40,837 bases of DNA from Alcaligenaceae bacterium (GTDB lineage: Bacteria > Pseudomonadota > Gammaproteobacteria > Burkholderiales > Burkholderiaceae_B), in the NCBI GenBank assembly GCA_947379755.1, contig CANCOC010000024.1, positions 1-40,837 of the forward strand. Direction: 5' to 3'. Position 1 is the stretch's first letter. Every line of letters starts with the position of its first letter. The position numbers were made by a program, and so were the translations under genes. The notes below the pieces were generated by a model. The model was not told the DNA's origin. It ran no database searches and saw nothing but the letters and a program-made list of their open reading frames with translations. Below, in pieces: positions 1 to 40,837 of this stretch.

Positions 1-3000
1 TACTGCTGAGCGAACTTGTCCATCTCTACGAAGCTGACCGCGCAGGTAAACGTGCCCACCGTCTTGAAAAAGCATTCTCCTGGCAGGATCATCTATTCTG
101 GCTTTCCCGACAGGATATTGCGCAAGCACAACTGCATTGGCAACGGCATCTCCAGGAGCTGACAGAACCCAGCCGTTTGCAATTGCCGGCGCCTACAGTC
201 GCCCAGCAGGGAATGGGCAATGCCAGCCTGACGCTCAGCGAACATGCAACCACTCAGTTTGACCAGTTTTCACGACAGCATGGCCTGACTCCGGCCAGCG
301 TACTGCAAGGGCTGTTTGCCCTTATTCTAGCCAGAATGAGCGCGATGAATCATATCGTCATTGGCAGTGTGCGAAATGGTCGCTCCAGTCAATTGCCTGG
401 CATAGAACAGGCGCTTGGACTATTTATCGATACTCTGCCACTATACATAAGAGTCGATACCAACCAGACCCTGCTGCAATGGCTGCGAGAGCAACAAAAC
501 ACCCAGGTTGAACTCGATTCCGTTGCACACATCGGTCTGGCAGCGATCCAGGCGCTTGCAGGTATGCAAAGCGAAGCACTATTTGAAACATTATTTGTTT
601 TCGAAAATTATTCTCGCGAATCGGTTGAACAGTCTGCCAGTTCACTTAAACAGATCAATTCAAATATTGATGATGGTGCACATTACCCAGTAACGCTGCT
701 CGCAGTGCCCGGGAAAGCCATGCTATTGCGCTTGAATTTTGATCATGCACGCATGGACACAGAACAGGCGCAACACCTGCTCGAGCGACTGGCACGGTTT
801 ATCCAGACGTTGCCTGCACTGGGCAACAGACCACTGCCCTCGCTTTCGATCGCAACCGAAGATGAACACCAGACCCTCCTGGCTCTTTCACGTGGCCCGA
901 CACTTCAATCGCTTCAAGATGCGACAGTCGCTACGTTTATTGAACAGTTTACAAAACAAGTCCATCGCACTCCTGAAGCGATTGCACTCAAGTTTCAACA
1001 ACGTGCAAATGACGAGTCACTCACCTACCGGGCGCTGGATGAACGCAGCACGCAACTCGCCAGACATTTAATCAAGCGAGGTATTGGTCCGGACCAGACC
1101 GTGGCTATTTTGCTCGATCGCTCAGTCACCATGTTAATGGCGATGATTGCAGTCCAGAAGGCAGGTGCTGCATATCTCCCCCTTGATCCTGAATACCCCC
1201 AGGAGCGTTTACGCTTCATGCTCAGCGATAGTGCCACTCAGTGCCTGATCACGAGCGGTTCTCATATTGCGAGCTTGGTCGATCAGCCGTTAACAACACT
1301 CCCCGCCATCCTGGATATGGATGATCCTGCAATCATTGAGGCGATCGGACGTCATTCTTCTGTCGCGATTACAGAGCAGGAAATTCTGACATCTCTGAGC
1401 CCCGATCATCTGGCATACATCATTTACACTTCAGGCAGTACCGGTGTGCCAAAAGGAGTGGCCATCACCCGTCATGCTCTGGGTCTGTTCCTGGCGTCCA
1501 TCAACAAGATTATTGAGATGACCGACGCTGATCAGCTGTTAGCTATCACCACGATCGGCTTTGATATAGCCGGCCTTGAGCTGTATCTGCCGCTTTGTGT
1601 CGGCGCATGTGTTGTCCTGCTGGATGCGGAGGCGAGCCGAGATCCTGTAGCAATCGCCCAGGCAGTCAGGCTTCATGACATCACAGCGATTCAGGCTACC
1701 CCATCGCTGTGGGAAATGATCCTGACCGAGCCCATGCCTCACACAGTACGCGTCCTGACAGGTGGCGAGGCCTTGTCACAACGCCTGGCCAGACAATTAC
1801 AAAAACTCGGACCGGTCACCAACCTTTACGGACCAACCGAGGCAACTATCTGGGCCAGTACACAATCGGTTGATGCTACCGACTTGACCGAGGGTTCCGT
1901 TGCGGTCGCAATTGGAAAACCCATGCCTGGCTACGATATTTATGTTCTGGACGAAAGACTTGAACTTGTGCCCGATGGTGTTGTTGGTGAGCTCTACATC
2001 GCCGGTCCAGCCCTGGCACGTGGTTACCTGGGACGTCCCGGACTGAGTGCGGAAAGATTTGTAGCGTGTGGTTTTGGCGCTCACGGGCAACGGATGTATC
2101 GCACAGGCGATCTGGCACGCCGGCGCAGCGATGGCTCAATCGTGTATCTGAGTCGCGCCGATGATCAAGTCAAAATTCACGGGCACCGCATCGAACTTGG
2201 CGAGATCGATTCAGCCATTCTCGATTGCCCTGGCGTGCATCAATCGGTCACGATGACACGCCAAAGCCCGACAGCTGGCACACAACTGATTTCCTACCTT
2301 GTTGTGGACCAGAGTCATCAAGCCTTTGATCAGGTGCGTGATGAGGCCGAGGCGCGCTTAAAACTCGAATGGCAGGAGATTTACGAAACCAGCTATAAGA
2401 ATGCGCAATCTGACAGTGTCGATTTTGATATTGAGATCTGGCTGAGTGCCTACTCACGCAAACCGATTCCTGCCATTGAAATGGCGAGCTGGCAAAGCCG
2501 GACCATCGAACGCGTGCTAGCGACTCATCCGTCAAACGTATGGGAAATTGGCTGTGGTTCTGGCCTGGTCATGTGGAAAATCATTGATCACATCGATCAC
2601 TATTTCGGCACTGATATTTCTGAGCATACGATTCATAAACTTCAGAATTTACTTCAGGAAAGACAGCTCAGGCACATCAGGCTTGAGTGTCGTGAAGCAG
2701 CTGATCCAGTTCATTTTGATGGCACACCTTTCGACCTTGTCATTTTAAATTCAGTCATTCAATATTTCCCCGGGGTCAAATACCTTGAGCGCGTATTGAC
2801 ACTTGCCACGCGGGCAACCAGCCGCTCCTTATTCATAGGTGACGTCAGATCGCTCGCGCATCAAAAGGCATTCTGGACTTCAGTTGAGTTATTCCAGGCG
2901 ACAGATGCAGAGCCTGCATCAGCTGTTGCAATTCGCAGTGCCGAGCGGTTAAAAAATGATCTGGAACTGCTGGTTGATCCAGATTTTTTCTGGCATCTCT

Positions 3001-4751
3001 CAGCACAGAAACAAAATCACTGCACCGTCGAAATTGAAATTAAACGGGGTACGTTCGCCAACGAAATGTCGGGCTGGCGTTATGACGTCACACTGACACG
3101 TCAAGATGACCTCAGCCTGCTTGTTGCACACCGTACTGTGCAGTGGAGCACGCTTGAACAGATCCGAACCATGTTGTGCAACAACCGGGGCGAGTCCCTC
3201 GAAGTGCTGCATATTCCCAACCATCGCGTTGCTGCAGATGTGTGGGCCTCGGAGTACATTGACACCTTTAATGGCAGTATTGGCGAACTCAAGTCCATTG
3301 CGCGTCGCGCCACCCAGGGAGCCATTGATCCGGACCTGCTTTATCAACTGGCAGATGAAATGGATGTCCGGTTGCGCCTGACCTGGTCATCCACGGATCT
3401 GACACAGATTCATGCGTTATTTGAAAGTAAAAAGCAACCACTTCAAAACTGGCGCCCTGGCTTTGATGAAGCACCGCACCTGCTCACCAGCAATCCCCTT
3501 CATCAACATATCGAGGCGGACTTGATCGATCAGATCCGCAATCAAATCAGCAGGGCGTTGCCTGAGTATATGGTTCCATCAGCGGTCATGGTTCTCGCGC
3601 AACTCCCCCTGACGCCAAATGGCAAGCTCGACCGGCGTGCACTGCCTGAAATCAATGCACGTTCCAGCAAACAACTTTACCGTTCTCCAGAAACGGGGCA
3701 TCAAGCGCTGATCTGCCGTTTGTTTGCTGAGCTGACCGGAGTAGACCCTGTCGGTATTGACGATAGCTTTTTTGCAATTGGCGGTCACTCCCTGCTGGCA
3801 ATGCGCTTGATTGCGCGCTTGCGGCATGAGTCAGGCATACAGTTACCCATGCGCATTCTTTTTGAGAATCCAACACCACTCAGTCTTGCACCCTATCTGA
3901 ATGCAACAGCGGCGCCTGCAACCTACAGCCCACTACTTCCACTCAGAAAAACCGGTACGCAGCCACCGCTCTTTTGCGTTCATCCTGCTGGAGGTGGAGG
4001 TTCAGTCTACAAAAACCTGTCTGATGCTCTGGGAGATGATCAACCTGTCTGGGCCTTGCAGGCACGCGGACTCGAAGAAGGCGAAACCTTCCACGAGAAT
4101 CTGGATGAAATGGTCAAGGCTTACATTACGGCCATACAAGCAGTCCAGCCAACCGGACCATATCACTTGCTTGGTACCTCACTGGGCGGGCTGATTGCTC
4201 ATGAAATGGCCTATCAGCTTGAACGTCAAGGTCAAACGGTAGCAGCCCTTATCATGCTTGATACTGCAACCGTACAACATGCTCCCGGCAACGCGCACGA
4301 TTCGAACGAACAACGTCAGCGCGCATTGCTACTGGCCATTGCGCAGGACGCTGGGATTACATCGGAATCTGTATCCATTGATAATGAAGAATTAGTTACC
4401 AGGGTCAGGGATCAAATGGCTCAGGTCGGCATGATTCCTCAAGGTACACCCGTCGATGGATTTAAACGCTTGCTCCAGCAGTCGATTGCCTCAAGCACAC
4501 TCACTGTTGGACGTACAAAGCAACGCTGCCATGCTGCAATCCTGCTATTTAAAGCGATGCTTGATCCCCAGCCTGAGGACTTAAGCCTGTTTGACTGGTC
4601 ACCCTTCACTGAGTCGCAGTTCAAAACCATTGACGTGCAGGCAAAACACTCCGACATGCTCTGGCAGCCTGACTCCTACCCGCATATCGCTGAGTGTGTG
4701 CGTCGCTATTTGAACGCATCCTCTCACTCAACTTTAATGAATGTTGAATAA
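1..4751 (+). CDS. Non-ribosomal peptide synthetase, terminal module C-A(N-MT)-PCP-TE, 5' partial
   Basis: The frame is open from the left edge (first full codon at nt 3), so the protein starts outside the window. The TTG at 177 lies inside the condensation domain and is not a start. Order by nt: the C-terminal part of a condensation domain (3 to about 840, with the LGLFIDTLPL core; HHxxxDG is off-window); adenylation domain with YTSGSTGVPKG at 1425-1457, NLYGPTEAT near 1830 and QVKIHGHRIELGEID near 2170; an inserted SAM methyltransferase (about 2330-3420, EIGCGSG at 2544-2564); the A10 core NGKLD with Lys at 3624; a carrier domain GGHS with pantetheine Ser at 3789; and a thioesterase with GTSLGG Ser at 4179 and His at 4647. 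My hand-read specificity code is DILQLGLIWK, the known glycine code. Inference: it adds N-methylglycine and releases the peptide by hydrolysis or cyclisation. The JmjC oxygenase gene follows after 2 nt. Confidence 0.96.
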   Translation, partial: LLSELVHLYEADRAGKRAHRLEKAFSWQDHLFWLSRQDIAQAQLHWQRHLQELTEPSRLQLPAPTVAQQGMGNASLTLSEHATTQFDQFSRQHGLTPASVLQGLFALILARMSAMNHIVIGSVRNGRSSQLPGIEQALGLFIDTLPLYIRVDTNQTLLQWLREQQNTQVELDSVAHIGLAAIQALAGMQSEALFETLFVFENYSRESVEQSASSLKQINSNIDDGAHYPVTLLAVPGKAMLLRLNFDHARMDTEQAQHLLERLARFIQTLPALGNRPLPSLSIATEDEHQTLLALSRGPTLQSLQDATVATFIEQFTKQVHRTPEAIALKFQQRANDESLTYRALDERSTQLARHLIKRGIGPDQTVAILLDRSVTMLMAMIAVQKAGAAYLPLDPEYPQERLRFMLSDSATQCLITSGSHIASLVDQPLTTLPAILDMDDPAIIEAIGRHSSVAITEQEILTSLSPDHLAYIIYTSGSTGVPKGVAITRHALGLFLASINKIIEMTDADQLLAITTIGFDIAGLELYLPLCVGACVVLLDAEASRDPVAIAQAVRLHDITAIQATPSLWEMILTEPMPHTVRVLTGGEALSQRLARQLQKLGPVTNLYGPTEATIWASTQSVDATDLTEGSVAVAIGKPMPGYDIYVLDERLELVPDGVVGELYIAGPALARGYLGRPGLSAERFVACGFGAHGQRMYRTGDLARRRSDGSIVYLSRADDQVKIHGHRIELGEIDSAILDCPGVHQSVTMTRQSPTAGTQLISYLVVDQSHQAFDQVRDEAEARLKLEWQEIYETSYKNAQSDSVDFDIEIWLSAYSRKPIPAIEMASWQSRTIERVLATHPSNVWEIGCGSGLVMWKIIDHIDHYFGTDISEHTIHKLQNLLQERQLRHIRLECREAADPVHFDGTPFDLVILNSVIQYFPGVKYLERVLTLATRATSRSLFIGDVRSLAHQKAFWTSVELFQATDAEPASAVAIRSAERLKNDLELLVDPDFFWHLSAQKQNHCTVEIEIKRGTFANEMSGWRYDVTLTRQDDLSLLVAHRTVQWSTLEQIRTMLCNNRGESLEVLHIPNHRVAADVWASEYIDTFNGSIGELKSIARRATQGAIDPDLLYQLADEMDVRLRLTWSSTDLTQIHALFESKKQPLQNWRPGFDEAPHLLTSNPLHQHIEADLIDQIRNQISRALPEYMVPSAVMVLAQLPLTPNGKLDRRALPEINARSSKQLYRSPETGHQALICRLFAELTGVDPVGIDDSFFAIGGHSLLAMRLIARLRHESGIQLPMRILFENPTPLSLAPYLNATAAPATYSPLLPLRKTGTQPPLFCVHPAGGGGSVYKNLSDALGDDQPVWALQARGLEEGETFHENLDEMVKAYITAIQAVQPTGPYHLLGTSLGGLIAHEMAYQLERQGQTVAALIMLDTATVQHAPGNAHDSNEQRQRALLLAIAQDAGITSESVSIDNEELVTRVRDQMAQVGMIPQGTPVDGFKRLLQQSIASSTLTVGRTKQRCHAAILLFKAMLDPQPEDLSLFDWSPFTESQFKTIDVQAKHSDMLWQPDSYPHIAECVRRYLNASSHSTLMNVE

Positions 4752-4753
4752 AA

Positions 4754-5644
4754 ATGTCTGATAAAAATACATCCCCAAAAGATAAATACACAGAAATGGG
4801 CGCGGTACCACGCGTGTCCATTCATGACCTCACACCACAGCGGTTTTACAGAGAGTTTAAAAAATGGGGCAAGCCAGTTGTCATCACCCACGCACTCGAT
4901 TCTGCCATTCCTGTTGATATTGAAAAGCTGGTGTCGTATGTGGGTGACACGGTTGTTGCAACCAGGGAATATGGCGCAGAAAGGTTTTCACGTCCCAAAA
5001 CAGAATGGAAATCCTATTGCGAAATGCAGCAACGTACGATTGCCGAATACTGCGAACTCCTCAAGGATGGCTCGGCCCGCGAAAGACACATCTATCTTGC
5101 TCTCATTGAAATGGGTCATACGCCCCTGCGCCAGCTCATCGGGCCCTGCATTGATCTGATTGAAAAAAATACGGGTTTGAATAAGCAACCCTCGATCGAT
5201 ATGAATCTCTGGGTCGGACCGTGCGGGCACGTTGAGCCCTTGCATTTTGACGGGCTCGACGGCACTCTTTCCCAATTCCGGGGGACTAAACGCGTTTCTC
5301 TTTTTAGTCCAGGCCAAACCCGCAACCTGTACCCATTCCCTCTTTCTCACGGGAAAATGCCAGCTACCTTCAGTCAACCATACATAGATCAACCCGACTT
5401 CAAGCAGTTCCCACGGCTGGCCGATGCCTTGCCACATCGTAAAATTATCATTCTTGCAGAGGGAGAGACTCTGTACATGCCAGTAGGCTGGTGGCACGAA
5501 ATCGAATCACTTGGCGAGGGCTACATATGCTCAATCAACCGTTTCTGGAATGTTGATCCTGCCTGGCGTTACGCATTGGCACCGAGAGCAGCATTTTTCC
5601 AACTTTTGAGCAAAATGATGCGAACTCGCAAAATTAAAAACTGA
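4754..5644 (+). CDS. JmjC/cupin-like Fe(II)/2-oxoglutarate-dependent oxygenase
   Basis: A 296-residue soluble protein of the cupin_8/JmjC-like hydroxylase family. The iron facial triad is visible as H164-x-D166 in EPLHFDGLDG and the distal H249 in MPVGWWHEIES. K179 in FRGTKRVSLFSP is at the usual 2-oxoglutarate-binding lysine position. Such enzymes hydroxylate amino-acid side chains in proteins or carrier-bound peptides. The ATG is 2 nt after the NRPS stop codon, so the two genes are almost certainly cotranscribed and translationally coupled. This context suggests a tailoring hydroxylase for the NRPS product; the substrate itself is not shown by the sequence. A perfect hairpin lies directly downstream. 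No signal peptide or membrane segment is seen. Family assignment is firm, role is inferred. Confidence 0.88.
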   Translation: MSDKNTSPKDKYTEMGAVPRVSIHDLTPQRFYREFKKWGKPVVITHALDSAIPVDIEKLVSYVGDTVVATREYGAERFSRPKTEWKSYCEMQQRTIAEYCELLKDGSARERHIYLALIEMGHTPLRQLIGPCIDLIEKNTGLNKQPSIDMNLWVGPCGHVEPLHFDGLDGTLSQFRGTKRVSLFSPGQTRNLYPFPLSHGKMPATFSQPYIDQPDFKQFPRLADALPHRKIIILAEGETLYMPVGWWHEIESLGEGYICSINRFWNVDPAWRYALAPRAAFFQLLSKMMRTRKIKN

Positions 5645-5648
5645 AAAA

Positions 5649-5680
5649 AAGCTGATTGCATATTTGTATGCAATCAGCTT
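5649..5680. terminator. Perfect 14-bp hairpin, intrinsic terminator between convergent genes
   Basis: The arms 5649-5662 and 5667-5680 are exact reverse complements (14 bp) around a 4-nt loop. A run of A precedes the left arm (5644-5650), which becomes a U-tract after the hairpin for minus-strand transcripts. It is therefore a textbook terminator for the PhyH gene ending at 5715. It also lies a few bases after the plus-strand stop at 5644 and can cap the NRPS operon, though without a strong U-tract in that direction. Confidence 0.8.
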
Positions 5681-5714
5681 GGATCATGCGTCGTACTGTA
5701 AATATTCTGACGAT

Positions 5715-6539
5715 TTACACCATCGGAAAAGCACTACCCTGAAAGATATCACCTGGCTTGATATTGGACTGTGCATCAAATGCCTGCGCTTCATTCAGGC
5801 CATCAGGCCGGGGAGCAAAAACAGCCTCTTCGACCACAAATCTGAGAGATAATCCGCGGCGCTGTTTATCGAGCGTCACGTTGGGACCTGAGTAGTGCCA
5901 GACATACCCATCATGCAGAATCATGTCATGCTGATTCATTTCCATCAGACGTAATTCATAGCCCTCGGACTCGGGATCGACAGGAATCAGCGCACGGCTT
6001 TCATTGCTAAAAGCCTCATTGCTATACAGATCGACCGTCGCGCGCAGCTCGCCCTTATGTGTTTTCTTGGCATAGACCAGCGCACCAGAATCTTTAGTCA
6101 CTGCCTCAAAGGGAATCCAGACTGCCACCTGATTATTGGGTTTCAAAGGATAGTAGGAAGCATCCTGATGCCACTGAAGCAGAGCACCAACTTCTGGCGG
6201 TTTATTGAATACGATCGTCTCGAGCAATTGCAAACGTAACGGTGTACCGTCGTCATTCGTGAAATGCTCGCGGATGACAGGGACAACGTTTTGAATCATC
6301 AGATCCCATGCTTCAGGGTACTCATCATAGCCACAGAATCTGGTGACTTTATTGCCTTTTACGTGCAGCCAGAATGCAATTCTTGGCTTATCGCGAGGAG
6401 TCTCCTGGCAGGTCAGTGTCCGGTCTAAATAATCATACTTAGTCGATGTCTGCCCAATCAGTGTTGAATTTATGCAATTTTCAATCAGCGTGACACCGTC
6501 ATCGAGATACTCTTGCCCAAGCTTGCTTGTTGCCAACAT
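5715..6539 (-). CDS. Phytanoyl-CoA dioxygenase (PhyH) family protein
   Basis: A 274-residue protein of the PhyH family of Fe(II)/2-oxoglutarate oxygenases. The iron ligands read as H124-x-D126 in LLQWHQDASYYP and H215 in WHYSGPNVT. The 2-oxoglutarate-binding arginine is in the QRRGLSLRF segment (R227/R228). An acidic, proline-containing loop lies between the two halves, and no signal peptide or membrane helix is seen. The gene converges on the NRPS-JmjC unit and shares its terminator hairpin. Bacterial PhyH enzymes often hydroxylate or halogenate small molecules, including amino acids for NRPS pathways. A role in the same cluster is plausible but rests only on position. Upstream is a long AT-rich region likely to carry its promoter. 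Confidence 0.88.
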   Translation of the reverse strand: MLATSKLGQEYLDDGVTLIENCINSTLIGQTSTKYDYLDRTLTCQETPRDKPRIAFWLHVKGNKVTRFCGYDEYPEAWDLMIQNVVPVIREHFTNDDGTPLRLQLLETIVFNKPPEVGALLQWHQDASYYPLKPNNQVAVWIPFEAVTKDSGALVYAKKTHKGELRATVDLYSNEAFSNESRALIPVDPESEGYELRLMEMNQHDMILHDGYVWHYSGPNVTLDKQRRGLSLRFVVEEAVFAPRPDGLNEAQAFDAQSNIKPGDIFQGSAFPMV

Positions 6540-6859
6540 TTTAAAATCCCAGAACAGCTGTCATCTCGACGCCAATAAAAAATTACCTCTTCATTTATTA
6601 ACTTACTGTATTTTGATCTTTTAAAGCTCTCAATTACTGTTAAAAAGATGCGAAACATCATGACCCTCCAATGAATTTCCCCGAAAATACTTAATGATCG
6701 AGTGACTTTGAGAGAATTTAAGAGATTTTTCTTGGTCACAATAGTATATTTACTTGAGTGCTAAAAATTCTTAGCTAGTGTAAGCAAATGAGCCATCGCA
6801 GATGACTGCTTACATTTAATTATGGAAAAGAGTACCGTAAGCTCAACTGGACATGACAA
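6540..6859. other. 320-bp AT-rich divergent intergenic region
   Basis: This non-coding stretch separates the PhyH gene (minus) from the DUF2092-like gene (plus) and is clearly richer in A/T than the flanking genes. It must hold both divergent promoters, but I cannot assign a convincing -35/-10 pair to either. The only clear structured element is the 8-bp inverted repeat at 6779-6814, listed separately. Short open frames here have no coding character. Confidence 0.6.
6779..6814. promoter_or_regulatory. Inverted repeat TGTAAGCA-N20-TGCTTACA, possible operator or leader stem
   Basis: The arms 6779-6786 and 6807-6814 are perfect 8-bp reverse complements with a 20-nt spacer, 45 bp upstream of the ATG at 6860. 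The position fits a repressor or activator site, or a stem in the mRNA leader. No specific regulator family is recognised from the bases. Confidence 0.35.
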
Positions 6860-7663
6860 ATGAAAAAAATAAAAAGGTTTAGTGTTGGCTGCTTATGTCT
6901 TATCACACTGGGGGTTGCCTACGCACAACCGGCTCAAGTGGGCGCTTCGCAAACAAAACAGCAATCTTCCCTACCTATAGGCATGCCTGCAGTCGAACCC
7001 GCAGCCATGGCTTTATTGCAAACAATGAGCAATACGCTTGGCCCCGCCAAAACACTCCAGTTCGATACGATTGTCCAGTCCGACTATCCGTCCATTGATG
7101 GCATCCAGGTTGTCTATACGACAGCGGCTAGGGTTGCCATGCAACGCCCCAATAAGTTTGATGTGCTCGTTTCTGGCAACGGACCATCACACGAAATTTT
7201 ATATAACGGTAAAAAAATATTTGCTCATGTTCCGGACCGCAATATTGTTGCCGAAAGTGACTGTCCTGACACAATTGATAGTGCTGCTGCATTTGCCTAC
7301 GAAAAGGCAGGTCTATTTTTCCCAGGTGACGATCTGATTTTATCGAATCCCTTTGAACACCTGACAAGAGGATTAACAGATGCATTCGTAGTTGGAAAAA
7401 CCAAGTTGATTGGTGGTGTCGAGACAAACATCGTCGTATTGGCAGGCAACAACCTGCAGGGTCAACTATGGATTGGCGTCAAGGACAACCTCCCCTATAT
7501 GGCAACATGGTCATACCTCGGAGACAAGAGCCGTCCGAGAACAACGCTGACTTACAAGAATTGGAAACTCAATGCACCCATCCCTGCAAGCACGTTTGAC
7601 GCGTCACGTTTCGCGCAAGCATTAGTCACTGAGTTTTCACATCCAGAAGCACCTATCAAATAA
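6860..7663 (+). CDS. Exported DUF2092-like protein
   Basis: A 267-residue protein with a clear signal peptide: KKIKR n-region, hydrophobic core to about residue 20, and cleavage after AYA. The mature part resembles the DUF2092 family of periplasmic proteins, which appear to share an open beta-sheet fold with LolA-type lipoprotein carriers. Visible family-like stretches are the KTLQFDT strand near residue 65, the VAMQRPNKFDVLVSG segment, the LYNGKKIFAH hairpin and LQGQLWIGVKDNLPY. The function of DUF2092 proteins is not established; outer-membrane or lipid-related roles are only suggested by fold. The small His/Gly/Trp-rich exported protein begins 17 bp downstream with its own good ribosome-binding site, so the two probably form an operon. 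Family call is moderately confident. Confidence 0.8.
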   Translation: MKKIKRFSVGCLCLITLGVAYAQPAQVGASQTKQQSSLPIGMPAVEPAAMALLQTMSNTLGPAKTLQFDTIVQSDYPSIDGIQVVYTTAARVAMQRPNKFDVLVSGNGPSHEILYNGKKIFAHVPDRNIVAESDCPDTIDSAAAFAYEKAGLFFPGDDLILSNPFEHLTRGLTDAFVVGKTKLIGGVETNIVVLAGNNLQGQLWIGVKDNLPYMATWSYLGDKSRPRTTLTYKNWKLNAPIPASTFDASRFAQALVTEFSHPEAPIK

Positions 7664-7680
7664 CAGATCGGGAGATAGGC

Positions 7681-8151
7681 ATGAGGTTTTTAACCCTTGT
7701 TTTTTTAGGCTTGATCAGTCTGACTTCACTCACCATGAGTAGTGATGCAGAGGCTTACTGGCACGGCTATCGTGGTGGATGGCATGGCGGATGGGCAGGC
7801 GGCTGGCACGGCGGTTATGGCTGGCGTGGCGGACCAGGATGTTGGCGCTGCGGAGGTGGTTGGGGTCCCGGCCCTGTGATCGCAGCCGGTGTCGTTGGTG
7901 CGACCGCTGTTGGAGTGGCCGCAGCCGAGGCAGCACCACCGGCATACCTGCAGCAGGCTGCCCCTGTCGTGGTTGAGTCCGCACCGATATCAACGTCTTC
8001 GATCCCACCTATCGGATCAAAGTTTCCAGCGCTTTTACCCGGCTGTGCGCTGGCGCCAAGGAACGGTATCAATTTCTACCAATGCGAAGGCTTCAGAATG
8101 AGACCGTTGTACGGTGGCAATAATTTGTATTATCGCGTTGTTCCTGGCTGA
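7681..8151 (+). CDS. Small exported Gly/His/Trp-rich protein
   Basis: A 156-residue protein with a signal peptide (hydrophobic to about residue 20, DAEA before the mature start). Residues 26-60 are a low-complexity run of Tyr/Trp-His-Gly-Gly units such as WHGGWAGGWHGG, with a CWRC pair. A short alanine/valine-rich hydrophobic stretch follows near residues 62-80 and a proline-rich linker near 85-110. The C-terminal 45 residues carry two further cysteines (LPGCAL and FYQCEGF), so a disulfide-stabilised domain is likely. The start is set by a strong GGAGATAGGC ribosome-binding site just before the ATG. No family is recognised with confidence. Histidine-rich repeats could bind metal, but that is inference. 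It is the second gene after the DUF2092-like gene. Confidence 0.78.
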   Translation: MRFLTLVFLGLISLTSLTMSSDAEAYWHGYRGGWHGGWAGGWHGGYGWRGGPGCWRCGGGWGPGPVIAAGVVGATAVGVAAAEAAPPAYLQQAAPVVVESAPISTSSIPPIGSKFPALLPGCALAPRNGINFYQCEGFRMRPLYGGNNLYYRVVPG

Positions 8152-8199
8152 ACAAGCATACCGAGAACCAGAAACAAGTTCCGATCAGGCCTGAGCCCT

Positions 8200-9174
8200 C
8201 TACTCGGGCTTCACACCGGCCTCTCGGGCAACTTCACCCCAGCGCTTTTGTTCGCGCGCGATGTACTGCACAAACATCGCTGTTGTCCATGGCGTGGGTA
8301 CAGCATTGTATTGGGCAAACTTATCCTTGATTTCCTGGGTCGCCAGTACCTGATTCATGGCCAGATTGATCTTGTTCACGATATCTTTTGGCGTGCCTGC
8401 AGGTGCAAGTAAACCTTGCCAGGAACTCACGTCATACCCGGGATAGCCAGATTCGATCACCGTCGGAATCGCTGGAACGAGCTTCGAACGCTGCTCACTT
8501 GTGATTGCCAGGGCGCGCACTTTGCCTGAAACCACCTGGGGGTAGATACTCGAGAAAGGGTCGAACAATACTTCGATCTGACCACCCAACAGATCTGTAA
8601 TAGCTGGAGAGCTCCCTTTGTACGGAATATGGTTCATCCTGACACCTCCCGCCAGCGTTGAAAACAACTCAACGGCCAGATGAATCGAGGTGCCAGCTGT
8701 GCCGTAATTCAGCTTGCCGGGATGCTCTTTTGCATACGTGACTAGTTCAGCAAGCGAATGTACAGGTAGTGCAGGATTGACCACAACCAGCAGAGGCTGG
8801 ACTGCAACCATCCCAAGTGGCTCGAAACTCTGATTCGGGTCGTACCCCAATTTGGCCATGGTCCACTGGTTAATTGCCAGCGTACTGATGTTACCCATCA
8901 CCCAGGTGTAGCCATCGGCTGGACTTCTTGCCGCAGCTTCTGCCCCAATTGCACCACTGGCACCCGAGCGGTTTTCACAGATCACTTGTTGCCCGAGTAC
9001 ATCACTGAGCTTGGCCGCCAGGGTACGTGCAACGATATCCGTCACCCCACCCGGAGGGAAAGGCACAATCATCCTGATCGGACGATTTGGAAAATCCTGT
9101 GCCTGTGAGACGGTCGCACAACAGAGCAACACCGTATAAATTATCGAGCGCGAGAACCTTTTGAGCAGACGCAT
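8200..9174 (-). CDS. Bug/TctC-family periplasmic solute-binding receptor (1 of 5)
   Basis: A 324-residue receptor of the tripartite tricarboxylate transporter family. It has a signal peptide ending SQA-QD, then the family opening PNRPIRMIVPFPPGGVTDIVAR. The middle ligand-loop motif (NHIPYKGSSPAITDLLGGQ) is also present. These proteins bind carboxylates, amides or aromatic acids for uptake, and many lack a dedicated membrane partner. No TctA/TctB gene is in the window. It starts 4 bp after the stop of the luciferase-like monooxygenase, and its AAGGA ribosome-binding site overlaps that gene's end. The pair is therefore coupled, and the receptor probably delivers the substrate or a relative of the compound oxidised by that enzyme. 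Ligand unknown. Confidence 0.95.
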   Translation of the reverse strand: MRLLKRFSRSIIYTVLLCCATVSQAQDFPNRPIRMIVPFPPGGVTDIVARTLAAKLSDVLGQQVICENRSGASGAIGAEAAARSPADGYTWVMGNISTLAINQWTMAKLGYDPNQSFEPLGMVAVQPLLVVVNPALPVHSLAELVTYAKEHPGKLNYGTAGTSIHLAVELFSTLAGGVRMNHIPYKGSSPAITDLLGGQIEVLFDPFSSIYPQVVSGKVRALAITSEQRSKLVPAIPTVIESGYPGYDVSSWQGLLAPAGTPKDIVNKINLAMNQVLATQEIKDKFAQYNAVPTPWTTAMFVQYIAREQKRWGEVAREAGVKPE

Positions 9175-9178
9175 ATTA

Positions 9179-10384
9179 TTATTCCTTATTCAACGGCGAC
9201 TTGCCGGTATGCAATTGCATCCTCATATGTTCTGGCACCGCTTGACCAGCATCCGTAAAGGCCTTGCGCATGGCTCCCATATGCGGGCCAAAAATCCCGC
9301 TGCGATTGTCGCTCACCCACTCACGCGAGGCATACAGGGTATCCACGCTCCCCTGGAACTGAGGCATGACCCAACGGGCAAAGAGTTCATAACTGCGTAA
9401 GGTCTGCTCGCGTGTCGCCCACTCGTGGGAACGAAACAGCACAGCACCCGCTCCACCGCCCGTAAATTCGAGCAGTCGTCTGATTCCTGCTGCAACCGTA
9501 TCGGGTGATCCAACAATCGTTGTGCCTGCCGCAAGACCTTCCGCAAGAGGGTTTTCACTGCGCATGGGAGGCCGCCCCAGAGTCTCACTAAAATAACTCA
9601 AGGTCTCGACGCGCTCACCAGCGCGCACTTCACGCATGGCCTGCTCATCATCCTCAGCCACATGCATATTGATCACCAGCCGCCAGTCCTCACGCTTCAT
9701 TGTCTTACCGAACTTTGCAGCTTGTTCTTCGCCAATTTTCCATTGCTCGGCGAGCTTCTGTGGTCCGCCAGGAAGCCCCGCACCAAGAGACAGCATGCCC
9801 ACGCCATATTTACCAGCCGTCAAAACGCCCGAAGGCGTAGTGGCGCTCGCCACGGCAATGGGGAATCCTCCCTTGGTATAGGGCGCCAGATGCAGTCGTG
9901 CTTCTTTGAGTTCAAACCAGTCCGTCTTCATCGTGACTGGTTCTTTACCTTCAAGCAATTTCATGATGGCGCCCAGCGACTCATCCATCATGGTGCGCTG
10001 CTTTTCTGCCTCGATCCCCATCATGTAGGCATCCGAGACCAGTGCACCGGGCCCGCATCCAAGCATCACGCGACCCCGTGTCATGTGATCAAGCTGTACA
10101 AAACGCTGAGCCACAAGGAAAGGATGATGATAGGGCAAGCTTGTCACCCCAGAGCCCAGCATGATGCGTTTCGTGCGATCTGCCGCCACTCCGATAAAAA
10201 TTTCTGGCGAAGCGATAATCTCCCAGCCTGCAGAATGATGCTCGCCAATCCAGGCCTCGTCGTAGCCCAGGTCATCGAGCCACTTTACCAGCTCGAGATC
10301 GCGCGCCAGAGCGAGCGTAGGGTTATCACCTAAACGATGAAAGGGAGCAAGGAATATACCGAACCGCAAACCATCGTGGGCCAT
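9179..10384 (-). CDS. Luciferase-like (LLM class) flavin-dependent monooxygenase, limonene-monooxygenase-like
   Basis: A 401-residue bacterial-luciferase-fold enzyme that uses reduced FMN and oxygen to oxidise an organic substrate. The family core is visible: RFGIFLAPFH at the N-terminus, DEAWIGEHHSAGWEIIASPE near residues 38-57, the LGSGVTSLPYHHPFLVA strand-loop and the GCGPGALVSDA loop. The EHHSAGWE segment resembles enzymes annotated as limonene 1,2-monooxygenase or alkanal monooxygenase-like, but the substrate cannot be read from the sequence. It heads an operon with the Bug receptor 4 bp downstream. A divergent Bug gene lies 152 bp upstream across a region with a candidate operator and promoter. 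The flavin reductase partner is not in the window. No signal peptide is seen, so it acts in the cytosol. Confidence 0.93.
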   Translation of the reverse strand: MAHDGLRFGIFLAPFHRLGDNPTLALARDLELVKWLDDLGYDEAWIGEHHSAGWEIIASPEIFIGVAADRTKRIMLGSGVTSLPYHHPFLVAQRFVQLDHMTRGRVMLGCGPGALVSDAYMMGIEAEKQRTMMDESLGAIMKLLEGKEPVTMKTDWFELKEARLHLAPYTKGGFPIAVASATTPSGVLTAGKYGVGMLSLGAGLPGGPQKLAEQWKIGEEQAAKFGKTMKREDWRLVINMHVAEDDEQAMREVRAGERVETLSYFSETLGRPPMRSENPLAEGLAAGTTIVGSPDTVAAGIRRLLEFTGGGAGAVLFRSHEWATREQTLRSYELFARWVMPQFQGSVDTLYASREWVSDNRSGIFGPHMGAMRKAFTDAGQAVPEHMRMQLHTGKSPLNKE

Positions 10385-10425
10385 GTTTGTCTCGTATTTT
10401 TTAAAAATCTTGTTATGGGATTTTT

Positions 10426-10456
10426 ATACCATGCAAATCATTCAATCGCATAGTAT
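10426..10456. promoter_or_regulatory. Candidate operator: 9-bp inverted repeat in a divergent intergenic region
   Basis: ATACCATGC (10426-10434) and GCATAGTAT (10448-10456) are reverse complements with one mismatch, separated by 13 bp. The site lies directly upstream of the candidate -35 box at 10463. Its centre is about 57 bp before the probable transcription start of the Bug gene at 10537. This spacing is what LysR-type activators use. No regulator gene is present in the window. Confidence 0.45.
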
Positions 10457-10462
10457 TGAGTC

Positions 10463-10491
10463 TTGTACGGCGACAGCTTATCCAATATAGT
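10463..10491 (+). promoter_or_regulatory. Candidate sigma-70 promoter for the Bug gene at 10537
   Basis: TTGTAC (10463-10468) and TATAGT (10486-10491) are separated by exactly 17 bp. The -10 matches the consensus at five of six positions, while the -35 is weak. That fits a promoter needing an activator, such as one bound at the inverted repeat just upstream. The gene's GAGGAAAA ribosome-binding site follows near 10525. Confidence 0.45.
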
Positions 10492-10536
10492 CAACCCGAC
10501 ACACTCACTCGCACATCGAATCCGAGGAAAAAATAA

Positions 10537-11505
10537 ATGAGACTCACAACCCGCATCACTTCTGTTTTGTTACTCACTCTGTTTGCAGGCCTGGGCCTTG
10601 CCAGTGCCGCGGACTACCCTGTCCGTCCAGTAAAGTGGATCGTGCCCTATCCCCCCGGTGGAACGACTGACGTGCTTGCGCGCATCATGGCGCAACGACT
10701 CACAGAAAAAATGGGACAGACGTTCATTGTTGAAAACAAACCAGGTGGCGGTAACAATATTGGAACTGAAGCAGTGATCAATGCTGCCCCTGATGGCTAC
10801 ACCATGTTGCTCGTCAATCCGGCTCATGGCATCAATGCCTCGCTTTACAAAAACCTACCGTTCAACGTGATTCGCGATATCGCACCCGTTGCAGGCATGG
10901 TGCGTACGCCCAACGTGATGGTAGTGACCGACTCTCTGCCAGTCAAAAATGTTGCCGAATTCATTGCCTACTGCAAAGCCAATCCAGGCAAGATCAACAT
11001 GGCGTCATCTGGCAGCGGCACCTCCGTACACCTCTCCGGAGAACTGTTCAAGTACATGACGGGTTGCAACATGACGCATGTTCCTTACAAAGGAGCAGGC
11101 CCTGCGCTCAATGACCTCATCGCAGGACAAGTCCAGGTACTGTTTGATAACTTGCCTTCCTCTGCCCCGCACATCAAGGGTGGTCGCATCCGTGCACTGG
11201 CTGTGACTTCGCTCGCGCGCGAACCTTCGATGCCAAACATCCCAACCGTGGCGGATACTGTTCCAGGATATGAAGCAACCGCGTGGTTTGGAATCGGCAT
11301 GCCAAAAGGCACGCCTCGTGCAGTCATCGAAAGGGTCAATGCTGAAGTCAATCTTGCTCTGGCTGATCCAAAAATGCGCGCGCGGCTTGCAGATCTGGGA
11401 GGCGTCCCTATTCCGGGCACTCCCGAAGACTTCGGAAAAATCATGGCAGAAGAAACTGCAAAGTGGACCAAAGTGGTCGAGGCATCTGGTGCGACAGTCG
11501 ACTAA
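10537..11505 (+). CDS. Bug/TctC-family periplasmic solute-binding receptor (2 of 5)
   Basis: A 322-residue exported receptor. The signal peptide ends ASA-AD, followed by YPVRPVKWIVPYPPGGTTDVLAR. The central ligand-contact segment reads THVPYKGAGPALNDLIAGQ, and a cysteine (TGCN) sits just before it. A GAGG ribosome-binding site supports the ATG. It is transcribed divergently from the monooxygenase-Bug operon and shares the 152-bp control region, so co-regulation with that pathway is likely. Its stop codon lies 3 bp from the stop of the opposing FkbM gene, leaving no room for a terminator between them. The ligand is not predictable. Confidence 0.95.
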   Translation: MRLTTRITSVLLLTLFAGLGLASAADYPVRPVKWIVPYPPGGTTDVLARIMAQRLTEKMGQTFIVENKPGGGNNIGTEAVINAAPDGYTMLLVNPAHGINASLYKNLPFNVIRDIAPVAGMVRTPNVMVVTDSLPVKNVAEFIAYCKANPGKINMASSGSGTSVHLSGELFKYMTGCNMTHVPYKGAGPALNDLIAGQVQVLFDNLPSSAPHIKGGRIRALAVTSLAREPSMPNIPTVADTVPGYEATAWFGIGMPKGTPRAVIERVNAEVNLALADPKMRARLADLGGVPIPGTPEDFGKIMAEETAKWTKVVEASGATVD

Positions 11506-11508
11506 GTC

Positions 11509-12423
11509 CTAGATAATCTGTCCACCATCATAGCCACAGGCAATTCGGCCCAAGGCGATTCGTAATTGGGCTGCATCCAGATTGGGCAGCGCGCAATCGC
11601 CGGTCGCAGTGTTGCCTCGTAATAATAAGTCCTGAATCTGCTGCTCCGACAGGTTTGGCAGATTCGCCCACAATCCTCTGGCCAGTTGTTGTGCCAGCAA
11701 ATGATCAGGATGATTCGCCTGTTCAGGCGCGCGTCCGATCTCATACATATGTGTGACAGCATCCCACGGTGCGCGTTCGGCAGGCAGACGACCCAGGATA
11801 TCAGGACACTCCTTGGCCACGTAAAAACGATTTAAAGTGTCAAACAGGCGGAAGGTATATCCATTTTCAAGCAGCATCGGTTCAAATGCTTCCCAGGCAG
11901 GCTCACCTTTTCCGGGGGTGACAGCTTCTGCGATGATCACTCGGGGACGAAAGCGCTTCCAGTCGTTACCCGCCAACACATCACTTTCAGCACCTTCGAC
12001 ATCAATCTTCAGAAAATCGATTTGAGTGATCTGATATTTTTCACATATTGTTGCCAAGGTCATCATCGGCAACTGCATGCGCTGGTAGTCTGCACCAAAC
12101 TCTTTCGCAACTTCTGCATGATTTTGTATCGTGGTCGAAAAACCATGCAGCCGATCGACATGAAAAAAATCGACCATTCCGTTTTCACGACCGATCAAGC
12201 CCTCATAGACTTGATCCCGGGGCCGGATTCTGGGATATAACGCTGCAAGTTCCGGAATCGGCTCTGCTACGAGGCCACTCCAGCCTCGCTCATAAAACCA
12301 TAGTGACACATTATCAGCAACGGGATGCCCTGCGCCGACATCAATATAAAAACCCCGCTCCTGACCTGCGAAGGCCAACGCCAGGTGGTAGTCCTCCATA
12401 TTCTGTGTATAAGAGAGTGCCAT
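11509..12423 (-). CDS. FkbM-family SAM-dependent methyltransferase with C-terminal extension
   Basis: A 304-residue protein. The FkbM methyltransferase fold covers about residues 1-215: GFYIDVGAGHPVADN (SAM-binding loop with an acidic D) and the family signature IDFLKIDVEGAESDVLAG near residue 137. FkbM enzymes O-methylate hydroxyls in polyketides and sugars. The remaining 85-90 residues are an extra helical tail with no recognised domain. The ATG has a GAGG ribosome-binding site at good distance. The gene ends a minus-strand run (kinase, enolase-like, MOSC, this gene) with a 27-bp gap to the MOSC gene, so it is probably cotranscribed. Acceptor unknown. Confidence 0.88.
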   Translation of the reverse strand: MALSYTQNMEDYHLALAFAGQERGFYIDVGAGHPVADNVSLWFYERGWSGLVAEPIPELAALYPRIRPRDQVYEGLIGRENGMVDFFHVDRLHGFSTTIQNHAEVAKEFGADYQRMQLPMMTLATICEKYQITQIDFLKIDVEGAESDVLAGNDWKRFRPRVIIAEAVTPGKGEPAWEAFEPMLLENGYTFRLFDTLNRFYVAKECPDILGRLPAERAPWDAVTHMYEIGRAPEQANHPDHLLAQQLARGLWANLPNLSEQQIQDLLLRGNTATGDCALPNLDAAQLRIALGRIACGYDGGQII

Positions 12424-12450
12424 CTATGAAACCTCAGCAAAAAAATGAAA

Positions 12451-13047
12451 TTACAATTTGCGCTTAATTTTTAACAATGCATTTTGCGCAGCGATACTGA
12501 CTGTGCGCTCACCGGGAGTGACGTCAATCTGATCACCAGCCTTGAGCACCCCAGGCTGCAAGACGCTCAGATACCATCCACTACGTGCACTACGCACCAT
12601 CAGCGGACCCGCCTCGTCCAAACCGATTTTTGCGGTGAATTTAAAGCAGGGTTCGCGCAGGTTTTCGACCATCAGTTCAACGTCACCAATTTGCCAGAGA
12701 TCTCCAACAAAAACCTCATCCTCGACAAAACCCTCAACAGTCAGGTTTTCACCAAAGAAACCATGATCCAGGCGATCCAGGCAAGAGTCATTCTGCTTGA
12801 GCAAATCCTCCCAAAAAACATAATGCTCGACAGGATAAGCATAGACGGCTTTGTCAGGACCACCATGCACATTCAGGTCGGCCTGCGCATCACGCTCGAG
12901 CCCGAGTGGACCAGCAAAAATCGCAACAGGTTCCGCTAGCTGACTGACGGGCTGTTTATTAATCGCACTGTTGACCGTACGGCCAGGTCCGTCGCCAGAT
13001 ATTGCAAATTTTTTAATCTGTCCGGTCGATATCGTCAGGATGCGCAT
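12451..13047 (-). CDS. MOSC domain protein (YiiM-like)
   Basis: A 198-residue protein with a single MOSC domain, the fold that ends molybdenum-cofactor sulfurases and also occurs alone in YiiM/YuaD-type proteins. Diagnostic features are NVHGGPDKAVYAYPVEHY (H61 onward), FGENLTVEGF near residue 98, and the conserved cysteine C134 in NLREPCFKF, which would carry a persulfide or contact the molybdenum ligand. E. coli YiiM works in reduction of N-hydroxylated compounds, so such activity is possible here. The start is supported by GGGGAATTGA before the ATG. It lies 52 bp after the enolase-like gene and 27 bp before the FkbM gene on the same strand. Confidence 0.92.
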   Translation of the reverse strand: MRILTISTGQIKKFAISGDGPGRTVNSAINKQPVSQLAEPVAIFAGPLGLERDAQADLNVHGGPDKAVYAYPVEHYVFWEDLLKQNDSCLDRLDHGFFGENLTVEGFVEDEVFVGDLWQIGDVELMVENLREPCFKFTAKIGLDEAGPLMVRSARSGWYLSVLQPGVLKAGDQIDVTPGERTVSIAAQNALLKIKRKL

Positions 13048-13099
13048 TCAATTCCCCATGTTGGTGCTGATGTATGTCCATCAGCAGCTGACGCAAAAA

Positions 13100-14374
13100 T
13101 CATGCCATTCTTCGAAAACCATTGGCGAAGGGTAGTGAAGCACCAGAAGATGTTTCTATACGAATGCCTTCATTCCACTTTGCCATTCGCTCAGACCTTG
13201 CAAACGAACCGACTTTAAGTTGCCCTGCATCCCAGCCTGTTGCAAGATGCACGATCATTGTGTCTTCTGTTTCTCCTGAACGTGCAGAAACAATTGTCTT
13301 GTAACCAACAGCTTTAGCCGCATCGATGGCCGCTCGTGTTTCAGTCATCGTTCCGATCTGATTCGGCTTAATCAAAACGGTATTGCAAGCACCGCAAGCG
13401 GCTGCAGCGCGAATGCGGGTGGCATCCGTCACGAGATAATCATCGCCAACAATCTGAATCCTGTGACCGGCTTCGCGCGTGAAATCAATCAGGCCTTGCT
13501 CATCGCTTTCACTCAGAGGGTCCTCAATTGATACGATCGGATACTGCTCGATCCAGCGCATGAGTAGCTCTGCAAAACCATTTGAATCCAGGCTCCGGTT
13601 GTCTAGTGCCAAACGGTATTTGCCATCAGCAAAGAACTCAGAAGCAGCAATATCCAGCGCAATGCCCACATCCAATCCTGGCGTATAGCCTGCTGCTTCG
13701 ATGGCAGCCACAAGCGTATCAAGAGCCTGTTCATTTTTAGAAAATGCCGGCCACCACCCCCCCTCGTCGGCCACGCCCATCAAGGTTCCCTTTCTTTGCA
13801 TGAGCAGACCTGCGTGCCGGTAGACCTCAGCAGTCATCTCCAGAGACTGCTCAAACGAGGTTGCCCCAATCGCGATCACCATGAAATCCTGCACATCGAC
13901 ACGCCGTCCTGCGTGGGCACCACCTCCAAAAATTTGAATCTGGGGCATCGGCAGGCTGGCTGCAGCATCACCCGCCAGGTAACGCCAGAGTGGTTTGCAG
14001 GCACTGTTCGCCGCAGCATTCAGCACCGCCATCGAAGTCGCGACAATTGCATTGGCGCCCAGTCGCGATTTATTGGGCGTACCATCCAGCTCAATCAGCC
14101 TCTGATCCACTGCAGCCTGCTCACGGGCATCCATTCCAAGAAGAGCAGGAGCAATTTCATGCCTGAGCCCCTGTAGCGCCTGCTGGACATCCTTTCCACC
14201 AAACGCCTCGCCTGCGTCACGCAATTCAAGTGCTTCGTGCTGTCCCCTTGAGGCGCCAGCCGGCGCAATACCGCGCCCAATGGTGCCGTCTTCGAGCGCA
14301 AGTTCCACCTCCACCGTCGGAATGCCGCGCGAATCCCAAATCCTGCGTGCAACGATACTTTGAATCTGACTCAT
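13100..14374 (-). CDS. Divergent enolase paralogue (altered active site)
   Basis: A 424-residue full-length enolase-fold protein that aligns without large gaps to classical enolase. The magnesium ligands D241, E284 and D311, loop serine S42, catalytic E204 (in ADEGG), K336 (LIKPNQIG) and K387, H154, and the phosphate-binding R365-S366 are all kept. Several usually invariant positions differ. D163 replaces Glu (yeast E168), A364 replaces His (yeast H373, in VSARSGETED), and A39-G-A-S-R43 replaces SGAST in the mobile loop; N of DSRGNPTVE is I18 and NGG becomes GGG. The changes cluster on the hydroxyl side and in the lid, while phosphate and carboxylate binding look intact. I infer an enolase-like reaction on a different phosphorylated acid. 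The ATG overlaps the stop of the upstream kinase gene (ATGA). It is unlikely to be the housekeeping eno. Confidence 0.9.
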   Translation of the reverse strand: MSQIQSIVARRIWDSRGIPTVEVELALEDGTIGRGIAPAGASRGQHEALELRDAGEAFGGKDVQQALQGLRHEIAPALLGMDAREQAAVDQRLIELDGTPNKSRLGANAIVATSMAVLNAAANSACKPLWRYLAGDAAASLPMPQIQIFGGGAHAGRRVDVQDFMVIAIGATSFEQSLEMTAEVYRHAGLLMQRKGTLMGVADEGGWWPAFSKNEQALDTLVAAIEAAGYTPGLDVGIALDIAASEFFADGKYRLALDNRSLDSNGFAELLMRWIEQYPIVSIEDPLSESDEQGLIDFTREAGHRIQIVGDDYLVTDATRIRAAAACGACNTVLIKPNQIGTMTETRAAIDAAKAVGYKTIVSARSGETEDTMIVHLATGWDAGQLKVGSFARSERMAKWNEGIRIETSSGASLPFANGFRRMA

Positions 14375-15402
14375 TGATTGATTTCCCTATACCAGAATGA
14401 TTGAATGAGGCTCACTGTATTGAACTGCGCATCCAGCAACTGCTCAGCGAATTGACGCACCCTCTCACGCTGAGCATCGTTTAAATATTCGACAGGTGAC
14501 TTTCCATCTACACGTGCAAGCAGCAAGGCAGGCAGCAGCTGGGCAACACGACACTCCAGAGCCTGCCTGGGCTCCCAGCCTACAAATGCAAAGTAATGGG
14601 TACAAAAAAATGAGAACGCTCGGGATAAACTGGCTGCCGCCTGAGGCACGACCACGGCTTTGAGCAAAAGATGATTCAATAAAAAAGCCACATCAAAAGC
14701 AGGATCGCCATAACAGGCACACTCCGCATCGAGAATGATCAGACCCTTGCTGCCAGTCAGGATGTTTTTTGGACTGATATCACCATGCACGAGTGCATGT
14801 TTATGTTGAATAAAACTGTCAACCAGGCTTTGAAAAAAATATCTGCGCTCAGGATGCTGACGCCCTGTTTCGAGCAAGTAAGCATCCAGACGAATCGCCA
14901 TGAAGTTCTGGTCGTTCAATGCAGTGTCAAACGTGTCAACGATGTGCGAATTGCCTGCCGTTTCGTTATGAATGAGACTCAGAACGTGCCCCAGTTGTGC
15001 AGCAACCTCTGTATCGACCCGGCCCAGGAGTAATAGGTCTTTCCAGCACATATTTTGCTCAGGAGGAAAAAACTCCATCAGAAATGATCCTGACTGCTTG
15101 TCGACCCCAAGGATATCTGGCACATGTTCAGGCACAATTTGTGCTGCCGCTTCAAGCCAGGCAATCTCAGCAAAGACCCGTTCAATCGGCGCGTGCCACT
15201 CCTTGGCTACTTTTAATGTCGGAAGTGCCTGCTTAAGACAAAATATTTCTTTACCCGTCTCGATTCTCATGATGTTGGAAGACACACCACCTTTGAGCAT
15301 CTGGATGGCGGGTGTCACCCCCGCCTCGAGCTTGCCTAAACGGCCCAGCATCTTGACCAGTGCCTGCTGATCACTGGCCAAATCAATAAACTGCACAGCC
15401 AT
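14371..15402 (-). CDS. APH-fold small-molecule kinase, methylthioribose-kinase-like
   Basis: A 343-residue aminoglycoside-phosphotransferase-fold kinase. K57 in FCLKQAL matches the ATP-binding lysine. H207-G-D209-ISPKN213 holds the catalytic Asp and a metal-binding Asn, and LDAECACYGDP (D225, E227) replaces the DFG-type metal loop. The pattern around CACYGDPAFDVAFLLNHLLLK resembles 5-methylthioribose kinase and homoserine-kinase-like families rather than antibiotic-resistance enzymes. No resistance role is suggested. A GGAGA ribosome-binding site supports the ATG. It is the first gene of the minus-strand run, and its TGA overlaps the enolase-like ATG, so the two proteins are made together. 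The simplest reading is that it phosphorylates the compound on which the enolase paralogue acts. Substrate unknown. Confidence 0.9.
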   Translation of the reverse strand: MAVQFIDLASDQQALVKMLGRLGKLEAGVTPAIQMLKGGVSSNIMRIETGKEIFCLKQALPTLKVAKEWHAPIERVFAEIAWLEAAAQIVPEHVPDILGVDKQSGSFLMEFFPPEQNMCWKDLLLLGRVDTEVAAQLGHVLSLIHNETAGNSHIVDTFDTALNDQNFMAIRLDAYLLETGRQHPERRYFFQSLVDSFIQHKHALVHGDISPKNILTGSKGLIILDAECACYGDPAFDVAFLLNHLLLKAVVVPQAAASLSRAFSFFCTHYFAFVGWEPRQALECRVAQLLPALLLARVDGKSPVEYLNDAQRERVRQFAEQLLDAQFNTVSLIQSFWYREINQ

Positions 15403-15525
15403 ACTTGTCTCCAGCTTTTTTTCAGGTCTTATTTTCAGATCATCATATCGCCTATTTTTGAACGCCTCACGTCGAGATGGATGTATTCTTTCGAAACTTA
15501 TAAAAATATCAATCAGGATTGAATA

Positions 15526-16503
15526 ATGTTGTCATATTGGATGCAAACAGTCGCGGACCAAACAGCGCTGGAATTACGCGAAATTGATCGCCCTACCCCT
15601 CAGCCCAATCAAGTCTTGGTACGCCTGCATGCCGCGAGCTTGAACCGGGGTGAGTTCGTCATCGGGCACGGTTTGCACAAAAGTGGCCAGGCGAATGCCA
15701 TTGGTATGGAAGGAGCAGGTGTTGTGGTCGAGCTTGGCACCCATGCCACAGGCCTTGCGGTCGGCGACAAAGTCATGGGCCGCTGTAAAGGTGCCTTTGC
15801 AGAATATGCCTGCATGGATGTGCGCGAAGCTATACCCATGCCAGAATCGATCACTTTTGAACAAGCCTCAAGCATCCCACTGACGTTCCTGGTCGTGCAC
15901 GATATGCTGTCGTTGCAAGGAAATCTTCAGACAGGTGAATGGTTGCTGATCAATGGAGTGTCTTCCGGTGTAGGCGTGGCAGCGCTTCAAACAGCCAAAG
16001 CTATCGGTGCCAAAGTGATCGGTACTTCAGGATCACCTGAAAAGCTGGCACGGCTCAAAGCCTATGGTCTTGACGTCGGTCTGTGCCTCAGAGGCCCCGG
16101 CTTTGCTGAGCAGGTCATGGAGATCACCGAAGGCAAGGGTGTCAATCTGGTCGTCAACACGGTGGGAGGCACGGTGTTTGCAGAGAGCATTCGTTGTATG
16201 GCCTTTGAAGGCCGTCTGGCCATGGTTGGTTACGTCGATGGTGTGCTGACAGCAGAGCTGGATTTACAGGCTTTGCACGCCAGGCGACTCAAACTATTTG
16301 GCGTATCCAATAAATTACGCTCCGCGGACCAGAAAGCCCAATTCATTCCAGAGTTCAAAGCTCAGGTACTCCCAGCGATCGCGGATGGCAGAATTAAACC
16401 GCTGGTCGATCATGTCTTTGACTTTAACCAGCTCGCGCAGGCCAAGGCCATGATGCAAGACAACAAGCATGTCGGAAAAATTGTATTACGCATGCCAGTC
16501 TAA
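15526..16503 (+). CDS. Zinc-independent MDR-family NAD(P)H quinone oxidoreductase-like reductase
   Basis: A 325-residue medium-chain dehydrogenase/reductase. The GroES-like N-terminal half (RLHAASLNRGEFVIG, NAIGMEGAGVVVELG) lacks the catalytic zinc cysteine and histidine. The Rossmann half has NGVSSGVGVAALQTAKAIGA near residues 143-162 and a cofactor strand ending GTSGSPEKL, where Ser/Lys suggest NADPH. Such proteins reduce quinones, enones or enoyl-type substrates in the cytosol. The start has an AGGA ribosome-binding site 8 nt upstream. It is divergent from the kinase-enolase operon across 123 bp, and a Bug receptor gene follows about 25-75 bp downstream depending on the start chosen there. 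The two plus-strand genes may form a small catabolic operon. Confidence 0.9.
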   Translation: MLSYWMQTVADQTALELREIDRPTPQPNQVLVRLHAASLNRGEFVIGHGLHKSGQANAIGMEGAGVVVELGTHATGLAVGDKVMGRCKGAFAEYACMDVREAIPMPESITFEQASSIPLTFLVVHDMLSLQGNLQTGEWLLINGVSSGVGVAALQTAKAIGAKVIGTSGSPEKLARLKAYGLDVGLCLRGPGFAEQVMEITEGKGVNLVVNTVGGTVFAESIRCMAFEGRLAMVGYVDGVLTAELDLQALHARRLKLFGVSNKLRSADQKAQFIPEFKAQVLPAIADGRIKPLVDHVFDFNQLAQAKAMMQDNKHVGKIVLRMPV

Positions 16504-16578
16504 AAAATATGTGGCCTCAGGTGACGCATGCAGGGCAGCTCACCTGTCGAGCAGTTCAGTCAAAGAATGGATGATCAA

Positions 16579-17574
16579 GTGAAAAATTTCAGGCAACTCA
16601 TCGCGACAGGTACTATCGTCTTATCGGCACTCTCAGCGCTGAGCGCCGCACAGAGCGCCCTGGCCCAACCTGCTGCATACCCGAATAAGCCAATCAGATT
16701 CCTCGTGGGTTTTGCGCCGGCCGGTGCTGCAGATTATGTGGCACGCGTGATCAGTGAGCCTCTGGCCAAAGCGCTCGGGCAACCTGTCATCGTAGAAAAT
16801 CGCGCAGGTGCGGGCTCAAGCATTGCCGCAGATCTCGCAGCAAAAGCACCCGCAGATGGCTACACAATTCTATTGGCGAGCCCCAGCAGCATTTCCGTGA
16901 ACCCCGCGCTCAATCCAAAACTGAATTATTCAGCGCGCGACCTCGCCCCCGTCAGCAAGGTGACCTCCTCACCATTGGTCATCGCCGTCAATACATCGAC
17001 AGGCATCCAGTCCATTCAGGATTTAATCCGACAAGCTCAGGCATCTCCAGGAAAATTGAATTTTGCGACGTCTGGCAATGGTTCAGCGCCCCATCTTGCT
17101 GCTGCCTTATTTATGCAAACGGCGGGTGTGGACATGATGCACATTCCCTTCAAGGGTGGCAGTCTGGCGATTCAGTCTGTTGTTTCTGGTGATACACAAT
17201 TGACTTTTGGTACCCCACCCTCAGTGCTGCCCATGGTTCAGGCTGGTCGTCTCAAGGCAATTGGTGTCAGCTGGCAAAACAGTACCGACCTGGTGCCCGG
17301 GGTACCAGGCATGAAAGAAGCGGGACTCCCCGATTACAGCCTGGATTTTTGGTATGGGATTTTTGTTCCTGCAGGCACGCCACCAGACATCATTCAGAAG
17401 CTGTATCAGGCAATACAAACAGCCATGTCATTGCCTGGCGTCAAAACTGCTTTGGCACGCGAAGGCACGGATGTTTCATTATCCGCATCCCCCGCAGCCT
17501 TTGCTGAGTTTCTCGTACAGGATGAAAAATTCTGGGTCAAACTCGTAAAAGATGCCCAGGTCAAGATCGACTAG
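16579..17574 (+). CDS. Bug/TctC-family periplasmic solute-binding receptor (3 of 5)
   Basis: An exported receptor of about 331 residues. I prefer the GTG at 16579, with GGATGA upstream, because it gives a standard signal peptide (KNFRQ n-region, alanine/leucine core, ALAQ cleavage). ATGs at 16528 and 16567 in the same frame would only lengthen the n-region. The mature part opens YPNKPIRFLVGFAPAGAADYVAR. The usual PGG is changed to PAG, so the ligand-carboxylate loop differs from the other four Bugs here. MMHIPFKGGSLAIQSVV is the central loop. It follows the MDR reductase gene on the same strand. Its TAG stop overlaps the stop of the opposing catalase gene in one CTAG. Confidence 0.93.
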   Translation: MKNFRQLIATGTIVLSALSALSAAQSALAQPAAYPNKPIRFLVGFAPAGAADYVARVISEPLAKALGQPVIVENRAGAGSSIAADLAAKAPADGYTILLASPSSISVNPALNPKLNYSARDLAPVSKVTSSPLVIAVNTSTGIQSIQDLIRQAQASPGKLNFATSGNGSAPHLAAALFMQTAGVDMMHIPFKGGSLAIQSVVSGDTQLTFGTPPSVLPMVQAGRLKAIGVSWQNSTDLVPGVPGMKEAGLPDYSLDFWYGIFVPAGTPPDIIQKLYQAIQTAMSLPGVKTALAREGTDVSLSASPAAFAEFLVQDEKFWVKLVKDAQVKID

Positions 17575-18581
17575 TTGCCGCTGAGCCTTTTTGCATAGGA
17601 TGTGGCATAAGCAGGAGAACGAAACAGGAGGATAGGGTCGTTCGTGGGAGCGATCCCCTCACTCATGACAAGCGGATCAAAATTAACTTTTTCACAGTCT
17701 GCTCCCGCCTGAGGAGTCGCCTTGTTAATTGTCAGCACACCTGCCTGAATTTTTTTACGATCAGCTGGCCAGTAAACCGTAGGATTGGTTTGCTCGTCGC
17801 CAGGCTGACCAATTGTCAACTCCATATTCCAGCGAACCGGACCCTTAGCCGTTTTTTCCATCAGGTCCTGATCCAGAAAGCGTTTTGGTGCCGAGGCCAT
17901 TTGCGCATCAGTCAGACGCGTCACACCAGCTTCGGGAACAAAGCGCCATTTGACAAGCGTCGTCTGGTTCTTGGCATCAATGAACTTGAAGGTGTGCACA
18001 CTAAAGAAATCGCTCTCTGCATAGCTTGCAGGGGGATTGTTTTTTGACATATATTCGCCAAGAGGTAGGCTGTCAGGATGCGTATCCCTGAATGCCTTCT
18101 GCTTTGCAGGATCTGGCTTGCCTGTTGAAGGATCTGGCGTATTGGCAACGGCTGCATCAAAAAAAGTTTTGGGTGTCGCCGCACTGAAAATCGGAATATT
18201 CAACATCGTAAAGTGTTGCATCTTGCTCTCTGGCAACTGGAATTGCAGTGCCATGCCGCGCGGGCTTTTAGCGGAATCCGGAGCATTGGGATTACCACCT
18301 GCCAATGAAAATCTGCCCACTACCGGGATGGACTTCCCTGAAAAGAGTGCAGACTGACTATATGACTGCGCCTCTTTTGCGCCAACAAAAGAGCCTGAAA
18401 TACAGACGCCAAGGATGTGATTACGTCGCTGCCCTGCCACCGTGCCATTGAGCTTCTCAAGTGCACCGATGACCTGGTCGGCGGTGGGTGATTCTTGCGC
18501 ATAGACGCTGGGGACAACAAAGAGCGAAGCCAGCAAGACTGCCTTGGATGCGCGCTGCAGCAGGTTCGTTTTTTTAATCAT
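17571..18581 (-). CDS. Exported catalase-family peroxidase (SrpA-like mini-catalase)
   Basis: A 336-residue heme protein, much shorter than a classical catalase (about 480 or more). A signal peptide (KKTNLLQR n-region, hydrophobic core, VYA-QE) sends it to the periplasm. H55 in QRRNHILGVC is the distal catalytic histidine. VGRFSLAGGNP and the RGMALQFQLP segment form the heme pocket, and Y325 in FRSPAYATSYAKR is the proximal heme ligand. Such mini-catalases act as periplasmic peroxidases or low-rate catalases against hydrogen or organic peroxides. Two extra cysteines (C60 and one in DCEKVNF) could form a disulfide. The gene ends by overlapping the opposing Bug stop. No clear ribosome-binding site is seen. 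Confidence 0.93.
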   Translation of the reverse strand: MIKKTNLLQRASKAVLLASLFVVPSVYAQESPTADQVIGALEKLNGTVAGQRRNHILGVCISGSFVGAKEAQSYSQSALFSGKSIPVVGRFSLAGGNPNAPDSAKSPRGMALQFQLPESKMQHFTMLNIPIFSAATPKTFFDAAVANTPDPSTGKPDPAKQKAFRDTHPDSLPLGEYMSKNNPPASYAESDFFSVHTFKFIDAKNQTTLVKWRFVPEAGVTRLTDAQMASAPKRFLDQDLMEKTAKGPVRWNMELTIGQPGDEQTNPTVYWPADRKKIQAGVLTINKATPQAGADCEKVNFDPLVMSEGIAPTNDPILLFRSPAYATSYAKRLSGN

Positions 18582-18688
18582 TTGAGGTCATACCAGTTTG
18601 AGGAGTTATGTAGAGGATTATCACGAGCGACGTCCTGATCTTAGCTGAGTCGCACGCTCAACTCAACAGTATTTCAGATGGGGCTCTA

Positions 18689-18717
18689 TTGACGATCTGG
18701 CCGGCATTTTCTACTTT
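18689..18717 (+). promoter_or_regulatory. Candidate sigma-70 promoter for the Bug gene at 18772
   Basis: TTGACG (18689-18694) and TACTTT (18712-18717) are 17 bp apart in the 190-bp divergent region between the catalase and a Bug gene. The -35 matches five of six consensus bases and the -10 only about three, so this is a tentative call. The GGAGA ribosome-binding site follows at about 18761. Confidence 0.35.
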
Positions 18718-18771
18718 ATCTTTTGTTTTAGCATCGGTCGACGTATATTAGAAAAAAAATGGAGACAAGAC

Positions 18772-19758
18772 ATGATGCGATTTGACGTTCTGCACCGCAA
18801 GGTGCTGCGACCAGTCTTTTTAATTCTATGCATGAGTGCGAGCTTTTTGGCCTGTGCAGAATTCCCCGATAAAGCAATCAAAATTGTCGTGCCCTATCCC
18901 CCGGGCGGATCCACAGACATCATCGCACGTGCCGTAGGCCAAAAGATGGCTGAATCACTTGGTACGCAAGTGCTGATCGAGACCAAGGCGGGTGCATCAG
19001 GAATGATTGGTGCCAGTGCCGTTGCCCGCAGCCCTGCTGATGGTTATACCTTGCTGATGACAGGCAGCGGTCCCCACTCAATCAATATCAGCTTATTCAA
19101 AGAAATCCCCTACGATCCGATCAAAGATTTTGATCCAATCATTCTTGTCGCCATCTATCCACTTCTCATGGTGGTCAATGCAGACCATCCTGCGAAAACT
19201 GTCAAAGAATTTATCGAATGGGCAAGGACGAATAAGGGACAGGTCAACTTTTGTTCGATCGGACCTGGTACGCCATCGCACCTTGCTGGCGAGTTGTTCC
19301 AATCGACTGCAGGTATAGAAATGACACATATTCCCTATAAAGGAAGCTCGCAAGCGATCGCCGACATCATTGGTGGGCACTGCTCCGTCCTGTTCGACAG
19401 CGCGCTGTCGTCTGGACCTCAGGTCAAAGGTGGAAAGTTACGCGCCCTGGGGATTGGCTCAAAGGAACGTATCGCAGCCTGGCCTGAGGTCCCCACTATT
19501 TCGGAATCCGGGCTCAAGGGCTACGAGGCTTACACCTGGGGGGCATTGCTTGCTCCTGCAGGCGTACCAAAAGATATTCTGATCAAGCTCCACAAGGCTG
19601 CAGCGCAAGCCGTGTCTTCAGCCTCCTTTGTGGAGATGCTTGAGGCGCAAGGCGGTGTACCAGGAGGCGGAACACCCGAAGAAATGATGTCCTTCACCAA
19701 ATCCGAAATTCAGAAATGGGGCAAGGTGATCCGTAATGGAAATATCAAATCCGAATAA
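18772..19758 (+). CDS. Bug/TctC-family periplasmic solute-binding receptor (4 of 5)
   Basis: A 328-residue exported receptor. Two adjacent ATG codons follow a good GGAGA ribosome-binding site, and either may start. The signal peptide has a long hydrophobic core and ends with LACAE; the cysteine there resembles a lipobox only loosely, and a type I site is more likely. The mature part opens FPDKAIKIVVPYPPGGSTDIIAR, and the central loop is THIPYKGSSQAIADIIGGH, very like the Bug at 8200. The gene is divergent from the mini-catalase and ends 4 bp short of the opposing SbmA-like gene. No membrane partner genes are present. Confidence 0.95.
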   Translation: MMRFDVLHRKVLRPVFLILCMSASFLACAEFPDKAIKIVVPYPPGGSTDIIARAVGQKMAESLGTQVLIETKAGASGMIGASAVARSPADGYTLLMTGSGPHSINISLFKEIPYDPIKDFDPIILVAIYPLLMVVNADHPAKTVKEFIEWARTNKGQVNFCSIGPGTPSHLAGELFQSTAGIEMTHIPYKGSSQAIADIIGGHCSVLFDSALSSGPQVKGGKLRALGIGSKERIAAWPEVPTISESGLKGYEAYTWGALLAPAGVPKDILIKLHKAAAQAVSSASFVEMLEAQGGVPGGGTPEEMMSFTKSEIQKWGKVIRNGNIKSE

Positions 19759-19762
19759 ACAT

Positions 19763-20749
19763 TCAGGCAGCGATCTGACTGGAGTGAATTTTTGCTTCAA
19801 ATGCCCTGAGGCGTTTATAAACTGATATCAACTCGATAATCGATGCCCAGTTTTTAACCAATACCTGAAACGAGGTCTGTATTCTTTCGAATGCTCGCAC
19901 AGTTTGTGCAAACATTCCCAGGGTAATGGCTCCGGCAATCACTGTCGGTCCCAGAGCCAGAAATGGCACGATCATACCGAACTGTAGATACGATAACTTC
20001 GCAACATCAAAATACGTGTAATGAAAAAACAGTCTGAAGTAATTAATTTTTAACCGGTTAAATAAATTGCGCACAATGTCAGGACTCGCACGCTCAGGAT
20101 CATCCTCTGCATAGACGAGCTCCTTACGATATGCGGCTTCGGCTTTCTGGTTTTCAAACTCAATGCCCGGGAGCTTAAAGCCCACACCAGCAAGCACGAT
20201 GGTGCCAATGAGTGCATACAGTACCGCCAGGTAAACCAGGGCGTGGTCCAGACTTCCAAAAAATGGAATTTCTTTAACGTTTTTTGAAATCAGCCAGAGT
20301 ATCGGTAAAAAAGCGAACAGGGTCAGTACGGACTCGATCACATTTGCACCAATCAACTCAATCGTCGCGGCAAAGCGTTTTGTGTCCTCCTGAACCCGCT
20401 GACTAGCACCCTCAATCTTTCGCAAAATTGGCCAATACTGCATGTAGTAGTCGTTCATGGCCTCACGCCAGCGCAAAATCCAGTGCTTGATATAAAACCC
20501 GAGCATGACGGCAATCAACACGTACAGCAGAATCAGCCTGGTCAACTCAATTAACGTATCATCAAAAGCCGCCAGCGTAATCGATCCGGGAGCACTGAGC
20601 CCCTTTTGCATTAAGTCAAACAATCGCCCCAAGCCTTCGTTGAGCGCAACATCAATTTCTACCTGACACCCCAGCCCTACGAAAATCAGCAATACACCAG
20701 GCCAGCCCCAGAAGAGCCACTTTCTTGTAGCAAAATAAGATCTGAACAT
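19763..20749 (-). CDS. SbmA/BacA-like peptide transporter, short form
   Basis: A 328-residue inner-membrane protein with about six hydrophobic segments. It closely follows the C-terminal three quarters of E. coli SbmA. Shared stretches are RWREAMNDYYMQYWPILRKI, EGASQRVQEDTKRFAAT, GIEFENQKAEAAYRKELVY, NYFRLFFHYTYFDVAKLSYL and ELISVYKRLRAFE. SbmA/BacA proteins take up antimicrobial peptides and peptide-like antibiotics (microcin B17, bleomycin, proline-rich peptides) driven by the proton gradient. SbmA is about 406 residues; here the first one or two helices are missing and the protein begins near the segment before the dimer-like core. No upstream in-frame extension exists, so this is a natural short form or an ancient truncation. 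It converges on a Bug gene with a 4-bp gap. Confidence 0.9.
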   Translation of the reverse strand: MFRSYFATRKWLFWGWPGVLLIFVGLGCQVEIDVALNEGLGRLFDLMQKGLSAPGSITLAAFDDTLIELTRLILLYVLIAVMLGFYIKHWILRWREAMNDYYMQYWPILRKIEGASQRVQEDTKRFAATIELIGANVIESVLTLFAFLPILWLISKNVKEIPFFGSLDHALVYLAVLYALIGTIVLAGVGFKLPGIEFENQKAEAAYRKELVYAEDDPERASPDIVRNLFNRLKINYFRLFFHYTYFDVAKLSYLQFGMIVPFLALGPTVIAGAITLGMFAQTVRAFERIQTSFQVLVKNWASIIELISVYKRLRAFEAKIHSSQIAA

Positions 20750-20813
20750 TAAGGTGAGATTCGGTTAAAGGATGAAGTACCAGGTTGAAAGCATCGTGAT
20801 TATCAGCGAAGTT

Positions 20814-21503
20814 TTATGCGTCATAACCAGGCGCGCTGCCTGCCAGGCCATTAAAGGACTTTAATAGCCGCATCCGCCAATGTGCAATGGGATCATCTGC
20901 CGTCAGCAGTTGAAAAGGACTGATGCAGCGTGCCCACTGAAACGGTCCAAACAAAGCGAAATCGCCGTAAAGTGGGCGATCACCACCAAAAAAAGGCTGT
21001 GTTTTGAGCGTCATACGCAAGGCAATCAACCCATCCCTGAAATCCTGAAGCCTGCTCTCACGCTCGGCCACCACCTGCTCAAGCGACATACCAAAACGCT
21101 GCTCGCGTGATTCACGAAAATATGATTTGTCCTTATCGTCCAGATGCTCGTACACATCCAGCAAAACAAACCGGCTGATCTGACCTGCGATCACGTCCCC
21201 CATATTCGAATGGAGCCTGCTCAGTGCCATTCCCTCGGGACCACCAAACAATGTCGGCAAATCAGGAAATGTATCCTCCAGATACTGCGCAATCTTCCAG
21301 GAGTCATAGATCCATTTGTCACCATGAACGAGAACCGGAACTTTGCCCTGACCGGATGCCATCAACGCATCTTTTTCGTTAAAGCGCCAGGCGACCGTCT
21401 CAACATCAAGGCCCTTGTGGGCAAGCGCCAGACGGATACGCCAGCAGTAAGGGCTAAAACGACGGTCAGTCTCTGCACCGGCCAAATCGAATAATTTCAT
21501 CAT
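20814..21503 (-). CDS. Glutathione S-transferase, beta-etherase (LigE)-like
   Basis: A 229-residue cytosolic GST. The thioredoxin-fold N-terminus has DLAGAETDRRFSPYCWRIRL, where SPYCW is the pattern of the LigE/beta-etherase-like subgroup. KVPVLVHGDKWIYDSWKIAQYL holds the cis-proline and the glutathione-contacting Asp-Ser pair. The C-terminal helical domain runs from about residue 95. LigE enzymes cleave ether bonds in lignin-derived aromatics, but most relatives have unknown substrates. Two tandem ATGs (21503 and 21500) follow an AGGGAA ribosome-binding site. Neighbours on the same strand are the SbmA-like transporter downstream and an outer-membrane protein upstream. The gaps (64 and 154 bp) do not prove an operon. 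Confidence 0.9.
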   Translation of the reverse strand: MMKLFDLAGAETDRRFSPYCWRIRLALAHKGLDVETVAWRFNEKDALMASGQGKVPVLVHGDKWIYDSWKIAQYLEDTFPDLPTLFGGPEGMALSRLHSNMGDVIAGQISRFVLLDVYEHLDDKDKSYFRESREQRFGMSLEQVVAERESRLQDFRDGLIALRMTLKTQPFFGGDRPLYGDFALFGPFQWARCISPFQLLTADDPIAHWRMRLLKSFNGLAGSAPGYDA

Positions 21504-21657
21504 GCTTAACTTATTCCCTGTAAAAGGTCAGGTAAATCGTTGAATGAAACATTTTAGGCCAGCCAGTCACGAAGGGGTCCCGTGTATACGGCAGGAATGG
21601 TTAATGGGAAAGGGAGAATGATTTGCCATTGCCCATGTGGTTCAGCGGAGAAAAAAA

Positions 21658-22278
21658 TTAAAACTTGTATCCGAGACCCACCAGAACATTATAAAGTCGA
21701 GGAGATGCATGCGCATCAAGCGCCACTGCATTTCTTTGAGCGCTAACACTCGTGCTCAAATACTGTATGTAATTGAGCTCGGCAAAACCATAAAAATTCT
21801 GTGTAATGAGAACTCTTGCGCCCAGTCCACCAAACGGACCATTCAGAGTTGCGGAGGCTGTCAAACCAGAAGCACCCTGCCCAAAAGTGGTGCTTTGATA
21901 TGACCAACCTAACTTCACATAGCCCTGGGTGCTGTCAGTGAAGGCGTACCCCGGGACCATGCTAATAGAAACACGATTCGCCACCGGGTCGTAATCAAGC
22001 TGGCCACCCAAAGTGCTGGATGACCCAATCGATGCGGTATAACCAAGCCCCAGCACAAGCGGTACTGTGCCCGTTCTGGTATCAGTGCCGTTTACTTCAA
22101 AATTAGTATTGTGAACCCGGACATCTCTGGGCTGAATCAGTAACTCCTGATAGCCGGTTGAAATTTGAGCGCTGAAGCCTTCAAAATTCAGTGACTGAGA
22201 CAGCGCCTGGGCAGAAATAAAACTAGCCGCAAGACCTGCAACAAGGTTGAGCATAGCGACCAATCGCTTTTGAAACAT
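21658..22278 (-). CDS. Outer-membrane beta-barrel protein
   Basis: About 206 residues from the ATG at 22278, which opens a normal signal peptide (FQKRL n-region, hydrophobic core, AQALSQ). A TTG at 22356 in the same frame would add 26 non-signal residues and is rejected. The mature part is a run of alternating hydrophobic/polar strands (GYQELLIQP, VPLVLGLGYTASIG, TLGGQLDYDP, VSISMVPGYAF, GYVKLGWSY, LGARVLITQNFYGFAELNYIQ). It ends LVGLGYKF with the terminal Phe that the BAM machinery recognises. About eight strands are expected, as in OmpX/OmpA-type small barrels. A specific subfamily is not recognised. Confidence 0.85.
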   Translation of the reverse strand: MFQKRLVAMLNLVAGLAASFISAQALSQSLNFEGFSAQISTGYQELLIQPRDVRVHNTNFEVNGTDTRTGTVPLVLGLGYTASIGSSSTLGGQLDYDPVANRVSISMVPGYAFTDSTQGYVKLGWSYQSTTFGQGASGLTASATLNGPFGGLGARVLITQNFYGFAELNYIQYLSTSVSAQRNAVALDAHASPRLYNVLVGLGYKF

Positions 22279-22437
22279 GTTGGTTTGTCTGTTTAAATGC
22301 GCCGGATAAATATGCGGACCGCTGGCTGGAGGGGAACCAAGGTTTTTAATGGGCAATGCTGATTACCCCGATTGCGACGTCATGATCAATTTGTAAATTA
22401 TTGTTGGTCAGCATGATCGAAGGGCATTAAGTTTTAG

Positions 22438-22923
22438 TTAGATAATTATACCTTCTCTCCTGAGCAGATCGATCTTGCGCACCAGCCCCCCTGCATAGCC
22501 GGTCAGTCCGCCATCTGCACCGAGCACACGATGACAAGGAACAATAATGCTCCATGGGTTGCGGCCAACCGCGGCACCCACCGCGCGAACTGCTTTTGGA
22601 TTTTGTAATTGCGCGGCGATGGCGCCATATGTGGTCGTTTGTCCCACAGGGATTGCCATCAGGACCTCCCAGACCTGCTTCTGAAAGGTCGTGCCCCAGG
22701 CCGGGACGCGCGGAGTCAGGAATGTACGACTTATACCCGCGAAATAGGACTGGATCTCTGTACGTGCCTGATCCAGGACAGGATGGCTATCAGCCACGGG
22801 CCAGGACATAAAGTCAGGTAAATGGCGCTGATCCTCAAACCACAAACCTGCCAGCCCCTCATCACTTGCAGCGAGCACAATGGCGCCCAGAGGCGAATTA
22901 ATATGTGTGCGTTTGAGAATCAT
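22438..22923 (-). CDS. ogt: Methylated-DNA--protein-cysteine methyltransferase
   Basis: A 161-residue Ogt-type DNA repair protein that moves alkyl groups from O6-alkylguanine or O4-alkylthymine to its own cysteine. The active centre IIVPCHRVLGADGGLTGYAGG contains acceptor C130. The helix-turn-helix with the arginine finger is QTTTYGAIAAQL...AVRAVGAAVGRNP, and a short N-terminal RNase-H-like domain precedes them. The length fits Ogt without an Ada domain. An AAGG ribosome-binding site supports the ATG. It is followed downstream by the outer-membrane protein gene and preceded by the host-attachment-family gene, all on the minus strand with short gaps. Confidence 0.95.
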   Translation of the reverse strand: MILKRTHINSPLGAIVLAASDEGLAGLWFEDQRHLPDFMSWPVADSHPVLDQARTEIQSYFAGISRTFLTPRVPAWGTTFQKQVWEVLMAIPVGQTTTYGAIAAQLQNPKAVRAVGAAVGRNPWSIIVPCHRVLGADGGLTGYAGGLVRKIDLLRREGIII

Positions 22924-22949
22924 GAATGTACCTTACGGTCTCAGATTCA

Positions 22950-23408
22950 TTACTCTACCAGATGTCGCTCATTTAACTTGAAGTCAGACGTAAATCGCTG
23001 AGTCAACTCGGTCAAGTTCAGATGCGTCAAATCTACTGGATGGCTGGCGTGTAATAATTTACGTGTCTCTGCATCAAGATGCGCGAGCAACTCGCCTAAA
23101 AATGGATTCGAGGCAAAGATCACCAGACTCTCGATTTCATTATGATTAACATGGTGTCGAAGCAGCTCGGACACCCGCTGCGCAAACTCCTTGCGAGCAT
23201 GCTGTTTAGGCTCCAGACGACGGGCGAGTCCTGCGCGCCCGGCAATGGAATGACGGATCTCACCTGCAGCAAGATCTGTCCCGTGCAGTCGCCCCTCAGG
23301 ATGGAGCAGGCACTTCAGTTCAGTCCACTGATTTTCATCTTCAGCGTTACGCTCCAGCATGCGTGCAATTGATCCATTTGCAACAATAATCCAGTTTTTT
23401 CTGTTCAC
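22950..23408 (-). CDS. Host attachment protein family
   Basis: A 152-residue protein when started at the GTG at 23408, which has an AAAGGA ribosome-binding site 8 nt upstream and gives NRKNWIIVANGSIARML, the normal family N-terminus. The ATG at 23438 would add ten residues without a ribosome-binding site. The family is named from a rhizobial protein needed for attachment to plant cells. It has a small alpha/beta fold resembling eRF1-domain-like RNA-binding proteins, and biochemical function is not established. Visible features are LHPEGRLHGTDLAAGE, EPKQHARKEFAQRVSELL and SLVIFASNPFLGELLAHL. It lies 57 bp downstream of the HPF/RaiA gene, a pairing consistent with stress or stationary-phase physiology. 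Confidence 0.85.
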   Translation of the reverse strand: MNRKNWIIVANGSIARMLERNAEDENQWTELKCLLHPEGRLHGTDLAAGEIRHSIAGRAGLARRLEPKQHARKEFAQRVSELLRHHVNHNEIESLVIFASNPFLGELLAHLDAETRKLLHASHPVDLTHLNLTELTQRFTSDFKLNERHLVE

Positions 23409-23465
23409 GAATATTTCCTTTAAATCATTTTTAAACATTCGAAATATTTCATCTGAGGCATTGCG

Positions 23466-23825
23466 TTATGTCGTATGCGTCTTAACCTTCCCTTGCTGAT
23501 GACGTGCTAAATCTTCGAGCTGTCGTCCCATTGAATTAAATGCATCGCGAATGGCAACGAACACATCTGCATACGCGTGATGCTCATCCGGCTCTCGATT
23601 CGCTACCAGCCTGTGCCCTGGAACACCCAGATCAATCGAGACATGAAAAATATTGCCCTGTTTGTGATGATGATGTGTGCAGGAAACCACGACGTGGCAA
23701 CTGATAATGCCACCATGGAATAACTGCAACTTGTGTATTTTTTCCCTGATGAGTGTCTCTACAGCATCTGACCGATCCAGATTATTGAATGAAATCTGAA
23801 TCAATATTTCTTTTGCCATATTCAT
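23466..23825 (-). CDS. HPF/RaiA-family ribosome-associated protein
   Basis: A 119-residue protein of the S30AE/hibernation-factor family, which binds the decoding centre of the 30S subunit to silence or dimerise ribosomes under stress. The beta-alpha-beta core reads EILIQISFNNL, then AVETLIREKIHKLQLF, and later ADVFVAIRDAFNSMGRQLEDLAR. A histidine run (CTHHHHKQGNIFHVSIDLGVPGHRLVANREP) lies in the strand-loop where many proteobacterial relatives also have His residues. It is the short form, with no C-terminal dimerisation domain. The ATG at 23825 has AAAGGA 8 nt upstream; a second ATG at 23819 is also possible. It heads a minus-strand group with the host-attachment-family gene. Confidence 0.88.
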   Translation of the reverse strand: MNMAKEILIQISFNNLDRSDAVETLIREKIHKLQLFHGGIISCHVVVSCTHHHHKQGNIFHVSIDLGVPGHRLVANREPDEHHAYADVFVAIRDAFNSMGRQLEDLARHQQGKVKTHTT

Positions 23826-24100
23826 GGAACGATCCTTTGATGATTTTCAATATTTGCTTGATCTAACACGCACCGGGACACAAATCCTCGTTCAATGTGC
23901 CCGAATTGCCGGTCGCCTTTCCACACCAGATCGGACAAATGATAATGAGGTAGTTGCTGATCGCCAATTGATCTGCAGATGTGTTTGCCTATATCACCTG
24001 ACATTCCCATTGATGGATAGACATCATGCAGGACATCGTTTAGCGTGAAGGCGTCTGTCACGACGCTTCAAGATATATTTTTGATTGTTCAGGAAAAAAA

Positions 24101-24598
24101 ATGAAAACTATCCGCTTGCCAGGCATATTGATGCTTTTTTTCTTCATGTCACAAGCGGCATATGCAGACGAAAGATTGATGCCCCCGCCAGCCAGGGCCG
24201 ATGGTGAAACGCATGACCAGATGCTGGCTCAGGCGCAACAGACTCTGAAAGATGCCCGAGAGATGGCGGGCGACCTGCGCAAATGGAACGGCAACTCAAT
24301 ATTCGGGGTCAACCTGTATGCTTACCACCATGAAATCAAAAAACTCCAGCACGATGCACCAACACTTTTTACACAACCACAGCCAATGATGCTGATGATG
24401 GCACGTGTTGGAAAACTTGAATATATCGTTGAAAAGCTTGATTCAGATGCACCGTTTTATCTTTCTTCAAGCATAGAGTTCGACAAACTTATTTCAGAAG
24501 CGCAAGCATCTGTTGCGACGCTGCGCAAGGCGGTTCTTGAGGGAAAATCAGCGCGTGTACTTGAAGCGATCCAAAAGCTGAAAGATCCCTATGAATAG
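24101..24598 (+). CDS. Exported alpha-helical protein of unknown function
   Basis: A 165-residue protein with an obvious signal peptide (KTIR n-region, LMLFFF core, cleavage at AYA-DE near residue 22). The mature protein is predicted almost wholly helical and charged: a helix around QMLAQAQQTLKDAREMAGDL, a Gly/Asn-rich turn NGNSIFGVNLYAYHHE, a methionine-rich segment PMMLMMARVGKL, and a C-terminal helix from SEAQASVATLRKAV to the end. No cysteines or known domain are seen. An AGGA ribosome-binding site 7 nt before the ATG makes it a convincing gene. It converges on the EamA transporter gene with a 28-bp gap. I do not recognise a family. Confidence 0.72.
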   Translation: MKTIRLPGILMLFFFMSQAAYADERLMPPPARADGETHDQMLAQAQQTLKDAREMAGDLRKWNGNSIFGVNLYAYHHEIKKLQHDAPTLFTQPQPMMLMMARVGKLEYIVEKLDSDAPFYLSSSIEFDKLISEAQASVATLRKAVLEGKSARVLEAIQKLKDPYE

Positions 24599-24626
24599 CG
24601 ATCAAACAGGCAGTGCCAGATTCAGT

Positions 24627-25538
24627 TCAGGCGGCACGGCGGCCTGAAAACTGAATCGTTCCCAAGCCAATGCCAAGCACAATCAAGCCTGTCGCACTCA
24701 GCAGGTCACCGTCTAACGGCTCACCCAGCGCCCAGCTGGAAAAAAACAAAGCGACAACGGGAACACCTAACAAACCCATTGAAGTCACCGAAGCTGGCAA
24801 ATCCCGGCTGACAGTATTCATCGCCCAATAGGCAAACGCTGTACTGACAATACTGCCATAGGCAATCATAAGCAATAAATCGAACGACCAAATGACATTA
24901 GGTACGCCCTCGGTCATCCACGCAAGGATAGTCAAAAGCACTCCAGCAAAAAGCAGCTGCCAGGGCACGAGTTCAAAGAGAGGGGTTGTCCAGACATGTG
25001 CGCGACCGTACACAATACTCAATGCCCAGGAAAGCGCACCGAGCAGAATCAGAACATGCCCAATTACAATGTGAGGGTCCTGCCAATCCATGGAACCTGG
25101 TTGCATGATCAGCAGCAGCCCTCCCAGACCGCAGAGCATGCCAAGCGTTTTGCGAAGGGTAAATGGCTCTTTAAGAAAGAACCATGCAGCAGGAAATACC
25201 CACAGAGGGGTGGTGTATGCAAGTACGACTGACCTTCCGGCCGGCAGATATAGCAGGCCAAAACTGACCAGCACAGAAAACCCAACCATATGAAATGCAC
25301 CCATGCTGAATATGATGGGTAAATCGGCCTTGACCGGAACAGTCAGGCGCCCCATTACCAGGCAGACCAGCCAGTAAATGATACATGCGGGGACGATGCG
25401 GGAGACGACCGCCCATACGGGGGGCAAGTGAGACAGCAGCGTTTTATTGACTGTCCATGTCAGTCCCCATCCGACCATCAGCATTAACAAAAGAATAAAG
25501 GCATTGCGGCGAGCAAAGGGATTGATCGATGAATTCAA
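24627..25538 (-). CDS. EamA-family drug/metabolite exporter (DMT superfamily)
   Basis: A 303-residue inner-membrane protein with ten hydrophobic helices arranged as two EamA repeats. The first repeat starts near residue 12 (LLMLMVGWGLTWTVNK) and the second near residue 158 (IGHVLILLGALSWALSIVYGR). Conserved positions include WG.TW near the start of repeat one and the P.......G pattern before each fifth helix. Such transporters export amino acids, nucleotides or drugs. The start is a TTG at 25538, because an in-frame stop lies 30 nt upstream and no ATG is available before the first helix. A triple 13-bp repeat lies just upstream (25562-25600). Substrate unknown. Confidence 0.92.
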   Translation of the reverse strand: MNSSINPFARRNAFILLLMLMVGWGLTWTVNKTLLSHLPPVWAVVSRIVPACIIYWLVCLVMGRLTVPVKADLPIIFSMGAFHMVGFSVLVSFGLLYLPAGRSVVLAYTTPLWVFPAAWFFLKEPFTLRKTLGMLCGLGGLLLIMQPGSMDWQDPHIVIGHVLILLGALSWALSIVYGRAHVWTTPLFELVPWQLLFAGVLLTILAWMTEGVPNVIWSFDLLLMIAYGSIVSTAFAYWAMNTVSRDLPASVTSMGLLGVPVVALFFSSWALGEPLDGDLLSATGLIVLGIGLGTIQFSGRRAA

Positions 25539-25561
25539 GGTAGTCTCGAAGACCCGGTAAT

Positions 25562-25600
25562 GTTAAGTACACAGGTTAAGTACACAGGTTAAGTACATAG
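25562..25600. repeat. Three tandem copies of a 13-bp repeat (GTTAAGTACACAG)
   Basis: Units 25562-25574 and 25575-25587 are identical. The third, 25588-25600, differs at one base (ACATAG instead of ACACAG). The block occupies the short region between the TTG start of the EamA gene and the end of the next Bug gene. It could be a multi-copy regulator site, or simply replication slippage. No spacers exist, so it is not a CRISPR. Confidence 0.85.
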
Positions 25601-25633
25601 CAAGGTAACAATACACTACAGGCATTCATTTTT

Positions 25634-26596
25634 TTACTTGATTTTCAAATTAAATTCCTCGGCCACTCTTTCATCATCATCAAGTTGACGGGAATAGAAT
25701 TTTATAAAATCCTGATGGCTCAGGTATGCCTGATCAATGCCCAGTTTATGTAAGGACTCAATAACTTCAGGCATGTTCATGACCAGAGCCATCGCTGCAG
25801 AAATTTTTTCTGCAATGGGCGTAGGGGTGTTTTTGGGTGCCATCATTCCCCACCAGACGATGAACTCATCATTTGGCACGCCAGCTTCACCCATTGTGGG
25901 CACATCCGGCAGGGCAAAAAACCGTTCAGTTCCCGTCACAGCCAACGCCCGAAGTTTGCCACTCTGGATCTGGGCAAGCACTTCGCTGGCTGGATTGACC
26001 ATAAAAGTTAAACGCTGCGTCAATAAATCTGGAATGGCTAGCGAACCACCCTTATAGAGGATTTGAACAGGTGTTGAATTCAAATGTTTGATAAACATAA
26101 TGGTTGGAGGCGAACCTATGCCAATGACGCCGTAGGAACTCTTTTCCGGATGTGCTCTGACGTAGCGCACCAGTTCAGATACGCTTTTAACAGGCATCTC
26201 TGCTGAGACAACCAAAATACTCGGTGAGCGCCCCGCTCTCGCCACAGGCAGTAAATCCGTCCTGGCGTCATATGTCAGGTCTTTCATCGTCGCGCGATTG
26301 GTACTTAAAAAACTCGCGCCCATGAGCAGTGTGTAACCATCAGGTGCGGCCTTAGCAACAAAATCTGCTCCAATATTGCCGTTTGCGCCGGACTTGTTGT
26401 CTATCACGATCGTCTGACCTAGCAGCGGGCTCAAGTAGCGCACGACCACCCGCGTAATGTTGTCCACACCACCACCGACAGCATATGGCACGATCATATG
26501 GATGGGCTTGTCAGGATACTGCTGAGCCAGTGATACTGAGCCAACGCCCAGGAATATAGCAACCGCTAGCGCGAACTTCAGAAGACTGTCTCTCAT
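25634..26596 (-). CDS. Bug/TctC-family periplasmic solute-binding receptor (5 of 5)
   Basis: A 320-residue exported receptor when started at the ATG at 26596, which has CAGGG 8 nt upstream and begins a normal signal peptide (RDSLLK n-region, SLA-QQ cleavage). An in-frame ATG at 26602 is as good, and one at 26635 would add a 13-residue leader. The mature protein opens YPDKPIHMIVPYAVGGGVDNITR. AVGGGVDN replaces the usual PPGG.TD, so the carboxylate-binding loop differs. The central loop is also shortened (VQILYKGGSLAIPDLLTQ). The gene is followed at 33 bp by the repeat block and the EamA gene on the same strand. Confidence 0.93.
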   Translation of the reverse strand: MRDSLLKFALAVAIFLGVGSVSLAQQYPDKPIHMIVPYAVGGGVDNITRVVVRYLSPLLGQTIVIDNKSGANGNIGADFVAKAAPDGYTLLMGASFLSTNRATMKDLTYDARTDLLPVARAGRSPSILVVSAEMPVKSVSELVRYVRAHPEKSSYGVIGIGSPPTIMFIKHLNSTPVQILYKGGSLAIPDLLTQRLTFMVNPASEVLAQIQSGKLRALAVTGTERFFALPDVPTMGEAGVPNDEFIVWWGMMAPKNTPTPIAEKISAAMALVMNMPEVIESLHKLGIDQAYLSHQDFIKFYSRQLDDDERVAEEFNLKIK

Positions 26597-26703
26597 TTGC
26601 ATACCCTGTAAAAAAGGATGTCGCATTATTGTCATTATTTATGATCTGAGATAAGTCTACTTCAAAAGTCTACCCGCCCCCATCAGGGTATCCTCGCGAG
26701 CAT

Positions 26704-27579
26704 TCAGGCACCGCCACAGGACCCACCCGACTGATCGTCAATCTTGTACATAAAACTCCAATTATCAGATGCGATCAACGGCTGACTTGCAATTGCATGC
26801 TCAACGCCAGCCGAGATTCCATGCGCTTGCCCATCAATCAGTCCCAGAACCGTTGTATTCAATGCATTGGATGCTTTCAATAAGGAAGACGGATCTACAG
26901 ATACTGACTTATTCAGCAGCTCACTTTCTGTAATCACGTGGCGATAGACTTCCTGATTGTCCAGAAACAGAATCAGACTGTCTCCTGTCGAAGCATTTTG
27001 TAAATGAATGTCATAAACAGGAAGTGATTCTGAGCTGTGCATGCCAGCGGACGTCGTCGTCATATCCCCGACTCTCTGGGATGTGATGAATGCATCAGAC
27101 TGAATCACTTGCCGTAAATGATACACATCAGATGGCAACGCTTGTTCACCAGCGATACGATCAATTACCTGGTGAAAATTACCTGCACCGACATAATCAC
27201 TGAAAATGAGCGCATTGATTTCTTCGGGCGTAATAGTGATATTTGATTGCGCACGATAGGCCTGCCCATTCTCCATTTCAACAATTGCCGATAACGCACT
27301 GATTGACTGTAGCTGATGGCTACCCAAAACCGCTGGTGACCAGACAGGTGGGTGAAGTGAATCCTGCAGCAATTCACCAGCCAATACAGTATTCACTAAA
27401 TTTTGCACGTTGAAAGAACTGTCTTTATGCGCAACATCGTTTGCAAGTATCGTTTCATTGACATGTGTCAGATTTTCACTGTTCACACCCACGATGCCGG
27501 CTCGAACGTAATCGTCCGGAGTCAGTGCACGTTGAACCCCACTGTTTGCCGGGTAAATAAAATCTTTTAGTGTATTCAT
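26704..27579 (-). CDS. Adhesin-repeat-like protein with GGSCGGA C-terminus, function unknown
   Basis: A 291-residue protein from the ATG at 27579, which has a GAGG ribosome-binding site at about 9 nt; a TTG 15 nt earlier is less likely. Residues about 17-60 (LTPDDYVRAGIVGVNSENL, then VNETI and QNLVNTVL) look like one copy of the roughly 45-residue helical unit found in tandem in large Bap/RTX-type surface adhesins (pattern DY..AGV.GV...NL..VN). The central 180 residues have no family I know. A Ser/Thr-rich beta part (YDIHLQNASTGDSLILFLDNQEVYRHVI) resembles an Ig-like strand pair. The protein ends DDQSGGSCGGA, with its only cysteine in a glycine setting. No signal peptide is present, so if it is surface-exposed it would need type I secretion or similar. 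Confidence 0.7.
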   Translation of the reverse strand: MNTLKDFIYPANSGVQRALTPDDYVRAGIVGVNSENLTHVNETILANDVAHKDSSFNVQNLVNTVLAGELLQDSLHPPVWSPAVLGSHQLQSISALSAIVEMENGQAYRAQSNITITPEEINALIFSDYVGAGNFHQVIDRIAGEQALPSDVYHLRQVIQSDAFITSQRVGDMTTTSAGMHSSESLPVYDIHLQNASTGDSLILFLDNQEVYRHVITESELLNKSVSVDPSSLLKASNALNTTVLGLIDGQAHGISAGVEHAIASQPLIASDNWSFMYKIDDQSGGSCGGA

Positions 27580-27766
27580 TGCTATGAGCCTCAATCAATT
27601 AACGTTTCACACCACCGAAAAATGGATTCCGGCCTGCGTATGAAAAAATTATATTGATTTGGTTGTCATTTCAACATACACCAGATGGACTGTTTTTTAA
27701 TGATCGGTGCAAGTTAAAACTGAACCTTTGACCCGTTGAGCGTCCTGGAGTCACTGCAAGCATCAT

Positions 27767-27796
27767 CCGACGCATAATCAAAAAAATATGCGTCGG
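27767..27796. repeat. Perfect 10-bp inverted repeat (hairpin) between ygiQ and the adhesin-like gene
   Basis: CCGACGCATA (27767-27776) and TATGCGTCGG (27787-27796) are exact reverse complements with a 10-nt A-rich loop. The hairpin is 39 nt past the ygiQ stop on the minus strand, in a 255-bp gap. There is no U-run after the stem in either direction, so it may be a weak or Rho-aided terminator, an mRNA-stabilising 3' end or an operator. Confidence 0.6.
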
Positions 27797-27834
27797 CGAT
27801 ATAAATAAGCGCTCCACACCTATGCGTTCCACAC

Positions 27835-30138
27835 CTATTTACGTGGTGGCAAGCCTGTGTGTTGCGTCAACAGTCGACCCGGCTTTAAGCCGCCTCGTAC
27901 GGTTGCACCGGTACTGTTTTTACGCCGAGTGCTCGTGTAGCTGCCATCTGTCAACGGCTGATGAAAGGGAATCAGATGCCTTTTTCCATTGCCTATCAGG
28001 TCCGCGCGTCCCATCGCCTTGAGAGCCTCGCGCAGCAGGGGCCAGTTGTTCGCATCGTGATAACGCAAAAATGCCTTATGCAGCCGACGACGTCGATCTC
28101 CGCGGACAATATCAACGGTTTCGCTCTCGCGTGTCACCCGCCCAAGCGGATTACGTCCCGAGTGATACATCGCTGTCGCGGTTGCCATCGGGCTCGGATA
28201 GAAGGTTTGCACCTGATCAGCACGAAAGCCATGACTCTTGAGCCATATCGCCAGATGCATCATGTCTTCGTCGCTCGTTCCCGGGTGTGCGGCAATGAAA
28301 TACGGTACTAAAAACTGCTTTTTGCCTGCTTGCTCACTGAACTTATCAAACAATCGCTTGAATGTATCGTAACTACCAATACCGGGCTTCATCATCTTGG
28401 AGAGGGGGCCCATCTCGGTATGCTCTGGTGCTATTTTCAGATAGCCACCCACATGATGCGTGACAAGCTCGCGGATATATTCCGGAGATTTCACAGCAAG
28501 GTCATAACGCAAACCCGAACTAATCAGGATTTTTTTCACGCCTTTTAAGGCGCGGGCACGCCTATACATATGAATCAGTGAGCTGTGATCCGTATTCAGG
28601 TTTTGGCAAACATCAGGGTATACACAACTTGGCTTGCGGCAAGCCGACTCAATTTCAGGGCTTTTACAACCGATACGGTACATGTTGGCGGTCGGGCCGC
28701 CTAAATCGGAAATCACACCCGTAAAACCAGGCACTTTATCGCGAATATCCTCTATTTCACGAATGACAGAGTCTTCGCTTCGGCTCTGGATGATTCGACC
28801 TTCATGCTCTGTGATCGAACAAAATGTACAACCACCAAAACAACCCCGCATGATGTTGACGCTAAACCGAATCATTTCCCAGGCTGGGATCTTGGTCTCA
28901 CCATCGTGGCTTCCATTCTCGTCCGCATAGGCAGGATGAGGGCTGCGCGCATAAGGCAAATCAAAGACCAGATCCATTTCAGAGGTTGTAAGCGGGATTG
29001 GCGGCGGATTGATCCAGAGGTCGCGCGCCGTGCGTCCCACGCCGTGAGCCTGCACGAGAGCGCGTGCATTACCGGGATTCGTCTCCAAATGCAGCACACG
29101 GTTGGCATGTGCATACAGAACAGGGTCTGATTTCACTTGCTCGTAGGAAGGCAGGCGGATCACGCTCCGGTCTCGAGGGGGAACCTTAAGCTTGCCCTTT
29201 ACCTGCAATGACGGATTCGGTGAAAAAACGAGTGGTGCCTCGCCTGCTGTTAAAGAACGTTTGCCAGCATTTTTAGTGTTGACTGCGTCAGCAACTGTGC
29301 GTGCCTCATCATTACGCGCACAGGTTTGTCCTTGTTCAAGCGCCTGCTCACTGATCATCAAGTAAGGGTTGACGTGGGCTTCAACTCTGCCCGGTGCGTC
29401 AACGCTGGTAGAGTCGATCTCCAGCCAGCCCTCGGGTGTCTCGCGGCGCATAAAAGCGGTGCCTCGAACATCAGTAATTTGGTGAACAGGCTCTTTAGCA
29501 GCGAGTCGATGAGCAATTTCGACTACCGCGCGCTCCGCGTTGCCATACAACAGCAAATCACACTTGCTGTCGATCGCCACCGAGCGTCGAACCTTATCTG
29601 ACCAATAGTCGTAATGTGCGATCCGTCGCAACGAGCCTTCTATCCCGCCTAATACAATCGGGACATCTTTATAAGCTTCTTTACAGCGCTGGGTGTACAC
29701 AATCGCGGCGTGATCAGGTCGCCGACCTCCGACGTCTCCTGGCGTGTACGCATCATCACTGCGCATTTTGCGATCCGCGGTATATCGATTGATCATCGAG
29801 TCCATGTTGCCAGCAGTCACGCCAAAAAATAAATTCGGCTTGCCCAGGACTTTGAATGGCTCGGCGCTCTGCCAGTCTGGCTGCGCGATGATGCCCACCC
29901 GGAACCCTTGATTTTCAAGCATCCGCCCGATCACCGCCATACCAAAGCTCGGGTGATCCACATACGCATCCCCCGTGACAATAATAATGTCACAGCTGTC
30001 CCATCCAAGCTGAGTCATTTCATCACGACTCATCGGTAAAAAAGGCGCCGCTCCAAAGCGCTCAGCCCAGAACTTGCGATAGCTACCCAGAGGTTTAGCG
30101 TTACGCGGGAAGAAGGAAACGTCAGTGTAGGTAGTCAT
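27835..30138 (-). CDS. ygiQ: YgiQ-family radical SAM protein
   Basis: A 767-residue cytosolic radical-SAM enzyme of the YgiQ (UPF0313) family, of normal length. The iron-sulfur motif C-x3-C-x2-C is visible in [18 protein letters not shown] near residue 430. The N-terminal domain ([25 protein letters not shown]) resembles a cobalamin-binding-like fold. The C-terminal part contains the further family blocks [22 protein letters not shown] and KIAPEHTE. The reaction is not established for the family. The gene begins 8 bp after the yghU stop and is probably cotranscribed with it. The best Shine-Dalgarno (AAGGAG) lies inside the yghU end, about 16 nt upstream of the ATG, suggesting coupling. Confidence 0.95.
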
Positions 30139-30146
30139 ATAAATTA

Positions 30147-31022
30147 CTAGGTTGCTCCTTTGAGCTTATCCTGAGTTTTGGTGTCGAAATCGCTGGCATC
30201 GTGACGCTCGTGAAGCTGCTCTGATGGCTCGCCACTCGTGCGGTTCACCATGCGACCACGTTTCACCGCGGGGCGATTAGAAATAAGATCCGCCCAGCGC
30301 TGAACATGTTTATATTCATTCACGCTGAGAAACTCGCCCGCACTATACAACCAACCCTTGACAAGCCCCCCGTACCATGGAAATACAGCTATATCGGCAA
30401 TCGTGAATTCGCCTGCGGCGAGGTATTCGTGATCAGCCAAGTGTCGGTCCAGAACATCGAGCTCTCGCTTGACCTCCATGGTAAAGCGGTCTATCGCATA
30501 TTCGATCCTAGTCGGTGCGTAAGCATAGAAGTGGCCGAACCCTCCTCCCAGATAGGGGGCACTACCCATTTGCCAGAACAGCCAGTTTAAAGTCTCAGTT
30601 CGGTCAGCAAGGTTTTTAGGAAGGAATGATCCAAATTTCTCTGAGAGATAGAGCAGGATGGAGCCTGATTCAAACACTCGAATCGGCTCGGGCCCACTAC
30701 GATCCAGCAGCGCCGGAATCTTGGAGTTCGGATTGATATCAACAAAGCCCGAACCAAACTGATCACCCTTTCGAATATCGATCAACCACGCATCATATTC
30801 TGCGCCCGCATGACCGAGCGCGAGCAGTTCTTCCAGAAGGATCGTGACTTTTACTCCGTTCGGTGTACCCAGCGAATACAGCTGCAGCGGGTGGCGTCCA
30901 ACCGGAAGCTTTTTATCATGTGTCGGGCCCGCAGTCGGTCGATTGATGCTCGCGAAGGCTCCGCCGTTCGGCTGGCTCCAGGTCCATACCTTTGGTGGAA
31001 CATATGTGTTGGAATCTGTCAT
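30147..31022 (-). CDS. yghU: YghU-type glutathione-dependent disulfide-bond oxidoreductase (GST fold)
   Basis: A 291-residue Nu-class GST. The N-terminal extension ([27 protein letters not shown]) that wraps the active site is typical of YghU. The thioredoxin fold follows with [20 protein letters not shown], where a Thr-Pro-Asn pattern replaces the classical Tyr/Ser. [12 protein letters not shown] gives the cis-proline and [15 protein letters not shown] the glutathione-binding Glu-Ser. YghU binds two glutathiones and reduces disulfides or peroxides. Length is normal. It is the first gene of a two-gene unit with ygiQ, 8 bp apart. A terminator of the next minus-strand gene lies upstream. Confidence 0.94.
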
Positions 31023-31194
31023 CTTAGTTCTCTCACTCTTCCGTAACTAGCGTCTTGCAAACGCTTGCGTGACATCATCAGCATGCAGTCGATCTCGGCA
31101 CGTTTGACTGACTCAATTTTTGCATAGCCAATTTTAGCTAGATTATTGAGAAATAAGGCTTTTAACCTATTAGAAAGTACGACTTATTCTTGTT

Positions 31195-31224
31195 AAAACA
31201 AAAAACCCAGCCTTGAAAGCTGGG
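31195..31224 (-). terminator. Intrinsic terminator of the VOC gene
   Basis: On the minus strand, CCCAGC (31219-31224 read in reverse) pairs with GCTGGG (31206-31211) around a 7-nt loop. A run of T follows, complementary to the A-tract at about 31196-31205. It is just downstream of the VOC stop at 31234, so it ends that transcript before the yghU promoter region. Confidence 0.8.
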
Positions 31225-31233
31225 CAAAGTCAT

Positions 31234-31617
31234 TTATTTAGGCACTCTGAACATTGAACAAATCTTGTTTCCGGTCGGATCACGCAGATAAGCAAGGTAC
31301 ATTTTGCCGGCAGGACCCTCTCGATAACCTGGTGGGTCTTCACACGTTATTCCGCCATTCGCAACACCAGCGGCATGAAAAGCACTGACCTGCTCGACCG
31401 ATTGCGCAGCAAACCCAATCGTGCCGCCATTGGCTGGAGTCGCCGCTTTACCATCTATTGGTAACGAAAAGGAAAAAGCACCTGAGGGAGTTCGATAAAA
31501 ATACCTAGTATCGCGATTGATTACACCTGGGCCGATACCCAGCGCACCTAACGTAGCGTCGTAGAACTTTCTGGACGCTTCCAAATCGTTTGTTCCCAAC
31601 ATCACATGACTAAACAT
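31234..31617 (-). CDS. VOC (glyoxalase/dioxygenase-fold) family protein
   Basis: A 127-residue protein formed of two beta-alpha-beta-beta-beta modules. MFSHVMLGTNDLEASRKFYDATLGALG gives the first, with a possible metal ligand H4. The second runs from about residue 68 to the end, with YLRDPTGNKIC as the typical closing strand. This is the small VOC group often annotated as glyoxalase/bleomycin-resistance-like. The actual substrate is not deducible, and a resistance role is not implied. A GGAGA ribosome-binding site sits 5 nt before the ATG, and a clean terminator follows. It is a single-gene unit divergent from the metallophosphoesterase gene, with about 100 bp between them. Confidence 0.92.
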   Translation of the reverse strand: MFSHVMLGTNDLEASRKFYDATLGALGIGPGVINRDTRYFYRTPSGAFSFSLPIDGKAATPANGGTIGFAAQSVEQVSAFHAAGVANGGITCEDPPGYREGPAGKMYLAYLRDPTGNKICSMFRVPK

Positions 31618-31720
31618 ATTGTCTCCAGAGGTAAATTAGTAAAAAATGCGTCCCTGTCGGACCTCGACAAGAGTAGTCTATTAACTGTGATAATGACTAA
31701 AAATGGGGTAAATCACTGGC

Positions 31721-33499
31721 ATGTTCAACATTAAGAGACGTGACTTCATCAAACTCGCTGCAATGGCCTGGCAGATTTTAGGGGATAGCTCGCTTGCATT
31801 TGCCAAAACCCTGCAAAGTGCATTGAATTCACAGTCTTCGACCACCTACCCCATTGAGCTCGATGTAATCACTAGCCTTGAACGAACCATCAGGCCCAGC
31901 CCTGAAATAAGCGGCCTACCCCCTAAAGAGTTATCAAAGCTCTCTCAATACCCCCACTACGGCTATGGCAAATGGTCCTTTGGTCCCGGGCTCGTTGCCG
32001 AGATTCGCAATGATCTGATGCCGGACAACTTTTCAGACACAAAAGTGAGTCATCCATTAAAGCTGATTCATTTTTTTACGATCACTGATATCCATATCAC
32101 CGATAAGGAATCGCCTTCTCAATTCATTTATTTGCAACAAGCTGACCAGACTGGCGAACACGTCACGTCTATTTATTCTCCAGTCATGCCTTATACGACA
32201 CACGTGCTGGACGCAGCTGTTCAGACGATTAATGCCATCCACAAAAAAAATAAAATGGATTTTGGTTTGTCATTAGGTGATACCTGTAATAGCACGCAGT
32301 ACAACGAATTGCGCTGGTATATCGATGTAATGGATGGTGGAGTCATTACCCCGAGTTCAGGTGCTCATGCCGGGGCAAATACCGTTGATTATCAAAAGCC
32401 CTTCAAAGCTGCCGGTTTGGATCGATCAATACCCTGGTATCAGGTGCTCGGAAATCATGATCACTTTTGGCTGGGCTCTTTTCCAGTTAACGATTATCTT
32501 CGAGCATCCTATGTCAGTGATACGGTAGTCGCGTTAGGCGATGCTTTTCAAAAACCTGAAAACCTGTTTAAACCTGATTACTACATGGGGGCCTTGGATG
32601 GCTCAACATCTGAGGCAAAAATCATTGGGGCTGGGCCTGTCGCGAGTTTTACAGCCCCCCCAAAAGTCGTTGCAGATCCTGATCGCCGGTCCTTGCGCAG
32701 ACAAGAGTGGATGGAGGAGTTTTTTAAGTCGTCCACTGCACCAGCTGGCCATGGCTTTACTCTGGAGAATACAAAAAAAGGATTCGCCTGCTACAGCTTT
32801 ATTCCAAAGTCAGATCTGCCACTTAAAGTGATTGTCTTGGATGATACGCAGAATGAAAACGATGGGTCCGATGACATTCATGGTCATGGCTTTTTAGATC
32901 AGACGCGTTACACCTGGCTCAAAAAAGAGCTTGCTGATGGACAGTCAGCAGGTCAACTCATGATCATTGCAGCCCATATCCCTATTGCTGTTGAACCAGA
33001 TCATTCAGAGGTCGAGTGGTGGCTGAGTCCATTGAATGCCGTGACATTACCTGAATTAGTGGCTGAGCTGCATCGTTACCCAAATCTCTTGATGTGGTTA
33101 GCGGGACATCGACATTTCAATACGGTTAAAGCTTTTGTTTCACCTGACCCGATACTCGCACCAGAAAAAGGTTTTTGGCAGGTAGAGACAGCTTCTCTGC
33201 GAGACTTTCCGCAGCAGTTTCGTACTTTTGAAATTTTGTTAAATACTGATTACAGTGTTTCTATCAGGACGGTTAATGTTGATCCATCGGTCAGTGAGGG
33301 AACTCCAGCGGCAAAATCGCGCCATTATGCGGTGGCCGCTCAGCAAATCGTCAAGACCAAGGGCATATATCAAAACCCCAGCTCATTACCCGATCCATCC
33401 ATCAGGCCAATGCCTTCTGGTTCCTACAATGCAGAACTGAGAAAACAATTGAGTTCCGGGATGATTGCGACGCTCAAAATGCAGTATGTTTTCACCTGA
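31721..33499 (+). CDS. Tat-exported metallophosphoesterase (TIGR03768-like)
   Basis: A 592-residue protein with an N-terminal twin-arginine signal (IKRRDFIKLAA, then a weakly hydrophobic stretch ending LAFAK), so it is exported folded with its metals. The calcineurin-like metal motifs are all present: TDIHIT near residue 124, LGDTCN near 187, LGNHDHFW near 245, AAHIPI near 419 and AGHRHFN near 465. Overall length and layout resemble the TIGR03768 group of large periplasmic metallophosphoesterases. The substrate, probably a phosphate ester or diester, is unknown. Two long inserts between the metal motifs are predicted to cover the active site. No strong ribosome-binding site is seen before the ATG. 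The kup gene follows after 166 bp on the same strand. Confidence 0.88.
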   Translation: MFNIKRRDFIKLAAMAWQILGDSSLAFAKTLQSALNSQSSTTYPIELDVITSLERTIRPSPEISGLPPKELSKLSQYPHYGYGKWSFGPGLVAEIRNDLMPDNFSDTKVSHPLKLIHFFTITDIHITDKESPSQFIYLQQADQTGEHVTSIYSPVMPYTTHVLDAAVQTINAIHKKNKMDFGLSLGDTCNSTQYNELRWYIDVMDGGVITPSSGAHAGANTVDYQKPFKAAGLDRSIPWYQVLGNHDHFWLGSFPVNDYLRASYVSDTVVALGDAFQKPENLFKPDYYMGALDGSTSEAKIIGAGPVASFTAPPKVVADPDRRSLRRQEWMEEFFKSSTAPAGHGFTLENTKKGFACYSFIPKSDLPLKVIVLDDTQNENDGSDDIHGHGFLDQTRYTWLKKELADGQSAGQLMIIAAHIPIAVEPDHSEVEWWLSPLNAVTLPELVAELHRYPNLLMWLAGHRHFNTVKAFVSPDPILAPEKGFWQVETASLRDFPQQFRTFEILLNTDYSVSIRTVNVDPSVSEGTPAAKSRHYAVAAQQIVKTKGIYQNPSSLPDPSIRPMPSGSYNAELRKQLSSGMIATLKMQYVFT

Positions 33500-33665
33500 T
33501 GTGACAGAGATGCAAGCCAGTTACGCGGTGTAGCAACGGCTATTATCGGTCGGGCACTCAACCTGAGTCTGCCGCCCGCTCTAGAATTCAACCATATCAT
33601 CAAAGTATTCCTTGATCCACACATGCTCCGTGTTGAATCTCTCTGCAGGCATATAAACTATCTGA

Positions 33666-35534
33666 ATGAAAAATAGCTCACTCGCCGCTTTGGCACTCGC
33701 TGCACTCGGAATTGTTTACGGTGATATTGGCACCAGCCCACTGTATGCTTTTGAGCAGGTCTTTTCTGCCGGCGTGCATTCCGTACCTATCAGTCAGGCA
33801 AATATTCTTGGAGTGCTCTCGCTATTCATTTGGTCGCTCATGATGATTGTGACGTTGAAGTATGTTTTCTTCATCATGCGAGCCGACAACCAGGGTGAAG
33901 GAGGCATCATCGCACTCATGGCACTGGCGCTGAACAAAGTTCGGGACAGATCCCCATACCGATTGTGGATATTGCTTTTGGGTCTGACCGGTGCCGCATT
34001 CTTCTATGGTGATGGCGTAATCACCCCCGCAATTTCAGTTTTGTCAGCCGTTGAGGGTTTAGAACTGATATCACCAAAACTAAAAGATATGGTTTTGCCT
34101 GTTGCTATTGCAATTCTCTGCTTTTTGTTCTGGTCTCAGCGCAAGGGAACCGCAACGATTGGCTTATTCTTCGGACCTGTCATGTTGGTCTGGTTTGTCG
34201 TCATCGGTCTGCTGGGGCTCTGGAATATTGTTCAACAGCCCATCGTTCTATTAGCGCTGAACCCGCTTTATGCGATAGAGTTCGTCAGCACGCATGGTCT
34301 CCTGTCATTCTTTGCACTCGGTGCAGTGGTTCTCTGCCTGACCGGAGCAGAAGCGTTATACGCCGACATGGGTCATTTCGGTCGACACCCCATTCGTATG
34401 ATGTGGGTACGTCTCGTACTGCCTGCACTCTTATTGAACTATTTGGGACAAGGAGCGCTATTACTCACCCGGCCAAGTGCACTGAGCAATTTGTTCTACC
34501 TGATGGCACCTGATGTTTTGCAAACACCGTTGGTCATATTAGCAACTCTCGCTACGGTAATTGCTTCGCAAGCGGTCATTTCAGGAGTCTTTTCGATGAC
34601 CAGGCAAGCCATTCAGCTGGGTTTCTTGCCTCGTATTCAAATTTTGCAGACCTCCGCCCATGAAATTGGCCAGATCTATTTGCCTTTTGTGAATTACTTT
34701 CTTGCGATAGCCGTTGTGGGTGTCATTTTGATTTTTCAAACATCCAATGCCCTTGCATCTGCGTATGGCATAGCGGTCACTGGAACTATGCTCATCACTG
34801 ATTTTTTAGCGATCTCCGTTGCAATCAAGGTCTGGAACTGGCAACCCTGGCGAGCTATTTCAGGAGCCATGGCATTTGTCGTGATCGATGCGGTTTTCTT
34901 TGGCGCAAATACAATCAAATTTATCGATGGCGGCTGGATGCCTATCCTGCTGAGCATTTTAATGATCACAGTAATGACAACCTGGAATCGCGGCAGATTA
35001 ATTGTGGAGGATCAATTAAAAACGCAGACAACTCCATTAAAAGACTTCATTACAAATGAAGTGACAGACGAGACACCCCGTGTCAAAGGCACTGCAATAT
35101 ATCTTGCGTCAAACTGGCATCTAGCACCTATTTCATTGCGCAGGTCATTACACCACTTTGGTGTGATACATAAACAGGTAGGTATCCTGGAGATCAGCTA
35201 TGAACTTGCCCCATATATAGCCGAGGAATCGCGCGCAACGATTATTCACTGCGACAAGGGTTTTCTAAGGATTCTATTGAAATTTGGCTTTATGGAGACA
35301 GTATCTATTCCGGATACCCTTAAAGCGCACTGGCCTGAAGGCATGATATCCAGTTTCGATCCTGCCTCGTATTTTGCGAATCGTCTGGTGATCGTTCAAC
35401 AGGGCAATGGTGGAATGCGATCATGGCGTAAACGACTATTCCGATTCATGTACCGCAATGCTCAACACCCTACGGATTTCTTCAGTGTGCCAATTGCAGA
35501 CTCAATGTCAGTCAGTACTCGCGTAACGATCTAA
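33666..35534 (+). CDS. kup: Kup-type potassium uptake protein
   Basis: A 622-residue inner-membrane K+:H+ symporter of the KUP/HAK family, of full length. Twelve hydrophobic segments fill residues 1-445, and a cytosolic domain of about 175 residues follows. Family marks are GIVYGDIGTSPLYAFEQVF at residues 15-33, GEGGIIALMALAL near 78, FYGDGVITPAISVLSAVEGL near 117, and CLTGAEALYADMGHFG near 220. It brings in potassium at low turgor or low pH. The gene ends 30 bp before the converging ATPase gene. The 166-bp upstream region shows no clear promoter or ribosome-binding site that I can assign. Confidence 0.97.
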   Translation: MKNSSLAALALAALGIVYGDIGTSPLYAFEQVFSAGVHSVPISQANILGVLSLFIWSLMMIVTLKYVFFIMRADNQGEGGIIALMALALNKVRDRSPYRLWILLLGLTGAAFFYGDGVITPAISVLSAVEGLELISPKLKDMVLPVAIAILCFLFWSQRKGTATIGLFFGPVMLVWFVVIGLLGLWNIVQQPIVLLALNPLYAIEFVSTHGLLSFFALGAVVLCLTGAEALYADMGHFGRHPIRMMWVRLVLPALLLNYLGQGALLLTRPSALSNLFYLMAPDVLQTPLVILATLATVIASQAVISGVFSMTRQAIQLGFLPRIQILQTSAHEIGQIYLPFVNYFLAIAVVGVILIFQTSNALASAYGIAVTGTMLITDFLAISVAIKVWNWQPWRAISGAMAFVVIDAVFFGANTIKFIDGGWMPILLSILMITVMTTWNRGRLIVEDQLKTQTTPLKDFITNEVTDETPRVKGTAIYLASNWHLAPISLRRSLHHFGVIHKQVGILEISYELAPYIAEESRATIIHCDKGFLRILLKFGFMETVSIPDTLKAHWPEGMISSFDPASYFANRLVIVQQGNGGMRSWRKRLFRFMYRNAQHPTDFFSVPIADSMSVSTRVTI

Positions 35535-35564
35535 TACCGGTGCGAGAGATTTAACGAGTGTTTT

Positions 35565-36560
35565 TCAATATACCGGCTCTTGCCGCAAGTGACACGCAAC
35601 CATGCGCCCAGAAGGCAGGATTGTTTGCCTGGGCTCCTGGGTCTTGCACCGAGCAATCGCATCAGGACAGCGTGTATGAAAATGGCAACCGCCTGGACGA
35701 TTGACCGGACTAGGCACATCGCCCTGCAATACGATCCGGTGGGATTTTTTTTGTGGATCAGGCACAGGAACAGCGGACAGCAGTGCCGTCGTGTAGGGGT
35801 GCAGTGGATTTGAGAATAACTCAGTGCGCTCTGCCAGCTCCACAATACGCCCCAGGTACATCACGGCTACTCGATGAGTCATGTGTTCAACGATGGCGAG
35901 GTCATGGCTGATAAACAGCAAGGCCAGACCGAGTTCTTTTTGCAGATCTTGTAGCAAGTTGACGATCTGGGCTTTAACCGACACGTCGAGTGCAGAGACC
36001 GCCTCGTCGCATATGATCAGCTCAGGTTCTGCGGCCAACGCGCGTGCGATACAGATCCGCTGACGCTGTCCACCAGAAAACTCATGAGGCCAGCGCTGAC
36101 CGGCATCCTTAGGCAAACGGACCTTATCCAGCAACTGCACCACGCGGGCTTTGATTTGTGCATCGTCAGTTGCCAAACCAAAGTTTCGGATCGGTTCGGC
36201 AATAATATCGTGCACACGCATGCGTGGATTCAAGCTCGAGAACGGATCCTGGAAAATCACCTGAATGCGCTTGCGTAACGGACGCAGTGCACTCGCGGAC
36301 AAAGAATCGATGCGCACTCCGTCAAGAATCACTTCACCTGAAGTCAGATCGAACAAACGCAAGATCGAACGGCCCACGGTAGATTTGCCACAGCCCGATT
36401 CACCGACTAGCGCCAGCGTCTCGCCTTTGTTGATGACAAACGACACACCGTCCACGGCATGAACATGAGCCGTCACCTTACCAAGCAAACCAGTCTTGAT
36501 CGGAAAGAATTTTTGAATCTGGCGGACTTCGAGCAGTGGCACTGTAGCGGTCGTAGACAT
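35565..36560 (-). CDS. Peptide ABC importer ATPase, DppF/OppF-like
   Basis: About 331 residues when started at the ATG at 36560 (CAGG 8 nt upstream, giving STTATVPLLEV). In-frame ATG 36587 and TTG 36593 would add a short leader. Walker A is GESGCGKST, the signature is FSGGQRQRI and Walker B is LIICDEAVSALDVS. The end of the protein has the oligopeptide-specific CHFHTRCP...C cluster, which binds an iron-sulfur centre in DppD/DppF-type ATPases. It is the last gene of a minus-strand importer operon (receptor, two permeases, DppD-like, DppF-like). The gap to the DppD-like gene is 36 bp. It converges on kup. Confidence 0.94.
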   Translation of the reverse strand: MSTTATVPLLEVRQIQKFFPIKTGLLGKVTAHVHAVDGVSFVINKGETLALVGESGCGKSTVGRSILRLFDLTSGEVILDGVRIDSLSASALRPLRKRIQVIFQDPFSSLNPRMRVHDIIAEPIRNFGLATDDAQIKARVVQLLDKVRLPKDAGQRWPHEFSGGQRQRICIARALAAEPELIICDEAVSALDVSVKAQIVNLLQDLQKELGLALLFISHDLAIVEHMTHRVAVMYLGRIVELAERTELFSNPLHPYTTALLSAVPVPDPQKKSHRIVLQGDVPSPVNRPGGCHFHTRCPDAIARCKTQEPRQTILPSGRMVACHLRQEPVY

Positions 36561-36596
36561 TCGGTTAACCTGATTCGAGTAAGTCATGAGCAAAAA

Positions 36597-37589
36597 TTAA
36601 TCATTGGCAAAAGCCACTTCACCTGCGAAATGACAGGCCACCTGATGGCCGCTGTCTCTGACTTGCATGGCGGGTGCGATCTCATGACAAGGTTCTTTTG
36701 CTAACGGACACCGTGAGGCGAACACGCAGCCTTTAATCTTTTGTTTCAAGCTTGGCACAAGGCCTGGGATCTCCTTCAGGCGCGTAGAGTGTCCCTCCAT
36801 CGAAGTGCCGAGTTTGGGGACCGCACCGAGCAAGCCCTGGGTATAAGGATGCAGCGGATGAGCAAATAGCTCGTCTACGGGAGCCTCTTCAACCTTGCGG
36901 CCGGCATACATCACCATGACGCGTTCGGCGACTTCGGCGACTACACCCAGATCGTGCGTAATCAATACAATTGCCGCACCAATTTTATTTTTCAAGTCCG
37001 CCATCAGATCCAGAATCTGTGCCTGAATCGTTACGTCTAGCGCGGTGGTTGGCTCATCAGCAATGAGCAGTTTTGGATTGCAGGCAAGAGCCATCGCAAT
37101 CATCACGCGCTGACGCATCCCGCCAGAGAGCTGATGCGGATATTCATCCAGGCGGCGCTGACTTTCCGCGATACCAACCAGGTCCATCAACTCAAGCGCA
37201 CGCGCCATGGCCTGGTCTTGCGTAATTTTTTGATGCAAACGCACCGTCTCGCACAACTGGCGTTTGATTGTCAACACCGGATTCAGACTGGTCATCGGCT
37301 CCTGAAAGATCATCGAAATCGCGTCACCACGAATGGCGCGCATTTCTTTGTCTGATAGCTTGAGCAAATCCTGACCTAGAAATTTAATCGAGCCCGCGAT
37401 CTTCCCAGGTGGCTCGGGAATCAGGCGCAGGATCGACATGGCCGTCACAGATTTGCCACACCCTGACTCCCCCACGATTGCAAGTGTCTCTCCTTCATTG
37501 ACGATAAAGCTCACGCCATCTACGGCACGATTGATACCGTCAGGTGTGCGAAAGTGCGTCTGCAGGTTTTCGACTTCTAATAAGGCCAA
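36597..37589 (-). CDS. Peptide ABC importer ATPase, DppD/OppD-like
   Basis: About 330 residues from the TTG at 37589. A GGAG 7 nt upstream and the standard [17 protein letters not shown] opening decide this start. A longer frame to 37652 would run into the permease gene and read as non-protein-like. Walker A is GESGCGKSV, the signature is [12 protein letters not shown] and Walker B is [14 protein letters not shown]. The C-terminal [14 protein letters not shown] cluster is the peptide-importer iron-sulfur-type motif. It is 13 bp after the DppC-like permease and precedes the DppF-like ATPase; the two ATPases pair to drive uptake. Confidence 0.94.
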
Positions 37590-37602
37590 GAGATATCTCC
37601 AA

Positions 37603-38496
37603 TCAGCTCGTTTTCGACTTGCGAGGATCCAGCACGTCACGCAACCCGTCACCCATCAGGTTGACAGCCAGCACAGTGACGGACAAGAAAATCGCTGGGA
37701 AAAAGATGATGTACGGCTTGATCTGGAACAGCGTACGACCATCGGCCATAATATTGCCCCACGAGGGTATGATGGGCGGCACGCCTGCACCTATAAATGA
37801 CAGAATCGACTCTGTAATCATGGCAGAGGCACAGATGTAGGTTGCCTGAACGGTCAACGGTGCGAGCGTATTGGGTAAAATATGTCGCCATATCAGCATC
37901 GGCATGCGACAGCCACACGAGATCGCCGCATCAACATAAGCCTGCTCTCTGAGAGACAAGACCACCCCGCGCACCAGACGTGACACTCGCGGAATCTCGG
38001 CAATGGTAATTGCAATCACCACGTTTTCGACACTTGCTCGCGTCAAGGCCATCAGTGCGATCGCCAGCAAGATCGGAGGGACCGACATCAGGCCATCCAT
38101 GACGCGCATGATGATGGCATCCGAGCGACGAAAAGTGCCGGAGATCAAGCCAATTGCCAAGCCAGTTACTGAGGCTAATAACGCAACAGCAAAGCCAATG
38201 GTCAGTGAAACACGCGCACCATAGAGCACACGCGAATAAATATCACGGCCAAACGCATCGGTGCCGAACCAGTATGCAGCAGACGGTTCGAGATTTCGCT
38301 TGCGGGGCGCAAGCTCTGTCGGGTCGACCGTACCGAGCCAGGGTGCCGCTACCGCGATGAACAACATCACGAGCAACAGACCTGCACCAAAGGCAATCGC
38401 CGGATTATTTAACAGAAAGCCCCACAAGCCTTTGCGCAGGCGTCGAGGTTTGAGAATGTCCGGTAGTGTGGGGGCCGCAGCAAAACTAGTCATCAA
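37603..38496 (-). CDS. Peptide ABC importer permease, DppC/OppC-like
   Basis: A 297-residue inner-membrane protein with six helices, one near residue 32 after a cytosolic N-terminus and five in the permease core. The ATPase-contacting EAA loop reads [23 protein letters not shown]. The extracytoplasmic [20 protein letters not shown] segment after the first helix is typical of DppC. The ATG overlaps the stop of the DppB-like gene by 4 bp (38493-38496), so the two permeases are coupled. It pairs with DppB as the membrane channel for peptides or peptide-like compounds. Confidence 0.95.
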
Positions 38497-39434
38497 TAAC
38501 GTATCCTAGGATCGACGATTGTGTAGATCACGTCAACGCACAGGTTAACCAACACATATACAAAACTGAAAACCACCACGAGCCCCTGAATCAACGGGTA
38601 ATCGCGGCGAACGATCGCATCGATGGTCAGACGGCCTAAGCCTGGAATGGCGAACACACTTTCTGTCACCACTGCACCGCCTATGAGCAAGGCAATGCCG
38701 ATACCGATAACGGTGACGACAGGAACGGCAGCGTTTTTCAAGGCATGAATAAACAAAATGCCTATTTGCCCCATGCCCTTGGCCTTTGCTGTTCGGATGT
38801 AATCTTGCGAGAGAACCTCCAGCATTGTGGCGCGGGTGATACGTGCAATCAGTGCGATGTACACAAAGCCAAGTGCAATTGATGGGAGCACAAGGTGCTC
38901 AAACCATTCGCCGAAGCCTTTCTTAAACGAGACATAGCCCTGCACCGGGAACCAGTCCAGCTCAAGGGAAAAGAAAAAACTCATTAAGTATCCGACCACG
39001 AATACTGGAACTGAAAAACCGATCACGGATATCGCCATGATGCAACGGTCAATCCAGGTACCCGCTTTCCAGGCAGCCAATACACCGATTGGCACAGCCA
39101 CGGTGATTGCGATGATTAGCGTGAGCACCATCAGCGACAACGTTGGCTCGATACGCTGGCCGATCAGTTCGCTGACCGGCATGCTGGTGAACATCGAGGT
39201 GCCCAAATCACCTTGAAGCAGATTGAAAAACCACTCTGAAAATCTGATGAGAAAAGGTCGGTCCAGACCAAGGCCTGCACGAATTTTTGCGATATCCTCT
39301 GCACTAGCCTGATCACCGGCAATCACTGCTGCGGGATCGCCCGGAGCAATGTAGAGCAAGCTGAATACAAACAGGGCAACGATCAGCATGACCGGTATGG
39401 TCGCCAGTACCCTGCGAAGAATGTAAATAAACAT
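38493..39434 (-). CDS. Peptide ABC importer permease, DppB/OppB-like
   Basis: A 313-residue inner-membrane protein with six hydrophobic helices. The opening FIYILRRVLATIPVMLIVALFVF and the PGDPAAVIAG loop after the first helix are typical of DppB/GsiC. The EAA loop YIRTAKAKGMGQIGILFIHALKNA contacts the ATPase. It is the second gene of the operon, 104 bp after the receptor gene. That gap holds an inverted repeat (39489-39519) that may set the receptor-to-permease expression ratio. It overlaps the DppC-like gene by 4 bp. Confidence 0.95.
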   Translation of the reverse strand: MFIYILRRVLATIPVMLIVALFVFSLLYIAPGDPAAVIAGDQASAEDIAKIRAGLGLDRPFLIRFSEWFFNLLQGDLGTSMFTSMPVSELIGQRIEPTLSLMVLTLIIAITVAVPIGVLAAWKAGTWIDRCIMAISVIGFSVPVFVVGYLMSFFFSLELDWFPVQGYVSFKKGFGEWFEHLVLPSIALGFVYIALIARITRATMLEVLSQDYIRTAKAKGMGQIGILFIHALKNAAVPVVTVIGIGIALLIGGAVVTESVFAIPGLGRLTIDAIVRRDYPLIQGLVVVFSFVYVLVNLCVDVIYTIVDPRIRY

Positions 39435-39488
39435 AGCGATTCTTATTCCGTACCTCTAGATTAGATCCGATACCGCTCAGGATCAGAG

Positions 39489-39519
39489 GGGCTGGTGACC
39501 GGTTGGGGTGCGCCAGCCC
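39489..39519. repeat. 7-bp GC-rich inverted repeat between receptor and permease genes
   Basis: GGGCTGG (39489-39495) and CCAGCCC (39513-39519) pair perfectly around a 17-nt loop, in the only sizeable gap of the importer operon. Peptide importer operons often have such a stem after the receptor gene, protecting its mRNA and reducing read-through to the permeases. There is no U-tract, so it is not a complete terminator. Confidence 0.5.
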
Positions 39520-39538
39520 TCATCGACTCAAATCAGAG

Positions 39539-40837
39539 TTAGGTTTTTTTCACACCACTAAACCAGGGCAATGGACCGCCAACAATACCGGTGATGTTCT
39601 TGCGCCAAGCCTGATAGGAGTAGAAAAATCCTGTTGGAATATAAACAACATCCTCCATCGCAGCCTTGTTGATGCTAGCAATCGCAGCCTTTTCGCCCTC
39701 AAGTGATGAGGCGTCAAACCACTCATCGACACCCTTCTCAACTGGAGCACTTGTGGGCCAGCCCCACCAGGCCTTCTCACCATTCGCACGCACGCCAACA
39801 TTACCCGCGATATTTGCGCAATCAGACCCTGAATGCCAGGTGTGAAACATGCTCCACCCACCTTGGCCTGGCTCACTCTTGGAGGCGCGTCGCTGACCAA
39901 CTGTTCCCCAATCGGTTGCCACAAAGTCTACGTTCATCCCCAGACGCTTAAGCACATCCGCTGTGATCTCACCTTGTGCCTTGGTAATTGCATTGTCCTG
40001 TGCAATCACACAGGTCACTGGCTGGCCTTTGTAACTGGACTGCGCCAGCAGCTTCTTGGCGGCTTCCATTTGTGGACCATTTTTCAGAACATCGCCACCA
40101 TTCTCTGTGTAAACAGTCGTACCTGGGGTAAAGAAACTTGGCAGTGACTTCCACAGACTTGTGTCGGAGCCAGCGACTGCACGCATGTAGTCTTCCTGGC
40201 TGATCGCCATCTGGACGGCGCGGCGAACAAGCACATCGTTAAATGGAGCATGTAAATGATTCATACGGAACGATCCGACATTACCCAGTGGGTCGGCAAT
40301 ATCGACTGCGATGTTACGGTTTTTCTTGAGCAACGGGATCAAATCTGGCAAAGGCGTTTCCCACCAGTCGACTTCCCCGCTTTGCAACGCAGCCGATGCC
40401 GTTGCCGGGTCGGGCATGACAATCCATTCTATGCGATCAAAATTTATGCTCTTGCTACCTGACATCCAGTTTGAAGGCTCATTCCGGGGGTTATAGCCAT
40501 CAAACCGCTCAAACACGGCCAAAGCACCAGGCTTCCACTCGTTTCGTGCGAAACGCATTGGACCTGAGCCGACGTACTCATCGATTTGCTTGAAAGGATC
40601 CGTCTTGGCGATGCGCTCAGGCATGATGAAACAACATGGCGTACCGGCTTTGCCTAACGCTAAAAGCATCTTTGTATATGGCTTGGAAAGCACCCACTTA
40701 AAAGTCGTGTCGTTGACCACCACCAATTCTTTCTGGATCGCCTTGAGCATCAAGCCCATCGGATCGCGTGCGGACCAACGAGCGATACTGGCGACGCAAT
40801 CGACGGCGCGCACAGGCTCACCATCGTGGAATTTCAG
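39539..40837 (-). CDS. Peptide ABC importer periplasmic receptor (SBP family 5), 5' partial
   Basis: The frame is open to the right edge, so the start codon and signal peptide lie outside. The first visible residues, KFHDGEPVRAVDCVASIARW, are the standard family-5 solute-binding segment at about residue 100 of the full protein. Further family marks are GSGPMRFARNEWKPG, FDRIEWIVMPDPATASAALQSGEVDWWE, and RRAVQMAISQEDYM near the middle. It is an extracytoplasmic receptor for peptides, opines, glutathione-type or other organic compounds; ligand not deducible. It heads the importer operon with the two permeases and two ATPases. The stop is at 39539. Confidence 0.94.
   Translation of the reverse strand: MKFHDGEPVRAVDCVASIARWSARDPMGLMLKAIQKELVVVNDTTFKWVLSKPYTKMLLALGKAGTPCCFIMPERIAKTDPFKQIDEYVGSGPMRFARNEWKPGALAVFERFDGYNPRNEPSNWMSGSKSINFDRIEWIVMPDPATASAALQSGEVDWWETPLPDLIPLLKKNRNIAVDIADPLGNVGSFRMNHLHAPFNDVLVRRAVQMAISQEDYMRAVAGSDTSLWKSLPSFFTPGTTVYTENGGDVLKNGPQMEAAKKLLAQSSYKGQPVTCVIAQDNAITKAQGEITADVLKRLGMNVDFVATDWGTVGQRRASKSEPGQGGWSMFHTWHSGSDCANIAGNVGVRANGEKAWWGWPTSAPVEKGVDEWFDASSLEGEKAAIASINKAAMEDVVYIPTGFFYSYQAWRKNITGIVGGPLPWFSGVKKT

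Follow-up and report, generated by a model that had tools for sequence, protein, structure and literature searches.

A kinase paired with a remodelled enolase paralogue: a candidate two-enzyme module for the breakdown of glycerate-type acids

Many soil and water bacteria carry, beside their ordinary enolase, a rebuilt enolase (ENO*) together with a kinase (KIN). This second enolase and its own kinase probably serve the breakdown of a glycerate-like acid via an initial phosphorylation. We give about an even chance to a two-enzyme catabolic module in which KIN would phosphorylate, and ENO* would then eliminate from, a glycerate-type acid or a C3 analogue of it. This estimate spans C3-substituted (2R)-glycerate, L-glycerate and 3-substituted lactate, and includes the L-glycerate and 3-sulfolactate-type cases that are weighed separately below.

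The gene pair and its distribution

The window, a stretch of 40,837 nucleotides, carries both genes on the minus strand. The preliminary description of an APH-fold kinase and an enolase paralogue overlapping by the 4 bp ATGA was confirmed:

12451..13047, minus strand: MOSC-domain gene, 52 bp downstream of ENO* and co-directional with the pair
13100..14374, minus strand: ENO*, enolase paralogue of 424 aa, assigned by profile matches and residue alignment
14371..14374, minus strand: ATGA overlap of the KIN stop and the ENO* start, read from the sequence
14371..15402, minus strand: KIN, APH-family small-molecule kinase of 343 aa, catalytic motif HGDxSPKN
15403..15525, no strand: intergenic gap of 123 bp between a divergent zinc-dehydrogenase-like gene and KIN

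The ATGA overlap suggests translational coupling of KIN and ENO*. A gap of -3 between the two genes recurred in 26 of 71 gap rows, which include a few duplicate contigs and for which open-frame picking missed ENO* in 19 loci with GC-rich overlaps. This recurring overlap and the fixed residue changes of ENO* form a pattern far beyond chance. The 123-bp gap is the likely place of the promoter of the pair, and a promoter search there returned a single weak sigma-70-like match, not above chance. Among the loci examined, the cluster of the MOSC gene was present in the window's own genome only.

KIN matched the Pfam APH family (PF01636) at 6.7e-15 and carries intact HGD and D catalytic motifs. At E 0.01 the only other Pfam matches were the related families PF03881 and PF01633; the glycerate kinase domains PF02595 and PF05161 were not found. 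K57, E79, HGDxSPKN (H206-G207-D208), D225, E227, G232, P234 and D237 were invariant in 26/26 aligned pair kinases, and the nearest solved chains were 2pyw and 2olc.

Whether the enolases of the pair form their own clade had been posed as a check. In trees of 84 and 71 rows, drawn from 126 distinct sequences and loci fetched later, the ENO* paralogues formed a clade of their own; in one of these trees they were one side of a branch against the ordinary enolases with 100/100 support, outside the ordinary enolase clade. Hosts are Pseudomonadota, Streptomyces and one Bacteroidota plasmid, and wherever records carry names the annotation is phosphopyruvate hydratase. Within the stretch examined, KIN was present in 102 of 107 ENO* loci, as counted on stop-to-stop frames with no locus missed, and was directly upstream in 85. 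As for the other loci, two start at most 35 nt from a contig edge (L009, L065), two have less than 3.6 kb upstream (L080, L081) and one has KIN about 9 kb away on the same contig (L045). The loci are related, so that locus counts do not equal independent events. KIN and ENO* distance matrices correlated over 95 pairs (r 0.84, with 0/2000 permutations as high, host relatedness being uncorrected).

Active site of the enolase paralogue

ENO* of the window scored 489 bits with the enolase family TIGR01060, well above the cut-off of 300. It is about 45-50% identical to ordinary enolases and 66-72% identical to the paralogues of genus mates. It retains H154, E204, D241, E284, D311, K336, R365, S366 and K387, and has D163, A364, W208, Q147 and G150 in place of E168, H373, A215, N152 and N155 of yeast, with yeast numbers assigned by motif. 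The substitutions E168D, H373A, A215W, N152Q and N155G were invariant in an alignment of 103 distinct paralogues (L142 and L143 included, L136 excluded), and E, H, A, N and N stood at these positions in 22/22 ordinary enolases. The nine catalytic or ligand positions (metal, base, acid and phosphate residues) were unchanged in 103/103 paralogues; the three metal ligands and K345, E211, K396 and R374-S375 were all present, and E168 and H373 were D and A throughout. What had been described in the window, with metal ligands, E204/K336 and R365-S366 kept and the E168 and H373 positions changed to Asp and Ala, thus holds for all 103. The reported change of the SGAST loop to AGASR stood in part: its first letter marks the clade (A 100, S 2, gap 1), whereas the last is variable (R 53, T 41, K 5, M 2, C 1, gap 1). 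A lid arginine, R at 163, occurred in 102/103. A Persicobacter paralogue of 50% identity has the same residues as other ENO*.

As to sampling, 80 loci were the best 80 of 569 confirmed, and one of the six search peptides contained D at the E168 position. Plasmid records obtained by tblastn without such patterns carry the same ENO* residues; 12 were fetched of 18 at at least 58%, among 60 listed of 331, and all 12 lie within the 103.

In yeast enolase, E168 and H373 hold, together with E211, the leaving water or hydroxyl. In the proposed first step, KIN would transfer a phosphate to the hydroxyl at C2 of a 2,3-dihydroxy acid of the glycerate type, or of an analogue in which C3 carries a different group. 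ENO*, as judged by its retained residues, would then bind the 2-phosphate and the carboxylate with two metals; K336 would remove the C2 proton and the C3 group would be expelled, giving PEP or a substituted PEP. That ENO* is instead a decaying or moonlighting copy with no catalytic role is scarcely credible: a clearly decayed relative, L136, does exist, but the nine active-site positions are unchanged in 103/103 paralogues and the gene is coupled to an intact kinase.

Neighbouring genes and the candidate substrate

The acid would be supplied by other enzymes, which would reduce a 2-oxo acid or hydrolytically cleave a diketo sugar acid. A 2-oxoacid reductase of the dehydrogenase or ketopantoate-reductase family, as judged by matches to four dehydrogenase and two reductase seeds, was found within 2.5 kb in 52/102 distinct loci; none of these families was found nearby in the other 50, the window included. 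For 2-hydroxyacid dehydrogenases (39/102 loci) the density was 8.5 near the pair against 0.4 per 100 kb further out, and for the ketopantoate-reductase family (13/102) 2.6 against 0.7; the seeds come mostly from neighbours of the pair, and the far counts may miss other subfamilies. Dehydrogenases of other groups were 29-35% identical to the first one. Solved relatives of the neighbouring dehydrogenases include glycerate and hydroxypyruvate/glyoxylate reductases. Clusters with the pair also contain LacI regulators.

Neighbours were tallied twice, once with 96 proteins hand-chosen from 162 operon members and some others, and once with 84 proteins sampled from 224 candidates. These tallies bear on the idea that in vivo ENO* acts other than as a lyase and channels its enolate into a different reaction, as proposed for CPEP synthase. 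Precedent and a pocket changed on the leaving-group side argue for it; against it, no phosphonate family occurred among the 25 shown in each tally (52 and 85 families in all), and the proton-abstracting and acid residues are intact. We regard it as highly improbable. Several candidate partners were rejected: TctC receptors (1.8 near against 1.9 far per 100 kb, no enrichment), FAH proteins as general close partners (1.8 against 2.9, lying further off in large clusters) and a PrdB-like protein, limited to 11 rows that either belong to the genus group of the window or duplicate those contigs.

In two loci, Sinorhizobium L093 and Cucumibacter L076, the pair lies inside a sugar-acid route with an acylpyruvate-type (FAH) hydrolase. 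This hydrolase is a relative of 2,4-didehydro-3-deoxy-L-rhamnonate hydrolase, scoring 368 and 398 bits against a cut-off of 500; beside it lie SDRs and a protein resembling mannonate dehydratase (148 bits in both loci, against a cut-off of 191). On common sugars, glycerate would be the sole acid released by such a hydrolase that has an expellable C3 group. An L-rhamnonate-type hydrolase beside the pair would fit L-glycerate as the substrate, a choice with no redundancy with the D-enzymes; a paper cited in PMC13406643 also has L-galactose breakdown to lactate and glycerate in its title. Nevertheless, L-glycerate appears unlikely. The commonest partners of the pair are D-isomer-specific dehydrogenases, expected to yield the D form and fitting a (2R) acid, which speaks against L-glycerate, and the alpha-mannosidase-like genes that L076 also holds (read by eye) would suggest a D-sugar.

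On 4/6 plasmid records ppc lies 6.7-15.1 kb from the pair. Only plasmids of Rhizobium, Pararhizobium and Cupriavidus showed this linkage, and PEP carboxylase was rejected as a general partner since KIN and ppc were on separate contigs in 16/16 other genomes with both. Both ppc and the hexose-type clusters point to a C3 product.

A separate ordinary eno, whose absence would have refuted the preliminary reading, is present in the window's genome; it was also found in 23/23 other pair-bearing genomes checked, as one open frame in 22 and as two frames in G082. A class I glycerate kinase was found in 29/32 genus genomes, the window's own included (28/31 genus mates), and class I or II in 22/23 other pair-bearing genomes. 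KIN as a replacement for a missing glycerate kinase was therefore mostly rejected. Class I or II was not found in two of 11 pair-bearing genus genomes, G007 (83% complete) and G009 (76% complete), and neither class was found in Cucumibacter G076. Three genus genomes have no class I kinase, of which these same two bear the pair and are incomplete.

These counts weigh on the simplest alternative, in which KIN represents a novel class of D-glycerate 2-kinase, and ENO* makes PEP from D-2-phosphoglycerate as part of a separately regulated catabolic set. The reductase relatives of the neighbouring dehydrogenases, ppc in four plasmid clusters, the fully kept catalytic residues with a TIGR01060 score above the cut-off, and the three genomes with neither kinase class (two of them incomplete) are all consistent with it. 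However, 103/103 paralogues have replacements at both positions whose residues hold the leaving hydroxyl in the yeast enzyme. Since the hosts already have ordinary enolase and, with few exceptions, a D-glycerate kinase of a known class, D-glycerate itself is not the most probable substrate, and we consider this alternative rather unlikely. A substrate of ENO* other than D-2-phosphoglycerate is suggested both by the remodelled leaving-group pocket (E168D, H373A, A215W and two arginines in the lid) and by the presence of the normal enzymes leading from D-glycerate to PEP. The candidates would be C3-substituted (2R)-glycerate, L-glycerate or 3-substituted lactate, as 2-phosphates.

The last of these would imply a leaving group other than hydroxide. 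KIN would act on a 3-substituted lactate such as 3-sulfolactate, and ENO*, which lacks the residues that hold the acid and has arginines in its lid, would expel the substituent (e.g. sulfite) to give PEP. D-type 2-oxoacid reductases, hexose-type clusters, PEP carboxylase and non-redundancy with the D-glycerate enzymes would fit this case, which we hold to be very unlikely. Sulfite release from sulfolactate was rejected as the principal explanation: a similarity search located TauE/SafE exporters in only six loci, all Ramlibacter, and in 2/84 sampled neighbours, a sample that includes two of those six loci.

No one substrate fits every neighbour context. Against the reading of the pair as a phosphorylate-then-eliminate module stand the TIGR01060 score, the 50/102 loci with no reductase, the ppc link limited to a few plasmids, and G007, G009 and G076 with neither class of glycerate kinase. 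Taken together, the separate clade, the ordinary eno, the near-constant pairing with KIN and neighbours that would make or release 2-hydroxy acids partly support the phospho-acid pathway of the preliminary description.

Significance and comparison with known systems

Few enzymes of central metabolism are as conserved as enolase. A whole clade nevertheless goes under the name phosphopyruvate hydratase despite the invariable replacement of two leaving-group residues and the link of the gene to a kinase of its own. A true module reading would imply that hydroxy acids can be dehydrated by a phosphorylative route, that one more class of kinase acts on these acids, and that the ENO* clade is steadily mis-annotated; if the 3-substituted-lactate case is true, it implies ATP-primed breakage of a C-S or similar bond in the enolase fold. 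With only two small genes, the module lends itself to direct tests in vitro, and D- and L-2-phosphoglycerate are both commercially available according to PMC13228409. No description of it was found in the open-licence PMC papers searched.

With ordinary enolase (TIGR01060, EC 4.2.1.11), ENO* shares fold family, length, metal ligands, K345, E211, H159, R374-S375 and K396; it differs by five fixed changes, a separate clade and a kinase partner of its own. CPEP synthase, the enolase homologue of phosphinothricin biosynthesis, is an enolase paralogue with a new task, as ENO* would be. S-methyl-5-thioribose kinase (TIGR01767) and other APH small-molecule kinases are the relatives of KIN; TIGR01767 is its best NCBIfam match, yet at 71.5 bits KIN is far under the cut-off of 275 and outside that family. 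Class I and II glycerate kinases (PF02595; MOFRL, PF05161) would share with KIN the 2-phosphorylation of a glycerate-type acid, as proposed here, whereas the fold of KIN is APH; a 2007 paper (PMC2063504) counts three unrelated classes of glycerate kinases. Lastly, L093 and L076 resemble the non-phosphorylative L-fucose/L-rhamnose/L-galactose pathway in their dehydration, oxidation and hydrolysis proteins. According to PMC13406643, the end products of the described routes are L-lactate, glycolate or, in the case of L-galactose, glycerate, whereas here a kinase and a relative of enolase follow.

The kinase-enolase pair and its relatives

The two genes of the pair lie on the minus strand of the window and share 4 bp, ATGA, an overlap already noticed in the preliminary description:

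14371-15402, minus strand: KIN, a 343-aa kinase with a Pfam APH match
13100-14374, minus strand: ENO*, a 424-aa enolase paralogue with a TIGR01060 match, following KIN

The closest model to KIN (APH match, 6.7e-15) is methylthioribose kinase, at 71.5 bits and below the cut-off of 275. With 489 bits against TIGR01060 (cut-off 300), ENO* would be named phosphopyruvate hydratase by automatic annotation. Its own genome carries an ordinary enolase, 48% identical to ENO*, on a different contig, flanked by one gene resembling KDO-8-phosphate synthase and a short one resembling FtsB (both named by eye). The lack of such a gene, which the preliminary description had named as counting against a separate phospho-acid pathway, was therefore not encountered. 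The window also holds four TctC-like receptor genes (by eye) within 12 kb (8200-9174, 10537-11505, 16528-17574 and 18772-19758); a near versus far count over the gathered loci showed no enrichment of such genes near the pair.

The paralogues form a clade of their own relative to ordinary enolases, as had been envisaged. In a maximum-likelihood tree of 84 rows, 43 paralogue rows fell on one side of a branch (SH-aLRT 100), and in a careful run of 71 rows, 40 did so with support of 100/100 and in 100% of 200 bootstrap trees. The Persicobacter paralogue is a long branch of unsure exact placement; it shares the diagnostic residues and has an adjacent kinase. At locus L136 (7779-8984; G045:C42:35808-36953) we observed a third, decayed relative, 34% identical to the altered enolase, which has lost DEGG as well as the base lysine and the phosphate-binding residues; that genome also holds one altered and one ordinary enolase. 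A genome from the order of the window's host carries two near-identical copies of the ordinary enolase gene, separated by about 2.6 kb (L138; G055:C1:1430794-1435828).

Scanning named bacterial genomes gave 569 confirmed loci, of which the best 80 were kept; these are 59-74% identical. Among the 60 plasmid records listed, 18 show at least 58% identity and the remainder at most 50.4%, with a drop between; the Persicobacter record, at 50.4%, belongs to the ENO* group by residues and tree. We gathered 107 paralogue loci (102 distinct by sequence). The kinase was present in the available stretch at 102 of the 107; in 85 of these it lies immediately upstream in the same orientation, at most 300 nt away. 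Missing sequence can account for the other five: the start of L009 and of L065 is at most 35 nt from a contig edge, less than 3.6 kb of upstream sequence is available for L080 and L081, and at L045 the kinase lies about 9 kb away on the same contig. The arrangement differs in Streptomyces, Rhizobium, Pararhizobium and Cupriavidus: wherever both genes were seen there, 4-7 kb separate them and the kinase is on the opposite strand. Kinase and enolase distance matrices (95 pairs) correlate with r 0.84, a value reached in 0 of 2000 permutations, uncorrected for host relatedness.

The pair is patchily distributed. Of 143 genomes of the class, 3 gave the kinase at E <1e-40, and 11 of the 32 genus genomes gave a long paralogue match (own genome included in both counts), with fragments in two further ones. 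The host's ordinary enolase is 97% identical to a genus mate's, whereas ENO* is only 66-72% identical to the paralogues of genus mates and 71.5% to one from Ramlibacter, which points to a horizontal acquisition of ENO*.

Active-site residues

Residues were compared between 103 distinct paralogues and 22 ordinary enolases, using yeast numbers assigned by motif. H159, E211, D246, E295, D320, K345, R374, S375 and K396 are as in ordinary enolase and invariant in the paralogues; the retention of metal ligands, E204/K336 and R365-S366 first noticed in ENO* thus extends to all 103. The substitutions E168 to Asp and H373 to Ala, also noticed there, proved constant, together with A215 to Trp, N152 to Gln and N155 to Gly (103/103 each); at 168, 373, 215, 152 and 155, the ordinary enolases carry E, H, A, N and N (22/22). 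The change of the SGAST loop to AGASR is only half a hallmark: S36 is replaced by Ala in 100 of 103, while T40 is variable (R in 53, T in 41). Lid arginines occur at position 162 in 97 and at position 163 in 102 of the 103.

In yeast enolase, E168, E211 and H373 jointly hold the leaving water; E168 and E211 were reportedly studied as acid/base candidates, to go by the title of Poyner's 1996 work in the reference list of PMC4450660. From the kept catalytic residues and the altered leaving-water residues, ENO* is predicted to retain proton abstraction and phosphate binding, with the C3-facing side of the pocket rebuilt. The KIN active site looks intact, K57, E79, HGDxSPKN, D225, E227, G232, P234 and D237 being invariant in 26 of 26 kinases.

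Gene neighbourhoods and the candidate substrate

Among 96 hand-chosen neighbour proteins, the commonest family was the D-isomer-specific 2-hydroxyacid dehydrogenase (23/96). Such a gene lies within 2.5 kb in 39 of 102 distinct loci (8.5 per 100 kb there, against 0.4 at greater distance), a ketopantoate-reductase-type gene in 13 (2.6 against 0.7), and either type in 52; the window is one of the 50 loci with neither nearby. The dehydrogenases match best to four seeds, in 3, 19, 16 and 1 loci, those of the other groups being 29-35% identical to the first group's, which suggests that their link to the pair probably arose or was replaced more than once. For three of them, glyoxylate/hydroxypyruvate reductases and glycerate and phosphoglycerate dehydrogenases are among the relatives of solved structure. 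Given this proximity and these relatives, the step before the kinase would often be the reduction of a 2-oxo acid.

Other neighbours were seen at fewer loci. At loci of the window's genus (L130:5667-6683, L012:5813-6829, L020:6034-8004, L129:5493-7574), the kinase is preceded by a PrdB-like protein, with 81 bits against the D-proline reductase model (cut-off 300) and a CPVC motif by eye. At L020 (recorded as L131 too) and L129, a single open frame spans this protein and the kinase; the pair in the window has no such gene next to it. A TauE/SafE-family gene lies slightly downstream of the altered enolase at six Ramlibacter loci (L003, L004, L006, L008, L009, L015). PhyH-type dioxygenase genes occur at L085:5249-6157, L133:5820-6803 and L134:16345-17001 (the last by eye), the family accounting for 3 of 84 sampled neighbours.

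On a Sinorhizobium plasmid (L093), the genes ahead of the pair encode a sugar ABC transporter, an SDR, a mannonate-dehydratase-like protein (148 bits, cut-off 191) and, by eye, SMP-30-like and aldose-epimerase-like proteins, neither given a family by NCBIfam. After the pair, and again overlapping by 4 bp, comes an FAH-family protein (368 bits against 2,4-didehydro-3-deoxy-L-rhamnonate hydrolase, cut-off 500) and then an SDR. Cucumibacter (L076) has a similar gene set (hydrolase match 398 bits, cut-off 500), and FAH and SDR genes lie downstream in Paracoccus (L091) and Roseibium (L092). Such hydrolases convert a 2,4-diketo-3-deoxy sugar acid to pyruvate and a 2-hydroxy acid; according to PMC13406643, the L-fucose route ends in L-lactate, and L-galactose breakdown yields glycerate, per a title cited there. 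Judging by gene content, the hydrolase in these clusters would be expected to release glycerate or a 3-substituted lactate, because lactate and glycolate offer an enolase nothing to eliminate.

The paralogue of Streptomyces, Paraburkholderia, Cupriavidus and Rhizobium is grouped with an HpaD-kind ring-cleavage dioxygenase (TIGR02295, best E 6.6e-89), a carboxymuconolactone-decarboxylase-family protein, a zinc alcohol dehydrogenase and FAH genes, with a cupin in several; the kinase sits with the dehydrogenase. Of 6 plasmid records, 4 carry the PEP carboxylase gene (ppc) at a distance of 6.7-15.1 kb from the paralogue, which suggests PEP as the product of the pair; in Rhizobium ppc adjoins the dehydrogenase and kinase. 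However, kinase and ppc were on different contigs in 16 of 16 other genomes. In Pararhizobium (L150:8076-11535), the genes immediately past ppc look by eye like a gallate-degradation set (tautomerase, aldolase, ring-cleavage dioxygenase, hydratase).

If KIN and ENO* were dedicated D-glycerate isozymes, they would repeat a route already present in most carriers. A class I glycerate kinase (PF02595) occurs in 29 of 32 genus genomes, own included, and class II (MOFRL, PF05161) in none; one or the other occurs in 22 of 23 other pair-bearing genomes, all 23 of which have an ordinary eno. In G082 that gene is in two frames (L181; G082:C141:188300-189900), perhaps by an assembly slip, the pieces having been viewed separately. 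Such redundancy is nonetheless compatible with an isozyme pair, the neighbouring dehydrogenases favour a (2R) acid, and neither class was found in the pair-bearing genus genomes G007 and G009 (both incomplete) or in Cucumibacter G076. Weighing these points together, we regard D-glycerate isozymes as rather unlikely and give an even chance to a module, proposed from sequence, that would phosphorylate and then eliminate from a glycerate-type acid other than D-glycerate. Within the latter, L-glycerate itself is an unlikely substrate, and a leaving group other than hydroxide is very improbable. Use of the enolate for another reaction and a decaying or moonlighting enolase copy are, jointly, quite improbable.

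Comparison with known enzymes

No description of the pair was found in the titles and abstract openings of the papers listed in searches of the open-licence literature. 2-Phospho-L-glycerate is a usable reagent, according to PMC12275187 and PMC13228409. Since ENO* differs from enolase in having neither E168 nor H373 and falls outside the ordinary enolase clade, it is filed as an enolase-family paralogue and not as an enolase by function. Three unrelated classes of glycerate kinase were counted in a 2007 paper (PMC2063504), and an APH-fold glycerate kinase would be a further class beside them.
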